DNA of 64,000 nt from Pseudanabaena sp. PCC 6802 (GTDB lineage: Bacteria > Cyanobacteriota > Cyanobacteriia > Pseudanabaenales > Pseudanabaenaceae): assembly GCF_000332175.1 (NCBI RefSeq), contig NZ_KB235910.1, forward strand, positions 798,278 to 862,277, written 5' to 3'. A program made the position numbers and the translations under genes. The notes beneath the pieces are model-generated. The model was not told the DNA's origin. It was given only the letters and a program-made list of their open reading frames with translations, and made no database searches. This document shows positions 1 to 64,000 of the stretch, piece by piece; position 1 is the stretch's first letter; every line of letters begins with the position of its first letter.

Positions 1-470
1 AACCCGCCTGCTGTCAGCCATTGCCCTGAGATTAACCCAGTTGTAAAAGGAACGCCAAAGGTAAGCAGCCCAAATACGAGCGATCGCACGCCCAAGCGTT
101 GTAGGTTCTGCAAGTTCATCTGCAAACCTGCCAGCAGCATTATATAGAGCAGCCCTATCCTTTCTAAACCCTGGAGTAACGACTGCTGGTTCAGCACCTT
201 TAACAGCGCCGATCTTTCCGATGCGAGTATTTCACCTTTGTCAACCAGGGCAGATACTATAGTAGATGTGCCAGCCACGTCTCGATCCAATATTCCTAAG
301 ACGTTTTTGCCCAGGATGGTACCCAGGATAATTAGTACGACGAGGGGCGGTATTTTGAGGAAATTAGCGATAGGTGGCGCGATCGCAATAATCAATAGGA
401 TAACGCAAAAAATATAGACGGGGTCGTTAAGGGGCAGGGTGCCGATGGGAATAGCAGCTAGAGGGGGCAT
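1..470 (-). CDS. Cation:proton antiporter, N-terminal part (runs off the left edge)
   Basis: About 156 codons are visible, starting at the ATG complementary to 468-470. The protein is a string of hydrophobic helices (for example VYIFCVILLIIAIAPPIA, then PPLVVLIILGTILGKNVLGI), with GLLYIMLLAGLQMNLQNL further on. This pattern is typical of the CPA2 Na+/H+ or K+/H+ antiporter family (Kef/NapA type), which exchanges monovalent cations for protons across a membrane. A polar stretch of about 35 residues separates the second and third helices. The C-terminus lies outside the window, so a TrkA-N or USP domain cannot be checked. Family assignment is by resemblance; substrate is not inferable. Confidence 0.7.
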   Translation of the reverse strand, partial: MPPLAAIPIGTLPLNDPVYIFCVILLIIAIAPPIANFLKIPPLVVLIILGTILGKNVLGILDRDVAGTSTIVSALVDKGEILASERSALLKVLNQQSLLQGLERIGLLYIMLLAGLQMNLQNLQRLGVRSLVFGLLTFGVPFTTGLISGQWLTAGG

Positions 471-801
471 TTGTCAGTCTTTTACTCCAAGATAATTTCA
501 CAGAATTTTTAGGTTCAAGGCATAATTACCCTTACTGAGGATGCAGGGCGATCGAAATCGCTGTTAGCCTCAATCTTATAGTGCATTTTTAAGCTTTCTG
601 ATGATCTAAGTCACAGTTTTAATAACTCGCACTACGCGGGAATTAAACCCCTAACCCCTAACCCCTCCCCCTCAGGGAATTTGCGATCGCATTTCCTCAT
701 CCTTTACGACATGTATAGCCAGCCGTAGACAGATCTGTTAGGACAGGTGGTGTGGGGGCGCAGCCCCCACGCAGGGGGGGAACCCCTGCACCCAGTTCTA
801 A
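471..801. other. Intergenic stretch holding the left half of a repeat copy
   Basis: No gene is seen. It contains a short C-rich tandem (cccctaa repeated three times near 647-667), one HIP1-like site, and from about 714 the left half of a palindromic GC-rich repeat (family A here) that continues beyond the insertion sequence at 2292. The repeat contains a strong hairpin around 752-771 (gggggcgcagccccc). Confidence 0.6.
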
Positions 802-2285
802 CTGGAGTTTAGACTAAAAGGCAACAAGAAGCATCTCGCTAGATAGAAACTAGCGAGAGAGAGGATAAAAGGGAAGAAGTTGAGCTAAGCAGTTGCAGCG
901 GAAGCTTTTTTGAGGGGCTTGGCATAGCGTTTTTTGACAGTAGGATAACGAATCCGTTGGGTTCGTTTTTTCCCAAGAGGCCAACCTGGAGACTTACCGC
1001 GAGGTTTAGGGTCAGGGGAAGGAGAGCCAATCCTGACCAAAACTAAAGCAAAAGCATTTGCAACTCGACCAGGAGACAATTTAGTCATCGGTTTCTGCCA
1101 AGGCAGAGGAGAGTCTTGGACAAGTTCACGAGCGAGCCACAATTGCCAAGTAAGTAAAGGCATCAAGTCCGACCAAGTCTCCATCTGAGCAGGGGTAGAA
1201 AGCTGAGGGATTGTCCAATGGAGACGTTGACGCACCAAGCGATACCAATGCTCAATGGCAAATCTGCGCAGATATTTTTGCCATACCTCACTCAAGATTG
1301 GCTCGTCTTTAGCGACCCAAATCAACCACAGGGGTTTCGATTCAGGCATATCAAGACGTTCGACCAGAATGAGTGTAAAGGGATGGTCTGCGGCTTGCTT
1401 TAAGTGCAGGTTTGGCCATCGACGAATTTGCAATCGTCCCAGTTTAGGCTCTGCAATTGTGATGTCTGCTTGGGGAATAGACCAAGTGTCAGAGTCTTTG
1501 AGGCTAAATTTCTCTCCATGCTTATGGGGTCGCCCATGCCCCTCGTAATCCTTTGGGGCATGATACAGAACCCGGTTGGGGCGTAGCCTGAGCAGCTTGA
1601 TACACGGGATGTCTGCTGTTTGCTGCAAAAATGGTGCGCACCCATACTCGCCATCCCCCAGGAAAAGCACAGTCCCAGGAATTTCCGCACAAACCAAGCG
1701 TAACTGACTAGCGGCTTTCTGAATCGGGTTCTCGAAACTGGTGATCCGCTCATGCCGCAACGGTAAGGCAAAACTCCCTTCTGACTCTGGAATCCAGGCA
1801 ATTGTGCTGTATCCTTGCCCCACCGTAACAGGTTTGCTTCCTACTCCCGGTTGAGGTTGATGTTCGTAGGTGCGTTCTTGTAATGTCACCGCATAGGGAC
1901 GCGACCAGGCTGTATGGTCGCCCGCCAATATCGTCACCTCTGCTGCCGGCATTTGCTGTATGTATTGCTTCATCAAGTCTTCACGTGGAGGATGACTATC
2001 TTGCAGTGCTTCATAGATACTCGACCACTCCCTCCGAAATAATGGGCTTAACGAAAGTTCCACAAACGATGAAACACTCCGACTCGTCAGTACCGCATCC
2101 ATCAAGTCGAACAGCGCATCTCTCCCGTTCCCTATAATTTCGTACGTGTACTTGCGAAATTGCTCAAGTTTATCCAAACTAATCATGATGAAGCTGTTGA
2201 TTTTATAGTCTTTTCAGCTTCCATCATCAAGCGGTCAGTCTGCAATGGCTGGCTGCTTTTTACCACTTTTTAGTCTAAACTCCAG
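802..2285 (-). mobile_element. Insertion sequence with terminal inverted repeats and TTCTAA duplication
   Basis: The 1484-bp element is bounded by perfect 18-bp inverted repeats at 802-819 (starts CTGGAGTTTAGACT) and 2268-2285. It is flanked on both sides by TTCTAA (796-801 and 2286-2291), which reads as a 6-bp target duplication. It carries one transposase gene on the minus strand. Perfect ends, a duplication and an intact ORF suggest a recent insertion that may still be active. The family is DDE, IS4/IS701-like by length and layout. IS701 members normally make 4-bp duplications, so the exact family is open. Confidence 0.9.
885..2186 (-). CDS. DDE transposase of the insertion sequence
   Basis: The product has 433 residues. 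Likely catalytic acids are D90 (in TILAGDHTAW), D178 (in LFLGDGEYG) and E312 (in FAIEHWYRLVRQRLHW), the spacing expected of an IS4/IS701-type RNase H-fold transposase. The C-terminal 40 residues are very basic (KPRGKSPGW, KKRTQRIRYPTVKKRYAKPLKK), which suits DNA contact. It resembles a cyanobacterial transposase group of about 430 residues known in annotation pipelines as NF041680; this is from memory and was not searched. The reading frame is intact from ATG to stop and fills the element between its inverted repeats. Confidence 0.9.
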   Translation of the reverse strand: MISLDKLEQFRKYTYEIIGNGRDALFDLMDAVLTSRSVSSFVELSLSPLFRREWSSIYEALQDSHPPREDLMKQYIQQMPAAEVTILAGDHTAWSRPYAVTLQERTYEHQPQPGVGSKPVTVGQGYSTIAWIPESEGSFALPLRHERITSFENPIQKAASQLRLVCAEIPGTVLFLGDGEYGCAPFLQQTADIPCIKLLRLRPNRVLYHAPKDYEGHGRPHKHGEKFSLKDSDTWSIPQADITIAEPKLGRLQIRRWPNLHLKQAADHPFTLILVERLDMPESKPLWLIWVAKDEPILSEVWQKYLRRFAIEHWYRLVRQRLHWTIPQLSTPAQMETWSDLMPLLTWQLWLARELVQDSPLPWQKPMTKLSPGRVANAFALVLVRIGSPSPDPKPRGKSPGWPLGKKRTQRIRYPTVKKRYAKPLKKASAATA

Positions 2286-2384
2286 TTCTAAGCCTATTGG
2301 CTATAGCTATAACATCAACCCAAAGCGATCGAGAGCAGGGGTATCCCCCCTGCACCCCACCCCAAGCCTATAGCTATATCAAAA

Positions 2385-3248
2385 CTATTTTCGGCGAGCA
2401 GACGCAGCACGTAAAGATATGTCCAACTCCACTGCTGCCGCCATCCCAAAGAATAAAAAGGCGAAAATCCAGAACAGTTCGATCAACTCGCCACTTTGAT
2501 AGGGTTTAGCCTCGCTAGCAATGTTATTCAGATAATTAAAACCTAAATCTGCAATATACATCGATCCTCCCCCCATGCCTAAGAGTTGCCAAGAGCTGGC
2601 ATATTTACCGCCTCTAAATGCCTGGAATAAAATTGCAGCTACAACCAGCAAAAGGATATCCCCCAAAGCATAGACGATATACAAGTAAGTACCCAAATTT
2701 AATTCTACGGGTTGCCCATCTTTACCAGCTATAAATGTAACGAATCCTGCTACAGCTATACCAACAATCGCTACCACAGCCACAATTAACCATTGCCATA
2801 AACGCAAATTTATCCGCCTGCCAATTAACGACATCAACATCCCTAAGGACAGAAAAATGTAGGTTACTACGAAGAATGCATCAGCAAGTGAGGGAAAGGG
2901 ATTCTGCTTTGCAATCAGTTCTATATAGGCAAAAATCAGGTTGCCTATACCCCAGGAAATTACGCCAACGCCAATGCCCAGCCATACTATGCGATTGCCA
3001 ATAATCTTAGAGCTGCGAAAGTTACGCAAGCACAGAAATCCGGTAAGAGCGATCGGGATTGTCTGGAATACATAAATACCAATTCGATACCAATATGGGC
3101 GTACCAGTTCCTCTCCAGACTGTTCTGTGGGCAAGCCAAGGAACAGATAATATAAAATTGCTAGAATTGCCCAAGTGATACTTCCTAAAATTACATATTG
3201 GGTTGGTGGGAAGATAGATTTATAGTCTGAAGGGCTCGCTTTAGTCAT
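2385..3248 (-). CDS. Unknown membrane protein with about seven to eight helices
   Basis: I do not recognise a named family. The 287-residue protein has hydrophobic segments near residues 17-37, 57-73, 88-110, 124-142, 151-172, 184-207, 216-234 and 254-273. The layout recalls the multi-helix membrane sensor domains found at the N-termini of cyanobacterial signalling proteins, but no GGDEF, kinase or other output domain follows. The C-terminus is short and basic (RAASARRK). It is followed on the same strand, 30 bp upstream, by the gene at 3279-4205, so the two may be co-transcribed. Confidence 0.55.
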   Translation of the reverse strand: MTKASPSDYKSIFPPTQYVILGSITWAILAILYYLFLGLPTEQSGEELVRPYWYRIGIYVFQTIPIALTGFLCLRNFRSSKIIGNRIVWLGIGVGVISWGIGNLIFAYIELIAKQNPFPSLADAFFVVTYIFLSLGMLMSLIGRRINLRLWQWLIVAVVAIVGIAVAGFVTFIAGKDGQPVELNLGTYLYIVYALGDILLLVVAAILFQAFRGGKYASSWQLLGMGGGSMYIADLGFNYLNNIASEAKPYQSGELIELFWIFAFLFFGMAAAVELDISLRAASARRK

Positions 3249-3278
3249 ATTCAGCTATGCAGTTTCCTGTAATGGGTT

Positions 3279-4205
3279 TTACTTATACCAAATCTGGCCA
3301 TTAGGCATTTTTGTCAGCCAGGTTTGAAATATCTTTCTTGTATCCGGTGACATATCGGCAATAGTATTTTTAGACGCTTCTAAAAATGCCGTGCCGCCAA
3401 AGTGAGATTGGGCAATCTTATATAGATTGTTGAGAAAAAACAGGAGATGGTTATCGTTCCAAGTTGGAGTTGGACTATCCATCAGATCTTGAGTAGCCAG
3501 TAACCGCTCCAATGACTCTATAGTGTCAATTTGAGGAAACTTTTCTTTTTTGAGCGGTTTCATAATATCTAACTTGAATAAGTTGCCCTGATTTCTGCCG
3601 AAAAGGTCATTAATTTCAAGATATATAGCTCTTAATATCATTAAGCAAGCTTTAGTAACAATATGCTCGACAATTACCCCTTTTTGAGTTGCCTTACTTG
3701 CATCTATCTCTGGTAATTTAGGGATAATTGGTTCCATGCTTCTGCGAACTGGCTCAGGGCTTACTTGCTTTGGAGCCAATGGTTCTGGGGATACTTGCTT
3801 TGGGGCTAGTGGTTCTGGGGATACTTGCCTTGGGGCTAGTGGTTCTGGGGATACTTGCCTTGGGGATGATGGTTCTGGGGGCTTAGTAGCGATTATCTCT
3901 TTGCCGAGCGAAAATTTACCCCATACGCTATAACGTTTAATTTCTGGTTCTTCTAACAGAACGCATACCTTACCTTTGTTATCCACTAGATCTCGCCAAT
4001 AGGTTAAAGCCTCTTCCCGGTTTTCACCAAACATAGTCAACAGTCCAAATGTCTGGCGTTGATAAACGAGAACGGGAAGTTGCAGACCCTCTTTTTGTGG
4101 ATGAGGAACGTTAACGATCTCTACGTCCTGGCGGTTCAATATGAACATTGTTTCTTTTGATGGACTAGAACATGATGTTACCCCAGCCAACCACAATAAA
4201 CGCAA
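3279..4205 (-). CDS. Unknown protein with Pro-rich tandem repeats, possible lipoprotein
   Basis: No family is recognised. Three parts are visible: an N-terminal domain of about 110 residues, a tandem linker based on the 10-residue unit VSPEPLAPKQ (30-bp DNA repeats, about 3750-3870), and a C-terminal helical domain of about 140 residues. The start is uncertain. From the TTG at 4205 the protein begins MRLLWLAGVTSCSSPS, which looks like a short lipoprotein signal with a lipobox cysteine. Codons further upstream, open to 4241, add FTKLLVL and would make an even better signal but offer no normal start codon. The first ATG (4148) would give a cytoplasmic protein starting MFILNRQDVEIV. Confidence 0.55.
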   Translation of the reverse strand: MRLLWLAGVTSCSSPSKETMFILNRQDVEIVNVPHPQKEGLQLPVLVYQRQTFGLLTMFGENREEALTYWRDLVDNKGKVCVLLEEPEIKRYSVWGKFSLGKEIIATKPPEPSSPRQVSPEPLAPRQVSPEPLAPKQVSPEPLAPKQVSPEPVRRSMEPIIPKLPEIDASKATQKGVIVEHIVTKACLMILRAIYLEINDLFGRNQGNLFKLDIMKPLKKEKFPQIDTIESLERLLATQDLMDSPTPTWNDNHLLFFLNNLYKIAQSHFGGTAFLEASKNTIADMSPDTRKIFQTWLTKMPNGQIWYK

Positions 4206-4339
4206 AACTAAAAGTTTTGTAAAATTACGGCTAATATCCGTTTAATTTGAGAGCGCTCTGATTTTTGTGTAAATTGAGTCCTGAAGTACGTATTTACGCT
4301 GTTTCAGAGGCTCGATACACAAAATTTCGATCGGACCGT

Positions 4340-5917
4340 TTAATTTATACCCAAGAGTGGTAGGCAGAACTTGGGGACGGGGGAAATAACTAACAACATT
4401 AATGCCAGAGATAGAAATCCTATGGCATCATGCCAGTTATTCAACTCGGTTGCTTCGTCTAAGACAGGTGGCCTGTAACTATCGACTAGGAATAATACCA
4501 GCACAAACGCGCACAACCAAGAGCGGGCAACCAGAGATAGGGTTAAGAGCAACAACCGCGATATTTTGCCAATAGTTGCTACCCTACTTATGCCAAACAT
4601 CGCGTGGATCAGATGACCTCCTTCGAGCGTGCCTAGCGGTATCAAACCGATCGCCGAGATCGCAAGACCCAAGCAACCAGCTAAAGCTAATGGGTGCAGG
4701 TCAACAGCACCCGTACTAAACTTCCCCCATGCGATCGCTTGTGCCACAGTTGCCATCAAGATCGAACTTTTGAGATTAAAAGGTACCAGGTAAGCGGTTA
4801 AAAAATTGGATGGAGTTGCTGGCTGTACTGCGGAGTCAGATTGTAAGATACCCAAAACAAACAAGAATAGTGATAGCAAAAAGCCTGCCACACTTGGCAC
4901 GATCGCTAGATCGAATAGGGCGCGTCTGTGGGGAACAACGCTACGCAGCCAGGTTAAACTACCTAAGCAGCCAAAGCTGCCAACAAATGGAATGAAATGG
5001 GTGGGTGATATCTGCAATTGATACTGCTTTGCCACGCGATCGCGCGCGAGTTCGCGACAGCCAAAAATAGCAACAGCACCTAATAAGTACGCGATGCCAT
5101 CCTGCGTTAGTGCCATTGCATCAGCAAATATTTTCGCGAAGTCAAATGGTTCGGTGGCGACTGAAATTGTTAAATGCGTCCCGGTCCACAGCAATGTCAG
5201 GAGCGTAACCAACAGCAAAACTACGGATAAAGCGGATGATGACCCAGACCGCCCGCTCGCTCGATCTAGACTGGCACTAGGAATGAGTGCAAAGTAGTAG
5301 CGATCTTTGCTGCTATTGCTATCTGTGTCGGTCTCAGGATCTGAATCTGAGGAGTGAGTGTCGCGTTCTTGAAGTAATACCAAAAAGCGATCGCCAAACT
5401 TTTGCTGGATGTTATGGCAGATGGATTTATAGGCAATGGCGGTGGCAACTTCTCCGGATTTAAGTTTAGGTTTATAGCGCAGTTGTCCCTGACAGATTAT
5501 TGCCTGACTGTAGTACTTAATTGACTGCAAATAGAATACAGATAGAGGGAAGCAGTCTTTGAGCCTTGCTTCCTCACCTTTAGTTAGTTGTGTAGATGGA
5601 GAGGGCAGACTGGGTTTAATGCTAATATCCGTGGCGATCGCCGCAGCCAGAACTTCTTCATACGCTACATCTAGAGTTGACATTTCCGATCGCGCTAACC
5701 GGAAGTACATCCAGGTACAAATTAGGTATATAGAGATAAATAGAAATTGTGGCAGAGGTCGCTGACCCAGAATCTCCCATCCTACGAGCAAAATGGGTGC
5801 AAACAGCAAAATAACCCATAGGGGTACGGGCGACTTGACCCCACGCCGAATACTGAGATAGGCAGCAAAAATCCCCAGCCCCAACAGAGTTAGTAAATTA
5901 CCTACGCCAATTAACAT
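4340..5917 (-). CDS. Site-2-protease-like (EGY-type) membrane protein without HExxH
   Basis: The product has 525 residues. The N-terminal part contains a pair of helices and a soluble domain with GQLRYKPKLKSGEVATAIAY and FGDRFLVLLQ, features of the plant EGY and cyanobacterial M50 family. The membrane half has about seven helices and keeps the second metal-site region as GTLEGGHLIHAMFG (429-442), where active proteases usually have LDGG. The zinc motif expected near residue 288 is CRELARD: both histidines of HExxH are arginines (R288, R292), while E289 is kept. Plant EGY3 is a known member without the motif. I infer an inactive pseudoprotease, possibly a chaperone or inhibitor. It lies four bases downstream of fbp. 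Confidence 0.8.
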   Translation of the reverse strand: MLIGVGNLLTLLGLGIFAAYLSIRRGVKSPVPLWVILLFAPILLVGWEILGQRPLPQFLFISIYLICTWMYFRLARSEMSTLDVAYEEVLAAAIATDISIKPSLPSPSTQLTKGEEARLKDCFPLSVFYLQSIKYYSQAIICQGQLRYKPKLKSGEVATAIAYKSICHNIQQKFGDRFLVLLQERDTHSSDSDPETDTDSNSSKDRYYFALIPSASLDRASGRSGSSSALSVVLLLVTLLTLLWTGTHLTISVATEPFDFAKIFADAMALTQDGIAYLLGAVAIFGCRELARDRVAKQYQLQISPTHFIPFVGSFGCLGSLTWLRSVVPHRRALFDLAIVPSVAGFLLSLFLFVLGILQSDSAVQPATPSNFLTAYLVPFNLKSSILMATVAQAIAWGKFSTGAVDLHPLALAGCLGLAISAIGLIPLGTLEGGHLIHAMFGISRVATIGKISRLLLLTLSLVARSWLCAFVLVLFLVDSYRPPVLDEATELNNWHDAIGFLSLALMLLVISPVPKFCLPLLGIN

Positions 5918-5920
5918 GGG

Positions 5921-6973
5921 CTAGCCCACCGCTGCGATCGCATCTTTTTGACCAGTTAAGAACGATTCCACCAATGTAACATCATCAGGACTGCCAATAA
6001 TCAGGGGCGTACGAGCATGTAGCTTCTGCGGCACCACATCGAGAATGTCTTCTTTCCCAGTAATTGCCCGCCCGCCTGCTTGTGTCACCAGGTATGCCAA
6101 TGGAGCCGACTCATATAGCAGGCGCAGTTTTCCATCAGGGCGATCGATCGTGCCGGGATACAAAAACACGCCGCCCTGAAACAAGATGCGATGAATATCA
6201 GCTACTAGGGCACCGGAATAACGCCCGGAATAGCCAGGCTGGCGATGAATGTAGCGAATATAATCTCTCATGGACTCTTCCCACTGACAAAAATTACCCT
6301 CATTGATGCTGTAGGTAGACCCGTGCGCTGGAATGCGAAGGTTTTCCTGAGACAGAATAAACTCGCCGAGGCTAGGGTCTAAAGTAAAAGCATGTACGCC
6401 TTTGCCAACGGAATAAGCAAGCATTGTACTGGAACCATACAGTATGTAGCCTGCCGCAATCTGTTTGTGACCGTTTTGGAGCAAGTCTTTTGCGTCGCCC
6501 TCATCGAATCCTTCTTGCTGGCGGACTGAGAAAATCGATCCTACGGCTAGATTAGAATCGATGTTGCTAGAACCATCAATTGGATCGAACAGGAGAGTAT
6601 AGCGTCCAATGGGGCAATTCTCGGGGATATAGTACGGTTTTTCCATCTCCTCTGATGCTAACCGACAAACCAGGCCACTTTGCTCAAAGGCACGAATAAA
6701 CACGCGGTTAGCATATTGATCCATCTTCTTCACTGCTTCGCCCTGCACGTTGACTTCACCCGTCACGCCCAAAGCATCTTCCACTAAACCGGCACGGCTC
6801 AGGTGCCGAGAAATCATTTTGCCCGCTAAACCTATACGACCCATCAGCGCGCTCAAGTCGTAGGCATCGGGGGAGTAGGAACCAAGATGCGAGAGTACGT
6901 GTCGTGAGAGCGTAGTAAAGTCACGACTTAGAGCGGTTTCTTGCGCGGCATTGAGTTGGATATGTTCTGTCAT
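5921..6973 (-). CDS. fbp: Class I fructose-1,6-bisphosphatase
   Basis: The enzyme hydrolyses fructose 1,6-bisphosphate to fructose 6-phosphate in the Calvin cycle and gluconeogenesis. The 350-residue length is normal for cyanobacterial class I enzymes. The metal-binding motif [13 protein letters not shown] (127-139) and the substrate-binding segment [15 protein letters not shown] near the C-terminus are intact, as is ASEEME (106-111). Cyanobacteria also have a bifunctional FBPase/SBPase of a different class; this is not it. The start ATG (6971-6973) follows GGTTCCTCAAAT-like sequence without an obvious strong ribosome site. The gene is upstream of the M50-like gene on the same strand. Confidence 0.97.
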
Positions 6974-7063
6974 AGCAGTATTGGTTCCTCAAATCTTGCG
7001 ATGCCTGATAACTCCAGTTTACCCGCAAACTCAAGAAGAGGTCTGCCTTAAGCAAACAAACAA

Positions 7064-7086
7064 AAAGCAGGCATAGCGCCTGCTTT
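7064..7086 (-). terminator. Rho-independent terminator after petA
   Basis: A perfect 9-bp stem (AAAGCAGGC / GCCTGCTTT) with a 5-base loop is followed on the minus strand by a T-rich run (TTGTTTGTTTG). It lies 30 bp after the petA stop and most likely ends the petC-petA transcript. Confidence 0.85.
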
Positions 7087-7115
7087 ATACCAAAAAACCT
7101 GAAAAATATAGAAAA

Positions 7116-8069
7116 TTAGAACTTCATTTCTACTGCTTGTACTTTTTCTACCTGCTTCTTCTTCAGAACCAGCATGATTTGAGAAAGGATTACAGAAGCA
7201 AAGAAGGCAAGCAACCATTGTATGCGCCTGGGATCTTGCAAGACAATCTCGCCATCTTCTTGTCCGAATCCTCCCACGTTGGGGTTCATGGTTAGAGCCT
7301 CACCAGCCTTAACTTCCTGTCCTTCAGTTACAATTATCTCTGGGCCAGCTGGAATATTTTCCGTGGCAACTTTCCCATCATCGGACTTAATCGTGACGGT
7401 GTAGCCGCCATAGATGCCCTCGTCTTCATTTACAGGAATTTCGGCAATCTGACTGATTCTGCCAGCAATTGGTGCCGCAAATTGGTTATTGTTGCTCTTT
7501 TGCCCTGTGGGGTAAACCTGGCCGCGACCGCGATTACCACCAGCATATACGGGATATTTGAGGAAATGTACGTTCTTGTCGGTCGCTGGATCGGGCGACA
7601 GGACTGGGAAGACAATCTCAGAATATTCGTCGCCGGATATAGGCCCAACAATGACAATATTTTCCTGTTCGTCACTGTAGGGTTGGTAGAAAAGATCTTG
7701 AGTCTTTTCCTTAAGCTCTTCGGGAATGCGATCTTCAGGAGCGATTTTAAAGCCTTCCGGTAGCATGAGAACGGCACCAATATTCAGCCCTGCCTTAGTA
7801 CCATCTGCGGTTACCTGCTGTTTACTGTGGTCGTAGGGAATCTTAACTACGGCCTCAAATACGGTGTTAGGTTCTACCGCCTGCGGTATTTCCAATTCAA
7901 TTGGTTTCTGTGCCAGGTGACAGTTGGCGCAGACAACTCTACCCGTAGCTTCTCGGGGATTTTTATATGCTTCTTGGGCAAAATAAGGGTAAGCCTGTGC
8001 TGGGGATGCAAACAGTCCATTTAGCAGGAGGACTAGAGCTGCTAGCCCAGCTAATAAAGTTTTCTTCAT
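7116..8069 (-). CDS. petA: Apocytochrome f
   Basis: Cytochrome f is the c-type haem subunit of the cytochrome b6f complex, on the lumenal side of the thylakoid membrane. It passes electrons from the Rieske protein to plastocyanin or cytochrome c6. The 317-residue precursor has a signal peptide ending AQA, so the mature protein starts at Y27, whose amino group is the axial haem ligand. The haem site is CANCH (47-51). A single C-terminal helix ([18 protein letters not shown]) anchors it, followed by a short basic tail. It lies downstream of petC in the usual cyanobacterial order, with a 206-bp spacer. Confidence 0.98.
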
Positions 8070-8275
8070 TTACTTTTAATGGTATTGCGAGATATAAGAA
8101 GTGCAAAGAGATATTGAATCTATTAGTCGTCCACTCGTCATTTATTTGTCATATGCGCGCTGCGACTAACAGCTATAACGTTTTAATTAACGTTGCAAGA
8201 ATGGGGCGATTGGCTTTGTCAGGCAAGCTAACGCAACTGCAAAACATACACGAAATATGCGGTGTCGATCGCAGC

Positions 8276-8815
8276 TTAAGCCCACCAGGGATCTTCACCA
8301 GTGCGGAAATCAGTTTCAGTCCAGGGCGTGAACTGTACCTTATCATCCTCAACCTGAGCGTGTACTAGAGCCAAAGATAAAGGTGCGGGGCCGCGTACTA
8401 CTTTACCTTCATTGTTGTATTGAGAACCATGACAAGGACACATAAACTTGTTTTCCGCCACATTCCAGGGCACAACGCAACCTAAGTGCGTGCAAACTGC
8501 ATTAATGCCAAAGGAAGCAATTTCTTTGTTATCAGTGACGACAATGTAAGTGGGATCGCCCTTCAAGCCCTGAGCCAGGGTGCGATCGCCAGGTTGATGC
8601 TCTGCTAAAAATCGGGAAGCAACCACATCATTACCCAGGGCATCTTTGGCAGTAACACCGCCACCACTGCCACCACTAGAGGGTGGGACAAAGTATTGCA
8701 CTACAGGATAAAGTGCGCCTAATACCGTGACACCGACTGCGCCGCCTGTTAAAAGGTTCATGAATTGGCGACGACCCATGCTGGGCACATCACCAGATAC
8801 GGAAGCTTGACTCAT
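8276..8815 (-). CDS. petC: Cytochrome b6f complex Rieske iron-sulfur protein
   Basis: This subunit carries electrons from plastoquinol to cytochrome f. The 179-residue protein has an N-terminal helix (about 21-43) preceded by GRRQFM, the twin-arginine context typical of Rieske proteins. The [2Fe-2S] ligands are C108 and H110 in CTHLGC and C126 and H129 in CPCHGS; C113 and C128 form the disulfide. A glycine-rich hinge (SSGGSGGG, 46-53) follows the helix, as expected for the mobile head. It is the first gene of petC-petA and is transcribed away from the kinase gene at 9094. Confidence 0.98.
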
Positions 8816-9093
8816 ACTCGTACGTTATATCCTCGCTCTATAGTGTAATGATCTCTGGAAGCTAGCCATTTGCGACGCGCTCGCGATCAATATTACAATT
8901 TGTATACTGAATCTTAACTATCATATCGAGAATCAAGTCAGTTCTTCGTAGTTAATTTGCAACGAAATGTTAACAAACCAGATCGCCGCAAGCACGTGCG
9001 TGCAATCTAGTGCGATATACAGTTAAGTGAATTGGCAAACAAGCAGAATTAGACTGGACTTTAGGAATATATTCACATTGTTATATCGTTGCT

Positions 9094-10917
9094 ATGGCCC
9101 TGAGTTATGAAAAGAAACCATCCAGGTATCGGATCTTGGGTCTGGTGGGAAGAGGACAGTTTGGTCGAGTCTTTTGCGCGCGCAATCGCAAAACTGGGCA
9201 GATAGTTGCACTAAAGGAACTGGAGCAGCAAAAGTTTCCTACGAGCAAATTTCTACGGGAACTACGTTTTTTGCTGAGTTTAGAACATGAAAATATTGTT
9301 TCGTGCATGGCGCTAGAGCATAAGTCGCACAAGCGCTATTTGGTAATGGACTACTGCGAGGCCGGAACGTTACGCGATTTAATGAATCGGCAGGGTTACT
9401 TAGCACCCCGAGAGATCGTGCCATTAGTCCTGGATATTCTGTCTGGACTAGAACACGCTCACAACTCTAATATTATCCACTGCGATCTTAAGCCTGAGAA
9501 TGTATTGCTCAAGCTCACACCGTCTGGAATACAGGCAAAGCTGTCAGACTTTGGCATTGCACGCCTGACCCAGGAAATAACCACCATGGACTCCAACAAT
9601 ACCGGATCGCCAGGATACATGGCTCCGGAAAGATTTTACGGTCAGTTTTCGATCGCATCCGACCTTTATGCAGTTGGCATTATCCTTTACGAACTTTTGC
9701 TGATGGCGCGTCCGTTTTCTGGCAAGCCCAACGATCTCAGAGCAGCACATATCAACCAACGCCCCCGCATGCCTGAAGGTATGCCCGAAGCACTCAAAGC
9801 AATTTTGACCAGATCGCTAGAAAAGCTCCCATCCAAAAGATTTGCAAGCGCAACCCAGATGCGACAGGAGTTGGTTGCAGCTTGCAATTCCTTAGATATC
9901 GATCGGCTCGATCTATCTGCCTCGATCGATCCAGAGGAGCTACATCCGCCTATTTCTGAGATCGAGCTATCCAAAGCTGGTGAGTGCGTCAAGGAATATC
10001 TGTTACCTGGGCGGGTAGGATCTTTAGCAACAAATGAATATCATCTCTTCAGTTCCAGTAATCGGCAAGTAAAGCGGCAATTGATATCTTCCTTGGGACA
10101 AACTGAAGTAATTGCCGAGTTTGAGTCGGAAGTTCTAGAGGTAGTCAGTACTGCTACACTCCTATTTGTCGTAACAGAGCGAGGCATATACGCTTTAAGC
10201 GCTGACGGAGCTATTGCTAAAAGCGATGATGCTAAAGGGAATCCCATCTCAGGATCGATCGGATCTCGATTTCAGTGGGCAATTTCACCGCAAGGTAACT
10301 GGATGGCAACAGCATTTCAAGATAGTTTGGAACTGAGAAATTTAGTTCACCCTAAAGTCACTAAATTAGAGTTTGGAGATCGGGCGATCTCGGCGATCGC
10401 TCCACTAGATCGACATCATCTAGTTGCGATCGTTTCCCAAACAGATAGCAAAGAAAGCCAGATCGTGTTGATTTCGCGGCGCGGTAACGTGATGTGGCAG
10501 GTAACATTACCTTCAACCGTGTCGCGAGCAGTTTTGAGCAAAGTTGCAAATCGCCTGCTGCTAATCGACGGACTGTCCTCAGAACGTCTGATGTTAGTGG
10601 ATTTAAAACCCTATCGCATCCACCGGATCGAACTTGCCGAGCAACCTGGTGCGATCGCAGCTACATTATGGGGTTACGTAATTGCCTCTACAGGCACTAA
10701 TTCAACCTCCGCCCAAACTCCATCCAGTACGGTTAACTTGTTTGACTTTGAAGGTATGTGTGTAGGTAAGCTGATCGTGGATGGACAAGTTACGGCGATC
10801 GCGCCTCTGAATATCAATACTCTGGCGATCGCGATCGAACGCATTGACAAGCATGAGAGCGAGCATAAGCTCTATGTAGTAGATTTGAGCAAACTAGACC
10901 TAGATTTAATTTTTTAG
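9094..10917 (+). CDS. Serine/threonine protein kinase with C-terminal sensor-like domain
   Basis: The kinase domain spans about residues 11-270: glycine loop GRGQFG (19-24), lysine K41 in VALKEL, E56, catalytic loop HCDLKPEN with D131 and N136, DFG at 152-154 and MAPE at 176-179. HRD is HCD, a change seen in other active bacterial kinases. Residues about 300-607 form repeated short beta-strand segments (for example FQWAISPQGNWMATAF and LYVVDLSKLDLDLIF) that look like a degenerate beta-propeller. There is no clear membrane helix, so a soluble kinase is likely. Substrates cannot be inferred. The start ATG follows a 278-bp intergenic region shared with petC. Confidence 0.9.
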   Translation: MALSYEKKPSRYRILGLVGRGQFGRVFCARNRKTGQIVALKELEQQKFPTSKFLRELRFLLSLEHENIVSCMALEHKSHKRYLVMDYCEAGTLRDLMNRQGYLAPREIVPLVLDILSGLEHAHNSNIIHCDLKPENVLLKLTPSGIQAKLSDFGIARLTQEITTMDSNNTGSPGYMAPERFYGQFSIASDLYAVGIILYELLLMARPFSGKPNDLRAAHINQRPRMPEGMPEALKAILTRSLEKLPSKRFASATQMRQELVAACNSLDIDRLDLSASIDPEELHPPISEIELSKAGECVKEYLLPGRVGSLATNEYHLFSSSNRQVKRQLISSLGQTEVIAEFESEVLEVVSTATLLFVVTERGIYALSADGAIAKSDDAKGNPISGSIGSRFQWAISPQGNWMATAFQDSLELRNLVHPKVTKLEFGDRAISAIAPLDRHHLVAIVSQTDSKESQIVLISRRGNVMWQVTLPSTVSRAVLSKVANRLLLIDGLSSERLMLVDLKPYRIHRIELAEQPGAIAATLWGYVIASTGTNSTSAQTPSSTVNLFDFEGMCVGKLIVDGQVTAIAPLNINTLAIAIERIDKHESEHKLYVVDLSKLDLDLIF

Positions 10918-10924
10918 CTTGCAT

Positions 10925-11038
10925 TATAGCGGTTTTCACTTGAGAACAGGTTTTATTTTTGGGGTGAAGGGGTAGAACCCCTTCTTGGGGGCAACGCCCC
11001 CAAACCCCCTACTCTTTCCGATCTGAAAAGCGCTATAT
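10925..11038. repeat. Family B palindromic repeat, copy 1
   Basis: The unit runs from TATAGCGGTTTTCACTTG to AAAAGCGCTATAT and contains two GC-rich hairpins (GGGGTAGAACCCC and GGGGGCAACGCCCCC). It lies just after the kinase stop, where it could end transcription. Five other copies occur in the window. Confidence 0.85.
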
Positions 11039-11207
11039 CTAAATGGTGGCATCGAAAGTCAGGTTATACCCAGACAGTATGGAGTTTTGTAAAGCGCACT
11101 ACAATTTTGTCTAAATTTTATTTACTGGTGCCCCCAACTCAATAATGCTTTTGCGATGATAGGGATAACAGTATTTAGGCATTAATTCGCAGATAATCAA
11201 GCCTCCT

Positions 11208-12074
11208 ATGACCATCAAACTAGTTGCTAAGGCTTCACTTGCCACGATCGCCTTACTTAGCTCTCAGTCTTTAATGCAAGGGCTGACAATCGAAGCAGGC
11301 TGGGCAAAGCCCTCTGATGCAACTCCTCCAGTAAAGCCTTCCAATGTAACTCCTCCAGTAAAACCTTCCAATGCAACTCCTCTGGTAAAGCCTTCTGATG
11401 TAACTCCTCCAGTAAAGCCCTCTGATGTAACTCCTCCAGTAAAGCCCTCTGATGTAACTCCTCCAGTAAAGCCCTCTGATGCAACTCCTCTGGTAAAGCC
11501 CTCTGGTGCTACTCCTCCAGTACTCACAACTTTTCATTGCGTGCAAATGGGGGATGCATCATATGCTACAGTGGCGCGGCGCGGCGATCGCCAAACCCCT
11601 CCGATGATTTTGTGGAGGAGTACTTTGGGCGAGTACGGGCAATATACTCCCCAGCGTCGCTGCCAGATCGTGAGCGATAAGTTTACTCGTGCCGTTGCCC
11701 TCAATGGTGGCAAGCTAGGTGGCATGTCATTGACCTATGGCATCAATAATCGCCAGCGCGTGATTTGCCATGTCAATCATTTCAGAGAAAGCTGTAACTC
11801 CGAAAATCAATTATTTACGCTGCGTCCATCTGATTACGGCAGAGAACGTCAAATCCTGGAGCAGTTAGTCAACTTTAGTGCAAAAGGTTCGGGCACTCCC
11901 GTGCAGCAAAGTGGTGAAATATTCTACGCCGATTTAGGGGATGCCATCGAGCGCTTTTTCTCCACCAAGGACGCTCAAACTCCAACTTCTACCCCTTCAA
12001 CCCAACCACTATCTACACCCAAACCACTGGTTCCCTTTAAAAATCCAACTACAAGTAAGGATAATTCGATCTAG
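11208..12074 (+). CDS. Secreted COP23-domain protein with PSDVTPPVK repeats
   Basis: The 288-residue precursor starts with a signal peptide (about 1-32). Eight tandem copies of a 9-residue unit (KPSDVTPPV and variants) follow from residue 34 to 105, encoded by 27-bp DNA repeats (11307-11522). The domain from about 107 to 250 (TTFHCVQMGD, RRCQIVSDKF, QRVICHVNHFRESC, GEIFYADLGDAIERFF) matches the cyanobacterial COP23 family, named after a circadian oscillating membrane protein; its biochemical role is unknown. The stop codon overlaps the GTG start of the protease gene by one base, so the two are translationally coupled. Confidence 0.85.
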   Translation: MTIKLVAKASLATIALLSSQSLMQGLTIEAGWAKPSDATPPVKPSNVTPPVKPSNATPLVKPSDVTPPVKPSDVTPPVKPSDVTPPVKPSDATPLVKPSGATPPVLTTFHCVQMGDASYATVARRGDRQTPPMILWRSTLGEYGQYTPQRRCQIVSDKFTRAVALNGGKLGGMSLTYGINNRQRVICHVNHFRESCNSENQLFTLRPSDYGRERQILEQLVNFSAKGSGTPVQQSGEIFYADLGDAIERFFSTKDAQTPTSTPSTQPLSTPKPLVPFKNPTTSKDNSI

Positions 12075-13024
12075 TGTGGCTTCAAATTCTTTTTAGGGCA
12101 GCAACTGCGACTGTTCCCTTTCTCGCATTTCTTGCTTGCAGTACTTCTGTCCAAGCACAGAAGCTATCTGACACGGAAGTCAATAATGTCGCTCAGCACG
12201 TCACTGTGATTATTGCCGAGGGACTGCAAGAGGGAGATGTGGAAGCCCAAAATGAGTTTAATCCAGGCTCGGGTTTTATTGTCGCTAAATTAGGAAACAC
12301 CTATTTTGCCGCGACTAATCTCCACGTTGCCCTGAGACCAGATGCGATCTATGGCATTCGCACCTATGATGGGAAAGTGCATTTTTCCACCAACGGCAAG
12401 GCTAGTAGTAACTTATCCAAAAAAGGCATTACTAGTTTCCCCATAATCTACTTTGGAGAAGCCGGTGAAGATGGCAAGATTAAAGGATTCGATCTGGCAG
12501 TTGTGGGATTTCAAAGCGATCGCGACTATCCGGTAGCAAAGGTTAATTTAGTCGATTTCAATAAAAACGATCGTACCTTTGTTTTTGGTTGGCCGGATCC
12601 CGGCGATCGCACCCCCCGACGGACATGTCGATTTTCTCCAGGCAATCTGCAAGAGATTTTAAATCCACCCAATCCCAACGGTGGCTATGGGCTGCTATAT
12701 AGCTCTGAAACCTATATAGGAATGAGCGGTGGCCCTGTATTTAACGATCGAGGCGAGATTATTGGAATTCACGGACGCGGTAAGGAGCCTACAGTTCCAT
12801 TCAATCAGGGAATTAAAGCTCGCGATCTAAAATCTGAAGCCGAGAAATATAAACTCCAGGTTTTTCAATCGTCGATCGACCCTAGTTCTCTCGCAGCGAT
12901 CGCTCCACCTCCGGCAGCATGTCTTATTCCCAATATTTATCAGGACTTTACTAGAGATTTTAAGTCTGCTGCCTTGGGAGATAAGCCTTCAGGAGGTGAT
13001 GGCAACATATTGATTCCCGATTAA
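12074..13024 (+). CDS. Secreted trypsin-like serine peptidase
   Basis: The 316-residue precursor has a signal peptide ending near SVQAQ (about residue 29). The chymotrypsin-fold triad is visible as H84 (AATNLHVAL), D140 (GFDLAVVGF) and S218 (YIGMSGGPVF). There is no PDZ domain, so it is not a Deg/HtrA protease. The C-terminal 80 residues (SLAAIAPPPAACLIPN) have no recognised domain. The GTG start is inferred from the one-base overlap TAGTG with the upstream stop. Being paired with a COP23 protein suggests the two act together outside the cytoplasm; the substrate is unknown. Confidence 0.85.
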   Translation: MWLQILFRAATATVPFLAFLACSTSVQAQKLSDTEVNNVAQHVTVIIAEGLQEGDVEAQNEFNPGSGFIVAKLGNTYFAATNLHVALRPDAIYGIRTYDGKVHFSTNGKASSNLSKKGITSFPIIYFGEAGEDGKIKGFDLAVVGFQSDRDYPVAKVNLVDFNKNDRTFVFGWPDPGDRTPRRTCRFSPGNLQEILNPPNPNGGYGLLYSSETYIGMSGGPVFNDRGEIIGIHGRGKEPTVPFNQGIKARDLKSEAEKYKLQVFQSSIDPSSLAAIAPPPAACLIPNIYQDFTRDFKSAALGDKPSGGDGNILIPD

Positions 13025-13040
13025 CTCCAGTCATAGTCAT

Positions 13041-13144
13041 GGCGGTTTTCAGATCGAAGGAAGAGGACGGCGACTGTAGCCCCAGTAGGGGTTCCACCCT
13101 TTCACCCCATCAACAAACCCTTTCTCAGTCGGAAAGCACTATAA
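13041..13144. repeat. Family B palindromic repeat, copy 2 (diverged)
   Basis: The ends GGCGGTTTTCAGAT and GGAAAGCACTATA match family B, and the core keeps GGGGTTCCACCC and TTTCACCCCATCAA. The second hairpin has decayed to ACGGCGACTGTAGCCCC. It lies 17 bp after the protease stop. Confidence 0.75.
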
Positions 13145-13270
13145 AATGCCTTTAGATGCTTAACAAAGCTTAATTAAAATTAATCAGCCTGATTCCATCG
13201 TTTATCTTTGGAGTTGTTGCGGTTGCGATGTGCATAGGGATACAATTATGCCGTGTGTGAGGATGCAACC

Positions 13271-15133
13271 ATGAACAAGGCACAATTAGTCATATCAGGT
13301 TTTCTGTGGCTTGCAGTATGTACACCTGCGGCTTGTTGGGCTGAAGGGGTCGAGCTAGATGTGCAGCCAGACTTGCAGTTAGACTCTCAGATCGTACGGA
13401 CTACTCCAGGCGATCGCTCCGAGCCTACAACAAATCAAATCGAGCAAAATACTCCACCTAATACTGCGTCGAATATCCCGCCAAATACGGCAAATCAACC
13501 CGCACTCAGTCAAAATTTAGCTGCTCCGTCAAGCTTAGTTCAAGAGATTCAACAGGTAAATCGAGGCATTGAATCGACTCAGGCACAAGTAACTTCTGTC
13601 TCTCAACTTTCAGATGTCAAGCCGACGGATTGGGCATTTACGGCTCTGCAATCTCTGGTAGAACGGTACGGCTGTATAGCAGGTTATCCCGATCGCACCT
13701 ATCGCGGTCAGCGTGCCATGACTCGTTATGAGTTTGCTGCCGGATTAAATGCTTGCCTGGATAAGATTAACGAAATTATTACAGCAGGGCTGGCAGATAA
13801 AGTCAGTAAAGAAGATCTCGCAGCACTACGAAAGCTACAAGAGGAATTTGCGGCGGAGCTAGCAGCCCTGAAAGGCAGAGTGGATGCGCTGGAGTCTAAG
13901 ACAGCGGAAATAGAGTCGCAGCAATTCTCCACTACCGTCAAGTTGGGTGGCGAAGTGATTTTTGGACTTGCTGGTGCGACGGGTGCCAGTCCTGGCTTTA
14001 GCAACCCTAATATAGTCTTTACCAGCTTGGCGCGTCTCGGTCTAACGGCTTCATTTACGGGTGACGATCGCCTGCGTGTAGGTCTGCAAGCAGCGAATTT
14101 CGGCAGTAAGGGCAATCCCAGAGATCAATCGGGGCTTGGCTTTGCCAGCGGGCAAGCACTGGGTACCTATATGGCGCTGCTGTCCTATCAATCGACTACT
14201 AATAACAATTTTGAGTTGGAAATGCTGGAATATCGCTTTCCAGCATTTGGCGATCGCGTCGTATTTACGTTTAGACCAGTTGGCTTTAGCCTCAGCACCG
14301 TCCTGACAGCCAATTCGCCCTACTTTGACAATGGTAGAGGTTCGATATCGCGCTTTGGCGAAGCGAGTCCGCTATTTAAGATCGGCAACTTGCAAGCAGG
14401 TGCGGGGTTTGACTGGCTGCTGGGCGATCGCGTCAGGCTGCAAGTAGCATACGGTACGGCAAACTCTGGAAATTCAACTGCGATCGATCCAGTTACAAAC
14501 AGAACTATTTCAGGCGGAATTACGGGTTCGGATAGCAGTGCCTTGGGCGTACAATTCTTACTCAAGCCTGCTGATAACGTTTGGACTGGCATTGCCTATA
14601 TCAATGGCTACTCTGCCAATGGCAGGCTGAATACTGCTACAGGCAGCGTGGCAGCAGATACTAGTGGGGTACGCGGCAGTGCAACCAATCCAAATGGTCT
14701 GGATTTTACCAATGCGATTAATCAGCCTTCCACCATTAACGCGATTAGTGGCACCTTAAACTGGGCCATCTCTCCCACCGTGCGGCTAGGAGCATGGGGG
14801 GGATGGACTTTTACCAACTCACAAACATCCAGCGCCTATGCCAATACCACCACGTGGTTGCTATCTCTAGGTTTCTCCGATCCCTTTGGGCGAGAAGGCG
14901 ATCTTTTAGCTTTTCTATTCGGTCAGCCACCCAAACTGACGCAGGGTAGAAGCCCCACCGGACTGAATATTGCTGACACTGCAACAGGGCTGCATTATGA
15001 GGTCTTCTATCGCTATCAGGTTAATAAAAATATTTCGATTACGCCTGGCTTCTTCTTTGTAACCAATCCAGATCATGCTGCTGGAGCCAACACCATTTTG
15101 GTGGGCACGATTCGTACAGTTTTTCGCTTCTAA
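13271..15133 (+). CDS. SLH-domain outer-membrane porin (iron uptake porin family)
   Basis: The 620-residue protein has a signal peptide (MNKAQLVISGFLWLAVCTPA), a Gln/Asn/Pro-rich linker, one S-layer homology domain (LSDVKPTDWAFTALQSL to YEFAAGLNACLDKINE, about 110-170), a short coiled coil, and a C-terminal beta-barrel of about 400 residues ending in aromatic FRF, typical of outer-membrane proteins. This is the major cyanobacterial porin architecture, thought to bind peptidoglycan through SLH and to pass small solutes, including iron. I chose the ATG at 13271 over an in-frame GTG at 13253 because GAGG lies 8-10 bases before it and the signal peptide starts there. Confidence 0.9.
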   Translation: MNKAQLVISGFLWLAVCTPAACWAEGVELDVQPDLQLDSQIVRTTPGDRSEPTTNQIEQNTPPNTASNIPPNTANQPALSQNLAAPSSLVQEIQQVNRGIESTQAQVTSVSQLSDVKPTDWAFTALQSLVERYGCIAGYPDRTYRGQRAMTRYEFAAGLNACLDKINEIITAGLADKVSKEDLAALRKLQEEFAAELAALKGRVDALESKTAEIESQQFSTTVKLGGEVIFGLAGATGASPGFSNPNIVFTSLARLGLTASFTGDDRLRVGLQAANFGSKGNPRDQSGLGFASGQALGTYMALLSYQSTTNNNFELEMLEYRFPAFGDRVVFTFRPVGFSLSTVLTANSPYFDNGRGSISRFGEASPLFKIGNLQAGAGFDWLLGDRVRLQVAYGTANSGNSTAIDPVTNRTISGGITGSDSSALGVQFLLKPADNVWTGIAYINGYSANGRLNTATGSVAADTSGVRGSATNPNGLDFTNAINQPSTINAISGTLNWAISPTVRLGAWGGWTFTNSQTSSAYANTTTWLLSLGFSDPFGREGDLLAFLFGQPPKLTQGRSPTGLNIADTATGLHYEVFYRYQVNKNISITPGFFFVTNPDHAAGANTILVGTIRTVFRF

Positions 15134-15145
15134 GGAGGAGATACC

Positions 15146-15607
15146 ATGTTATCCATTGCACTATCTAAGCATTCATCTAAAGTTTTATGGCAATTCTTAT
15201 CTTTGCCTGTCTTGACTGGAGCGCTTGTGGGTGCGATCGCCCTCGATCTAAGGCTTAGTTCTGGTGTCCGGGCTCAAACCACTGGAACTACTCCAGCTAC
15301 CACAGCAGCAACTACCCCACAGCGTCCTCGTTATAGATTCTTTGAAGAAGAACGTCGCATTCGCACGCCTACCCCAACAGAAGAAAGGGAAGATAGAGCT
15401 TTACGCTCTAGCACGGGGTTTAATGCCACGTTTCTACAAGATGCAATTAATGGCAACCAGGATCCAGGTGCTTTAGTAGGAAATAATCCCAGCGTAGAAG
15501 ATAATCGCGGGCCTGGATTTTCTAAGGGTACAGTTAATGCACAAAGTCCGCAGATACCAGGGCCAAGTATTTCTGGCAGTTTTGGAATTTTCCAGACTGC
15601 ACCATAG
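15146..15607 (+). CDS. Small secreted protein of unknown function
   Basis: No family is recognised. The 153-residue precursor has a signal peptide (about 1-45, cleavage near VRAQ), a Thr/Pro/Ala linker, then a charged segment (YRFFEEERRIRTPTPTEE) and a low-complexity C-terminus rich in Gly, Pro and Asn. A very strong ribosome site (AAGGAGGAG) sits five bases before the ATG, immediately after the porin stop, so the two are probably one operon and this product is made at high level. It may be a porin partner; that is inference from position only. Confidence 0.65.
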   Translation: MLSIALSKHSSKVLWQFLSLPVLTGALVGAIALDLRLSSGVRAQTTGTTPATTAATTPQRPRYRFFEEERRIRTPTPTEEREDRALRSSTGFNATFLQDAINGNQDPGALVGNNPSVEDNRGPGFSKGTVNAQSPQIPGPSISGSFGIFQTAP

Positions 15608-15650
15608 CATCATACATTCTCACTTTAGAAGTCGAAGGCATTAGAGCAAA

Positions 15651-17420
15651 ATGGCAATTAGTGACATATTAGGTTTCAATCAGCGCTTTTTTCAAACAGG
15701 CTCTCCCTTAATTACTTCTCCCTTTCCCCTGGGAGCAGACTTCCAAAGCGCGGGATCTCAGATTGTTTTTTCAGCTACTGCGAGGTTTCTGGCTTCAAGT
15801 GAGAGTGGTAGTAACGGCTATTTCCCAGGTCAGAATATAGTCGTGGCAGACTTCGATAGTCCTTCGATCGAGTTAACATTCCAAAATTTGCCCCAAACAG
15901 GCTCAGGGGAATTTAGTTTTGACTATGTCGCACCTAATGTGACAGATGGACAACTGAGCGTTGAGATCTTGGACGATCGGGGTCAGCAGATTGGGTTTCA
16001 ATTCTTACCACAAACCAGCGGCACCTATGAAATTCCTTTCACCACAGCAGAAAACCCCTACAATCCAGATATCACCGTACAATTTCGAGGAACCCCTAGC
16101 CTGATCCGAATTGGAGGTGTTCGACGCGAGTTTGGCATCGACAACATTCGACTCACAACCGATGGCGATCTCCCAGGCAACCAACCACCTGACACCATCA
16201 CACCTCCCACAATTACGGCACAGCCTGGCACGACCGTACAACTGACCGGGCTAAGTGGGACTGACTCAGACGGGACTGTGACGCAATTTAGAATTACCAG
16301 CCTTCCCGCAGCAGAACAAGGGATTCTCTTTTTGGGGAACTTTGCTGCTGATGGCGCACCAGTTACGCTCAATCAGATAATTCCGGCTGACCAGATTAAT
16401 AATTTATTTTTCCAGGCTAATTCTAACTTTAGCGGCGCGAGTTTTACCTATGCGGCGATAGATAATCAAAACGCTCAAGATTTATCTCCTGCCACGGTAA
16501 CCATTAATCCTGGCGATATCTCACCACCATCGGGACAGCCTGATGCTGTAAATGACAGAATTTCTCCCATTCTTACCTTCAATGGAACTAATGGAGCTGA
16601 TAATTTTGATGCCCTAACATTTCCAATTAGGATCGATTTCTCTAATGTCCTGACAAACGATACCCCAAATGGTGGTACTATTTCTGGCGCTCAACCTATT
16701 GCAAATGGCACGGTTTTGCTTGACGTTGACAACTCTCAATTTGTATTTACACCAGATCGAGGATTTCCACCGAGTAGTTTTCAATACAGGCTTGCTAACA
16801 GTGTCGGTTCGGATACCGCAACTGTCACCATAGCTACGGTCGCCTATGTGGCTAATGGACTGGCAGGTAACGATTCGCTGGCAGGAAGCCCTGGGAATGA
16901 TACGATTTTTGGCAATACAGGGGATGATAATATTTCCGGTCGCGGAGGCAATGACGGTTTATTGGGCGGCCAGGGTAACGATGCTCTGGTGGGTGGTGCT
17001 GGCAATGATACGTTGATTGGTGGTTTTGGCGGTGATGAACTTACTGGTAGTAATGGAGCTGACAGTTTTCTATACAATTCACCTGATGAGGGGCTTGATA
17101 GTAGCACTGAAACTAGCGATATAATTACTGATTTTTCTGCTTCTGATGGCGATCGCATAGTCATTTCCGCCTCTGGGTTTGGTGGTGGATTGATCGCTGG
17201 CGGTTCTCTTACCAATGCTAACTCGCCAAGTTTTATCGGACAATTTTACGCCGCGCCTGGTGCAAGCCTACCATTTAATACTTCTAACAGGTTCATATAT
17301 AACACTTCTAGCGGTAATCTCTATTACGACGCAGATGGGATTGCTTCGTCAGGCACTATACTAATTGCCACTTTGCAAGGTGCCCCCCAACTAACAGGTG
17401 GAAATTTTGTAGTTTTCTAA
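15651..17420 (+). CDS. RTX-type calcium-binding protein with cadherin-like domains
   Basis: The 589-residue protein has no N-terminal signal peptide. The first 170 residues form a beta-rich domain of unknown type (GSGEFSFDYV, RRFGIDNIRL region), followed by two cadherin/Ig-like segments (about 178-280 and 298-395). Residues about 402-475 carry nonapeptide repeats of the form GGxGNDxLx, which bind calcium in the RTX fold. The C-terminal 110 residues include FSASDGDRIVISA, typical of proteins exported by type I secretion. No transporter genes are adjacent. Likely a cell-surface or secreted protein; ligand unknown. Confidence 0.85.
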   Translation: MAISDILGFNQRFFQTGSPLITSPFPLGADFQSAGSQIVFSATARFLASSESGSNGYFPGQNIVVADFDSPSIELTFQNLPQTGSGEFSFDYVAPNVTDGQLSVEILDDRGQQIGFQFLPQTSGTYEIPFTTAENPYNPDITVQFRGTPSLIRIGGVRREFGIDNIRLTTDGDLPGNQPPDTITPPTITAQPGTTVQLTGLSGTDSDGTVTQFRITSLPAAEQGILFLGNFAADGAPVTLNQIIPADQINNLFFQANSNFSGASFTYAAIDNQNAQDLSPATVTINPGDISPPSGQPDAVNDRISPILTFNGTNGADNFDALTFPIRIDFSNVLTNDTPNGGTISGAQPIANGTVLLDVDNSQFVFTPDRGFPPSSFQYRLANSVGSDTATVTIATVAYVANGLAGNDSLAGSPGNDTIFGNTGDDNISGRGGNDGLLGGQGNDALVGGAGNDTLIGGFGGDELTGSNGADSFLYNSPDEGLDSSTETSDIITDFSASDGDRIVISASGFGGGLIAGGSLTNANSPSFIGQFYAAPGASLPFNTSNRFIYNTSSGNLYYDADGIASSGTILIATLQGAPQLTGGNFVVF

Positions 17421-17432
17421 ATGGATATTGAG

Positions 17433-17472
17433 GCGATCGCTCTGTACCATGATTGAGATAAAGAGCGATCGC
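17433..17472 (+). terminator. Hairpin after the RTX gene
   Basis: An 11-bp perfect stem (GCGATCGCTCT / AGAGCGATCGC) built on two HIP1 octamers encloses an 18-base loop, 12 bp after the RTX stop. A weak T-run (TTATCTCT) follows. It could terminate transcription from the left. Confidence 0.5.
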
Positions 17473-17599
17473 TTATCTCTAGCTTACAGAATGCTTATTC
17501 TTGACACGCATCTGTCTCTTTTCCGCAACCTTTGCCACGAAATCACTCATTTCTCTAGCGACCTGTACGGATTTGTCAACCTCTGCGATCGCTTTCAGG

Positions 17600-18403
17600 C
17601 TAGATCGACAAACTGCCTCGCAGAACTGTGACGGCAAATCCCTTTAGTTTTACTCTGTCACCTATATGCTCGACTTCCAAATCACCCGTGCGTTGAGATA
17701 GCTGTTTTGCCTGTAGTGGATTCTTATTCAGGCGCTTTGCCCAGTATGGGGCTAACGTGCAATGAGCTGAGCCAGTGACGGGATCTTCATTAATACCGAC
17801 TTTGGGTGCGAAGAATCTGGATACAAAATCATAGGGATGTTCTGGATCGGCGATCGCTGTAATAGTCAACCTGCCAACCGATAGCTGGGCGATCGCGGCA
17901 AAATCCGGCACGAAATTTGCAACGGCAGACTCGTTGGCTAAAACTACAGTGACGTTATCGGCGACACCCAAACACTCATAGGGTTGATTTCCCATGATGC
18001 TTTCCAGGAGAGATAGATCTTGGCGATCGCATGGTGTGGGATAGACGGCGGGAAAATCCATCACGATGCGATCGCCCTCAAGGTTAATTACCAAATCGCC
18101 GCTGAGGGTTTGAAATACTAGAGGTGAACTTAGATCGATCGCTCTCAATTCTTTCAAGTAATGGGACATCGCTAACGTGGCGTGTCCGCAGAGGGGAACT
18201 TCGGCGGCTGGGGTAAACCACCGCAGATGGAAAGCATTTGGCGATATTGGTTGGGCGAATACGGTTTCTGACAAATTCATCTCAGCCGCAATTTTCTGCA
18301 TCAGAGCATCGTCAGGGAATTTATCCACTAAGACAGTTGCAGCGGGATTGCCACTAAATGCCGTTTGGGTGAAAGCATCAATCGTAAATATTTGATATTC
18401 CAT
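17600..18403 (-). CDS. PhzF-family isomerase
   Basis: The family includes PhzF of phenazine synthesis, a diaminopimelate-epimerase-fold enzyme. The 267-residue protein has SGNPAATVLVDKF (17-29), the catalytic glutamate in MNLSETVF (E46), CGHATLA and NEDPVTGSAHCTLAPYW. I start at the ATG at 18403, which begins MEYQIFTIDAF as in the family; the longer reading frame to 18490 only overlaps the end of pyrF. It starts one base after the pyrF stop, so the two are one operon. The true substrate of cyanobacterial members is unknown. Confidence 0.9.
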   Translation of the reverse strand: MEYQIFTIDAFTQTAFSGNPAATVLVDKFPDDALMQKIAAEMNLSETVFAQPISPNAFHLRWFTPAAEVPLCGHATLAMSHYLKELRAIDLSSPLVFQTLSGDLVINLEGDRIVMDFPAVYPTPCDRQDLSLLESIMGNQPYECLGVADNVTVVLANESAVANFVPDFAAIAQLSVGRLTITAIADPEHPYDFVSRFFAPKVGINEDPVTGSAHCTLAPYWAKRLNKNPLQAKQLSQRTGDLEVEHIGDRVKLKGFAVTVLRGSLSI

Positions 18404-18404
18404 C

Positions 18405-19184
18405 TTACAACGCAAACACCTTGGCAATGCGGGCTTGGAAATCTTGCGCGGCTTTGTATGGATCGTCAGCTTGCTTAATCGGTCTGCCAATCACGACGTA
18501 ATCAGCACCGCTCAGGAAAGCCTCTTCTAGATCAACCGTTCTCTTTTGATCGTCAGTATTATCGACATTATCATTATCAACGGGCCTAATGCCTGGAGTA
18601 ACGATCAGGAAATTTTCACCCAGGTCATCTCTTAACGCTTTTGCTTCTAATCCAGACGAAATGACCCCATCACACCCTAATTGAAGGGCTCTCTTAGCTC
18701 TTGATAAAACCAGAGCTTTCTCATCGCACTGAAAGCCTAAATCTTCTAGATCTTTGCGATCTAGGCTAGTTAAGACAGTCACTGCTAGTATTTTTAGGTC
18801 TCCTTTCTCCGAAACTGCAGCTTCCAAAATTTTATCGTTCCCATGTACTGTAGCAAAGGTAGCGCCCTTATCCTTCAACTGTCTCACTGCGGAAGCAACA
18901 GTTTGGGGAATATCAAAAAACTTCAAGTCAACAAAAACTTTCTTTTTTTTCTCCACTAACTGCTTTACTAACTCGATATAGCCACCCGCCATGAAAAGTT
19001 GTAGACCAAGCTTATAAAATACAACTGTATCGTCAAGCTTTTCTACCATACTCATAGCTTCTTCGCTACTATCGAAGTCAAGAGCAACTATTAGTCTTTC
19101 TTTGACATCAATCGGCTTGGTAGATAAGTATGAAGAGCCATTCATCGCATCAGTTTTTGTGTTTAGAATTACAGAACTCCCCAT
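18405..19184 (-). CDS. pyrF: Orotidine 5'-phosphate decarboxylase
   Basis: The enzyme converts orotidine monophosphate to UMP, the last step of pyrimidine synthesis. The motif VDLKFFDIPQT (catalytic Lys-Asp array), VALDF near the N-terminus, TVHGND, and TPGIRP followed by VIGRPI at the C-terminus are all present. The length of 259 residues includes an N-terminal extension of about 25 residues before ERLIVALDF; an internal ATG (MNGSSYLS) could be the real start. The insertion NDNVDNTDD after GIRP is longer than in many enzymes. Confidence 0.96.
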   Translation of the reverse strand: MGSSVILNTKTDAMNGSSYLSTKPIDVKERLIVALDFDSSEEAMSMVEKLDDTVVFYKLGLQLFMAGGYIELVKQLVEKKKKVFVDLKFFDIPQTVASAVRQLKDKGATFATVHGNDKILEAAVSEKGDLKILAVTVLTSLDRKDLEDLGFQCDEKALVLSRAKRALQLGCDGVISSGLEAKALRDDLGENFLIVTPGIRPVDNDNVDNTDDQKRTVDLEEAFLSGADYVVIGRPIKQADDPYKAAQDFQARIAKVFAL

Positions 19185-19306
19185 TGGTTAGGCTAATTTT
19201 GAAAATTTAAGAAAACTCTTTAATTCTCTAACAAAAGTGAGCCTTAAAAACAAAATAGTTAAAACATATCTTGAGTTCGAGCTAACTTTACGGTATCTAA
19301 ACAAAC

Positions 19307-19693
19307 TTAGGTACCTTCCACTTTGCTGCGATACTCTGCGGCTGTCATAAACTCGTCGGCCTCCTCAGGATCGTCTACACGTACCTTGACTAGCCAGGAT
19401 ACACCATAGGGATCTTCGCCAAGTTGCTCGGGGTTATCGATCAAGCCAGAGTTAGTCTCTATCACTTCGCCACTTAAAGGAGCGTAAATATCCTCGACTG
19501 CCTTGACCGACTCTACGGTACCGAATGTCTCGCCTTTAGTCAGGCTGGTGTTAGGTTCTGGCAGATCGATGAACACAATATCGCCTAGTTGATCGATCGC
19601 AAAGGCAGTAATGCCAATCGTAGCTATATCGCCCTCAAGCCGAATATACTCGTGCGAGTCGGTGTACTTTAGATCGTCAGGATATTCAAACAT
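19307..19693 (-). CDS. gcvH: Glycine cleavage system H protein
   Basis: This lipoyl carrier protein shuttles the aminomethyl group between the P, T and L proteins of the glycine cleavage system, used in photorespiration. The 128-residue protein starts [16 protein letters not shown], the usual N-terminus. I therefore start at 19693, not the upstream in-frame ATG at 19771, which overlaps terC. The lipoylated lysine is K64 in [11 protein letters not shown]. It lies 34 bp after the terC stop on the same strand. Confidence 0.97.
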
Positions 19694-19727
19694 GCTCGAT
19701 CGCCCTATGTTGCTTTTGTCTGTGCTT

Positions 19728-20486
19728 TTATGTTTTTTTAATGACTTCTTCGTCAGGCTGCTCGATCGCAACAGCGCTCAGGTTTAACTCTGGTAAATCT
19801 GGTAATTTTGATTTTGTATGCTTTGAGAAGCCCCATAAAAATATACCTGCTATGCAGGCTAGCATCAACCACTCAGGCGGGACATAGGCATCGGCAATCA
19901 CCTTAAGTAATAGGCGGCACCCCACCAGCCCCACAATTAAATAACCCGCTGCCTCTAGACGCGCAAATTCTGCTAGCAGCTTAATAAATATCTCAGCGAG
20001 TAGGCGCAGAGCAACAATACCGATAAATCCTCCCAATAATACCAGCCAGGTTTCCCGCGCTACGGCGACCGCCGCTGTCACGCTGTCGAGCGAAAATGCC
20101 AAATCCGTAAGAGATACAAGCAAAACAACTTGCCAAAGTTTGTCCGCCACGGGAACGGCTTCGCCTTCAGCGTGGGGCTTAGCACTAGCAAAAAAATACT
20201 TGCCAGCCAGCCAGAGTAGGTAAGTCGCTCCTAACAACTCAAACTGCCAATACTGAATCACCCAGGTTGCAGTCAGAATCAGGATTATACGCAGTACGAA
20301 CGCACCGATAATGCCATACTGCAATGCCCATTCTTCCTGCTTGGGATCGGGAAGACTACGGACTAAAGCTGCCAGGGCGATCGCATTATCAGCAGACAAA
20401 ATCGCCTCTAGCAAGACCAAAACCAAGATTATTGGTAGAGTTTCAATCCGTAAGGAACCACCCCAGATGTTTAAGCGATCGAGCAT
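19728..20486 (-). CDS. TerC-family integral membrane protein
   Basis: The 252-residue protein has about seven helices. [12 protein letters not shown] and [11 protein letters not shown] carry the conserved membrane acidic residues of the TerC family, which are linked to metal (Mn, Ca) transport or, in plants, thylakoid membrane insertion. The start [13 protein letters not shown] at 20486 fits the family better than the upstream ATG at 20552. The C-terminus is acidic and cytoplasmic. Substrate is not determinable here. Probably co-transcribed with gcvH. Confidence 0.88.
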
Positions 20487-20726
20487 TATTAGCGATATAA
20501 ACCTAAAAATAATTTGAGCATCGCAAAACAGCTTAGCTTTTAAGTGCGTCAAAACTAATTATAGGTTGTGAGTCTTAATAATTGAGCCTAACGCAAGGTA
20601 GAGGTTGATTATTTGAGATCGTCATCAACCCCAATTCCAGGTGTAGGGGGCGGGTTTTGCATAAGCATTACCAGTGTCAAGCCAGAACTTTTTGCTAAAC
20701 TTGCCCTTACATGTAGCTATTGCATA

Positions 20727-21791
20727 CTATCTACCGCTGTAGTTTTGCTCGATCCAGTCTTTGTAAGCTCCCGTCCGTACCCGATCCACCCATTCAGAAT
20801 GGCTGAGATACCACTCTACAGTTTTTTGTAAGCCAGTCTGGAAATTTTCCTTGGGTTGCCAACCTAATTCCTGCTTCAGCTTATGGCAATTAATGGCATA
20901 GCGTCTGTCGTGTCCGGGGCGATCTTTAATGAACGTAATGAGGGAGGAGTGCCTAAAGTTTGGTTTGGGTGCCAGGCGATCGACGATCTCGCAAATTGTT
21001 TCTACTACCTCTAAGTTGGCGCGTTCGCTCTCACCGCCGATGTTGTAAGTTTGCCCCACCTGACCTTGCAATAAAACTAGATAAATGGCATCGCAGTGAT
21101 CTTCCACATAAAGCCAATCCCTCACGTTTTGCCCATCACCATAAATTGGCAATGGTTTACCTTCCAAAGCGTTGAGGATTGTCAAGGGGATTAATTTTTC
21201 CGGGAACTGGTATGGCCCGTAGTTATTGGAGCAGTTGGTGGTTAGCGTCGGCAGGCCATAGGTATGATGGTAGGCTCGCACGAGGTGATCCGCCGCTGCC
21301 TTTGATGCAGCATAGGGGCTATTGGGTGCATAGGGAGTTTGTTCGGTAAAGGCAGGATCTGCGCTGTCGAGGGAACCGTACACTTCGTCAGTGGATACGT
21401 GCAGAAAGCGAAATTCCTCGCGTTTTTGGGGCGACAAGCTCTGCCAATAAAAACGACTCGCTTCCAGCAGTTGAAACGTACCGACTACGTTAGTCTGAAT
21501 AAATTCATCGGGACTAGCGATCGAGCGATCGACATGGCTTTCCGCCGCAAAATTCACGATCGCCTGCGGTTGATATTTTTTGAGCAGGTAAGTAACGAGT
21601 TCGGCATTGCCAATGTCACCTTGCACGAAGTGGTAGTCGGGATCGCCACCTAATTCAGCGAGAGTCTGTAAATTTCCAGCATAGGTGAGCTTATCGAGAT
21701 TGATCGTCTCCGCCCATTTTTGCTGTCTGGCCTTCAGTACAAAATTCGCACCGATAAACCCAGCCCCGCCTGTAACTAATATGGTTTCCAT
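20727..21791 (-). CDS. rfbB: dTDP-glucose 4,6-dehydratase
   Basis: This short-chain dehydrogenase turns dTDP-glucose into dTDP-4-keto-6-deoxyglucose, the first committed step to dTDP-rhamnose for surface polysaccharide. The NAD motif GGAGFIG (7-13), STDEVYGSL, YAASKAAADHLV with the catalytic Tyr and Lys, and NNYGPYQFPEKLIPL are all present, and the 354-residue length is normal. The other rfb genes are not next to it. Confidence 0.95.
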   Translation of the reverse strand: METILVTGGAGFIGANFVLKARQQKWAETINLDKLTYAGNLQTLAELGGDPDYHFVQGDIGNAELVTYLLKKYQPQAIVNFAAESHVDRSIASPDEFIQTNVVGTFQLLEASRFYWQSLSPQKREEFRFLHVSTDEVYGSLDSADPAFTEQTPYAPNSPYAASKAAADHLVRAYHHTYGLPTLTTNCSNNYGPYQFPEKLIPLTILNALEGKPLPIYGDGQNVRDWLYVEDHCDAIYLVLLQGQVGQTYNIGGESERANLEVVETICEIVDRLAPKPNFRHSSLITFIKDRPGHDRRYAINCHKLKQELGWQPKENFQTGLQKTVEWYLSHSEWVDRVRTGAYKDWIEQNYSGR

Positions 21792-21876
21792 TTACTCAGT
21801 GTCATTCAATTATCGTGCCTATTTATGCTAAATCATCGCTCCTTAAATTGCAGGCAAATTTGCTATGGGCTAATCC

Positions 21877-22959
21877 CTACACAAGACATTCTGTCAGTTG
21901 TCGTTGCAATTCAGCGCGATCGAGATGGCGACCGATTAGCACGAGCTGGTTAGTGGGAGGTTTGAGCCGATCCTCGGTTTTAAGCTCGTAGCGCTTGCCG
22001 CTGAGTTGGAAAATATAGCGGTTGGGAATGCCTGAAAACCAGAGAATTCCCTTCGCCCTAAATACATCTACAGGTAACTGTTTGTCGAGGAAATTTTGGA
22101 AGCGATCGAGGTCAAAGGGGCGATCGCTTTGGAATGAGATGGAGACAAATCCATCATTCTCTAAATGATGCGAGTGATGGTGGTGATGGTCGTGGTCGTG
22201 ATGGTCGCGATCGTGGTCGTGATGGTCGCGATCGTGATGGTCGTGGTCATGATGATGGGCGCGATCGTGCTCTGATTCTGGCTCGGATTCGATTAGATCT
22301 GGATTGTTCAGGTTGACATCCAGGATTAACGGTAGAGGCACGACACCGTGACGCGATCGCAACATTCTCGCTCCAGATTTCTGCTCGCCAATATAAGTCT
22401 CTAACTCAGCAATTTTTTCTTCAGAAGCGAGGTCAGTTTTGTTGAGCAAAATGATATCGCCATACATAATCTGACTGAAAGCTGCTTCGCTGTTGTAGTG
22501 TTCTGGCGTGAAGGACTCCGCATCAATAACGGTGAGGATGGAGTCGAGTCTTGTCAAGTGCTGCAATTCCGTACCTAAAAACGTGAGCGCGATCGGCAGA
22601 GGATCGGCAACGCCCGTGGTTTCCACCACCAAATAATCAATGCGATCGCTCTTTTCCAGAACGCTATAAACCGCATCCACCAAACCGTCGTTAATCGTGC
22701 AGCAGATACAGCCATTGCTCAGTTCCACCATATCCTGGTCTACCGAAACCAGCAGTTGACTGTCGATGTTGATATCGCCAAACTCATTTACCAGAACGGC
22801 TACCTTGAGATCCTGTTGGTTCTGCAAAATATGGTTGAGCAAAGTAGTTTTGCCACTCCCCAAAAAGCCCGTGATAATCGTAACGGGCATACCGCGCTTC
22901 GGAATATCAATGCCGACAGTTGCTTGAGTATCTGAGGTTTGCATATTTGCGATCGCCAA
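21877..22959 (-). CDS. COG0523 (CobW-like) GTPase with His/Asp-rich metal loop
   Basis: G3E-family P-loop GTPases of this group act as zinc or cobalt metallochaperones. Present are the Walker A GFLGSGKT (31-38), the metal-binding GCICC (83-87), NKTD for guanine recognition, and a C-terminal CobW_C domain. Between the domains, about residues 228-266, lies a stretch rich in His and Asp (HDHDHHDRDHHD-like), encoded by imperfect 6- to 9-bp tandem repeats at about 22158-22268. Such loops store or bind zinc. An alternative start is M6 (22944). The metal is not provable from sequence. Confidence 0.9.
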   Translation of the reverse strand: MAIANMQTSDTQATVGIDIPKRGMPVTIITGFLGSGKTTLLNHILQNQQDLKVAVLVNEFGDINIDSQLLVSVDQDMVELSNGCICCTINDGLVDAVYSVLEKSDRIDYLVVETTGVADPLPIALTFLGTELQHLTRLDSILTVIDAESFTPEHYNSEAAFSQIMYGDIILLNKTDLASEEKIAELETYIGEQKSGARMLRSRHGVVPLPLILDVNLNNPDLIESEPESEHDRAHHHDHDHHDRDHHDHDRDHHDHDHHHHHSHHLENDGFVSISFQSDRPFDLDRFQNFLDKQLPVDVFRAKGILWFSGIPNRYIFQLSGKRYELKTEDRLKPPTNQLVLIGRHLDRAELQRQLTECLV

Positions 22960-23014
22960 TGATGAAACTGTAATTTTCCCACTATTTTATACCAGCGTTT
23001 TAGGGCAGGCACGA

Positions 23015-23130
23015 GGCGCTGCCCCTACAGTTTGTAAATTTTCTCGTGCGAACAACTTATATCAAACCCTCTTGTAGTCGCAACTTTCGGTCGCCAGACA
23101 ATATTTAGGAATAATTAACGCGGATTTGGT
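23015..23130. repeat. Family C repeat, copy 1
   Basis: The right part (TTGTAGTCGCAACTTTCGG, then AATAATTAACGCGGATTTGGT ending at 23130) matches the copy at 45938-46051. The left boundary is unclear; CGCTGCCCCTACAG near 23018 may belong to a different fragment. Confidence 0.55.
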
Positions 23131-23131
23131 A

Positions 23132-23656
23132 TTACCTGCCAGGAGATCGCCCATCTTTGCCAATAATGCGCTCGTAGCCCATATAAGCAATACCCAGCAG
23201 AATGGCTAGCAAAAACAAAAATGTCGAAAATGGCATGTAGGAGAAGAAAATAATATAAACGCGGTGCGATAGCCAGGAAATTACTAGAAACACGCCTGCA
23301 ATTACGGCTAAACCCTGCAATACTCTAAATGCAGGGATCTGGTCTAGCGGCATGCGTTTTGAAGACATCCACAGCGAGGCAATTACGTAATAAATCGGCA
23401 CCAATAACAAGAATAAGTCCGCTTCCTTTACTACCCTCGCCCAGCCGCCTTGATTGGTGGCATAGGCCAGATAGCCCGCCCACAGCAACAAGCTGAACAC
23501 TGCTAAGCCCAAATTAACGCTGAGTACAAACGGTTCCTCGCGACGACCGGGAATAAGATAGCAAATTAACCAGGTCAACCAGGGCAGCGCTAGAACCACC
23601 GCTATAGCGATCGCGCGGTTCTCCATAAGCTGCTGAAAAAAGGATTCAAGGGTCAT
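23132..23656 (-). CDS. Unknown membrane protein
   Basis: No family is recognised. The 174-residue protein has five likely helices (about 15-34, 44-65, 79-96, 108-127 and 136-157) and a short basic tail. A conserved-looking segment RMPLDQIPAFRVLQGLAVI lies between helices three and four. It ends two bases past a family C repeat and is 15 bp downstream of the solute-binding gene at 23672 on the same strand, so it may be co-transcribed with it. Confidence 0.6.
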   Translation of the reverse strand: MTLESFFQQLMENRAIAIAVVLALPWLTWLICYLIPGRREEPFVLSVNLGLAVFSLLLWAGYLAYATNQGGWARVVKEADLFLLLVPIYYVIASLWMSSKRMPLDQIPAFRVLQGLAVIAGVFLVISWLSHRVYIIFFSYMPFSTFLFLLAILLGIAYMGYERIIGKDGRSPGR

Positions 23657-23671
23657 AGCGATTTATGTTGG

Positions 23672-25090
23672 TTAAGGCAAGACAAAATCGTAGCCAAAGC
23701 CGGAGCGCTTACCTGGTGCAACTTTGACCAGTACGGCAGGACTGTTGCGATCGCCAGATGTCTGAAACTGAATTCGACTCGCCGCGCCTTCCGTCGAGAA
23801 GTTTGGATCGGCAAGCGCCTTTTGCAGACCTGCGCGAGTACTATCCTGCTTGAGTCCCGAGAGAATTGCCTGCGTAGCATCATAGGCCATTGCCGTACGC
23901 CAGTTCACATCGCCACCCCAGAGACGCTCTGCTTGTTTGGGAAAGGTGGCAGCAGGGTTGGCTAAAATATGCCACGGCACAGCTAGAACCATATCCACAG
24001 TTTCACTACCACCCACTTGCAGGGTTTTGGCAGTGTACATGCTGTCACCACCGATAATTGGCAATTGCCTGCGATTAGTTGCTACTACCTGTAATGCCCG
24101 ATCTAGCGTAGCTGCATTGGTTGCCAGCATAATTACCTCTGCACCTTTCGTCTTTGCCTGGTTCAGACTTTGAACGGCATCAAATCCAGCGCCACTCAAG
24201 TCAAACTCGGTTACTACCTGACCGCCATCGCCAAACACCGCAGTCGTAAACTCATCTTTGAGCGATTTGCTATACGAGCTATTCGAGTTAAAAAATACGA
24301 CGGCTCTTTTCTTTTTAATTTGATTTAGCATGTAGCGGGATAGGGAATTGGCGGCAAAGCGATCGCTAGGAACAGTACGAAAAATATAATTACCAAATCC
24401 AGATAACTGCACTGACGTACTGGTCGGCGAAATCAACACTAGTTGTCCTGCCTGATAGACCTTTGCCGATGCCAGAGTTGCATCGCTGCCAAAATTACCC
24501 ACTACGCCTAAGATGTCAGGATTGGCAACAAACACTTGGGCAACCTGCGCCGCGATCGCCGGATCGTTACCGTCATCGGCAATTATTACCTGTACTGGCA
24601 CGCCATTAATTCCACCGGACTGGTTAAGCGTATCTTGAGCCTGTGCCACCCCGCGCAAGATCTCCTTCGCCACATTTTCATTGCCGCTAATCGGCGCAGA
24701 TACAGCGATTTTCAAACTCCTGGCATTACCAATTCGGGCGTTGTTGAGATAGATCAAAGCCTCAGGATCGTTACGCTCAGAACGCAGGCTTGCTTCTAGC
24801 GAGGCGATCGCTGTTTGCCAGTTACCGGAGGCGATCGCTTGCACGCCTGCTTGCTTATTGGAGTTTGTGGCTGAAGCAATTAGAATCCTGTCGCCTTGAC
24901 TGATACGACTATCCACCGCCCCCACATTGGAAGAACTGGTTGGAGATGCTCCCGGACTAGCAGTTTGGCTGGAATTAGATATGCCGCTGAGAATGTTATT
25001 CCTAAATAGCCATAGCCCGCCACCCGCCGCCCCCGCCGTAATTAAGAGCGTAACTAGAAGCGCAACTGTTTCCTTACCACTTTTTGCCAT
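23672..25090 (-). CDS. Branched-chain amino acid type solute-binding protein
   Basis: The 472-residue protein is a type I periplasmic binding protein (LivJ/receptor-like family): KIAVSAPISGNENVAKEILRG, GVPVQVIIADDGNDP, ILGVVGNFGSDATLASA and FRTVPSDRFAA are typical. A signal anchor (VALLVTLLITAGAAGGGLWLF) starts it. I start at MAKSGKET (25090); the frame upstream to 25189 overlaps the neighbour. A segment of about 60 residues before the binding domain (RILIASATNSNKQAGVQA..NWQTAIASLEASL) looks like a TPR pair. No permease or ATPase genes are adjacent. Its leader resembles that of the upstream gene. Confidence 0.88.
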   Translation of the reverse strand: MAKSGKETVALLVTLLITAGAAGGGLWLFRNNILSGISNSSQTASPGASPTSSSNVGAVDSRISQGDRILIASATNSNKQAGVQAIASGNWQTAIASLEASLRSERNDPEALIYLNNARIGNARSLKIAVSAPISGNENVAKEILRGVAQAQDTLNQSGGINGVPVQVIIADDGNDPAIAAQVAQVFVANPDILGVVGNFGSDATLASAKVYQAGQLVLISPTSTSVQLSGFGNYIFRTVPSDRFAANSLSRYMLNQIKKKRAVVFFNSNSSYSKSLKDEFTTAVFGDGGQVVTEFDLSGAGFDAVQSLNQAKTKGAEVIMLATNAATLDRALQVVATNRRQLPIIGGDSMYTAKTLQVGGSETVDMVLAVPWHILANPAATFPKQAERLWGGDVNWRTAMAYDATQAILSGLKQDSTRAGLQKALADPNFSTEGAASRIQFQTSGDRNSPAVLVKVAPGKRSGFGYDFVLP

Positions 25091-25185
25091 ATTCTCAGCC
25101 AGAGTATATTTAAAATCGTATACCGTATAGCCAAATAATATCGCGGTTAAAGGAACTGTCAGGTTCGCTGTACTGGCGATCGCCT

Positions 25186-26154
25186 TCACCTGATGGGCAC
25201 AAAACCCAGCCGTTGTAGAGTTTGTTGACTTTGTGGAGATAAAGCTAGATCGACGAATTGCTTAACTGCGGGACTGGTTTGCTTGCGTACCGCTAAAAAC
25301 AGGCTGCGACTAATTGGATAAGCGCCGCTTTTCACTGCATCAACATCGAGTGGCGATTTCCCCTCAATCGATACAATCCTGACAATTTCCTGGTTAGCAA
25401 CTTGAGACACCGTGGCATAACTAATACCGTTATTGCCAATAGTTCTAAGAATGGCAGTAGTTTCGTCCTGCGGCCAAGTGATGAAGTTGGCGCTATCGGG
25501 CGCAAATGGTTGACCTAGCATTACCGTATCCTGGAAAAGCGATCGCGTGCCACTAGTTGTAGCGCGGTTAATTACTTTGATGGGCAGATTAGTGCCGCCA
25601 ACCTGCGACCAGTTCGTAATTTTACCTGAGTAAATATCGCGTAATTGACCTACTGTTAGATCGCTTTTAAACGGGTTATTACTTCCAATTACTACGGCGA
25701 TAGAATCTTTGGCGATCGCGATTAGCTGAATACCTGCCTGTGCTTCGTTCGGTTTAAGCGGACGCGAACTAGCTGCGATGACTACAGAATTATTAATCAG
25801 ATTTTGAATGCCCTTATCAGTACCGCCTGGTTTACCATCAGGTATGCCAAATGTCGTGGGAATATTAGGATTAAGCTGCGCGTAAGCATTGCGTAATTCT
25901 CTAATTGGCAGCACTAAAGTCGTACTACCATCAATGCTCAAAACACTAGGATCTGGTACTGATGTATCTAAGCTAACGCCGTTGGATGGAGTTGAGACTG
26001 ATGTACTATTTGGGGTCGGAGAATTTAATGGTTGTGGGCTATTGACTTTGGGATTGTTTGCATTTTGTTGAAAATACCAATAGCCTCCTCCAGCAACACC
26101 AGCAGTAACTAGAAGGGTTAGTAATAGTGCCGTTGTCTCTTTACCTCTAGCCAT
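25186..26154 (-). CDS. PstS-like solute-binding protein
   Basis: The 322-residue protein belongs to the phosphate-type type II binding family: DGSTTLVLPIRELRNAY, FGIPDGKPGGTDKGIQNL, LTVGQLRDIYSGKITNW, NRATTSGTRSLFQ are characteristic. Its N-terminus (MARGKETTALLLTLLVTAG, then VAGGGYWYF) closely matches that of the following gene, which encodes a protein of another fold. A Pro/Ser/Thr linker (36-60) joins leader and domain. Phosphate binding is possible but such proteins also bind other oxyanions. No pst genes are adjacent. The stop is about 95 bp before the next start. Confidence 0.88.
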   Translation of the reverse strand: MARGKETTALLLTLLVTAGVAGGGYWYFQQNANNPKVNSPQPLNSPTPNSTSVSTPSNGVSLDTSVPDPSVLSIDGSTTLVLPIRELRNAYAQLNPNIPTTFGIPDGKPGGTDKGIQNLINNSVVIAASSRPLKPNEAQAGIQLIAIAKDSIAVVIGSNNPFKSDLTVGQLRDIYSGKITNWSQVGGTNLPIKVINRATTSGTRSLFQDTVMLGQPFAPDSANFITWPQDETTAILRTIGNNGISYATVSQVANQEIVRIVSIEGKSPLDVDAVKSGAYPISRSLFLAVRKQTSPAVKQFVDLALSPQSQQTLQRLGFVPIR

Positions 26155-26292
26155 GCTCGCTATCTCAAGTAATAATATTGGACTTTGTTAATTTTAGTTA
26201 AGTATTTTGTGCAAAAAGAAATATTTGCTTTAGTCTTTACTTTAAGGGACTTAATTCCCTGTTAAATCATACCCATATTAATTCGCAATATT
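26155..26292 (+). promoter_or_regulatory. psbA upstream region
   Basis: An AT-rich 138-bp region separates psbA from the divergent solute-binding gene. It contains a small inverted repeat AGGGA-CTTAAT-TCCCT (26245-26260) about 33 bp before the ATG, in the expected position for an untranslated leader or operator. I cannot assign -35 and -10 boxes firmly. Confidence 0.4.
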
Positions 26293-27375
26293 ATGACAAC
26301 CACAGCACAAAGACGCGAAAGCGCCTCCTTGTGGGATCAATTTTGCAACTGGATCACCAGCACTGACAACCGCCTCTACATTGGCTGGTTTGGCGTACTG
26401 ATGATTCCTTGCTTAATTGCTGCTACAGCATGCTTCGTAATCGCCTTCATTGCCGCACCTCCTGTGGACATCGACGGTATCCGCGAGCCTGTTTCCGGCT
26501 CGTTAGTCTATGGCAACAACATGATTTCTGGTGCTGTAGTTCCTTCTTCCAACGCTATTGGCTTGCACTTTTACCCCATTTGGGAAGCAGATAGCTTAGA
26601 TGAGTGGCTCTACAATGGTGGCCCTTACCAATTTGTAATTTTCCACTTCATCATCGGCATTTGCTGCTGGATGGGTCGTGAATGGGAAATGAGCTACCGC
26701 TTGGGTATGCGTCCCTGGATCGCTGTTGCTTACAGCGCTCCCGTCGCCGCTGCTCTAGCCGTATTCTTGATCTACCCAATCGGCCAAGGCTCCTTCTCCG
26801 ATGGTATGCCTCTGGGGATTTCCGGTACGTTCAACTTCATGATCGTGTTCCAAGCCGAGCACAACATCCTGATGCACCCATTCCATATGCTGGGTGTTGC
26901 TGGTGTCTTCGGTGGCAGTTTGTTCAGTGCCATGCACGGTTCGTTGGTAACCTCCAGCTTGATCCGCGAAACCACTGAGAACGAGTCTGCAAACTATGGT
27001 TACAAGTTCGGTCAAGAGGAAGAAACCTACAACATCGTTGCCGCTCACGGTTACTTTGGTCGTTTGATCTTCCAATATGCCAGCTTCAACAACAGCCGCG
27101 CTCTGCACTTCTTCTTGGCACTGTGGCCAGTGGCAGGTATCTGGTTCACCTCCTTGGGTGTAAGCACGATGGCGTTCAACCTGAATGGTTTCAACTTCAA
27201 CCAGTCAATTACTGACAGCCAGGGGCATGTGGTGCCAAGCTGGGCAGACGTAATCAACCGCGCTAACCTGGGTATGGAAGTCATGCACGAGCGCAACGCT
27301 CACAACTTCCCGCTCGACTTAGCAGCAGTAAACGTTGCTCCAGTAGCACTAACCGCTCCCGCGATTGGCGGCTAA
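26293..27375 (+). CDS. psbA: Photosystem II reaction centre protein D1
   Basis: D1 binds the special-pair chlorophyll, pheophytin, QB and the Mn4Ca cluster. All key residues are in place: Y161, D170, E189, H190, H198, H215, S264, H272, H332, E333, D342 and A344 (C-terminal processing after A344 removes 16 residues). Residue 130 is Glu, the high-light-type state. Residues G80, F158 and T286 exclude the micro-aerobic D1' type. Residue 144 is Ala, where most D1 proteins have Cys, and 126 is Trp where Tyr is usual. At 360 residues the length is standard. The gene is monocistronic and ends in a strong terminator. Confidence 0.99.
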
Positions 27376-27428
27376 CTTGAATGGTTATGTCCGATCGATT
27401 CGTATCGATTAGGTAAATCTAAATTAGA

Positions 27429-27460
27429 AACAAGCGCCCACTATTTGGTGGGCGCTTGTT
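27429..27460 (+). terminator. psbA terminator
   Basis: A perfect 13-bp stem (AACAAGCGCCCAC / GTGGGCGCTTGTT) with a six-base loop lies 54 bp after the psbA stop and ends in TTGTTGTT. Confidence 0.9.
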
Positions 27461-27484
27461 GTTAGTGGAGTTGTCGATCTAAAA

Positions 27485-28033
27485 ATGCTATTACGTCTAT
27501 TTTTGGCACTACTACCACCACGATCGATTCAGGCTGAAATCGCTGAGATTCAGAAATACTTCAGCGATCGCTACGATAGCCGAGCTGCGCTTAGATCTCC
27601 TCCCCACATAACATTGCAAGCCCCATTTACGCAATCTCCCGAAAACATAGCAATCTTACATAAATCTCTGAAAGAATTTGCCCATAACTTTACAACAGTC
27701 CCGATTACCTTAAATGGTTTTGCTGCCTTTGCACCGCGAGTTATCTACGTTGATGTAGTTCAGTCCCCTGCGCTGATGGCCATACAAACAGAGCTGGCTC
27801 AGTATATGGGAACTAAAGTGGGTATTAGAGATGAAAATGCTCGAACTCGGCCCTTTAAACCGCATGTGACTGTAGCATTTCGCGACCTGAGCAAGCCAAA
27901 CTTCCAAGCTGCCTGGACGGAGTTTAAGACAAGATCTATAAGTTTTGAGTTCGATGCTAATTTCCTCACGCTTTTGCAACATGATGGTCGGAGATGGCAT
28001 ATTAATGCAGAATTCCCCTTTAATTCACCCTGA
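27485..28033 (+). CDS. LigT/2'-5' RNA ligase-like 2H phosphoesterase
   Basis: The 2H superfamily cleaves or ligates 2'-5' or cyclic phosphodiester bonds in RNA or nucleotides. The 182-residue protein has both HxTx motifs: H41 in PPHITLQAPF and H127 in FKPHVTVAFR, with about 85 residues between them, the usual spacing. The gene starts 25 bp after the psbA terminator and is probably separately expressed. Substrate is unknown. Confidence 0.9.
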   Translation: MLLRLFLALLPPRSIQAEIAEIQKYFSDRYDSRAALRSPPHITLQAPFTQSPENIAILHKSLKEFAHNFTTVPITLNGFAAFAPRVIYVDVVQSPALMAIQTELAQYMGTKVGIRDENARTRPFKPHVTVAFRDLSKPNFQAAWTEFKTRSISFEFDANFLTLLQHDGRRWHINAEFPFNSP

Positions 28034-28231
28034 CCATAGCGAGACAGGGCATCTCTGCGAACCACTTTTGCCAGAATCTAAACTAATCCCGTTAGGCTAT
28101 CCAGCACCAGCAATTAGGCGTGATAGTATGTATGCAATTCAGTTATTAGATTAGTTATTCGACTTAATAAACAGGTTAGGTATTTGCGCTAGCAGGTTTT
28201 CTCTCAATTATTTTAAGGAAGAAGGTAAGTT

Positions 28232-28999
28232 ATGGGATTACTAGATCGCATCGGTATGGTGGTCAAATCCAATGTCAATGCAATGGTCACCGCTGCTGAA
28301 GATCCTGAAAAAATTCTGGAACAGAGCATCATTGACATGCAAGAAGACCTGGTGCAGTTGCGTCAGGCGGTCGCGCAAGCCATGGCAGCCCTCAAGCGTC
28401 AAGAGCAGCAGTATACTCAGTCTCAAACCCAAGCCAATGAGTGGGAACGTCGCGCCATGCTAGCTTTGCAAAAAGGAGATGAAAACCTGGCTCGCGAAGC
28501 CCTGAACCGCAAGAAAACCCATGCAGATAGCGTGGCAACCCTCAAGCCAGCTTACGACCAGCAGGTTGCCCAGGTCGATGTACTCAAGAAAAATCTTGTA
28601 GCCCTGGAAGGTAAAATCTCCGAAGCTAAAACCAAGAAGGAGATGCTCAAGGCCAGAGTGCAGTCTGCCAAGGCTCAAGAAAATCTCAACAATATGTTGG
28701 GCAAAATCAATACCAACTCTGCTGCTGCTGCCTTTGAGCGCATGGAAGAGCGGGTGATGATGGCAGAAGCTAAAGCTAGCGCTACGGCTGAGCTGGGGAT
28801 GGATAACCTGGAAGCTCAGTTTGCTACCTTAGAGTCGGGCAGCGGTGTTGACGACGAGCTAGCCGCACTAAAAGCTAAAATGATTGCGTCTTCTGCCCCC
28901 GCTCCTGCACTTTCACCTGCTGATGCCAATAAGCCTTCAGTTGGTACGTTGATTGATTCCGAACTAGAATCTCTACGCAAGCAAATCAATCAGGGGTAG
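28232..28999 (+). CDS. Vipp1/PspA (IM30) membrane-remodelling protein, copy 1
   Basis: ESCRT-III-like proteins of this family form helical rods and rings that protect and build thylakoid and plasma membranes. The 255-residue coiled-coil protein has the amphipathic N-terminal helix (MGLLDRIGMVVKSNVNAMV), AEDPEKILEQSIIDMQEDL, KKEMLKARVQSAKAQENLN and a C-terminal helix after a Pro/Ala linker (SELESLRKQINQ). That extension is typical of Vipp1. A ribosome site (AAGGAAGAAGG) precedes the ATG. A close paralog follows 118 bp downstream. Confidence 0.93.
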   Translation: MGLLDRIGMVVKSNVNAMVTAAEDPEKILEQSIIDMQEDLVQLRQAVAQAMAALKRQEQQYTQSQTQANEWERRAMLALQKGDENLAREALNRKKTHADSVATLKPAYDQQVAQVDVLKKNLVALEGKISEAKTKKEMLKARVQSAKAQENLNNMLGKINTNSAAAAFERMEERVMMAEAKASATAELGMDNLEAQFATLESGSGVDDELAALKAKMIASSAPAPALSPADANKPSVGTLIDSELESLRKQINQG

Positions 29000-29117
29000 C
29001 CATTAGGTTTGTCAAAATTTAGTCAAGTTATTGTGTGTCCGGTTGGCTGTGTTCGATCGGGCACCTATAATTTATGTAGCTACAAATTCCCTTCAATCCT
29101 TTATTACGATTAAAGCT

Positions 29118-29864
29118 ATGGGACTACTATCTCGCATCAGTACGATCATTAGATCTTTCCTTAACGATCTGGTTAATAGAGCGGAAGATCCGGAGAAAAT
29201 TCTGGAACAGTCTGTGATTGATATGCAAGATGAACTGGTGCAGATGAGGCAGGCTGTAGCCCAGGCGATCGCTGCGATGAAGCGGCAGGAGCAGCAATAC
29301 CTAGAGGCCGACAAACAGTCTACGGAATGGGAGCGTCGTGCCATGCTGGCTCTGCAAAAGGGACAGGAAGATTTAGCGCGCGAGGCATTGGTACGGCGCA
29401 AATCACAGGCAGAGACAGCAGGCAAGCTAAAAGAGAGTATCGACAGTCAGTCTGGACAAATCGCTGTATTAAAGAAAAATCTGGTCGTGCTGGAAGGCAA
29501 AATTGCGGAAGCCAAGACCAAGAAGGAAATGCTGAAAGCCAGGATTCAATCTGCCAAAGCCCAGGAAAACCTCAATAATATGCTCGGTAAAGTCAGCACT
29601 AACTCAGTTTCTGGTGTCATCGAGCGCATGGAAGAAAAAGTGTTGATGGCAGAGGCAAAAGCTAGTGCAGCAGCAGAGTTAGGTATGGATGAAATAGAAA
29701 ATCGCTTCAAGCAACTGGAGCAGTCTAATGTTGATGAGGATCTCGCGGCGCTAAAAGCCAAGATGCTATCTTCAAGTCCTACAACACCAGCATTAGAGGC
29801 AGGTGCATCCAATGCCAGCGTCGATGCTGAACTAGAGGCTTTGCGTAAGGAATTGGGTCATTGA
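29118..29864 (+). CDS. Vipp1/PspA (IM30) membrane-remodelling protein, copy 2
   Basis: The 248-residue paralog of the preceding gene aligns almost end to end, with identical blocks such as WERRAMLALQKG and KAQENLNNMLGK. Its N-terminal helix (MGLLSRISTIIRSFLNDLV) differs, so membrane or partner preference may differ. It also has a C-terminal helix (DAELEALRKELGH). I start at the ATG at 29118, which matches the family N-terminus; the upstream frame to 29031 is intergenic. Which copy is the essential Vipp1 and which is the stress-induced PspA cannot be decided by eye. Confidence 0.92.
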   Translation: MGLLSRISTIIRSFLNDLVNRAEDPEKILEQSVIDMQDELVQMRQAVAQAIAAMKRQEQQYLEADKQSTEWERRAMLALQKGQEDLAREALVRRKSQAETAGKLKESIDSQSGQIAVLKKNLVVLEGKIAEAKTKKEMLKARIQSAKAQENLNNMLGKVSTNSVSGVIERMEEKVLMAEAKASAAAELGMDEIENRFKQLEQSNVDEDLAALKAKMLSSSPTTPALEAGASNASVDAELEALRKELGH

Positions 29865-29966
29865 TATGGAGTCAGATCGGCAGACAGCTATTAGCTTTAG
29901 GCAATTGCTCTGCTTGCTTTAACAAAGAAAAATGTCACAATTAATCGATATAGAAGTCGGGAATTT

Positions 29967-30683
29967 GTGCCAGTGTTAAAAAAATTTTTACTTAATCAAT
30001 TTAAACGCCTGGCGATCGCCCTCTTTACCCTGGCGATCGCTTTCCAAGTTTTTACTGCAACCGCGATCGCTGTAGAAGTATACGATATTCCAGAGCTACC
30101 AATCGGCGATCGCACCTGGGTGCAGGATATGGCAAAAGTCTTGAGCAGTACCACAGAGGGTGCAGTTAGGGACAAGATTGACGAACTAGCTGAAAAAACA
30201 GATTTTCAGGTCAGATTTTTGACGGTGAGGCGAATTGACTTCGGGCAGCCTACCCAAGAATTTACCGATCTGGTATTTGACAAATGGTTTGCCACGCCGG
30301 AGAGCAAAACCAACCAGGCATTAATCGTGTTTGCTACCGAAGATCATCGCACTGCGATCGCGACAGGCGAGCGGGTGAAGGCAGCGCTATCCGATGCGAT
30401 CGCCGCCAGCATTACCGATGAAACCATGCTATTCCCGGCGAAAAAATCTAATTACAATCAAGCTGCGATCGACGGTATTAATAGGTTAGCAGCCATACTA
30501 ACTGGCGAACCCGACCCAGGTCCTCCTAAAGTTGTGGAAGTAGATCTCCCTCAAAGTAGCAGCAACTTTAAAACCGCCGAAGAAACTGATGGCTCCAGTT
30601 CCACGATTGTTGTAATTGGCTTACTAATTGCTGCCACCGTCATTCCAATGGTGACGTATTTTTGGTTCCAAAATCAGTCGTAA
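29967..30683 (+). CDS. psb32: Psb32-like TPM-domain protein
   Basis: Psb32 is a thylakoid protein that helps protect and repair photosystem II. The 238-residue precursor has a signal peptide ending TAIAVEV (about 36), a TPM domain (DLPIGDRTWVQDMAKVLS-like start, then DFQVRFLTVRRIDFGQ and NQALIVFATEDHRTAIATG) and a C-terminal anchor (TIVVIGLLIAATVIPMVTYFWF). That arrangement is typical of cyanobacterial Psb32. The start is a GTG; a second GTG two codons later is equally possible. Confidence 0.88.
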   Translation: MPVLKKFLLNQFKRLAIALFTLAIAFQVFTATAIAVEVYDIPELPIGDRTWVQDMAKVLSSTTEGAVRDKIDELAEKTDFQVRFLTVRRIDFGQPTQEFTDLVFDKWFATPESKTNQALIVFATEDHRTAIATGERVKAALSDAIAASITDETMLFPAKKSNYNQAAIDGINRLAAILTGEPDPGPPKVVEVDLPQSSSNFKTAEETDGSSSTIVVIGLLIAATVIPMVTYFWFQNQS

Positions 30684-30738
30684 TAAACAAGATTAGTAGG
30701 GTGTGCATTGCCACCCTACTGTTCATTCATCTCTATCC

Positions 30739-31404
30739 CTATTCACCCCAAGGACAACCTTCTTTTGAGACTTTGCCGTCGGGCAAAATCGTCTTGCACA
30801 TTTTCGTTTCATTAAAAGTGGCACGAGAAATATCGGCACCAGTCAGATCGGCTCCCGATAAATCTGCGCCGCTGAAATCGGCCCTGTACAGGTCGGCATT
30901 TTGCAAATTGGCTCCCACGAGATTTGCTCGATACAGGCTAGCTTGACGCAAGCTCGCATTGGTTAAATTAGCGCCACTGAGGTTGGCATAAACCAATTCC
31001 GCATCAATTAGATTTGTCTGGCTCAGGTTGGCTTTTCTCAGATCGGCGTACTTCAATCTACTGTTTCTAATATTTGCGCCCAGCAGGTTAGCACCGTAAA
31101 GATCGGCACGAACAGCAAAAGAGTTGTTGACATTGGCACCGATCAGATTAATGTCTCTCAAATCAGTTCCAGATAGCTCAGAGCGAGTGAGGTTAACTTC
31201 TCTGAGCCTGCTGTTCTGCAGATCGGCATTATTAAGAAATGCACCATGGAGATTAGCACCATTGATATCGATATTAGAAAGCTCGCATCTCTGACATTCT
31301 AAAGTGCGAAGCAATCTCTGGATGTGTTCGGGATTGTCTGCATAGGCTCCAGCAGCAAAACCCATTGACAGCAATAAAGTAGCAGCGAAGGCTTTGAATT
31401 TCAT
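30739..31404 (-). CDS. Secreted pentapeptide-repeat protein
   Basis: The 221-residue precursor has a signal peptide (MKFKAFAATLLLSMGFAAGAYA). A CQRCxL segment and then about 28 tandem A(D/N)LxX pentapeptides fold as a right-handed quadrilateral beta-helix. It ends with CKTILPDGKVSKEGC, a capping segment with two cysteines also seen in the pentapeptide protein at 46080 (CKTILSDATISNRNC). Function is unknown; lumenal or periplasmic pentapeptide proteins are common in cyanobacteria. Confidence 0.85.
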   Translation of the reverse strand: MKFKAFAATLLLSMGFAAGAYADNPEHIQRLLRTLECQRCELSNIDINGANLHGAFLNNADLQNSRLREVNLTRSELSGTDLRDINLIGANVNNSFAVRADLYGANLLGANIRNSRLKYADLRKANLSQTNLIDAELVYANLSGANLTNASLRQASLYRANLVGANLQNADLYRADFSGADLSGADLTGADISRATFNETKMCKTILPDGKVSKEGCPWGE

Positions 31405-31513
31405 ATTTTCACTATTTCCTCACAATAAAGCCAGTTTCCTTAGCAAGGAATAAAACTCCTTACCTTTAGAGCAAAAATTTACCCTAGTCTAAACACCTGC
31501 CACCTGAATCTTT

Positions 31514-31542
31514 ATCGCACGCACTACAAAAAAGCGTGCGAT
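31514..31542. terminator. Hairpin between pilQ and the pentapeptide gene
   Basis: A perfect 9-bp stem (ATCGCACGC / GCGTGCGAT) encloses an 11-base A-rich loop. It lies in the 232-bp gap between the start of the pentapeptide gene and the end of pilQ. It may back up the pilQ terminator; no clear T-run follows. Confidence 0.4.
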
Positions 31543-31575
31543 CTAATCATACACCGACTCTTATTTATACACAAA

Positions 31576-31602
31576 GCGAGGCGTAATTAAGTTACGCCTC
31601 GC
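31576..31602 (-). terminator. pilQ terminator
   Basis: A perfect 11-bp stem (GCGAGGCGTAA / TTACGCCTCGC) with a 5-base loop lies 35 bp after the pilQ stop and is followed on the minus strand by TTTGTGTATAAATAAG. Confidence 0.75.
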
Positions 31603-31636
31603 GTTTCAACATCTAGACATCAAATGGACACCAGAG

Positions 31637-34231
31637 CTACTGATTTTGGAATGGAATTCTATTACTATCCAAAACCTTCTGTGCCTCAGGGCCTGGTTGA
31701 TAGATATAACCCCAATTCGCGGTCTCACTGTCGTTGATAATGCGCGGCGTGACTATAATAATCACCTCGTTGCGTCGATTTTCCGTACTTTCACTGCGGA
31801 ACAGCGAACCGATAATCGGCAGATCGCCCAAGAAAGGCACCTTAGAAATTGTCTGGCGATCGGCATCCTGGATTACGCCTGACAGGATCAGAGTTTGTCC
31901 ATCTCTGAGGCGAATTTGACCAGAACTCATACTCCGCTTGGTAAGCAAATCGACTTCACCATCAAAGGAGATTCCACCCGTATTATTGCCGATGGTTATT
32001 CTCCTTCTAAGACCCGGCGTGCTGACTTGAGGTAGGAGCGATAAATTGATGAAGCCATTTTCATCAACTCTTGTAATGTTCACTGACAGACGAAGACCTG
32101 CCGTATCTTTGGTCACAGATCTACCATCTGTTGCCAGAGTGATAACTTCATCACCCAGATCGAGTGCAGCAGTTTCTCCTTCCTGAACGGTCAAAGTCGG
32201 ATTAGAAAGCACCTTAGCATTGCCATTTTGAATGGTAGCTTCTAGCTGAGATAGGAACTGCTTGGGATATTGGAAGACCTGCGGCAAAGAGTAGGCAAAC
32301 TGTGCCGCCTGACCAATAGTGTCTAGCAGTGCGTTAGAATTGGGTGCCTGTGCAGCTACTGCTGCCGTAGAAATTACTGGCTGGCCGGAAACAGGATCTA
32401 AAAGCAAAGGTGTATTCGCAAATGGACCGGTCTTGAAGGCAGGGTTTAAACCTGGTAGATTAGCATTGATTACGCCGCCTGGATTGAGATAGTAGGTAGC
32501 AGGTCTACCCACTACACCGGCATTACCACTGGTATCTAGTACTGGCTGACCGTTAGCTGGGTTAGTTAAAATCGTTGGCGAAGAGTATGGTTGTACTCCA
32601 TTGGCGGGTAAATTTTGGAACTGAGTAATGGCATTAATACCTGGAGTTAGGGGATTCCCATCAGGACTGAAGACAGAACCGGGTTGATTGGGACTACGAT
32701 TGACAAAATTTCCAGTTACAGGGTCGCGCACTCTTTCTGTGCCGTTCGGGTTCAGGAACAACTGCTGACCTGCTAGCGGATTATTAACAATTGGTTGGCT
32801 ATATAAGCCATTGTCAGCGCGTGCTGTTACAGGTACATTTCCAGCGGGAACGTTTTGTCCAAAGTTCAAAGTTGCAACGCCCTGGTTGATTGTAAAGAAG
32901 GTGTCGTTAATACCAAACGAGCTACTGCTGCCAAATCGTTGCGATGCTAACAGGTTAACATCGACGATCTTGACGTTGATCGCGACCTGACGCTTGCGTA
33001 TATCTAGACGAGCCAGTTGAGCTGCCGCATACTCTACCAGACTTGGAGGGCCAACCAGCATGAGAGTGTTGCCACGCTCGTCACCAATTACCTGCAAGCC
33101 TTTAAGCGGGAGCAATGAATTGGGACTACCCTGCACGCTTTCCAGAACAGGTACCGCTTCTGTGGGCGTATTTTGTACGACCACACCACCTGCGCCCACG
33201 TTAGCCGCTGTAACGCCGGGGATGGGTCGTTGGCGGTTGATCACGCGCTCTGCGCCTAAGCCAATTAAGTAGGCTGACGCTTCACCAACTGTAACCTGGT
33301 TCATGCGATAGGTGCGAGTGATCGTATTTTTCAGGTTAAAGGGCAGTTTGGCGGCGACGAATACCGTGCGACCAATGCGGTTGGCATCTAAACCTGCGAG
33401 GCGTAAAACGCTGTTGAAAACCTCTTGAGCGGTCTCATTTTCGATGTCAAGCGTAATTCTGGAATTGACTCCGGCTGCTTGTCCAGGCAGCCCAGGTGTC
33501 GATGGTTGCCCTGCCTGTTGGGAGGCATCGTCAGCAAAGGCTACGTTTAAGCCAGCAGTGCGAGCGATGATCGACAAAACTTCGCGCACAGGAGCCTCTT
33601 TGAGCGAAAGCCTTGGTACGCGAGCGGCACTGCTCAGATCGACAATGTCAGGGCGCAGAAATGTATTGCTGACTGATATATCCCCTATCGGAGCTGGTAC
33701 AGGTCGACGTTGGAAGGGAGGAACTTGACCTTGTACTCGTCCCGGCAAGCGTAAATTTGTCGAACTGGATGGGGTAGTAACCGATATGGATGGCTGCTGT
33801 ACCGGGCTAACTGGTGAGGCTTGCGGCGTTGACTTCGGTTTGCCTCTTTCATCGGTGATGGTCACCCTGGGCTGGAATAGGGGCTTGCCTGCATTCTGCG
33901 CCACGATGGTCGGCGATGTCGGTGTAGCGATCGGTGCTGGTTTTGGTGTTGGCTTGTTGGCTGAAGTAGCTGCCACTGGTTTTGGCTTGGCGGCTGGCTT
34001 TGATTTTGACTGAGCCACGATCGCTTCGTCTTTAGCATCTTTGTCAGCACGTTGCTTGTCAAGATCGGGAACTATGCTTTTCTCTTTATTTGTTGTATCT
34101 CGTGCATCTTCTCGAACTTCAGAACTTGGCTCGCTGTTAGTAGCACTCTCGCTACGAACGGGTGCAGTAAATATTACCTGCGGGAAAATAGTTGCCAGAG
34201 CGAGCCAGCAAACGAAAACATACCTATTCAT
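31637..34231 (-). CDS. pilQ: Type IV pilus secretin PilQ
   Basis: PilQ forms the outer-membrane channel for the pilus fibre. The 864-residue precursor has a signal peptide, a long Lys/Pro/Thr-rich linker (to about 190), STN/N-domains (LSLKEAPVREVLSIIARTAGLN; NEVIIIVTPRI at the end) and a C-terminal secretin domain (NGNAKVLSNPTLTVQEGE, LILSGVIQDADRQTISKVPFLGDLPIIG). A long Asn/Gly/Pro-rich insertion (about 430-660) sits in the secretin region, common in cyanobacterial PilQ. It is the last gene of pilM-N-O-Q. Confidence 0.97.
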   Translation of the reverse strand: MNRYVFVCWLALATIFPQVIFTAPVRSESATNSEPSSEVREDARDTTNKEKSIVPDLDKQRADKDAKDEAIVAQSKSKPAAKPKPVAATSANKPTPKPAPIATPTSPTIVAQNAGKPLFQPRVTITDERGKPKSTPQASPVSPVQQPSISVTTPSSSTNLRLPGRVQGQVPPFQRRPVPAPIGDISVSNTFLRPDIVDLSSAARVPRLSLKEAPVREVLSIIARTAGLNVAFADDASQQAGQPSTPGLPGQAAGVNSRITLDIENETAQEVFNSVLRLAGLDANRIGRTVFVAAKLPFNLKNTITRTYRMNQVTVGEASAYLIGLGAERVINRQRPIPGVTAANVGAGGVVVQNTPTEAVPVLESVQGSPNSLLPLKGLQVIGDERGNTLMLVGPPSLVEYAAAQLARLDIRKRQVAINVKIVDVNLLASQRFGSSSSFGINDTFFTINQGVATLNFGQNVPAGNVPVTARADNGLYSQPIVNNPLAGQQLFLNPNGTERVRDPVTGNFVNRSPNQPGSVFSPDGNPLTPGINAITQFQNLPANGVQPYSSPTILTNPANGQPVLDTSGNAGVVGRPATYYLNPGGVINANLPGLNPAFKTGPFANTPLLLDPVSGQPVISTAAVAAQAPNSNALLDTIGQAAQFAYSLPQVFQYPKQFLSQLEATIQNGNAKVLSNPTLTVQEGETAALDLGDEVITLATDGRSVTKDTAGLRLSVNITRVDENGFINLSLLPQVSTPGLRRRITIGNNTGGISFDGEVDLLTKRSMSSGQIRLRDGQTLILSGVIQDADRQTISKVPFLGDLPIIGSLFRSESTENRRNEVIIIVTPRIINDSETANWGYIYQPGPEAQKVLDSNRIPFQNQ

Positions 34232-34317
34232 AAATTCAACTCCTCATCTAAACCACTGAAATGTCTAAACCCAGGCATATAGTTTACCTGAATTAAATGA
34301 ATCCAAACACAATTAAT

Positions 34318-35082
34318 TTATTTTTTTGGAGCAGGAGCAGCGGCCTTCTTCTGAGCTTCCTGTGCCTGCAGTTCTGCTTCAGACAGCGGCACGTATGCGA
34401 TCAGCCTGAAACTGGTAGCAAGCAAAGGCGTTGCCCTTGTCTGCACTATTTTCTGCTGGTCGGGCGTGAGTTCTTTGCCGCCGATCAGTGGCCTGACACT
34501 AGCATTTGGCACTATTTTCAGATCTTGAATCACGAGAAGCGGCTTTAACCTTTCGATCCTTTTCAGTGTTGCCACCGTCTCAGCATAAGTAGCCGAAAAA
34601 CGCACGTTGTATTGGCGAGTAGTGAATTGTGCGTCGCCACCTGCTTTTGGCTCTCCTTCTGGCCGGAATTCTTCAAATAGACCTTTTACTTGCAAGGCCC
34701 CTACAGGGCTACTAAGGGAAACGCTTTGCGGAATCTGAGCATTGAGATCGCGTAGCAGCACGTCCATACTGTCCGCGCTAGGTAGTAAAGTCAGTACTTC
34801 TTTATTCCGCTGCTGTGCTTCGGCTACCCTTTGCGACACGTTTCCCTTGCTGGCAACTTCTTTCTCCTTGCTCTCTACGCTAGTCCGCTTTTGAGCAATT
34901 TGACTTTTTTGTTGCTCAATAGATTCATACAAAGGGAGAGTCTGCGTAGCCGTTCCGTAGGCGGCAAGAGCAACTCCAACTACTGCCAGAATTATACCTA
35001 AAGTTTTAGAAGATAAAGATATGCCGAATAGCGATATGCCAGGCGATGCCTGAAGCTCATCGGCACCAATATTAGCTGCCAT
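34318..35082 (-). CDS. pilO: Type IV pilus assembly protein PilO
   Basis: PilO pairs with PilN in the inner-membrane alignment complex that links the PilM ring to PilQ. The 254-residue protein has an N-terminal helix (LGIILAVVGVALAAYGTAT, about 29-47), a coiled coil (to 115) and a ferredoxin-like domain. An Ala/Pro/Lys tail ends it. Its ATG overlaps the last base of the pilN stop (TAATG), showing that translation was coupled to pilN. Because pilN is interrupted, pilO translation may be affected. Confidence 0.93.
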   Translation of the reverse strand: MAANIGADELQASPGISLFGISLSSKTLGIILAVVGVALAAYGTATQTLPLYESIEQQKSQIAQKRTSVESKEKEVASKGNVSQRVAEAQQRNKEVLTLLPSADSMDVLLRDLNAQIPQSVSLSSPVGALQVKGLFEEFRPEGEPKAGGDAQFTTRQYNVRFSATYAETVATLKRIERLKPLLVIQDLKIVPNASVRPLIGGKELTPDQQKIVQTRATPLLATSFRLIAYVPLSEAELQAQEAQKKAAAPAPKK

Positions 35083-35894
35083 TACTTAATTGCTCCTTTC
35101 TGCTGCAATAACTTGATACGGGTAACCGTGCCTTCGGAACCAGACTTTTGTAGATCTGGTAAAAGCTCGCTAGCACTCTTTTCCACTAAGTTCGAACTGA
35201 TTTCATAGTCAACTAGAGTAACCTTGATATCCTTGCTATCTGGACGCAGTCTTGCACTCCTGAGCCTTGTTTTTTGATTATCTAGATAGGGAGATGACTG
35301 CAAAAGCAAAAGGAAATCGTTGACATCGTCGAAACTAGTTGCCAGCCCGACAATTCTCACACCTTTACCGCTTTGGTCGATGTTAGAGATTTGCACGTTG
35401 CTGGGAGCCCGTTCTCTGATGTCTTGTAAAATTGCTGATGGTGGAAGTGAACCCACAAATAACTGCACCAGAGCATTAGTACGATCGTCAACAGCTTTAA
35501 CTTGTTGCTCGGCAGTAGATAGCTCCTTTAGCTTCGCATCTAAGAACTCATTTAAGAAAGTATAAATACTTAGTATTTTTTGCTGCTTCAGGGGATGTAT
35601 GGTACTGAAATGCTGACTTCTTACATGGTAGCAATGTGACTAAAAGAAGCTTTTCTTGACTTCCCAAATGGGTTCTAAGGTTTGTTCCTTGCTAGACAAG
35701 GTGGCAAACTCCTCTTGCAAGCCTTGGGAGGAGAATTGGAGAAAGAAGTAAGCTCCTGCCGCTGCCGCGATCGCCACTAAAGCAATTGCGCCGCCACCGA
35801 TTAAAAACTGCTTATCAGCAAGGGGCTGCTGTTCCTGAGCTACCTCCGTTGCTGTCTCTCGGTCATTGAGAAAGTTAATATCAAGAGAATACAT
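35082..35894 (-). pseudogene. pilN: pilN interrupted by a 130-bp inserted element (in-frame TAG)
   Basis: The N-terminal piece (84 codons, 35640-35894) gives MYSLDINFLND, one helix (LIGGGAIALVAIAAAAGAYFF) and the start of the coiled coil. It ends at a TAG (35640-35642) that lies inside the insertion. The same frame then continues through 57 codons to a GTG at 35468 and 128 more codons to the stop overlapping pilO. Deleting the 130-bp insert and one CTAAG copy restores KEQTLDAKLKELSTAEQQVK, a smooth coiled coil, and a 225-residue PilN of normal size. Frame is preserved (135 bp), so only the TAG blocks translation. Restart at GTG would give a soluble C-terminal piece without its membrane anchor. 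Confidence 0.93.
35545..35674. mobile_element. 130-bp MITE-like element inside pilN
   Basis: Ends are imperfect inverted repeats: AACTCATTTAAGAA at 35545 and, on the other strand from 35674, AACCCATTTGGGAA (11 of 14 match; all three differences are transitions). It is flanked by a perfect 5-bp direct repeat CTAAG (35540-35544 and 35675-35679). It has no coding capacity. The parent transposon is not in the window. Confidence 0.85.
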
Positions 35895-35899
35895 TCTAC

Positions 35900-37018
35900 C
35901 TAAACCTCCCTAAGTCCTAATCCTAGCGCTACTGATAATCCCAATCGTTCCGCTGAGGGAATCTCTTGGTCAGTACTAATTGATAAAGCGGCGATCGGAT
36001 CGACTGGTGTTGCTGCAATACCAAGACGTTGGCCAAAAAACTCGTTGAGCTGGCCGATGCATGCTCCCGGACCAACCAACAAAAGTTGTACAACATCAGA
36101 CCCAGCAGTCTGACTGGTATGGAAATCTATCGACCGACGCAACTCATCTGCTAAGTCTCCCAGCACCCTTAAAAGGGCAGCATCGCCAGGACTCCCTCCT
36201 ACTCCCCCGGCTAAACCAGCGGTGTCGATCGCTTGCACGGGAACTTTCATAGCATATAGCATGTCCAAATCGGTATTGCGACGCGGTGGGAGATTTAAGG
36301 CGCGTAGCTGGGCGTTTTGAATTTGTTCTGTGCCAATCGCCACGGTACGAGAGAATTGTGGCACCCCGTCTACGGTGATTGTAATTTCAGTTGACTCGTA
36401 TTCAATATCTATGATTGCTACCGCCTCCGCCATCGAAGAAAATTTAATTAGCTCTTCACGCAGAGAACGGATGATTGAAAAGCTAGCCACTTCGACAATA
36501 TCAACTTGAAGCTGAGCAATCTCCATAGTTTGAATATAAGTATCGGTCACTTCTTTAGGAGTGGCAACCATCAAAATTTCTAACCTTTCCACCCCATCAT
36601 CATCAAGACTGGTACCGAGTTTCTGATAGTCAACATCTGCATCTTCACGGGGAAAAGGTAGATAAAGACTAGCCTCCTGGTTGAGCACCATTTCGCGCAG
36701 CTCTGTATCGGGAATCTCGGCTGGCAACCGGATCAGTCGGCTAACCGTCTCCCTTCCTGGAACTGCCGTCGCAGCCCTTTTTGCCTTAATCTTTTTCTCT
36801 GAAAGTAAACTGCGAATCGTTTCCCCCAACACAATGGGGTCATTAATTCTGCCCTCCTCCACCGTTCCTTCAGGCAAAAGTGCAGAGGCATGACCTAACA
36901 ACTTATAGGAAGATTGCCCCTTGCGCCGTAGTTGCACGACATTCACTCTTTCCGAATTGATTTCTATGCCTAAACCACTGGGTTTGCTGCCAAAAAGGCC
37001 GCTTAAGCTACTGAACAT
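35900..37018 (-). CDS. pilM: Type IV pilus assembly protein PilM
   Basis: PilM is a cytoplasmic actin-like ATP-binding protein that recruits the N-terminal tail of PilN (the MYSLDINFLND motif). The 372-residue protein shows GLGIEINSERVNVVQL (phosphate 1 region), AVPGRETVSRLIRLP, VAIIDIEYESTEITI and LLLVGPGACIGQLNEF, as in the PilM/FtsA fold. It is first in pilM-N-O-Q with 5 bp to pilN. The PilN motif it would bind is still encoded by the short N-terminal pilN piece. Confidence 0.95.
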   Translation of the reverse strand: MFSSLSGLFGSKPSGLGIEINSERVNVVQLRRKGQSSYKLLGHASALLPEGTVEEGRINDPIVLGETIRSLLSEKKIKAKRAATAVPGRETVSRLIRLPAEIPDTELREMVLNQEASLYLPFPREDADVDYQKLGTSLDDDGVERLEILMVATPKEVTDTYIQTMEIAQLQVDIVEVASFSIIRSLREELIKFSSMAEAVAIIDIEYESTEITITVDGVPQFSRTVAIGTEQIQNAQLRALNLPPRRNTDLDMLYAMKVPVQAIDTAGLAGGVGGSPGDAALLRVLGDLADELRRSIDFHTSQTAGSDVVQLLLVGPGACIGQLNEFFGQRLGIAATPVDPIAALSISTDQEIPSAERLGLSVALGLGLREV

Positions 37019-37162
37019 AATCTTTTATTGATTTGAAAGTACCAACTCACACCACTAATGCAGGGATTATAGAACTATGGAATACTTTGTCAATAGTAGA
37101 ACGTGCAAACTTAGCTCTGATTTTTATTATTTTTGCATTAGGGATGAAATCTCTAGCCGTTT

Positions 37163-37981
37163 CTAGCTGATACCAAACCAACCTAAATATACTGTCAAAA
37201 TTTTGTTGCCAAGGAATAATGAAATTGCCCCTCCTAAAGCCAAAAACGGCCCAAACGGAAATGCTTGTTTTTGACCTAGCCTACCCATGGCGATCGCTCC
37301 TAGCCCCACTACCGAACCGACAGCCGCCGCAACCAGCACCGCCAGTAGTAAATTTTGCCACCCCAACCACGCCCCCATTGCAGCAGCTAACTTAGCATCT
37401 CCAGCACCCATTGCCTCTTTTTGCAAAAAGATACGACCGCACAGTCGCATGATGTCGAGCAACCAAATGCCGACCACTGCACCAGTAATACTGGCAATAA
37501 GCTCACTCCCCCAGGTAATGCGACTGTCACCTGCGATCGCGGCGTTAAGCAAATGATAGACCACACCTAAGCCGAGACAAGACTGGGTAAGCGCGTTAGG
37601 CAGGGTCATAGTATCGATATCGATTATGGCTAGTGCTAGCAGCCATGCCAAGAATAAGCAATATAAGATCGAGATTAAAAGTGGTTGTGAAGCGCCAAAG
37701 GCAAGGGCAACCAACCAAAATAGTAAAGCTGTGATGAACTCAATTAGGGGATATCGCCATGAAACCGGAGCGCGACAATAACGACATTTCCCCTTAATCA
37801 ACAGCCAGCCCACAATAGGAATATTGTCTTTAGGACTGAGTTGTTTGTGACATTTGGGGCAACGCGACGGTGGAAACAGTAGGGAAAGCCCTGCCGGGAG
37901 GCGATAGATGACAACATTGAGGAAGCTGCCAATACTGGCACCTAGAAGTACGGCGAACACTTGTAAAACCAGGCTTTCCAA
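37163..37981 (-). CDS. pilD: Prepilin peptidase PilD
   Basis: PilD cleaves and N-methylates type IV prepilins at the inner membrane. The 272-residue polytopic protein has the GSFLNVVIYRLP signature, two zinc-binding pairs CPKC (41-44) and CRYC (66-69), and the two catalytic aspartates in IIDIDTMTLPN and GAGDAKLAAAMG. All are intact. It is upstream of pilM on the same strand with a 144-bp gap and may have its own promoter. Confidence 0.96.
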   Translation of the reverse strand: MESLVLQVFAVLLGASIGSFLNVVIYRLPAGLSLLFPPSRCPKCHKQLSPKDNIPIVGWLLIKGKCRYCRAPVSWRYPLIEFITALLFWLVALAFGASQPLLISILYCLFLAWLLALAIIDIDTMTLPNALTQSCLGLGVVYHLLNAAIAGDSRITWGSELIASITGAVVGIWLLDIMRLCGRIFLQKEAMGAGDAKLAAAMGAWLGWQNLLLAVLVAAAVGSVVGLGAIAMGRLGQKQAFPFGPFLALGGAISLFLGNKILTVYLGWFGIS

Positions 37982-38081
37982 TTGATGCCTCCCAAAAATT
38001 CATGTAATGCAAGTACCTACATTCGAGCTATAACGAGCTATAAATGTATTTTAAGAAGATTAGCACCACAAAATTAAGAAA

Positions 38082-38609
38082 ATGACTACAGATCGAAGAT
38101 TGGATAGTATAGAAGCCCAATTGCAGTCTATAGCTGAGTCTAACGCCAGCGCCAGTAACAATATCGATCGATTAGTAACGACTACCGAGCGGTTAGCAAC
38201 TACCACTGAGCAATTAGTAGCAACTACGCGGTTGCTGGAACAAGCATCTGCTAATGCCCTCAATGGCATTATTGAGTCAAGGGCTGAAGTGAATGATGAA
38301 CTCAAACAACTAGTAGCAACTACGCGGTTGCTGGAACAAGCATCTGCTAATGCCCTCAATGGCATTATTGAGTCAAGGGCTGAAGTGAATGATAACCTCG
38401 AACAGTTAGTAATGACGACTCAGTTATTAGAACAAGCAGTTGCTAATGTTTTCAATGGTATGACTGAGTTAAGAGCTGACATCAATATTGACCTTAAAGC
38501 TGAGTTAATCGAGATCAAAGAAACCGCCAAAATACAAGCAGCTATAGCAGATAAACAGGCTGAAAGCGTAAGGTCGTTAATTCAGATGCTCGATCGAAGA
38601 CAGGCTTAG
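38082..38609 (+). CDS. Unknown coiled-coil protein with internal 32-residue repeats
   Basis: No family is recognised. The 175-residue soluble protein is largely helical. A 32-residue unit beginning LVATTRLLEQ occurs twice almost unchanged and a third time diverged (LVMTTQLLEQAVANV). At DNA level the first two units share an exact 83-bp direct repeat at a 96-bp spacing (38215-38297 and 38311-38393). A short TTERLATTTEQ segment before them looks like a decayed fourth unit. It starts MTTDRRLDSIEAQLQSIAE and ends SVRSLIQMLDRRQA. Confidence 0.6.
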   Translation: MTTDRRLDSIEAQLQSIAESNASASNNIDRLVTTTERLATTTEQLVATTRLLEQASANALNGIIESRAEVNDELKQLVATTRLLEQASANALNGIIESRAEVNDNLEQLVMTTQLLEQAVANVFNGMTELRADINIDLKAELIEIKETAKIQAAIADKQAESVRSLIQMLDRRQA

Positions 38610-38644
38610 CTTAGGATGGGGAATGAGACTTTAAATTAACAAGC

Positions 38645-39367
38645 ATGACTTCGCAATTAGCTGGGCAAAAAATTCTGATTACGGGGGCTAGTAGCGGGAT
38701 TGGGAAAGCTACTGCTAGCGCGTTGGTTAAATTAGGCGCGAGCGTGGCATTAGTTAGCAGGAATCCCGATCGAGCGATCGCTGACATTAGCGCGCAAAAA
38801 ACAGCGAGCGCAAGTGTAAAAGCTTACGAACTCGATCTCTCAGATGTGAGTTCGGTAGCTGCCAAGATCGAAAATATCGTGGCGGATTTTGGTGGCGTTG
38901 ACACGTTAGTCAATAATGCGGGGATGGCATACATCGGAGAGCTTATCGATACGCCCTTAGCGGATTGGCAAAAAGTAATCGATCTAAATCTAACCAGTGT
39001 ATTTCAATGCATTCAGGCAGTTCTGCCTGCGATGCGACGACAACAGCATGGCACGATTGTCAACGTGGCATCGATCGCGGCTAAACAAGCTTTTCCTCAA
39101 TGGGGAGCCTACTGTGCTAGTAAATTCGGCTTATTAGGAATGGCTCAAGCTTTGGCAGAAGAGGAGCGATCGCACGGTATTAAAGTCATGTCAATTTGTC
39201 CTGGCTCGGTTAATACACCGCTATGGGACACGGTAGCGGCGAACTTCGACCGGGAAGCCATGCTTACAGAAGACAACGTAGCAGATGCCATTGTTTATCT
39301 GCTGTCATTACCAGCTAATGCTGTAGTGAGCGATCTGGTGCTGATGCCAAATGCGGGGGTGCTTTGA
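38645..39367 (+). CDS. Short-chain dehydrogenase/reductase
   Basis: The 240-residue protein has the Rossmann motif TGASSGIGKA (14-23), NNAG, a catalytic Ser in NVASIAAK and YCASK with the catalytic Tyr and Lys. It is a classical SDR using NAD(P)H, similar in layout to FabG-like enzymes. It lies 35 bp after the coiled-coil gene. Substrate cannot be inferred. Confidence 0.9.
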   Translation: MTSQLAGQKILITGASSGIGKATASALVKLGASVALVSRNPDRAIADISAQKTASASVKAYELDLSDVSSVAAKIENIVADFGGVDTLVNNAGMAYIGELIDTPLADWQKVIDLNLTSVFQCIQAVLPAMRRQQHGTIVNVASIAAKQAFPQWGAYCASKFGLLGMAQALAEEERSHGIKVMSICPGSVNTPLWDTVAANFDREAMLTEDNVADAIVYLLSLPANAVVSDLVLMPNAGVL

Positions 39368-39688
39368 CGCAGGGAATGGTTACATTCATGGCAACCGCAT
39401 ACTCTGAAGCCAGCCAGATCTATCTATATAGTAAGGAAAAACTTGAGTGGGGCTAGATGTAGATAAAGGTTTATTTCTATTGACTTAATTCTTAGTAATG
39501 TTAGGAATTAGCTTGCCTTATTGATATTATGCGTTTGCCCTGGGTATGGTGGCAGTTTGGTTGTGTTACCCAGAAAGTTTCCGTGTAATCATCCTATATT
39601 AGACCTACACTCTGCCACAGTTTTTGAAAAGGAGCATGAGTTTGATGGTAATCTCTTACCAAAAGTAAGGGTTGCTTTCAGCACGATT
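39368..39688. other. Intergenic stretch without clear features
   Basis: No gene, repeat or hairpin is evident. A ribosome-like AAAAGGAG (39628-39635) precedes a nine-codon frame. An open frame from 39521 joins the gene at 39689, so an upstream non-ATG start for that gene remains possible. Confidence 0.4.
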
Positions 39689-40033
39689 ATGGCAAAAATC
39701 CCACCCGAAATCTCTGAGACAATCTGGAGGCTAAAGCGACAATTAGCAGATGTTATTGATACTGCCAGATCCACTGAATTTTTCTTATTTGATACATTTG
39801 GTGAAACAAAAAGGACAATTGTTTATCTTGACGACTTGCAAAGTGTTGCAGAACAGGCAACAGAGCGATTTTCCCAGTTTTCGAGTCTGCAAATCCGGAT
39901 TTTTAATGTTCAGCCTCATGTTCCAGGAGATATGCTAGAGCTAGTGATGCAGAGCATAGCGACTACGCAGGCTAGACTACCAGCACTAGAGCAAAGTATT
40001 CGAGAAATTAGGACTGAGTGGGAGTTACCATGA
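39689..40033 (+). CDS. Unknown small protein, first of a coupled pair
   Basis: No family is recognised. The 114-residue protein starts MAKIPPEISETIWRLKRQLADVI, includes a beta-rich middle (FFLFDTFGETKRTIVYLDDLQ, QIRIFNVQPHVP in outline) and a long C-terminal helix. The frame is open back to 39521, and this ATG lacks a good ribosome site, so the start is uncertain. Its TGA overlaps the ATG of the next gene (ATGA), so the two are translationally coupled. The paired small-gene layout recalls toxin-antitoxin modules, but no motif supports that. Confidence 0.5.
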   Translation: MAKIPPEISETIWRLKRQLADVIDTARSTEFFLFDTFGETKRTIVYLDDLQSVAEQATERFSQFSSLQIRIFNVQPHVPGDMLELVMQSIATTQARLPALEQSIREIRTEWELP

Positions 40034-40233
40034 CAAACCAACCATTGATGCCAGATCCGTCAGTTGATCGACGTCTCTTAGGTAACTTGCGTTGTGCTCG
40101 CCTGGAAATTGAAGAATTAGGGTTACAGCTTGATGAAGTGCTAGCTAGATTTGATGAAGAGATTCGTCAGCAAAGATTGAAACGCATTCAGAAATCTTTA
40201 AGTCTTGCTAACGAACAAACACTCAGTCCTTGA
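40030..40233 (+). CDS. Unknown small helical protein, second of a coupled pair
   Basis: The 67-residue product starts at the ATG inside the ATGA overlap with the upstream gene. It is highly charged and helical (LRCARLEIEELGLQLDEVLA, then RFDEEIRQQRLKRIQKSL). No family is recognised. Overlap with the previous gene suggests the two proteins are made in fixed proportion and may bind each other. Confidence 0.5.
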   Translation: MTNQPLMPDPSVDRRLLGNLRCARLEIEELGLQLDEVLARFDEEIRQQRLKRIQKSLSLANEQTLSP

Positions 40234-40380
40234 CTTGTCTAACTTTGACACTAGTATCCTTTCGCGTTTCTGAAAGATGGAGCAACAACAGTGGCGATGC
40301 TAGCATCGCTGTTTGGTTAGAACGCTGTTTAGCTAGAATTAGTTAAAGAGCCAGAAAAATTAAACCATAGCAAGCGAACA

Positions 40381-41724
40381 GTGAACCAAGCATCTTTAAA
40401 GCAGCTCGATAACGATAGGCTTTACCCACTTTTGATCGCCCAGGAGATGAAGATCGGACGGGAGTCTAGTTGTCAGATTGTCCTGGACTCTGCCCAATAC
40501 CCTTCTATTTCTCGTACGCACGCCGTCCTGAGACCTCTAGCATCGGGGGGGTGGGAAGTTTGCGATCTTAACAGCGCTAACGGTACCTTAGTCAACGGTC
40601 AGCGTTTGTATGGGTGTCAAAGATTACAATCTGGCGATCGCATTACAGTAGGGCAAAACGCTGTGACTTTCTTGTTTGCGATCGAAGCACCAGCAGGAGC
40701 AATTAGAGATCGAGAATTCATTCCCCCATCACCACCCAGAACGCCTGTCGGTTCGCCATCTGCTTCCCCCTCATCTAGTAGTGCTGGTATTTCACTATCG
40801 CAACTCGTACCCATCCTTTCAACTGGCAAAGACCTGCGCCGCAAGGCTTTCCTGATTCCAGGCATTGTAACTGTTGCGGTTGTCGTCTCCATGTTTGCGA
40901 CAATCGGCAACTTTACTGCTTTTGCGGGGTTGTTGGCTCTTTACCTGGCTCTGGGTGGTTTCTACGTTATCTATCAAATGTGTGGCAAGTCTAAACCCTG
41001 GTGGTTGTTGCTTAGTGCCGCCATTATGACGATGGCGCTGTTGATAATTCCTCCTGTATTTTTGCTGTTTGAATTGGTATTTCGGCGATTGCTGCCTGGT
41101 AACGTAGCGGGCTTACCTCAAGGTGCAGGTTTTATCCCCACTTTTGTGGCGCATTTTTTCGGCGCAGGCATGTTGGAAGAATTGTTTAAAGCGATACCAA
41201 TTCTGGTCTTTTTTGCGATCGGTTCGTGGTTGCGCAGTCCTCTTCGAGAGCGCGTAGGAGTATGGGAACCGCTAGATGGAATTTTGATAGGTGCAGCTTC
41301 TGCGGCTGGGTTTACTTTATTGGAAACTCTAGGACAGTACGTACCCAATCTTGTCGCCCAAGTTGCAAGAGAGGCAGGGCAAGGAGCAGGGCTTTTTATC
41401 GGACTGCAACTCCTGATCCCTAGGGTTTTGGGGTCGGTTGCAGGACATATGGCTTACAGTGGCTATTTTGGTTATTTTATTGGCCTTAGTATTTTAAAAC
41501 CTAAAAGTGCGTGGGTAGTTCTACCTATTGGCTACCTGACTGCATCTGCTCTACATGGTTTTTGGAATGCCTCTAGTGCTTTTAGCCCCAACCAAAATAC
41601 ATCGCTGGTCGTGTCGGCAATCGTAGGGATTTTGTCCTATGCCTTCCTAACAGCAGCAATTCTAAAGGCGCGATCGCTCTCACCCTCCCGCGCTGAAAAT
41701 TTTGCTACCCGGCTCAAACCTTAG
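40381..41724 (+). CDS. FHA domain fused to a PrsW-type intramembrane protease
   Basis: The 447-residue protein starts with an FHA phosphothreonine-binding domain (MKIGRESSCQIVLDS, ISRTHAVLRP, LNSANGTLVNG; about 20-100), followed by a Pro/Ser linker and about eight membrane helices. The membrane part carries PrsW (glutamic-type CAAX-like family) motifs: MLEELFKAIP with the paired glutamates, AGFTLLETLG, HMAYSGYFGYF and ALHGFWN. This suggests intramembrane proteolysis or peptidase activity controlled by Ser/Thr phosphorylation. The kinase at 9094 is one candidate partner in the genome, but only by logic. The start is GTG. Confidence 0.85.
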   Translation: MNQASLKQLDNDRLYPLLIAQEMKIGRESSCQIVLDSAQYPSISRTHAVLRPLASGGWEVCDLNSANGTLVNGQRLYGCQRLQSGDRITVGQNAVTFLFAIEAPAGAIRDREFIPPSPPRTPVGSPSASPSSSSAGISLSQLVPILSTGKDLRRKAFLIPGIVTVAVVVSMFATIGNFTAFAGLLALYLALGGFYVIYQMCGKSKPWWLLLSAAIMTMALLIIPPVFLLFELVFRRLLPGNVAGLPQGAGFIPTFVAHFFGAGMLEELFKAIPILVFFAIGSWLRSPLRERVGVWEPLDGILIGAASAAGFTLLETLGQYVPNLVAQVAREAGQGAGLFIGLQLLIPRVLGSVAGHMAYSGYFGYFIGLSILKPKSAWVVLPIGYLTASALHGFWNASSAFSPNQNTSLVVSAIVGILSYAFLTAAILKARSLSPSRAENFATRLKP

Positions 41725-41990
41725 GATAGACAAATTTGTTCTTACTTGAACCTTCGAGATCTTTGGCACTAGCAACCCACAAATCTTAAGAAATGATTTA
41801 GAATTGTAAAGGAGTGTAAAAAAACTTCTCTCTCTTGGCAAAAATCATGATGTCGAAAGATAGATGAATGTTTCAGCCTGGTATCTTAACCTTATCTTTA
41901 GAATCTAGTCTCCAAGATAGGTGTTTGAAGGACTAGACAAGGGTGTTTTTTCCTCCTCTTGTAGTGTCACGCAAAAGTATTTAAATCAAC

Positions 41991-42761
41991 ATGACAATCT
42001 CTTTATCTCGCTCGCCTGCTTTTAATCAAGATAACGAACCAAATTCCTCTAGACTTTCTACAACCCAAAAAATTGCTAAGATGCCGATTTCGCAAATAAT
42101 TCGTACCAGATTAGAGACGGCAAGCGCTCCTTATTTTGCTAATGACAATATTTCAGAATTTATTAGCGATGAGGAAAGAAAAGAGTTAAAGAAGGAGATC
42201 GAAGGCAAGCTCCAAAGCCTATTTGATTCTTTGGTGATCGATACGCAGAACGATCACAACACCAAGGAAACAGCGCGTCGCGTTGCCAAAATGTACGTTG
42301 ACGAGGTGTTTAAGGGTCGCTATCATCCCATGCCCAAAGTCACGGATTTCCCCAATGCCAAGGAACTTGACGAGGTATATACCCTGGGGCCAATCACGAT
42401 ACGTTCTGCTTGCTCGCATCACTTCGTGCCAATTGTGGGGCAAGCCTGGGTTGGTATTCTCCCTAGCGATCGCGTCATTGGTATTTCAAAGTTCAATCGC
42501 ATTGTAGACTGGGTAATGAGTCGCCCTCACATTCAAGAGGAAGCAGCCGTGATGGTAGCTGACATCATCGAAGACCTGATTAAACCAAAAGGATTGGCGT
42601 TTGTAATTAAGGCTCAACACATGTGCATGAGTTGGCGCGGGGTAAAAGAACCCGATACGAAAATGATCAACTCAATTGTACGCGGTGCTTTCCGAACCGA
42701 TCCTTCTTTAAAGAAGGAGTTCTTCGACCTGATCCGCGCCCACGGCTTCCATGAATGCTAA
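41991..42761 (+). CDS. folE: GTP cyclohydrolase I
   Basis: FolE converts GTP to dihydroneopterin triphosphate, the first step to folate and pterins. The 256-residue protein has the zinc and active-site motifs CSHHFVPIVG and HMCMSWRGVK, and RVAKMYVDEVFKG. The first 45 residues (SLSRSPAFNQDNEPNSSRL) are low complexity; an internal ATG (MPISQIIRTRLETA) could be the true start. A 266-bp upstream region has no recognisable site. Confidence 0.96.
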   Translation: MTISLSRSPAFNQDNEPNSSRLSTTQKIAKMPISQIIRTRLETASAPYFANDNISEFISDEERKELKKEIEGKLQSLFDSLVIDTQNDHNTKETARRVAKMYVDEVFKGRYHPMPKVTDFPNAKELDEVYTLGPITIRSACSHHFVPIVGQAWVGILPSDRVIGISKFNRIVDWVMSRPHIQEEAAVMVADIIEDLIKPKGLAFVIKAQHMCMSWRGVKEPDTKMINSIVRGAFRTDPSLKKEFFDLIRAHGFHEC

Positions 42762-42809
42762 GGCGATCGCAGCGATAACTTGACTGTGACTAATGTCTGA
42801 AATAGGTCT

Positions 42810-43403
42810 GTGATGAAAAACTGGCTGAGTAGTTTTGTGCGTTTCTCTGTCGATCGGATATTCAGGTCGGTTGTTTGTCTGATCTGTGTACTGGCAATCG
42901 TAGGCGCGATCGCAAGTCCCGCCTATGCCAACCTCAAAGACGATCGCTTTGATGGCAATATTTTTGCGCTTTATGGTGGCAATGGTTCGCTCGTACCACC
43001 CAAGGTCGATCTAAAAGAATCCTTGCGGCTTGGAAAACCAGCCGTAATTGCTTTTTACATTGATGACAGCTATGACTGCAAGCTTTACACGCCAGTACTA
43101 AATGACGTGCAAGCTTATTACGGTAAGGCTGTCAGCATCATTCCCATTGCTGTAGATAGTCTCGATCTAAGCACTCCTAAAACCAATTTCAACACTGATG
43201 ACGAAGCATATTACTACCGAGGCTTTGTGCCGCAGACAGTTGTGCTTAGCCCAGATCGCAAGGTGTTATTTGACCTGGACGGTAAACCTGACTTTGCCGA
43301 TCTCGATGCCGCTCTAAGACAGATTCCTGGTTTGTCTGCTCTAGCGCCAAATGTTAAGTTACGCAATCCCGTCACCAAACAGGTCAACGAAGTTACACCC
43401 TAG
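42810..43403 (+). CDS. Thylakoid thioredoxin-fold protein (photosystem I accumulation factor type)
   Basis: The 197-residue precursor has a signal peptide ending PAYANLKDD (about 48). The rest is a thioredoxin-like fold ([38 protein letters not shown] in outline, [21 protein letters not shown]). The CxxC redox motif is reduced to SYDC, so it cannot act as a normal dithiol oxidoreductase. It matches a cyanobacterial family described as needed for photosystem I accumulation; that name is from memory. Next comes a ferredoxin-like gene, 14 bp away. Confidence 0.75.
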
Positions 43404-43417
43404 GCGATCGCGCGAAA

Positions 43418-43828
43418 ATGATGACAAATGCAAATGCTGATGCTCTTGAACAAGATCTCAAGCAGAGCTTAGAGCGCCAAGTGCAAAAGCTATCCCTGAA
43501 TAGGATTCAGCGACATCTGTTTTTGTGTGCCGATCAAACTGAAGCTCTATGCTGTCAGAAAGAAGTAGGATTGGCGGCTTGGAATTACTTAAAGCGTCGC
43601 ATTAAGGAACTCAAGTTAGAGGCCAAGGTATTTCGCACCAAGGCAAATTGCCTGCGCGTGTGCGAGCGCGGCCCTATTTTAGTTATTTACCCCGAAGGCG
43701 TATGGTATCGCTCAGCCACGCCAGAGATCCTGGAGCGCGTTCTCCAGGAACACGTAATTCAGGGCATATTGGTTGAGGAATACGCATTTGTGACACCTCC
43801 AACCGAAATTAAGCTGTTACCGTTATGA
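43418..43828 (+). CDS. Thioredoxin-like [2Fe-2S] ferredoxin
   Basis: The 136-residue protein resembles the shethna-type/NuoE-like [2Fe-2S] ferredoxins. It has [19 protein letters not shown] and, further on, [24 protein letters not shown], giving four spaced cysteines for the cluster, with an HVIQG-type C-terminus. Likely an electron carrier with unknown partner. The stop overlaps by six bases the 3' end of the convergent TPR gene. Confidence 0.85.
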
Positions 43829-44344
43829 TTGCTTGGCGGCAACGCGCTTGCGTAATGAATTAGCGCGGCGCTTAGCAGTGTCGTTATCGGGAGCGATCGC
43901 TAAAGTCTTTTCATAAACTTCTAGTGCTTGCGGCACTAGATTTTTTTGTTCGTAGGCGTGCCCCAGATTATTAAGCGCGAAAACGTATTCGGGGTTTAGC
44001 TCCAGGGCTTCTTTGTAATGTTTGATTGCCAGATCGTATTGCTTTTGGGAAAAATAGGCGTAGCCCATAGCGTTATAGATCTCGGGAGCGTTCTCGCCAC
44101 CAGCTTTGATTGCTGTTTGAAACTCGCTCAGTGCCTTGGCATAGAGTTTCTTTCTCAGATAGACGCTGCCTAACTCGTAGTATTCCTCGGGAGTACCTTT
44201 CTCTTTTAGTAATTTGGGTTGCAGCTTAGAAATTACTGCTTCTAGACTGCGGCTCTTCAAGATTTGGCGCAGTACGAACCATCCCACACCGAATAAAATT
44301 GTTACCAGGCTAACAAGATAGGCGATCGCAAGTTTGTCGTCCAT
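43823..44344 (-). CDS. Membrane-anchored TPR protein
   Basis: The 173-residue protein has an N-terminal helix ([20 protein letters not shown]), then about three tetratricopeptide repeats ([22 protein letters not shown] region, [40 protein letters not shown]) and a basic C-terminus. TPRs hold partner proteins; the partner is unknown. It is convergent with the ferredoxin gene. Confidence 0.85.
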
Positions 44345-44426
44345 GAATGAATAAATATATTTCAGTAAGTATCGTAGATTATTTTACAGGTTGGAGGGTT
44401 GGGGTTGGGGGTTACGCAGAACGCAG

Positions 44427-44597
44427 GGGTTTAGCATTTGTCAATAACGCTTGCGTTTGATGTGAAGATAGTCAGACAAATGCTAAACCCTTACTGTCGG
44501 TTCCACGAGACGACCGATCGCATTGATGCCGATCGCGTTGAGATTTGTCAATAACGCTTGCGTTTGATGCGAAGACTATCGCACAAATGCTAACCCT
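44427..44597. repeat. Family D palindrome, two direct copies
   Basis: The first copy is a perfect 16-bp inverted repeat (GGGTTTAGCATTTGTC at 44427-44442 and its complement at 44475-44490) around AATAACGCTTGCGTTTGATG. The second copy (about 44543-44597) repeats ATTTGTCAATAACGCTTGCG and the right arm, and ends against the stop of the dehydrogenase gene at 44600, where it could act as a terminator. Confidence 0.8.
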
Positions 44598-44599
44598 TA

Positions 44600-45496
44600 C
44601 TATTCCACCAGAGGCTGTTGGCGCTCGCGGTAAGCGCGAATCATTGCCTGCGTGCCTTGCTCTGCACCATCATCTAGCTCGCTCACTGCTTGAAATAATT
44701 GTCGAGCTAGTTCTACGCCCATTAACCGCTTGTCATCAGCATTAGCAATCGCGGTGACAAATTTTAGATCTTTGAGCATGTTGGCGATCGTAAATCCAGG
44801 CTGGAAATCCGACTCCGCCACCTTCATGCCCAGATTGGACAGCGCCCAGGACGCTGCGGCCCCACTACCGCATACTTCCACAACTAGATTGGGGTCGATA
44901 CCAATTTGCTCCGCCAGCAGCATTGACTCGCAGATGCCCATCATGTACGTCGATACTAAAATCTGATTGCAAAGTTTAACCCCTTGACCGCTCCCCACCG
45001 CACCGCACCAACGCATAGTGGTGCCCATTGCCGCTAGTAGTGGCTGACACTCCTCAAAATCCGAGCGATCGCCACCAACCATGAATGTAAGCGTGCCATT
45101 TCTAGCACCGATGTCGCCGCCAGAAATCGGTGCATCTAAAAAGCGGAGGTTCTGGGCCTGCAAAGCTTGATCGATGCGTCTAGCTGCCTGAGGACCAATC
45201 GTGCTGGTGTCAACGACTAGAGCATGGGGGCGGGCATAATGCACCACGCCTGTATCTCCCAGTAATACCTCTTCCACATCTGGAACATCAGACACGCAGA
45301 GGAAGATGGTATCAGCATCTGCCACCGCTTCGCGAATCGAAGTAAAAATTTTAGCCCCTGCTTCTCTAGCAGTAGTGATGCTAGGGCGATCGCTAGAGCG
45401 ATTCCAAGCGTTAACATCAAAACCTTTACGCGCCAGGTTAGCTGCCATCGACCCGCCCATAATGCCCAAGCCTAAAAAGGCAACCTTTGAATTCAT
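44600..45496 (-). CDS. 3-hydroxyisobutyrate dehydrogenase-family NAD(P) oxidoreductase
   Basis: The 298-residue protein has FLGLGIMGGSMAANLARKG (8-26, NAD(P) binding), VDTSTIGPQ and DAPISGGDIGARNGTLTFMVGG, then GSGQGVKLCNQILVSTYM with the catalytic lysine. This is the beta-hydroxyacid dehydrogenase family, including glyoxylate/succinic semialdehyde reductases. The substrate cannot be chosen from sequence. It is 24 bp downstream of the STAS gene on the same strand. Confidence 0.9.
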   Translation of the reverse strand: MNSKVAFLGLGIMGGSMAANLARKGFDVNAWNRSSDRPSITTAREAGAKIFTSIREAVADADTIFLCVSDVPDVEEVLLGDTGVVHYARPHALVVDTSTIGPQAARRIDQALQAQNLRFLDAPISGGDIGARNGTLTFMVGGDRSDFEECQPLLAAMGTTMRWCGAVGSGQGVKLCNQILVSTYMMGICESMLLAEQIGIDPNLVVEVCGSGAAASWALSNLGMKVAESDFQPGFTIANMLKDLKFVTAIANADDKRLMGVELARQLFQAVSELDDGAEQGTQAMIRAYRERQQPLVE

Positions 45497-45520
45497 AGTG
45501 ACGTTAAGCTGAGTAATTTG

Positions 45521-45880
45521 TTAAGCAGGGAAGTTAGCGATCGCAGTCTCTTCATCGTCAAAACTGGGGAATAGCGGCTCCATACCACAGGCTTCCAGCG
45601 CGATCGTCACCACGTCTGGCGACCTGCAAATTGCCATATATCCACCTGCGGCTTTGCACTTGCGCATAGTTGAAACCAGTACTCCAATCCCAGAACTGTC
45701 AAAACTGGTAACCTGCCCCAGATTCAGGAGCAAATTGGGGTAACCGAAATCAACAATTTGTTGAATTTTATTGCGCACGTCCATGGTAACGATAGAGTCC
45801 AAGCGACCTGCAATTGGCACAATTGCCAATCTTTGCCCTTGAGGAGTAATAGCATCGCGAATCTTTAGTTCAAAACTCAT
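45521..45880 (-). CDS. STAS-domain anti-sigma-factor antagonist-like protein
   Basis: The 119-residue single-domain protein has the STAS fold with VTSFDSSGIGVLVSTMRKC, containing the phosphorylatable serine. Such proteins switch partner binding through phosphorylation by an anti-sigma-type kinase. No kinase or phosphatase partner is adjacent. Two serines (SS) sit at the site. Confidence 0.9.
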   Translation of the reverse strand: MSFELKIRDAITPQGQRLAIVPIAGRLDSIVTMDVRNKIQQIVDFGYPNLLLNLGQVTSFDSSGIGVLVSTMRKCKAAGGYMAICRSPDVVTIALEACGMEPLFPSFDDEETAIANFPA

Positions 45881-45937
45881 AAATGTTAGTTATCCAGATG
45901 CCCAAAACTATGCGATCGCCCTCACTTTACCTGTAAT

Positions 45938-46051
45938 ACCAAATCCTGGTTTGCTCCCCCCTTTTTACTTAAAGTCCGCCTGCGCGGACTTTGTTTGTGT
46001 AGCCGCGACTTCCAGTCGCCAGGCAATAGGGGTAATTAATGCAGATTTGGT
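45938..46051. repeat. Family C repeat, copy 2
   Basis: Bounded by ACCAAATC (45938) and GATTTGGT (ending 46051), it contains a hairpin AGTCCGCCTGCGCGGACTT and TGTGTAGCCGCGACTTCCAG. It resembles widespread cyanobacterial interspersed palindromes. Confidence 0.75.
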
Positions 46052-46079
46052 TATGATAGGTCGATCGAAGCGTACCCAA

Positions 46080-47108
46080 TTATAGTCCTGGAGCAATACC
46101 TAATTTTTTACAATTGCGATTGCTAATTGTGGCATCGGATAAGATGGTTTTGCACAAAAATGCATACTCTAGATTGACATTACTGAGATTGACATTGTTG
46201 AGGTTAGCGTTGCTGAAATTGACACTGTCTAGATTAGCGTTGCTGAGATTGGCATTGCCCAGGTTCGCGCCACTAAGGTTAGCTTCGCTGAGATTGACGC
46301 TGCTCAGATTAGCCCCGCTGAGATTAGTATTGCTGAGATCCGCACCATTAAGGTTGGTACCGCTCAGGTTGCTGCGGTAGAAATTCATGCTGCTAAGATT
46401 TGTATAGCTGAGATCTGCATTGGTAAGAGAGATAACTGTATTATCTCTTTCGATTAGCTTCGCTTCCTGTAAAAACAAGAGCAGAAGACCCTTACGCTTG
46501 CTATCCAAGCTCTGCAAAGTAGTGATTGTCTTGGCGTGGGCAATTACTCTAACTTCATCGTTGTCTTTGGCCGTTCTCAGCTTGCGATCGAAAAGCAAAG
46601 CAGTCATGGTGTCGAAGTATCTATTTAAGCTCTCTTGTCTGGCATTATCCTGAACTAGCGCCTGCTCCCTTTGGGTAACAGCTTGATGTCCTTCAATCTC
46701 TCGTTGTTTAGAATGCTCCTGCAAGTAGACAATGCCAGATACTAGGGCAGCAGAAACCAATAGCACTTTCAGAGAATTCCACAGTTTCTTCTCTCGCAAC
46801 CCAGCCCTTCTCAAAGAATTATCGGAAGATGGGGTCGGTGCTTGTGGTTTAGATGGCGGCAAACTCATCAGACTGCTTTCCTTGCTATAGTTGGCGATCT
46901 CGGTTCGATCGGTGGGGCTAGAGTTAAGATCTTGCTTATCTGGCTTGTAATGCTCCAAATCCAATCTTTCATACCTTTTGACCAGGCCTTCCCATAGCTG
47001 CTTGACCTCAGTTGATGCTGCGTAGCTAGCTGCTGTATCAGGAGCTTGAGAGTTACTAGTACCGCTCTCCAAACTTACCTTTATGGTGTCTTGTTGCTCT
47101 TGTGACAT
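46080..47108 (-). CDS. Membrane-anchored pentapeptide-repeat protein
   Basis: The 342-residue protein has a hydrophilic N-terminus of about 110 residues (Ser/Pro/Lys-rich), one helix (LWNSLKVLLVSAALVSGIVY), a coiled coil (about 135-200), then about 22 pentapeptides of the form (L/N)SxANL with an unusual number of Ser and Asn. It ends CKTILSDATISNRNC, the same cap as the protein at 30739. Function is unknown. Confidence 0.85.
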   Translation of the reverse strand: MSQEQQDTIKVSLESGTSNSQAPDTAASYAASTEVKQLWEGLVKRYERLDLEHYKPDKQDLNSSPTDRTEIANYSKESSLMSLPPSKPQAPTPSSDNSLRRAGLREKKLWNSLKVLLVSAALVSGIVYLQEHSKQREIEGHQAVTQREQALVQDNARQESLNRYFDTMTALLFDRKLRTAKDNDEVRVIAHAKTITTLQSLDSKRKGLLLLFLQEAKLIERDNTVISLTNADLSYTNLSSMNFYRSNLSGTNLNGADLSNTNLSGANLSSVNLSEANLSGANLGNANLSNANLDSVNFSNANLNNVNLSNVNLEYAFLCKTILSDATISNRNCKKLGIAPGL

Positions 47109-47433
47109 GCCTGATACTCAAACCTTATTAATTACCTATGAATGCTATAGGCTGACTATACCCAGAATCAGCCCGAACTAAACTATTGCAAATTATTTCT
47201 GGGCAAATTTTTGGATCTCTGGCAAAATTTAAGCGATCGCTACAGATATAGCTATAGCCAACAGGCTTAGGACGGTGTGCAGGGGTGGAACACGGCAGTG
47301 GCTCTAGGGGGAAACCCCCAAGACCGCCCTGCCTCCCCTGCGTGGGTGCGCAGCCCCTGTCCTAACAGATCTGTCTATGGCTATATGTCTGGTGAATATG
47401 CGAGGATATGGAACATAGTGAGGAGTGCGAACA
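47109..47433. other. Intergenic stretch with a family A repeat
   Basis: It holds the family A copy at 47248-47385, HIP1 at 47233, and the ribosome site AGGAG (47421-47425) of alr. Nothing else is seen. Confidence 0.6.
47248..47385. repeat. Family A palindromic repeat, copy 2, with 49-bp inserted module
   Basis: It runs from TAGCTATAGCCAACAGGCTTA to CTAACAGATCTGTCTATGGCTATA, opposite to the copy at 714-2310. A 49-bp module (47286-47334, TGGAACACGGCAG...CGCCCTGCCT) sits between its GGGG and CCCC arms. The same module is in a family B copy at 55246-55294. Confidence 0.8.
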
Positions 47434-48591
47434 ATGTTGAAGCAAAATCATCGGGCTTGGGTAGAGATCGATCTATCTGCCATTAAGCATAATGTCAGCC
47501 AGCTTAAACGTTTACTATCGCCTCAGACAGAACTAATGGCGATCGTCAAAGCAGATGCCTACGGTCATGGTGCCATTGGTGTAAGTCAGGCAGCACTGCA
47601 AGCAGGTGCTAGTTGGCTGGGTGTTGCCACTATTCCCGAAGGTATTCAACTGCGTAATGCCGGAATTACTGCACCGATTTTAATTCTGGGGGCAACCAAT
47701 AGCGCCGATGAAGTTAGAGCGATCGCTGAATATCGCCTCCAACCTACAATTTGCACGCCCAAGCAGGCGCTTATATTTCACGAGATATTGCAAGAAATTG
47801 GCAGCCGTATTGCCGTTCACCTCAAAATCGATACGGGCATGTCTCGATTGGGTACGGATTGGCGATCGGCAACGGAGTTTGTCCAGTTGGTGACTAGCTT
47901 GCCGGAGCTAGAAGTCGAAAGTGTTTACTCCCACCTCGCCACCGCCGACGATTTGGATCGCACGATCTTAAACCAACAAAAACAAAGATTTACGACAGTC
48001 ATTAAGGCTTTGCAGGATGTCAGCATTTATCCACGCCGCCTTCACCTCGCTAACACGGCTGGGATGCTCACAGATCCCGATCTGCACTACGACATCGTGC
48101 GTCCCGGCTTAGGCATATATGGTTTATACCCTGCCCCACACCTCAAAGATGAAATCGAACTGCGCCCGGCTATGCAGGTAAAGGCAAGAATTACTCAAGT
48201 TAAGGAGATTGATGCTGGAAGTGGTGTCAGCTATGGCTATTCGTTTATTGCCCCTACTGATATGAAAGTTGCGACAGTGGCGATCGGTTACGCTGATGGC
48301 GTACCGCGCGGTTTGTCCGATCGCATCAAGGTTGTGGTACACGGTCAAACCGTGGCGCAGGTGGGGACAATTACTATGGATCAGTGTTTAATTGATGTTA
48401 CCCACGTTCCTGAGGTAGCGGTGGGAGATCCCGTGACTATTTTGGGTAAGGAGGATCTGACAACAGCCGACGATTGGGCAAAGGTTCTGGGCACGATCTC
48501 ATGGGAAATCCTCTGCGGCTTTAAGCATCGTTTACCCAGAATCTACGTTACGCAATCCGATCCAGTCAGCTATGTAGCTCGATCGCGGTAA
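47434..48591 (+). CDS. alr: Alanine racemase
   Basis: Alr makes D-alanine for peptidoglycan. The 385-residue PLP enzyme has AIVKADAYGHGA with the PLP lysine K39, KIDTGMSRLGTDW, and VSYGYSF with the catalytic tyrosine, then AIGYADGVPRGLS. I start at the ATG at 47434 because AGGAG lies 8 bases before it; an in-frame GTG at 47425 lies inside that ribosome site. Confidence 0.96.
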   Translation: MLKQNHRAWVEIDLSAIKHNVSQLKRLLSPQTELMAIVKADAYGHGAIGVSQAALQAGASWLGVATIPEGIQLRNAGITAPILILGATNSADEVRAIAEYRLQPTICTPKQALIFHEILQEIGSRIAVHLKIDTGMSRLGTDWRSATEFVQLVTSLPELEVESVYSHLATADDLDRTILNQQKQRFTTVIKALQDVSIYPRRLHLANTAGMLTDPDLHYDIVRPGLGIYGLYPAPHLKDEIELRPAMQVKARITQVKEIDAGSGVSYGYSFIAPTDMKVATVAIGYADGVPRGLSDRIKVVVHGQTVAQVGTITMDQCLIDVTHVPEVAVGDPVTILGKEDLTTADDWAKVLGTISWEILCGFKHRLPRIYVTQSDPVSYVARSR

Positions 48592-48728
48592 ATCCAGGGA
48601 TCTGCGATCGAATCATCCCAATTCCTCAAAGTTGGGCTATGCATAAATCTCTTTAGGGGCGAATGGCATTCGCCTTTACAATTGGTATGCTATTAACCTG
48701 CATTCCCGTACAAGAGTAAAGAGAACTA

Positions 48729-50942
48729 ATGTCAGGCGCGCCTCCCAATTTACTGACGGCACTGAAACAATACTTTGGGTACGATAGTTTCCGCCCTGGG
48801 CAACAGGAGATTATTACGGCGCTGCTAGAGCGACAGGACGTGCTGGCAATCATGCCAACTGGAGGCGGTAAGTCAATGTGCTTTCAGCTACCTGCGGTGG
48901 TACAGCCGGGCATTACCCTGGTTGTCTCACCCCTGGTTGCCTTGATGCAAGATCAAGTATCCGCGCTCAGGAATAATGGGATTCCCGCTACTTTCCTGAA
49001 TAGCACGCTCGCCAGAGATGAGAAATGGGAGCGATCGCAGGCGATTCTCAACCGTGAAATCCGACTGGTTTATGTGGCTCCTGAAAGCCTCTTTACGGAT
49101 AAATTCCTGACTTTTCTCGATCGCATCGCCTCAGAAGTTGGGATCGCAGCCTTTGCCATTGACGAAGCCCATTGCGTCTCAGAATGGGGGCACGATTTTC
49201 GTCCTGAATATCGGCAACTCGGTCAACTGCGCCAACGTTATCCCAACGTACCTGCGATCGCCCTGACTGCCACTGCCACTGCGCGCGTGCAGCAGGATAT
49301 CCTCACACAATTACAACTGCGCGATCCTTTAGTACATGTTTCTAGCTTCGATCGCCAGAATCTCTATTATGAAGTGCTTCCTAAAAAAGGCGATCGACAG
49401 TCCTACGAAATGCTTTTATCGCAGATCCAGCGCATAAATGGGGCGGGTATTGTCTACTGTCTCAGTCGCAAACGAGTAGAAGAAGTTGCGCGCAAGCTCC
49501 AAATGGATGGCATTACCGCCTTACCTTACCATGCGGGGATGGAGAGCGGCGATCGCGCCGAAAATCAAACGCGCTGGATCCGCGACGACGTGCGCGTAAT
49601 GGTTGCTACGATTGCGTTTGGCATGGGCATTAACAAGCCGGATGTCAGATTTGTCATCCACTACGACCTACCGCGCAATATTGAAGGATACTACCAAGAA
49701 TCAGGCAGAGCGGGGAGGGATGGCGATCCCGCCAAATGTACTCTATTTTTTGGCTTGCAGGATATCGAAATTATCAAGTTTTTGATCGAGCAGAAAGTCG
49801 ATCCGCAGACAAACGATCCGCTGGAGCAGGAACAGCGGATTGCATATCAGCAACTCAATCAGACGATTGACTATGCCGAGGGCACAGAATGTCGGCGCAG
49901 TATTCTATTGCGCTACTTTGGGGAGAGTTTTGCTGGTAATTGCGGGCAGTGCGACAACTGTCGCTCGCCGAAGCCCATGGAAGATTGGACGGTAGAAGCG
50001 CAGAAATTTCTCTCCTGTGTCGTCCGCGTCAAGGAGCGCTTTGGCATGGCGTATATTATCGATATATTGCGGGGTTCTCGCAAGGAGAAAATTATCCAGA
50101 ACGGGCACGATTTGCTTTCTACCTATGGCATTGGCAAGGATCGCAGTGTAGATGAATGGAGGACTTTGGGGCGATCGCTGTTGCATCAGGGTCTACTAGA
50201 CCAAACCACCGATGGCTATCCCATTCTCAAACTCAATGCTAAAAGCTGGGAAGTACTGCGCCAGCAGCGCCCTGTAACCATCGCGATCGCCAGGCGCACT
50301 ACACCTGAGAAATCCGATGGAATAGAAACAGCAGAAGCGACCATAGATACAATCCTATATGAAAAGCTGCGAAAACTGCGCAAGCGCTTGGCAGAGGAGC
50401 AGTCCGTTCCACCATATGCTGTCTTTCACGATGGGACATTGCGCCTGATGGCACAGCACCAACCAACTAGCCTGGAAGCATTTGGTAAATTATCGGGCAT
50501 CGGCGATCGCAAGCGATCGCAGTATGGCGAAACCGTCATCCAACTAATTCAGGCACATCAGCAGGACTATCCTTTCCATCCACCCCAACCAACATTTTCG
50601 CGATCGCCTAGATCTTCGGCTAGTTCGCTTTCCGAAACCGCCTTAGAGAGTCTTACCCTATTTCAACAAGGCTTGGATATAGGGCAAATCGCTCAAAGAC
50701 GCGGGCTAAAGCCGCCCACAATTTGGACGCATCTTACTGAAGCCGTGCGCTTAAATCTAATATCCGCATCATCAGAAATTGAGAGAATTATCCCGCAGTC
50801 ATCTCAGAATGAGATTATTGTAGCGATCGAAACTGTCGGTACAGAATCGCTGCGCAATATCTTCGACCATCTCAAGGGCAAATACACCTACGACCAAATT
50901 CGCATGACATTGGTATTGTGGGGGCGATCGCAAACCACATAA
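48729..50942 (+). CDS. recQ: RecQ ATP-dependent DNA helicase
   Basis: The 737-residue superfamily 2 helicase has Walker [13 protein letters not shown] (44-55), [17 protein letters not shown] (from about 145), motif V/VI ([28 protein letters not shown]), a four-cysteine zinc site ([18 protein letters not shown], about 386-410), an RQC winged-helix region and an HRDC domain (about 540-615). A C-terminal helix-turn-helix segment (about 640-690) follows, as in other bacterial RecQ. It unwinds DNA in recombination and repair. Confidence 0.97.
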
Positions 50943-50992
50943 TTAAGTAGCGGGTTTGTGGCTCGTCCGCGATCGCTTATAGATCTTGTTCG

Positions 50993-51571
50993 TTATTCGC
51001 TAATCACAATTTCAATCCGCCGATTGCTTTTGCGATTGGTATCGGTATCATTCGTCGCGATCGGACGGCTATTCCCATACCCCACAGCGATCCAGTTGTA
51101 GGTATTCTCACCCCGTAGCTTTATCAGGTAATCTTTAACTGCTACAGCTCGTTGGTAGGAAATATCAAGCGGGTTGCTAGCAGTCGTTGCTCCTGTATTC
51201 TCACCTGAAACAGAAATGTCGGTGTGTCCCCCAATGCGTATGCTTTTACCTGTTGATAGGGGTAATTGGGCGGCTATCCGATCCAAGAGCTTGTAACCAT
51301 CAGGCAGAATAGTTGCTCGATCTGGCTCAAATAAGGCATCAGCGGACAGTGTAAATACTTGTTTTTTAGGGCTGAGTGTCGTTGGATCGGGTTGCCAGAT
51401 CAGTCCGGGTTGCCACATGGCACCAATGACTCCAACTATAGCTGCCGCACCCATGCCAATACCTAGAACTAAAAGACGAAAAATAAACGTCAGAAATGGA
51501 CGTTCTGGGTTAGCCGACCTGTTTTTGGGGGTGAGTGAGGGGGATGTTTCTGTCACAATAAGTACTCCCAA
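50993..51571 (-). CDS. OmpA-family peptidoglycan-associating protein
   Basis: The 192-residue protein has one N-terminal helix (FIFRLLVLGIGMGAAAIVGV) and an OmpA C-like domain (FEPDRATILPDGYKLLDRIA, IRIGGHTDIS, SYQRAVAVKDYLI, NRKSNRRIEIVI) that binds peptidoglycan diaminopimelate. The C-terminal NRRIEI is standard. The start is uncertain: TTG at 51571 or GTG at 51556. It lies just downstream of ruvA on the map but upstream in transcription. Confidence 0.88.
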   Translation of the reverse strand: MGVLIVTETSPSLTPKNRSANPERPFLTFIFRLLVLGIGMGAAAIVGVIGAMWQPGLIWQPDPTTLSPKKQVFTLSADALFEPDRATILPDGYKLLDRIAAQLPLSTGKSIRIGGHTDISVSGENTGATTASNPLDISYQRAVAVKDYLIKLRGENTYNWIAVGYGNSRPIATNDTDTNRKSNRRIEIVISE

Positions 51572-51631
51572 ATTGCTAGTTCCTCATCAGACCTAGTGTA
51601 ACTGATGATGGCAAATTGCCAAAATTCTGCT

Positions 51632-52264
51632 TTAACTCTTACTGAGCCAGGTAATTGCGGCTTTTAGCCACGCTTCAATATCCTGACTTTGCGACAATGC
51701 GGGGGATGCCGCCAGGTGACGCAATGCTTCGCCAATCTCTGTGGGCGTATATCCTAACGCCAGCAGAGTCATCTCCACATCTTCTTGCACGACCGATGCA
51801 ACAGGGATCGTTACCCCCACCTGCTGCCGCCAATCTGCTAGTTTTGTTTTAAGTTCTAAAGCCAGCCTTTCTGCTGTTTTATTCCCAACACCAGGTGTAA
51901 GACTGAGGATGCGGCTATTACCCGTGACGATCGCTTTCACCAGATCCTGCAAACCAAGTGTATTCAGCAGTGCCATTGCCATTTGTGCCCCCACACCTGT
52001 CACGCCAATTAGCTGGCGGAATAAATCCCGTTCGGCGACACTGATGAAGCCATACAGAACCGTTTGGTCTTCGCGCACTTGCATGTGGGTAAATAACTTT
52101 ACTGCATTACCCTCGGGCGGCATTTGCTTGGCAGCGCTCGCAGTAATAACTAAATCGTACCCAACATCTCTGACATCTAGCGTCAGAATGTAGCAAGGTG
52201 ATGTTTTACGCGATGAATCTTGAGCTTTCAACGTTGCGATCGCACCACGCAGATATCCAATCAT
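51632..52264 (-). CDS. ruvA: Holliday junction branch-migration protein RuvA
   Basis: RuvA binds four-way junctions and loads RuvB. The 210-residue protein has MIGYLRGAIATL, the OB-fold domain, two helix-hairpin-helix segments (LIGVTGVGAQMAMALLNTLG and LSLTPGVGNKTAERLALEL) and the C-terminal RuvB-contact domain (ALLALGYTPTEIGEALRHL). It starts five bases after the stop of the coiled-coil gene upstream. Confidence 0.97.
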   Translation of the reverse strand: MIGYLRGAIATLKAQDSSRKTSPCYILTLDVRDVGYDLVITASAAKQMPPEGNAVKLFTHMQVREDQTVLYGFISVAERDLFRQLIGVTGVGAQMAMALLNTLGLQDLVKAIVTGNSRILSLTPGVGNKTAERLALELKTKLADWRQQVGVTIPVASVVQEDVEMTLLALGYTPTEIGEALRHLAASPALSQSQDIEAWLKAAITWLSKS

Positions 52265-52268
52265 CGAC

Positions 52269-53249
52269 TCATCGACATTGTAGAGGTGGAAACTTGGGTA
52301 GTTTCACCGCTGAGAAAGAGTTAGTTGCTCGATGTCGGCTGCGATCGATTAAAGGAGCTGGACCTGCCTGCTTGGTAGCTTTGCTAAGTACTTGCATAAA
52401 ATGAGGCGTAGTTACCTGAGGCAAGATCAGGTGATTGGCATAGTCACTAATTTGATTTTGATTGGGAATCGGTTGGCTGAAAGTTCGATCTGCGGGAACT
52501 TCAATAGCGGGTGCTTCTAGGGACGGTAATGACGGCTCTGTAGTATCGCTAGTTCGAGATTCCAGCGGTAAATTCAGCTTGTTGGCAAGCTGCTCTACTG
52601 GTGAAATTGATATTTCTGGTAGTTCGGATATATCAATTTCATCTTCATCAATTTCATCAATACGGGAGAAATGCTTACCAGTTGAGGTAAGCACTGCATC
52701 TGGCGTTTCTGCGGATAAATTTACCTCGATCTCATTCGATAAAGATGATACCCATGTATCAGTGATATTTTGCGATAAACTTACCACATCCTCAAGATTG
52801 CCAAGATCGTCGTACGTAGATTTGCGCGCGGTCTCGGACGCTGAAGCTTCGGATGACATTACCAGATCGTCCCTTTCTTCTCCATCCAAAAACCGTTCGA
52901 GCAATGCTTTAAGCTGAGATACTTGCTTCTGTTCGCGTTTGAGGTGCGTGCGCAGGAACTCGCATCTAGCCGTAGATTGCTCCAACTGCTCGCTCTTGTC
53001 AGCCAGATCGCTTTCTAGCTGAGCAATCCGATCTTGAAAACATTTTGCCCGATCGTTCTGTTCCTGTATCGCACTTTCCGATCGCACTAGTTCTTCCTGC
53101 GCTTGCTTTAGCAACAGATAAGCTTCCGCGCGCTTACGATCGCAATTGTGAAGCCGCTGTTGCAAGTCCTCTGTTTCATGTTCTGCCTGCTCTGTCTGGT
53201 GAGGCGTTGGAACAACCTCTGGGGAATTACCAATTTCAGCCTGACTCAT
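52269..53249 (-). CDS. Unknown coiled-coil protein upstream of ruvA
   Basis: No family is recognised. The 326-residue protein is helical and charged over the first 125 residues (heptads in HDCDRKRAEAYLLLKQAQEE-like sequence), then acidic and Ser/Glu-rich (DEIDEDEIDISELPEI), with a C-terminal tail SHRATNSFSAVKLPKFPPL. No membrane segment. It is probably co-transcribed with ruvA (4-bp gap). Confidence 0.6.
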   Translation of the reverse strand: MSQAEIGNSPEVVPTPHQTEQAEHETEDLQQRLHNCDRKRAEAYLLLKQAQEELVRSESAIQEQNDRAKCFQDRIAQLESDLADKSEQLEQSTARCEFLRTHLKREQKQVSQLKALLERFLDGEERDDLVMSSEASASETARKSTYDDLGNLEDVVSLSQNITDTWVSSLSNEIEVNLSAETPDAVLTSTGKHFSRIDEIDEDEIDISELPEISISPVEQLANKLNLPLESRTSDTTEPSLPSLEAPAIEVPADRTFSQPIPNQNQISDYANHLILPQVTTPHFMQVLSKATKQAGPAPLIDRSRHRATNSFSAVKLPKFPPLQCR

Positions 53250-53551
53250 GGCGCGTTCTTAGGTTCAAAACAACTCTTAATAGCTGCAGACTTACGAGTT
53301 TACAGGTTAATTAGGTTAATACACAATGCTTAGAGGCGCAACCCCTAAGTAATGGTTCTAGCTCTGCAACCTATTCTGCAACTCGTATCTATAGCTATGT
53401 TTGCAAATCCTAACTTAGAAATTACTATTTTTTGTTATCAGCTTATACAAAACAGCGAATTCTTACAATTCGACACAAAATCTAATAGCAATAACTCATA
53501 TTTATATAAGTTAAGTAAAGCAACCTTTGCAAAGAAATTAAGGAATTTCAA
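53250..53551. other. AT-rich intergenic region before nadK
   Basis: No gene or palindrome is seen. It is clearly richer in A and T than its flanks, has tandem GGTTAATTA/GGTTAAT at 53305-53320 and a ribosome site AAGGAA 8 bases before the nadK start. It probably carries divergent promoters. Confidence 0.45.
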
Positions 53552-54478
53552 GTGAAACTAAGCAAAGCAATTATTGCCTATAAATCTGGAAGTCCAACCA
53601 GTCGCAGTTGGGCGGAAAAGTGCGCCCTGGAACTGGAAAATTTGGGCTGTAAGGTATTGATGGGGCCGAGTGGGGCAACTGATAATCCCTACCCGGTATT
53701 TCTGGAGTCCATGCAAGACATAGATCTAGCTTTGGTACTGGGTGGTGATGGCTCGACGCTGGGAGCAGCAAGGTATCTGGCGGAGCGATCGGTGCCGATT
53801 TTAGCAATAAATACGGGCGGTCATCTTGGTTTTTTAACCCAATCCGCGGAGGAGTGTGCTGACACAGAAGCCATCTGGGAGAGGCTGCGTACCGATCGCT
53901 TTGCCATTGAAAAAAGGATGATGTTACAAGCACACACGATCACAGTCGATCCGAGCTATGGTACACCTGTCGGCCACAACTGCGGGCCTTTTCTTTGCCT
54001 CAATGAAATGTGTGTCAAACCGGGGTCTCCCGATCGCATGGTTACCGCAGCCTTAGAGCTAGATATTGATGGTGAAATCGTCGATCAGTATCACGGCGAT
54101 GGGTTGATCGTTGCTACACCTACTGGTTCTACCTCCTATACCGTGGCTGCTAGCGGGCCAATCTTGCATCCAGGTATGGACGCGATCGCCATCACGCCAA
54201 TTTGCCCTTTAAGTCTTTCCAGCCGAGCGATTGTTCTGCCACCGCGTCTACTGGTGAGTATTTGGCCGCTAGATAATAACGACCTCAGCCTCAAACTATG
54301 GACAGATGGCGTACTAGCCACTTCGGTCTTACCTGGACAGCGTGTAGATATTCGGATGGCAGATTGTCAGGCTCAGTTCGTTATCCTGCGAGATAACTAT
54401 TCCTATTACCAGGCTTTACGCGAAAAGCTATTGTGGACGGGGGCGCGGGTTCGCTATCAAAATAAACACCGCAGTTAG
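53552..54478 (+). CDS. nadK: NAD kinase
   Basis: The enzyme phosphorylates NAD+ to NADP+. The 308-residue protein has the LGGDGSTLGAARYL motif (NAD kinase GGDG), NTGGHLGFLT, GDGLIVATPTGSTSYTVAASG and NDLSLKLWTDG. Length and motifs are normal for the group with about 305 residues in cyanobacteria, which usually have two NAD kinases. The start is GTG, preceded by AAGGAA. Confidence 0.96.
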   Translation: MKLSKAIIAYKSGSPTSRSWAEKCALELENLGCKVLMGPSGATDNPYPVFLESMQDIDLALVLGGDGSTLGAARYLAERSVPILAINTGGHLGFLTQSAEECADTEAIWERLRTDRFAIEKRMMLQAHTITVDPSYGTPVGHNCGPFLCLNEMCVKPGSPDRMVTAALELDIDGEIVDQYHGDGLIVATPTGSTSYTVAASGPILHPGMDAIAITPICPLSLSSRAIVLPPRLLVSIWPLDNNDLSLKLWTDGVLATSVLPGQRVDIRMADCQAQFVILRDNYSYYQALREKLLWTGARVRYQNKHRS

Positions 54479-54504
54479 CGCTCTGTACGAACTATCTGTA
54501 CGTA

Positions 54505-55137
54505 CTAATAGTTAGCTTTTAATGTTTGCAAACTAGCTGCACAAAGGGGAGATAGCTTCTCAGCTTCTTTGGCTAAAAAGGTGCAGGTAAACACGAACTT
54601 TTTGCTGTCCTTGCCCGTAAAAAAGTAGAGTATCTGTCGCACTTGCTTGCCGAGTTGTTCTGATTCCGTCGCGATCGCCACGCCAGTCATACCCGAGTTA
54701 GTCTTAAACTCTGACTGATTAATGCGCTGGAACCCCTTGAACGCCCTGGCGATCGATTTGAGTTCGATCTCGATATATTCACTTAAGCTGCCCGCATAGG
54801 TATCATCAATTAGCGTCAAGCTGGCAACTGGCATTTCTGTGGCATCAGAGACAAAAGCAGAGGACAAGCCTGGTATATCTTTCTTAACCCAGTCCTTGGG
54901 CGGTTGTAAAGATAAGCCAGTTTTAGCATAGGTATGGGCTTGCCCCAGAGGTATTTCCTCGTTAGTTTGCAGGTTAATTGGTGGTATGGATGTTGAGGGT
55001 TTATTAGTGGTTTCAGCCTGAGAAGTATTAACAGGGGAAGAATTGCACCCAGATAGTAGCGATGTTGCAAATGCTAGATATATAAATAGTGCAAATAACT
55101 TTAGGGTCGAGTTAGCAGATTTCATCATTTTTGCCAA
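54505..55137 (-). CDS. Lipoprotein with PsbP/DcrB-like domain
   Basis: The 210-residue precursor has a lipobox (SLLSGCNSS, Cys31). After a Thr/Ser/Asn linker, the domain from about 65 (YAKTGLSLQPPKDW..) looks like the Mog1/PsbP-like fold shared by PsbP and DcrB lipoproteins. That assignment rests on pattern only. Start may be M1, M4 or M5. It is convergent with nadK and preceded by a family B repeat. Confidence 0.65.
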   Translation of the reverse strand: MAKMMKSANSTLKLFALFIYLAFATSLLSGCNSSPVNTSQAETTNKPSTSIPPINLQTNEEIPLGQAHTYAKTGLSLQPPKDWVKKDIPGLSSAFVSDATEMPVASLTLIDDTYAGSLSEYIEIELKSIARAFKGFQRINQSEFKTNSGMTGVAIATESEQLGKQVRQILYFFTGKDSKKFVFTCTFLAKEAEKLSPLCAASLQTLKANY

Positions 55138-55185
55138 ACCATTCTCCTTGACACTATAGCAACCTAAATCGCAAAAGAAGCCATA

Positions 55186-55318
55186 TATAGCGGTTTTCAG
55201 ATGAAAACGAGAAGGGGGGTTGGGGGCGTTGCCCCCAAGAAGGGGAGGCAGGGCGGTCTTGGGGGTTCCCCGCTAGAGCCACTGCCGTGTTCCACCCCTT
55301 CACCCCGTTCGATCTGTC
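55186..55318. repeat. Family B palindromic repeat, copy 3, with 49-bp inserted module
   Basis: The left end TATAGCGGTTTTCAGATG and the hairpin GGGGGCGTTGCCCCC are intact. The right part continues CCACCCCTTCACCCCGTTC but the terminal CTATA is missing. A 49-bp module (55246-55294) fills the middle; its reverse complement matches 47286-47334 at 47 of 49 positions. Confidence 0.85.
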
Positions 55319-55393
55319 GTGTTTACTGTTCAAATTGGTATAACTTTCACAAATCATTTTGGATTACTAATGTGTATAATCGGAGTCGAAAAT

Positions 55394-55909
55394 ATGCACG
55401 ATAAATCTGCCCCAACTTTCCCCAGGAATCTTATCCTTGCAGGATTATTGACTTTTGGGGCATCATTCTTTTACCCCTTTATCAATTCGCAGGGAGCAGC
55501 CCTTGCGCAGCGATCGCTGCTAGAGCCAGCTCCCACAAATGAGGCAAATAGCGATCGCACATGTCAAAGCATCCCATCTGCCAGCCCGTTTATCAGAACG
55601 GAGTTATTTTTTGGTTCGCTCAAGCCCAATGGTTCTGAAGTAAACGATCTGGAATTCCAGAAATTCATCAACAATGAAGTTACACCGCGCTTCCCAGATG
55701 GATTAACGATTCTATTCGGTCTAGGACAATTCAAGAACTCGCGAGGAACGATCGTCAAAGAGAATTCTCGACTGCTGGTATTACTCTATCCGATAGATCG
55801 CCAGGATGATAGCAGTCAAAAAATCGAACAAATTCGCAAGATTTACAAATGCAAATTCCAGCAGGAATCAGTACTGCGCTCCGACAATCGCTCCTGCGTC
55901 TCATTTTAG
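55394..55909 (+). CDS. Secreted DUF3574-family protein
   Basis: The 171-residue precursor has a signal peptide (about 1-36, ending AALAQ). The domain (RTELFFGSLKPNGSEV, FINNEVTPRFPDGLTILFG, QSLLVLLYPIDRQDD in outline, IRKIYKCKFQQESVLR) matches DUF3574, a family of unknown function found in exported bacterial proteins. I start at the ATG at 55394, since the signal peptide begins there. The last codons overlap the 3' end of the convergent Uma2 gene by four bases. Confidence 0.75.
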   Translation: MHDKSAPTFPRNLILAGLLTFGASFFYPFINSQGAALAQRSLLEPAPTNEANSDRTCQSIPSASPFIRTELFFGSLKPNGSEVNDLEFQKFINNEVTPRFPDGLTILFGLGQFKNSRGTIVKENSRLLVLLYPIDRQDDSSQKIEQIRKIYKCKFQQESVLRSDNRSCVSF

Positions 55910-56748
55910 AGAAGGCGATCGGGATCTTCACCCAAGGCCCGCAGTCTTGCCGCAAGGCGCTCTGCACGTTGTTGTTCGGCATCTGCACGCTGTTGTTCGG
56001 CATCTGCACGCTGTTGTTCGGCATCTGCGCGTTGCTGTGCCATACCTTGCCCCTCTGCACCCGTGGGAATAATCTGGCCATCGCGATCGCACCAGCGCAG
56101 CCATAACCTTGTCACTTCCTCTTCAAACTGCCCTTCCCATAGCGTCAGTCCCAGACCAATTCTCTCTAACTGGATGCATTGTCCCACTGTAGCAATGCCT
56201 TGAGGTGGAGTGAGTTCTGTATAGCCAATGGGAGAGATCTTCCACACGCGCAGCAGCGCTCCATTCATCTCATGTTTGCCTTGAATCTGTTGTAACGGAT
56301 CGAACACAACATAGTAAGGTACGCCAATTTGAGCGTAGATATCCTTCTTACAAGCGGTTTTACCTCTCTGCTGCGATTCCCTACTCAAAGTCAACTCATC
56401 ACCCTTGGCATTAGAGGCAATTTCAATGCATACTTCTGGAACCTTACCAAACTCCCATAAAAAATAAGAACGATTGCGTCGCTGAGACAGGTCTTCAGGG
56501 CGCTGCACGTTCAAGCTCAGAAGTACGTCTGGAACAATTGGCTCTCCCTTGAGCTTATAGAATAAACCTACATTGGCATCGGCAATAAATGGCAGCGGTA
56601 ATGCCTTAGAACTGTAAAGCGGCTCGACCAGCAACCGTTGCTGCTGTGCCGATTGGAAATTATCCACCGGGGTATCGTCCTCAATCACAAGATGGCTAAT
56701 GTCAAGCTCAGCGATCGTTTCTTCAGTGTCAAGAAGCTGGGAAGTCAT
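55906..56748 (-). CDS. Uma2-family putative endonuclease with heptad tail
   Basis: Uma2 (DUF820) proteins are PD-(D/E)XK nucleases that are very numerous in cyanobacteria and of unknown role. The 280-residue protein has PDVLLSLNVQRPEDLS, YFLWEFGKVPEVCIEIAS with the active-site E and KGDELT, and YAQIGVPYYVVFDP. The tail repeats the heptad DAEQQRA three times in exact 21-bp DNA repeats (about 55960-56035), then RLAARLRALGEDPD, as in many family members. Confidence 0.9.
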   Translation of the reverse strand: MTSQLLDTEETIAELDISHLVIEDDTPVDNFQSAQQQRLLVEPLYSSKALPLPFIADANVGLFYKLKGEPIVPDVLLSLNVQRPEDLSQRRNRSYFLWEFGKVPEVCIEIASNAKGDELTLSRESQQRGKTACKKDIYAQIGVPYYVVFDPLQQIQGKHEMNGALLRVWKISPIGYTELTPPQGIATVGQCIQLERIGLGLTLWEGQFEEEVTRLWLRWCDRDGQIIPTGAEGQGMAQQRADAEQQRADAEQQRADAEQQRAERLAARLRALGEDPDRLL

Positions 56749-56890
56749 AGGCTGCGCCAGAACAACGGATCGATATTATTATAGCTATACCCTTTGTATT
56801 GCAATAGCTCGTATTCCGAAATTACGGATGCATGGGGAGCGTGAGATCTTAAGCTCAGTATAATAAGAACATGTTTTTGAACTGTTTCGT

Positions 56891-57007
56891 GTGGCTAAGG
56901 ATCGCTTTCACCAAATTGTTAAAGTGAATTTGATTCACAACGGGCGGACTATTAGCCATGACCCGTTACAGATAAAAGTCGGTGGGGTCGAGATCGAAAA
57001 ATTATGA
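56891..57007 (+). pseudogene. xisH: N-terminal remnant of xisH
   Basis: From the GTG at 56891, 38 codons read VAKDRFHQIVKVNLIHNG then RTISHDPLQIKVGGVEIEKL and a TGA. This matches the N-terminus of XisH, an endonuclease-like protein needed for excision of the fdxN element in Anabaena, where family members start AKDxFHxxVKxALxxDGWTITHDP. The remaining catalytic part is absent. Its TGA overlaps the ATG of the next gene (ATGA). Either a deletion joined the two or this short peptide now serves as a translated leader. Confidence 0.75.
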
Positions 57008-58263
57008 CAAGAATACTAGCGCTTTTACTAAGCTTAAGCTTAGTTTTAGTCAGTTGTGGCAGCACTCCCAATGATGGCAAAACCCACATTACCCTATGGC
57101 AGGGTATTAACCCGCCGACTAATCGCGAGGTACTCCAGAAATTAGTCGATCGCTTTAATCGCAGTCAGAACGAAGTCTTTGTGGAATCTATCTACGCCGG
57201 ACAAAGCGACCAGCAAATTCCCAAGATTCTCTCCGCTGTAGTTGGTAATGCTGCCCCCGACTTACTTTGGTACACTCCTACACTCACAGGACGATTGGTG
57301 GAGTTGGATGCGATTCGTCCCCTGGACGATCTGTTGGCGAAATCTCCCCTGCGCGATCGCATCGATCCGGCAATGTTATCGACAATGCAATGGCGCAATC
57401 GCATCTGGTCAGTGCCTTTTGCTACCAATAATATCGGTATTTTCTATCGCCCCAGTTTATTTAAGGCAGCAGGCATTGAGAAATTACCTCAAAACTGGAC
57501 GGAACTGCGTCAGGTAGCTCGGAAACTCACGTTAGATCGAGATGGAGATGGACGTATCGACCAACGGGGCATATTTCTACCGCTGGGCAAAGGTGAGTTT
57601 ACAGTATTCATCTGGACTCCATTCCTTTGGAGTGCGGGAGGAGATCTTTTCAAAGGCGATCGGCCACAATTAGCAACGCCAGAAGCCCAGACCGCTTTGC
57701 AGTTATGGCAGGATCTAGTTCGCGATAACTCCGCCATGCTCTCCCAACCGGAGAGAGGTTATGAAGAGGATAATTTTGTCTCAGGCAAAGTAGCAATGCA
57801 AATTAGTGGTTCTTGGGCGTTACGGTTTATGAGTCAGAAGAAAATCGACTTCGATGTCATGCCGATTCCCCAGGATCGCTATCCTGCTACCACTATGGGG
57901 GGTGAAAATTTATTTCTATTGAAAAGCACGCCCGAACGAGAAGCCGCTGCTTGGAAATTCGCTGAATTTGTAATTGGAGAAGAGTTTCAAACAGAATGGG
58001 CGAGACAAACTGGATATTTGCCCATTAACTTAGATGCACAACGCAGTTCGGCGTATGCTGCCTACGTATCTCAGCAACCAGCAGTTGAGGTATTCCTTAA
58101 CCAAATGCGATCGGCTAAATCTCGCCCACTGTCGCCTGAATATCCGCGCATTTCTGAGAGTATTGGTCGAGCGATCGAGGCAACTTTATTACAAAAGAGA
58201 AGCCCTGCTGAAGCTCTAGCAGAAGCTCAGCGCAATTTGGATCTAGCTCTGGGCAAGCCCTAA
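57004..58263 (+). CDS. ABC transporter sugar-binding lipoprotein (family 1)
   Basis: The 419-residue lipoprotein (lipobox LVLVSCGST, Cys18) is a type 1 extracellular solute-binding protein: ITLWQGINPPTNREVLQKLV, DRFNRSQNEVFVE, APDLLWYTPTLTGRL, FVSGKVAMQISGSWAL, WKFAEFVIGEEFQTEW. Such proteins deliver sugars, glycerol phosphate or glucosylglycerol-type solutes. Permease and ATPase genes are not adjacent. The ATG lies inside the stop of the xisH remnant (ATGA). The stop is one base from the convergent gene. Confidence 0.9.
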   Translation: MTRILALLLSLSLVLVSCGSTPNDGKTHITLWQGINPPTNREVLQKLVDRFNRSQNEVFVESIYAGQSDQQIPKILSAVVGNAAPDLLWYTPTLTGRLVELDAIRPLDDLLAKSPLRDRIDPAMLSTMQWRNRIWSVPFATNNIGIFYRPSLFKAAGIEKLPQNWTELRQVARKLTLDRDGDGRIDQRGIFLPLGKGEFTVFIWTPFLWSAGGDLFKGDRPQLATPEAQTALQLWQDLVRDNSAMLSQPERGYEEDNFVSGKVAMQISGSWALRFMSQKKIDFDVMPIPQDRYPATTMGGENLFLLKSTPEREAAAWKFAEFVIGEEFQTEWARQTGYLPINLDAQRSSAYAAYVSQQPAVEVFLNQMRSAKSRPLSPEYPRISESIGRAIEATLLQKRSPAEALAEAQRNLDLALGKP

Positions 58264-58842
58264 TTATTTGCCCATCTTGCGCTTTAACCGTTCTAGCTCT
58301 TCGTCCATTTCCCAACGGCGAAACTGCTGTTCTAAGGGATCGTCTGTTCCCTGCGATGGGGTATGAAGATTTTCCCAGTTAAAAGAAGTACTGGCTCGCT
58401 CGCTCGCTTGAGATTGGGACTTAGTTTTAGCAGCTTCGGCGATCTTGGTACGAACTTCCTGCATCCTTGACTGGATCTGGCTTTGTAGATCGGCAGTTTG
58501 GCTAATGCGCTGCTTGATCAGCTCCATTTGTGCCCACACCTGGTTGCCTTGCTTTAATAATGCCGCTTCCCGTTCTTTGGCAGCACTGGCTAAGTCCTGG
58601 CGATTGGCATCGCTAGCTTTCTTGGCGCGTTCGTGCCAGATCCTGATATCGTCAGCGATCGCTAAAATCCGATCCTGTAACTGTTTTTCCTGCGTGCGAA
58701 AACTAGCAATTAGTTTTGCCACTTCTGACTCTTGCTGGGTCAGTTTTTCTTCTAAGATCTGCAACTCAATTTGAGGATTATTGCGAATATATTCCTCTAG
58801 CCGAGTCTCAAGAAAGCGTGAAATATCATCAAGGAGTCCCAT
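58264..58842 (-). CDS. Coiled-coil protein, TIGR04376-like, PspA-resembling
   Basis: The 192-residue protein starts MGLLDDISRFLETRLEEYIR and is helical to about residue 145, then has a linker and a final acidic-basic helix (EMDEELERLKRKMGK). This fits a cyanobacterial family catalogued as TIGR04376, recalled from memory. The MGLLDxISxFL start and heptads resemble PspA/Vipp1, including REAALLKQGN, but the AEDPEKIL motif is missing. It is directly downstream of the gene at 58843 (adjacent coordinates). Confidence 0.7.
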   Translation of the reverse strand: MGLLDDISRFLETRLEEYIRNNPQIELQILEEKLTQQESEVAKLIASFRTQEKQLQDRILAIADDIRIWHERAKKASDANRQDLASAAKEREAALLKQGNQVWAQMELIKQRISQTADLQSQIQSRMQEVRTKIAEAAKTKSQSQASERASTSFNWENLHTPSQGTDDPLEQQFRRWEMDEELERLKRKMGK

Positions 58843-59937
58843 TTAGAACTTTTGCCCCACAAATACAGACCTGGTTTCATTACCGCGTTTCAAAATTGCC
58901 TCCTGTTGCGTAATGCGGCTGAGCACCCACCCGCTGCCAGCAACTTGACTCCCCACCCGTACAGACTGTACGGAACCATTAATATCAAACATAGCAGAAG
59001 ACTGCTCGCCCACATCAAGTATACCTATCAGGGTATTGGAGGGGGCGATCGCTACCGGAGAGGGAGCAGGCAGTGCGATCGCAGGTGCGGGACTGGCAAT
59101 GGCAGGGGCAGGACCAGGAGCAGGAGCGATCGCGGTGGGAGTGGTGGTGGGCGGAAGTCCCACAGGAGCAGCCGGAGTAGGTGGCTGATAGACGGGAACG
59201 TAGATGGGTTGAACCCCATTACCTATTTGCTGGCCGTTATTAGTTAGAGGGGGCAACAAGGGCAAGTTGGAGAGATTTAACCCAGGCTGTGTGGGATTAG
59301 CTGCAACGCTTTTCTCTTTTTCTTTATTGGAGATCGCAATAAATGATTGTCTAACTTCTTCCGCAAATTGAGCGGTGTCAGGTTCTGGTTGTGTTGGTGG
59401 GGCTACCGCTACTGGTTTTTGGGTGCTAGAGCTAGCCAAGCCATACCTGAACGTCCACAGGCCAGCAACAAAAATGACCGACGTGCAAGCAGCGATCGTC
59501 AGCCCCCTCTCAAGTAAAAAGCGGTTTGGGCGGTGCTGCGGCTCTGCTTGTAAAGGCTTTTGAGGTGGAGAGAAGTACTCTGCTTCACTAATAGCCTGCC
59601 GATTTAATTGCTCCAACCAAAGCACATCCTCTGAAGAGAGCGGAGGTACTGTTAGGGCAGGTAAATCGAGCTTAGCAATGCTAACTGTATCGGATGGAAG
59701 TAACTGAGGAGTTTTGGTATCGCCAGTTATGCCATTTGTATTGTTGGTGCTTGGATTTGCGGTCGCAGGCTTCCTGAGCTTAGTGGATACAAGCACTCCT
59801 TTGGCGGTGTTTTCAACGCTCAAAATATGCTCTACTTCCCCAAATAAAGCATCCATGAGACCATCGGCATGATCCTCATAGGCATCTATATCTTCGGTGA
59901 TATATAACTCTTCTGGAATATCGATATCTGTTAGCAT
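58843..59937 (-). CDS. Membrane protein with GspC/PilP-like C-terminal domain
   Basis: The 364-residue protein has an acidic N-terminus (IDIPEELYITEDIDAYEDHA), one helix (about 144-166), a long Pro/Ala/Thr-rich linker (about 235-305) and a compact C-terminal domain (LIGILDVGEQSSAMFDINGS, VRVGSQVAGSGWVLSRITQQ, AILKRGNETRSVFVG). That last domain has the pattern of GspC/PilP homology regions, which contact secretins; this is inferred from pattern. It is in an operon with the coiled-coil gene. A role with PilQ would be plausible, but the pil cluster is 25 kb away. Confidence 0.6.
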   Translation of the reverse strand: MLTDIDIPEELYITEDIDAYEDHADGLMDALFGEVEHILSVENTAKGVLVSTKLRKPATANPSTNNTNGITGDTKTPQLLPSDTVSIAKLDLPALTVPPLSSEDVLWLEQLNRQAISEAEYFSPPQKPLQAEPQHRPNRFLLERGLTIAACTSVIFVAGLWTFRYGLASSSTQKPVAVAPPTQPEPDTAQFAEEVRQSFIAISNKEKEKSVAANPTQPGLNLSNLPLLPPLTNNGQQIGNGVQPIYVPVYQPPTPAAPVGLPPTTTPTAIAPAPGPAPAIASPAPAIALPAPSPVAIAPSNTLIGILDVGEQSSAMFDINGSVQSVRVGSQVAGSGWVLSRITQQEAILKRGNETRSVFVGQKF

Positions 59938-60043
59938 GTCAAAAACTCACTCGTCAAACCACATTGAGAACCAGCGATCGTATATAGCTTTCAGCGGTAG
60001 GCTTTCAGCGGTCAGCTTTTAAAAAGCTTTGCTGCCAGCACTT

Positions 60044-60157
60044 TATAGCGTTTTTCAATTGAGAACAGGTTTTATTGACGGGGTGAAGGGGTTCCACCCC
60101 TTCTTGGGGGCGTTGCCCCCAAACCCCCTTCTCGTTTTCATCTGAAAACCGCTATAG
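60044..60157. repeat. Family B palindromic repeat, copy 4
   Basis: Complete unit from TATAGCGTTTTTCAATTG to TCTGAAAACCGCTATAG, with hairpins GGGGTTCCACCCC and GGGGGCGTTGCCCCC. The two ends form an inverted repeat. Confidence 0.9.
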
Positions 60158-60301
60158 TACGGCTCTATTGGCAATCTGCTATATAAAGACTAAGGCCTTG
60201 GCAGGGTAGGATATCACAATTTGTTGATTAAGAACAGGTGGTAGGCCAAAAGTTTTATTTTACGAAAGATAGGCGATCGCGCCTCACCGCCCAACTGGTA
60301 A

Positions 60302-60413
60302 TACCAATTCCCTAAAAAAGCTCTCCTGTAAACCTTGCAACTAGAAGTTGCGGCTACATACACAAAGTCTGTTTGCGCGGACTCCAATTTTTGGCAATAC
60401 TCGATTTGGTAGG
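60302..60413. repeat. Family C repeat, copy 3 (inverted core)
   Basis: The core GCAACTAGAAGTTGCGGC and TACACAAAGTCTGTTTGCGC is the reverse complement of that at 45938-46051. The unit ends in GATTTGGTA at about 60413. Confidence 0.6.
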
Positions 60414-60447
60414 AAATAGCAGCAAACTTTCGCTGGCTGCAGGGCTA

Positions 60448-60538
60448 ATTGCTCCGGCAATAATACAGCCTGCATTTTTTAGGTAGTGACCCTTGAAACA
60501 ACCGTATCTCCTGTAATATCTCAGGTTGCCGGAGCAAT
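60448..60538. mobile_element. 91-bp MITE-like element
   Basis: Perfect 13-bp terminal inverted repeats (ATTGCTCCGGCAA at 60448-60460 and its complement at 60526-60538) enclose 65 bp without coding potential. A single copy is seen in the window, and no clear target duplication is visible. Confidence 0.55.
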
Positions 60539-60628
60539 AATACCAATTTGAATAGTAATCACAACAGATCGCAAATTTTTGTGAAGAAGCATTGATTTTC
60601 ATTCAACCAGAGATCGAGGTCGTTTTGC

Positions 60629-61029
60629 TATAGCGTTTTTTAATCTCTGAGGGTTAAATTCCCCGTTGCTTGCAGCGTGATATAATTTGCTCGGTTTTAC
60701 AGCCCGCCGATTGAGAGTAAAAGTCAGGCTTTGTCGGGACCTCCAAAGTTCGGGAAGTGTTTTCAAGGTTTATGTCTTGGATCAATTTGTACCCAGGGAC
60801 TCTGGGGAATAGAAAATGCCTGTAGAGCCGTTCTGTCGGGGAGTGCGTCATGGGATGCTTCTAGATAAGTGGTGATGAGCCAGGAATACCCAATCGTGAG
60901 GTTGGGATGCCCCGTCCGCTTGCGGCGGGGAGGATGTCACTTGAGAACAGTATTGTCGGGGTGAAGGAGTGGAAGCCCTTCTTAGGGGGCAACGCCCCCC
61001 CTTCTCGTTTTCATCTGAAAGCCGCTATA
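60629..61029. repeat. Family B palindromic repeat, copy 5, split by an inserted element
   Basis: TATAGCGTTTTTT at 60629-60641 and CACTTGAGAACAG from 60939 join into the normal left end of a family B unit when about 300 bp between them is removed. The right part runs to CTGAAAGCCGCTATA. Confidence 0.75.
60641..60939 (+). mobile_element. IS200/IS605-like non-coding element (remnant or PATE)
   Basis: The right end has a hairpin CCCCG-T-CCG-CTTG-CGG-CGGGG (60910-60930) with one bulged T, then AGGATGTCA, the usual layout of IS200/IS605 right ends. Near the left end is a second hairpin CGTTG-CTTG-CAGCG (60664-60677) with the same CTTG loop. No tnpA or tnpB gene is present in 300 bp. It may be a deletion derivative or a palindrome-associated element moved by a transposase in trans. 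Confidence 0.65.
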
Positions 61030-61081
61030 TATAGCATTAGAGATCGAGCAATACTCGCAAGAACCAGAAGCACTAATTCGT

Positions 61082-61753
61082 ATGCCTTTTGAACTGGATC
61101 ATCTATTCATTTGTACTAATATTGGCGCGCCAGCAGCCGATCGCCTGGTGTCTTTTGGGTTAACCGAAGGCACATCCAACATTCATGCTGGCCAGGGAAC
61201 CGCCAATCGCCGCTTTTTCTTCCACAATTGTATGTTGGAACTGCTTTGGGTGCACAGTTCAGAGGAAGCACAGTCGGAAGTCACCCGCCCCATGTATCTT
61301 TGGGAGAGATGGCGCGATCGCGATCGTACCGCCTGTCCTTTTGGAGTTTGCTTCCACCCAACACCCCATTCTACTGATCCCCTCCCTTTCCCAACATGGA
61401 CGTATCGTCCTGCTTATTTGCCACCTCCACTCAGTATTTCTGTGGCGACGAATGCAACTGTATTGACGGAACCGATGTTATTCTATCTTGCCTTTAGGAA
61501 GCGTCAAGATGCTTATCCCGAAGAGCAGCAGGAACTATTGCGACATGCCGTAGCTTTCTGGGAGATAACTCGTGTAACGCTTGCTAGTCCTCATGCGGAC
61601 TGCCTTTCTCCGGAACTGCAATCTGCGATCGCCAGCAATTTGATTCAACTGCGACAGGGAGAAACCTATCTGATGGAACTTGGCTTTGACGGTGAAATGC
61701 AAGGACGGCAAGCAGATTTCCGACCAGAGCTACCATTGATTCTGTATTGGTAA
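61082..61753 (+). CDS. VOC/glyoxalase-like protein
   Basis: The 223-residue protein begins with a beta-alpha-beta-beta-beta start typical of the vicinal oxygen chelate fold (FELDHLFICTNIGAPAADRL, NRRFFFHNCMLELLWV with a metal-type Glu). The C-terminal half (LLRHAVAFWEITRVTLASP, TYLMELGFDGEMQGRQADF) appears to be a degenerate second module. Substrate is unknown. It follows the repeat-rich region and likely starts a separate transcript. Confidence 0.75.
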   Translation: MPFELDHLFICTNIGAPAADRLVSFGLTEGTSNIHAGQGTANRRFFFHNCMLELLWVHSSEEAQSEVTRPMYLWERWRDRDRTACPFGVCFHPTPHSTDPLPFPTWTYRPAYLPPPLSISVATNATVLTEPMLFYLAFRKRQDAYPEEQQELLRHAVAFWEITRVTLASPHADCLSPELQSAIASNLIQLRQGETYLMELGFDGEMQGRQADFRPELPLILYW

Positions 61754-61763
61754 AGTTTGCCGC

Positions 61764-62687
61764 CTATATAATCTTGTTCAGATATTCGATCAAAAATTCC
61801 GGTTTTGCTGATTCAATCTGAACTCTACTCATCGGAATAAACCCTTTAAATACTGGCTCAACCGAAGGGCTGGACGAAAATATAAAGCCATCACAAGAAG
61901 TCGTGCCGTAATCGAAATCAGACGATACTTCAATTCTATAATTGAAATTTGCAAGCTGTTCTATAACGTCAAAATGCAGTTGCTGCGAATGCGTTGAAAT
62001 AAAGAGATAGTTTATATTTTTATTTGTTAATGATTTAGAGCAACCTTTCAGCATCTCCAATTCATATCCCTGGATATCAGAGTGAAGTATGTCAATCTTT
62101 TGTATTTCTCTTTCCGCTAAATATTTGTCAACCTCAAACTGCCCGTTACCGACAAAGGCATTTACAAATTCACCAACGAAACCGTTGAGCGTAAAATTAT
62201 GCTTCCCTGCATTTAGATTTTCTAGTTCCGGCTCCACTAAGTGAACTTTCGCATCAGGATATACTTTCTTCAGCCACATTGAGTAATGCCCCCAATAAGC
62301 CCCTAATTCGAGCATTATCGGCGAAGCTGGGAGGCTGTTCAATACTTCTTGAAATACAAATTCTTCCAGCGGTTCGTGAACTCCGCGATTTATTGAGAGA
62401 ATCCAACTGAACTTACCGTAGTAGGCATAAGAACCAGAAACCGGAACCTTTAGCCCGTTGTGAAGATAAACATAACTTCCGTCCACAAATCCCGCGCGGG
62501 GATCTCTTCGTATGGCAAGGTTAAGCGGGTCTGAAACAATTTCTCGAAATCGTCCCATAAAGTCAGTATCTTCAGCTTTCTTTCCCATATGTTCGCCTTT
62601 TGTAGTTAAAGTTGATAGCAGTCTGTGAAGAACCCAAAGTAATGCAGAGGCTTCTTCGCCAAGATCGAGAACTAGTTTAACATCCAA
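61764..62687 (-). CDS. FkbM-family methyltransferase
   Basis: The 307-residue protein has the SAM-binding motif MLELGAYWGHYSMWLK (about 134), VHLVEPELENLNAGKHNFTLN and DILHSDIQGYELEMLKG, all typical of FkbM methyltransferases, which often modify glycans or secondary metabolites. Its codons look more A/T-rich than the neighbours (many Lys, Asn and Ile), consistent with acquisition. It is convergent with the VOC gene, 10 bp away. The start could be internal (MGKKAEDTDFMGRF). Confidence 0.85.
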   Translation of the reverse strand: MDVKLVLDLGEEASALLWVLHRLLSTLTTKGEHMGKKAEDTDFMGRFREIVSDPLNLAIRRDPRAGFVDGSYVYLHNGLKVPVSGSYAYYGKFSWILSINRGVHEPLEEFVFQEVLNSLPASPIMLELGAYWGHYSMWLKKVYPDAKVHLVEPELENLNAGKHNFTLNGFVGEFVNAFVGNGQFEVDKYLAEREIQKIDILHSDIQGYELEMLKGCSKSLTNKNINYLFISTHSQQLHFDVIEQLANFNYRIEVSSDFDYGTTSCDGFIFSSSPSVEPVFKGFIPMSRVQIESAKPEFLIEYLNKII

Positions 62688-63004
62688 CAGTCAGACTTGA
62701 CGTTGAAGTTGTTACAACCCCCATTAACGATAATTGAGCTTCTGCCGATTCTAGAGGTATAGCGGTTTTCAGATGAAAACGAGAAGGGGGTTTGGGGGCG
62801 TTGCCCCCAAGAAGGGGTGGAACCCCTTCACCCCATCAATAAAACCCGTTCTCAATTGAAAAGTGCTATATTGCCTCAATGGTATTTGAGGGTAAGTTTG
62901 ACTTTAGAGCGCAGAGCTGTAATCCCCAATTGCCCTTCTCATCAAAATTGCGATTCGCAACCTTATGGGTTAGAATAGCGCGGTGAGGGTTGCGATCGAA
63001 CAAT
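62688..63004. other. Intergenic stretch with a family B repeat
   Basis: Contains only the family B copy at 62758-62871 and promoter-type sequence for the divergent genes. Nothing else is seen. Confidence 0.6.
62758..62871. repeat. Family B palindromic repeat, copy 6
   Basis: Complete unit, inverted relative to copy 4 and nearly its reverse complement: TATAGCGGTTTTCAGATG to AATTGAAAAGTGCTATAT. Confidence 0.9.
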
Positions 63005-64000
63005 ATGTACCATCAGCTATTTCGGCTAAGTCACCTCTACCTAGTTTGGCTAGCAGTTGCTCTGCTTAGCGATCTCTTGACTAATGCGACTGCTGCGCGG
63101 GCTTACTCTGAAAGATATGCAGATGCACCGTCGGCGATCGCATCTCAACCAGCAAATATCCCAACTACCCAGAAGACTTCCTCTCAGAACACTCCCCAGG
63201 CTGTTGCCCAAGTTGCAGTTCCACCTGAGATTACTCGCCCAGAAGATCGACGTACCCCATCGCCACCAGTCATTCCTCCCACTAAACTTCCACCACCCTC
63301 GGAATTACTAAAGCCATCTCCCCAAGAATCGCCACCCACTCTTGAATTACCGAACGTGTCAGGCACAATAACAGTCCAAAAATTTGAGGTTATCGGCAGT
63401 ACCGTATTTAGTACCGAGGAGCTAGAGCAGGTCACCAGGCCATTTACGCAACGTCCCATTACCTTTGCCGAGCTTTTACAAGTTCGGACTGCGATTACCA
63501 AACTCTACGTCGATCGCGGTTTCATCACCTCTGGAGCTTTTATCCCGCCTCAAACCATTGATGTTGGTGTCGTAAAGGTACAAGTTCTCGAAGGCAGTCT
63601 GGAAGCAATTGAGGTGAAAGGCTTGCAACGCCTGCATCCCGAATACGTGCGATCGCGCCTTGCCATTGCCACAAATAAGCCCCTGAACCGCGATCGCCTG
63701 ATTGAAGGTCTGCAACTCCTGCAACTAGATCCGCTGATTGCAAATATTTCGGCTGAACTGTCGACGGGAACGAAACCCGGTCAAAACCTGCTTTCAGTCA
63801 AGGTAACTGAAGCTAAAAGCTTTCATGGCGGGTTGACGATTGACAATCGCCGATCGCCCAGTGTCGGCACTATGCGACGGCAGGTACAAATTCGCGAAGA
63901 TAACTTATTCGGACAAGGTGATGGGATTGCGCTCACCTACACCAATACCGATGGTAGCAATGCCTACGACTTCAGTTATACCTATCCCATCAATCCTCAG
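63005..64000 (+). CDS. Two-partner secretion transporter TpsB (ShlB/FhaC type), N-terminal part
   Basis: 332 codons are visible and the gene runs off the right edge. The precursor has a signal peptide (about 1-33, near ARAY), a Pro-rich linker (to about 115), then POTRA domains (VSGTITVQKFEVIGSTVFS, ITFAELLQVRTAITKLYVDRG, and a second beginning EGSLEAIEVKGLQRLHPEYV) and the start of the outer-membrane barrel (HGGLTIDNRRSPSVG, EDNLFGQGDGIALTYT). TpsB proteins export a large TpsA exoprotein; none is visible here, so it may lie to the right. Confidence 0.93.
   Translation, partial: MYHQLFRLSHLYLVWLAVALLSDLLTNATAARAYSERYADAPSAIASQPANIPTTQKTSSQNTPQAVAQVAVPPEITRPEDRRTPSPPVIPPTKLPPPSELLKPSPQESPPTLELPNVSGTITVQKFEVIGSTVFSTEELEQVTRPFTQRPITFAELLQVRTAITKLYVDRGFITSGAFIPPQTIDVGVVKVQVLEGSLEAIEVKGLQRLHPEYVRSRLAIATNKPLNRDRLIEGLQLLQLDPLIANISAELSTGTKPGQNLLSVKVTEAKSFHGGLTIDNRRSPSVGTMRRQVQIREDNLFGQGDGIALTYTNTDGSNAYDFSYTYPINPQ

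Follow-up and report, generated by a model that had tools for sequence, protein, structure and literature searches.

In the stretch of Pseudanabaena sp. PCC 6802 DNA analysed here (64,000 nucleotides, referred to as the window), a short open reading frame that begins as an xisH gene ends on the start codon of an intact gene for a solute-binding lipoprotein of a transporter. We consider it likely that a deletion or rearrangement joined the degenerate 5' end of xisH to the transporter gene, with loss of the xisH remainder, of xisI and of what had originally stood upstream of the transporter gene. The open reading frame at 56891-57007 on the forward strand consists of 38 codons from GTG to TGA and encodes VAKDRFHQ...GGVEIEKL (full translation, VAKDRFHQIVKVNLIHNGRTISHDPLQIKVGGVEIEKL, followed by the stop). 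The Pfam XisH profile (PF08814) matched it with an E value of 1.7e-6, residues 2-35 being aligned with profile positions 3-36 of 134, and the score of 28.7 bits exceeds the curated cut-off of 25 bits. A search of the whole genome recovered the same XisH frame, and a sequence search of the PDB returned 2inb (E 5e-6) and 2okf (E 2e-4), both over the same 34 residues; the latter entry is entitled 'FdxN element excision controlling factor protein'. The original prediction had likened the 38 codons to the XisH N-terminus, and the database match on which this origin depended was found, with the homologous part confined to codons 1-36 (56891-56998, + strand). As judged from these alignments, the XisH origin of the remnant is certain. 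The full-length domain, with its 134 profile positions and its acidic and E-x-K region, is absent; because only positions 3-36 are left, the sequence is a pseudogene remnant and yields no XisH protein.

To locate the end of the homology, the closest xisH genes were sought across 291 genomes of the class. The nearest seven (L158-L164) showed 63-69% protein identity to the remnant over 35-36 residues and most of them have their GTG start codon in the same place; L158 and L159 are themselves broken further downstream. The alignment of the remnant with these seven genes is free of gaps through codon 36 (GGVEIE against GGVDME). Past this codon, most relatives run on as I/VDLGAE..., whereas the window sequence departs, and codons 37-38 (K, L) belong to the junction, outside the homology. 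On the basis of this subfamily alignment, the junction zone, from the end of xisH homology to the last bases before the lipoprotein ATG, was placed at 56999-57003 (+ strand). Directly after it, the remnant stop TGA (57005-57007) overlaps the lipoprotein ATG (57004-57006) in an ATGA at 57004-57007 (+ strand), the arrangement that had originally been described. Two shortened genes were observed elsewhere: L158 (genome G194) has an internal xisH deletion after the same codon 36 and retains xisI, and in L201 (genome G049) an xisH N-terminus, about 37 residues long, is joined to an xisI C-terminus.

The gene on the other side of the junction (57004-58263, + strand) encodes an extracellular solute-binding lipoprotein of 419 residues (Pfam SBP_bac_8, 7.8e-36; SBP_bac_1, 5.8e-34). 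The open reading frame is complete, and the signal peptide with the lipobox LVSCGS, judged by eye as MTRILALLLSLSLVLVSCGS, places the protein among the SBP_bac_8 lipoproteins. The closest curated names in NCBIfam were UgpB and MalE, each far under its cut-off. Orthologues are 49-69% identical, and residues conserved in the alignment are present. Since the N-terminus is complete and has the same form as in the orthologues, the coding sequence was left uncut; the gene nevertheless retains almost none of its original upstream region. In the nearest orthologues (68-69%), the upstream gene is unrelated and the neighbourhood differs from that of the window, where a divergent Uma2-family gene (55906-56748, - strand; Pfam Uma2, 1.1e-8) lies upstream of the remnant. 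This Uma2-family gene contains 21-base tandem repeats at 55961-56038 in its C-terminal coding part, read in the protein as repeats of EQQRADA. Downstream, a TIGR04376-family gene (58264-58842; E 4e-69, with weak PspA-like similarity) is convergent with the lipoprotein gene.

These features suggest the following course of events. An xisH-xisI cassette would have stood upstream of the lipoprotein gene or moved beside it. A deletion or other rearrangement, breaking xisH after codon 36 and rejoining about 5-8 bases short of the lipoprotein ATG, would have removed the xisH remainder, the whole of xisI and the upstream region of the transporter gene, so that the xisH 5' stub persists as a pseudogene. 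The transporter gene may then use the former xisH promoter, with translation coupled through the ATGA. The earlier proposal of a deletion that placed the transporter gene behind an xisH 5' end holds in that a deletion or rearrangement is the simplest reading; the intact xisH-xisI arrangement at this place, which it led one to expect in relatives, was not found among those compared. As none of these relatives is of the same genus, we infer the direction and the number of the events. An fdxN-type excision element would be marked by an xisF-type recombinase gene and by direct repeats on both sides of an interrupted gene; a repeat search of 55.1-61.1 kb revealed no such repeats around the stub. 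Pseudanabaenaceae are not known to form heterocysts, and programmed excision is therefore probably irrelevant at this locus. The region also contains what looks like a small mobile-element-like repeat, GCCATATATAGCGGTTTTCAGATGAAAACGAGAAGGGGGG and its relatives, at 55180-55248, 60073-60156 and 60951-61035, which are 82-97% alike and occur in both orientations.

Broken xisH genes are not confined to the window. Besides the stub, the genome (5.62 Mb, 6 contigs) contains four complete xisH-xisI pairs. Another two xisH genes are broken, L005 by an internal deletion and L006 by the loss of all but its C-terminal half, and an intact xisI follows both. No xisI was detected near 57 kb or downstream of the remnant, all seven xisI matches of the genome being on contig C5, and the window copy is the only xisH of this genome without xisI. 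One of the seven, L043, is a lone xisI C-terminus; it was considered as the other half of the window cassette and rejected, because it is closer to the xisI of L002 than to the xisI of the remnant's subfamily. In eight relatives, 16 of the 69 xisH-matching stretches (about a fifth) are partial. Since broken xisH is so frequent in these genomes, a stub as such is ordinary, and only its placement against the transporter gene is unusual. The abundance of truncated copies, together with an upstream neighbourhood unlike that of the closest transporter orthologues, would suit a different origin, in which a decayed xisH end arrived already truncated by transposition or recombination, with no deletion in place. 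This is rather unlikely, given that the stub borders showed no repeats of at least 25 bases in the repeat search and that no second copy of the stub or of the upstream region was found in the genome.

We also weighed whether the 38-codon peptide is a selected, functional leader that steers the transporter gene by translational coupling, as its ATGA overlap, its open frame and a pN/pS below 1 might suggest. The comparison covered 101 loci of other cyanobacteria that encode this lipoprotein (21 and 80; some share genomes, and some have short upstream flanks). At E 0.01, XisH gave zero matches upstream of the lipoprotein family; matches to the remnant were at chance level only. The original prediction had named conservation of the peptide ahead of this transporter as evidence against a fragment; with no trace of XisH in these loci, the remnant is not a conserved leader peptide, and a conserved upstream open reading frame was rejected. 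RNA structure over the leader is likewise ordinary, with nothing beyond chance (z -0.74). The sequence of the peptide points in the same direction. Three of its residues are absent from all 57 distinct XisH-family N-termini, and it carries Arg at a site where 56 of the 57 carry Trp; this loss of family residues, including a near-invariant Trp, fits a dead coding sequence. At columns conserved to at least 85%, the remnant departs at 2, which is within the range of 0-3 in intact genes. Pairwise pN/pS was 0.21-0.36 for the remnant paired with members of its subfamily and 0.03-0.20 for the other members paired with one another, over 35 codons, too few for a firm test. The ratio and the lost residues fit past constraint followed by drift, and a value below 1 would be explained by constraint inherited from the time as a working xisH. 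By themselves, the open frame and the low ratio would be compatible alike with remaining constraint or with a recent event. Taken together, a selected leader is improbable. An assembly error that merged two loci is scarcely credible, as the junction is embedded in an 882 kb contig, within a 6-contig assembly that is 99.7% complete, and the genome contains no other close copy of the region that could, as a repeat, have misled the assembler.

Because only about 5 bases separate the stub from the ATG, transcription of the transporter gene must start within or upstream of the stub. A TATAAT at 56859-56864 (+ strand), 32 bases before the remnant GTG, is a candidate -10 element for the promoter that xisH once had; it has no recognisable -35, and a consensus scan of the + strand found no complete sigma-70 promoter. 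It is plausible that the xisH promoter was captured and drives the transporter gene, and also plausible from the overlap that its translation is coupled through the ATGA. Such coupling would be the transporter ATG's only access to the xisH ribosome site, as that site stands ahead of the GTG at 56891.

As a side result, xisH and xisI matches were paired in 17 genomes, nine including that of the window and eight others mostly from different families. A broken or stop-carrying xisH beside an intact xisI occurred 17 times in the nine genomes and 14 times in the eight (31 in total), whereas an intact xisH with xisI broken or absent occurred once in each set (2 in total). Intact pairs numbered 51 and 50, and one further intact pair of the nine-genome set, with two tandem xisI, was scored as broken by the merging rule. 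Intact xisI without detectable xisH was counted 14 and 11 times. The asymmetry thus recurs in both sets; the counts are not independent events, since copies from a single genus have a common past, and some diverged partners may have escaped detection. A toxin-antitoxin-like dependence of XisH on XisI would account for the asymmetry, and so would an XisH that is merely useless without XisI. Pfam assigns XisH to the PD-(D/E)XK nuclease clan; among the 12 papers listed for XisH with antitoxins, none names XisH in its title or in the opening of its abstract. A tentative and rather unlikely synthesis would be that XisH-XisI is toxin-antitoxin-like (nuclease-inhibitor-like), that xisH is repeatedly inactivated while xisI is kept, and that here a dead xisH 5' end serves as promoter and coupled leader of a transporter gene. 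Taken alone, the window stub adds one to the decayed copies of an accessory gene that is present many times over, and may exemplify gene decay passing a promoter on to a neighbour. The asymmetry touches the open question of the role of XisH and XisI in cyanobacteria without heterocysts, and renders it testable.

Compared with the XisH family (PF08814; 2inb, 2okf), remnant codons 1-36 align without gaps to the N-terminus, and the GTG start is that of most members of the closest subfamily; however, the remnant is down to 36 of about 139 codons, lacks the D...E-x-K region (IDLGAE...VEIKSF) and has no partner xisI. The transporter gene resembles those for solute-binding lipoproteins of ABC sugar importers (SBP_bac_1/SBP_bac_8) in being complete and aligning over its whole length with its orthologues, but xisH sequence stands in place of its upstream region. 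A precedent for transcription of a host gene from an xisH promoter is the operon xisH-xisI-ORF15-ORF16-hoxW of Lyngbya majuscula CCAP 1446/4, with a transcript start mapped 33 bp ahead of the xisH start codon, from which hoxW is probably transcribed (PMC2674450). A host gene thus lies downstream of an xisH promoter in both cases, a putative one in the window; in L. majuscula both xisH and xisI exist and share a transcript with hoxW (PMC2674450), whereas here the stub directly abuts the host gene.
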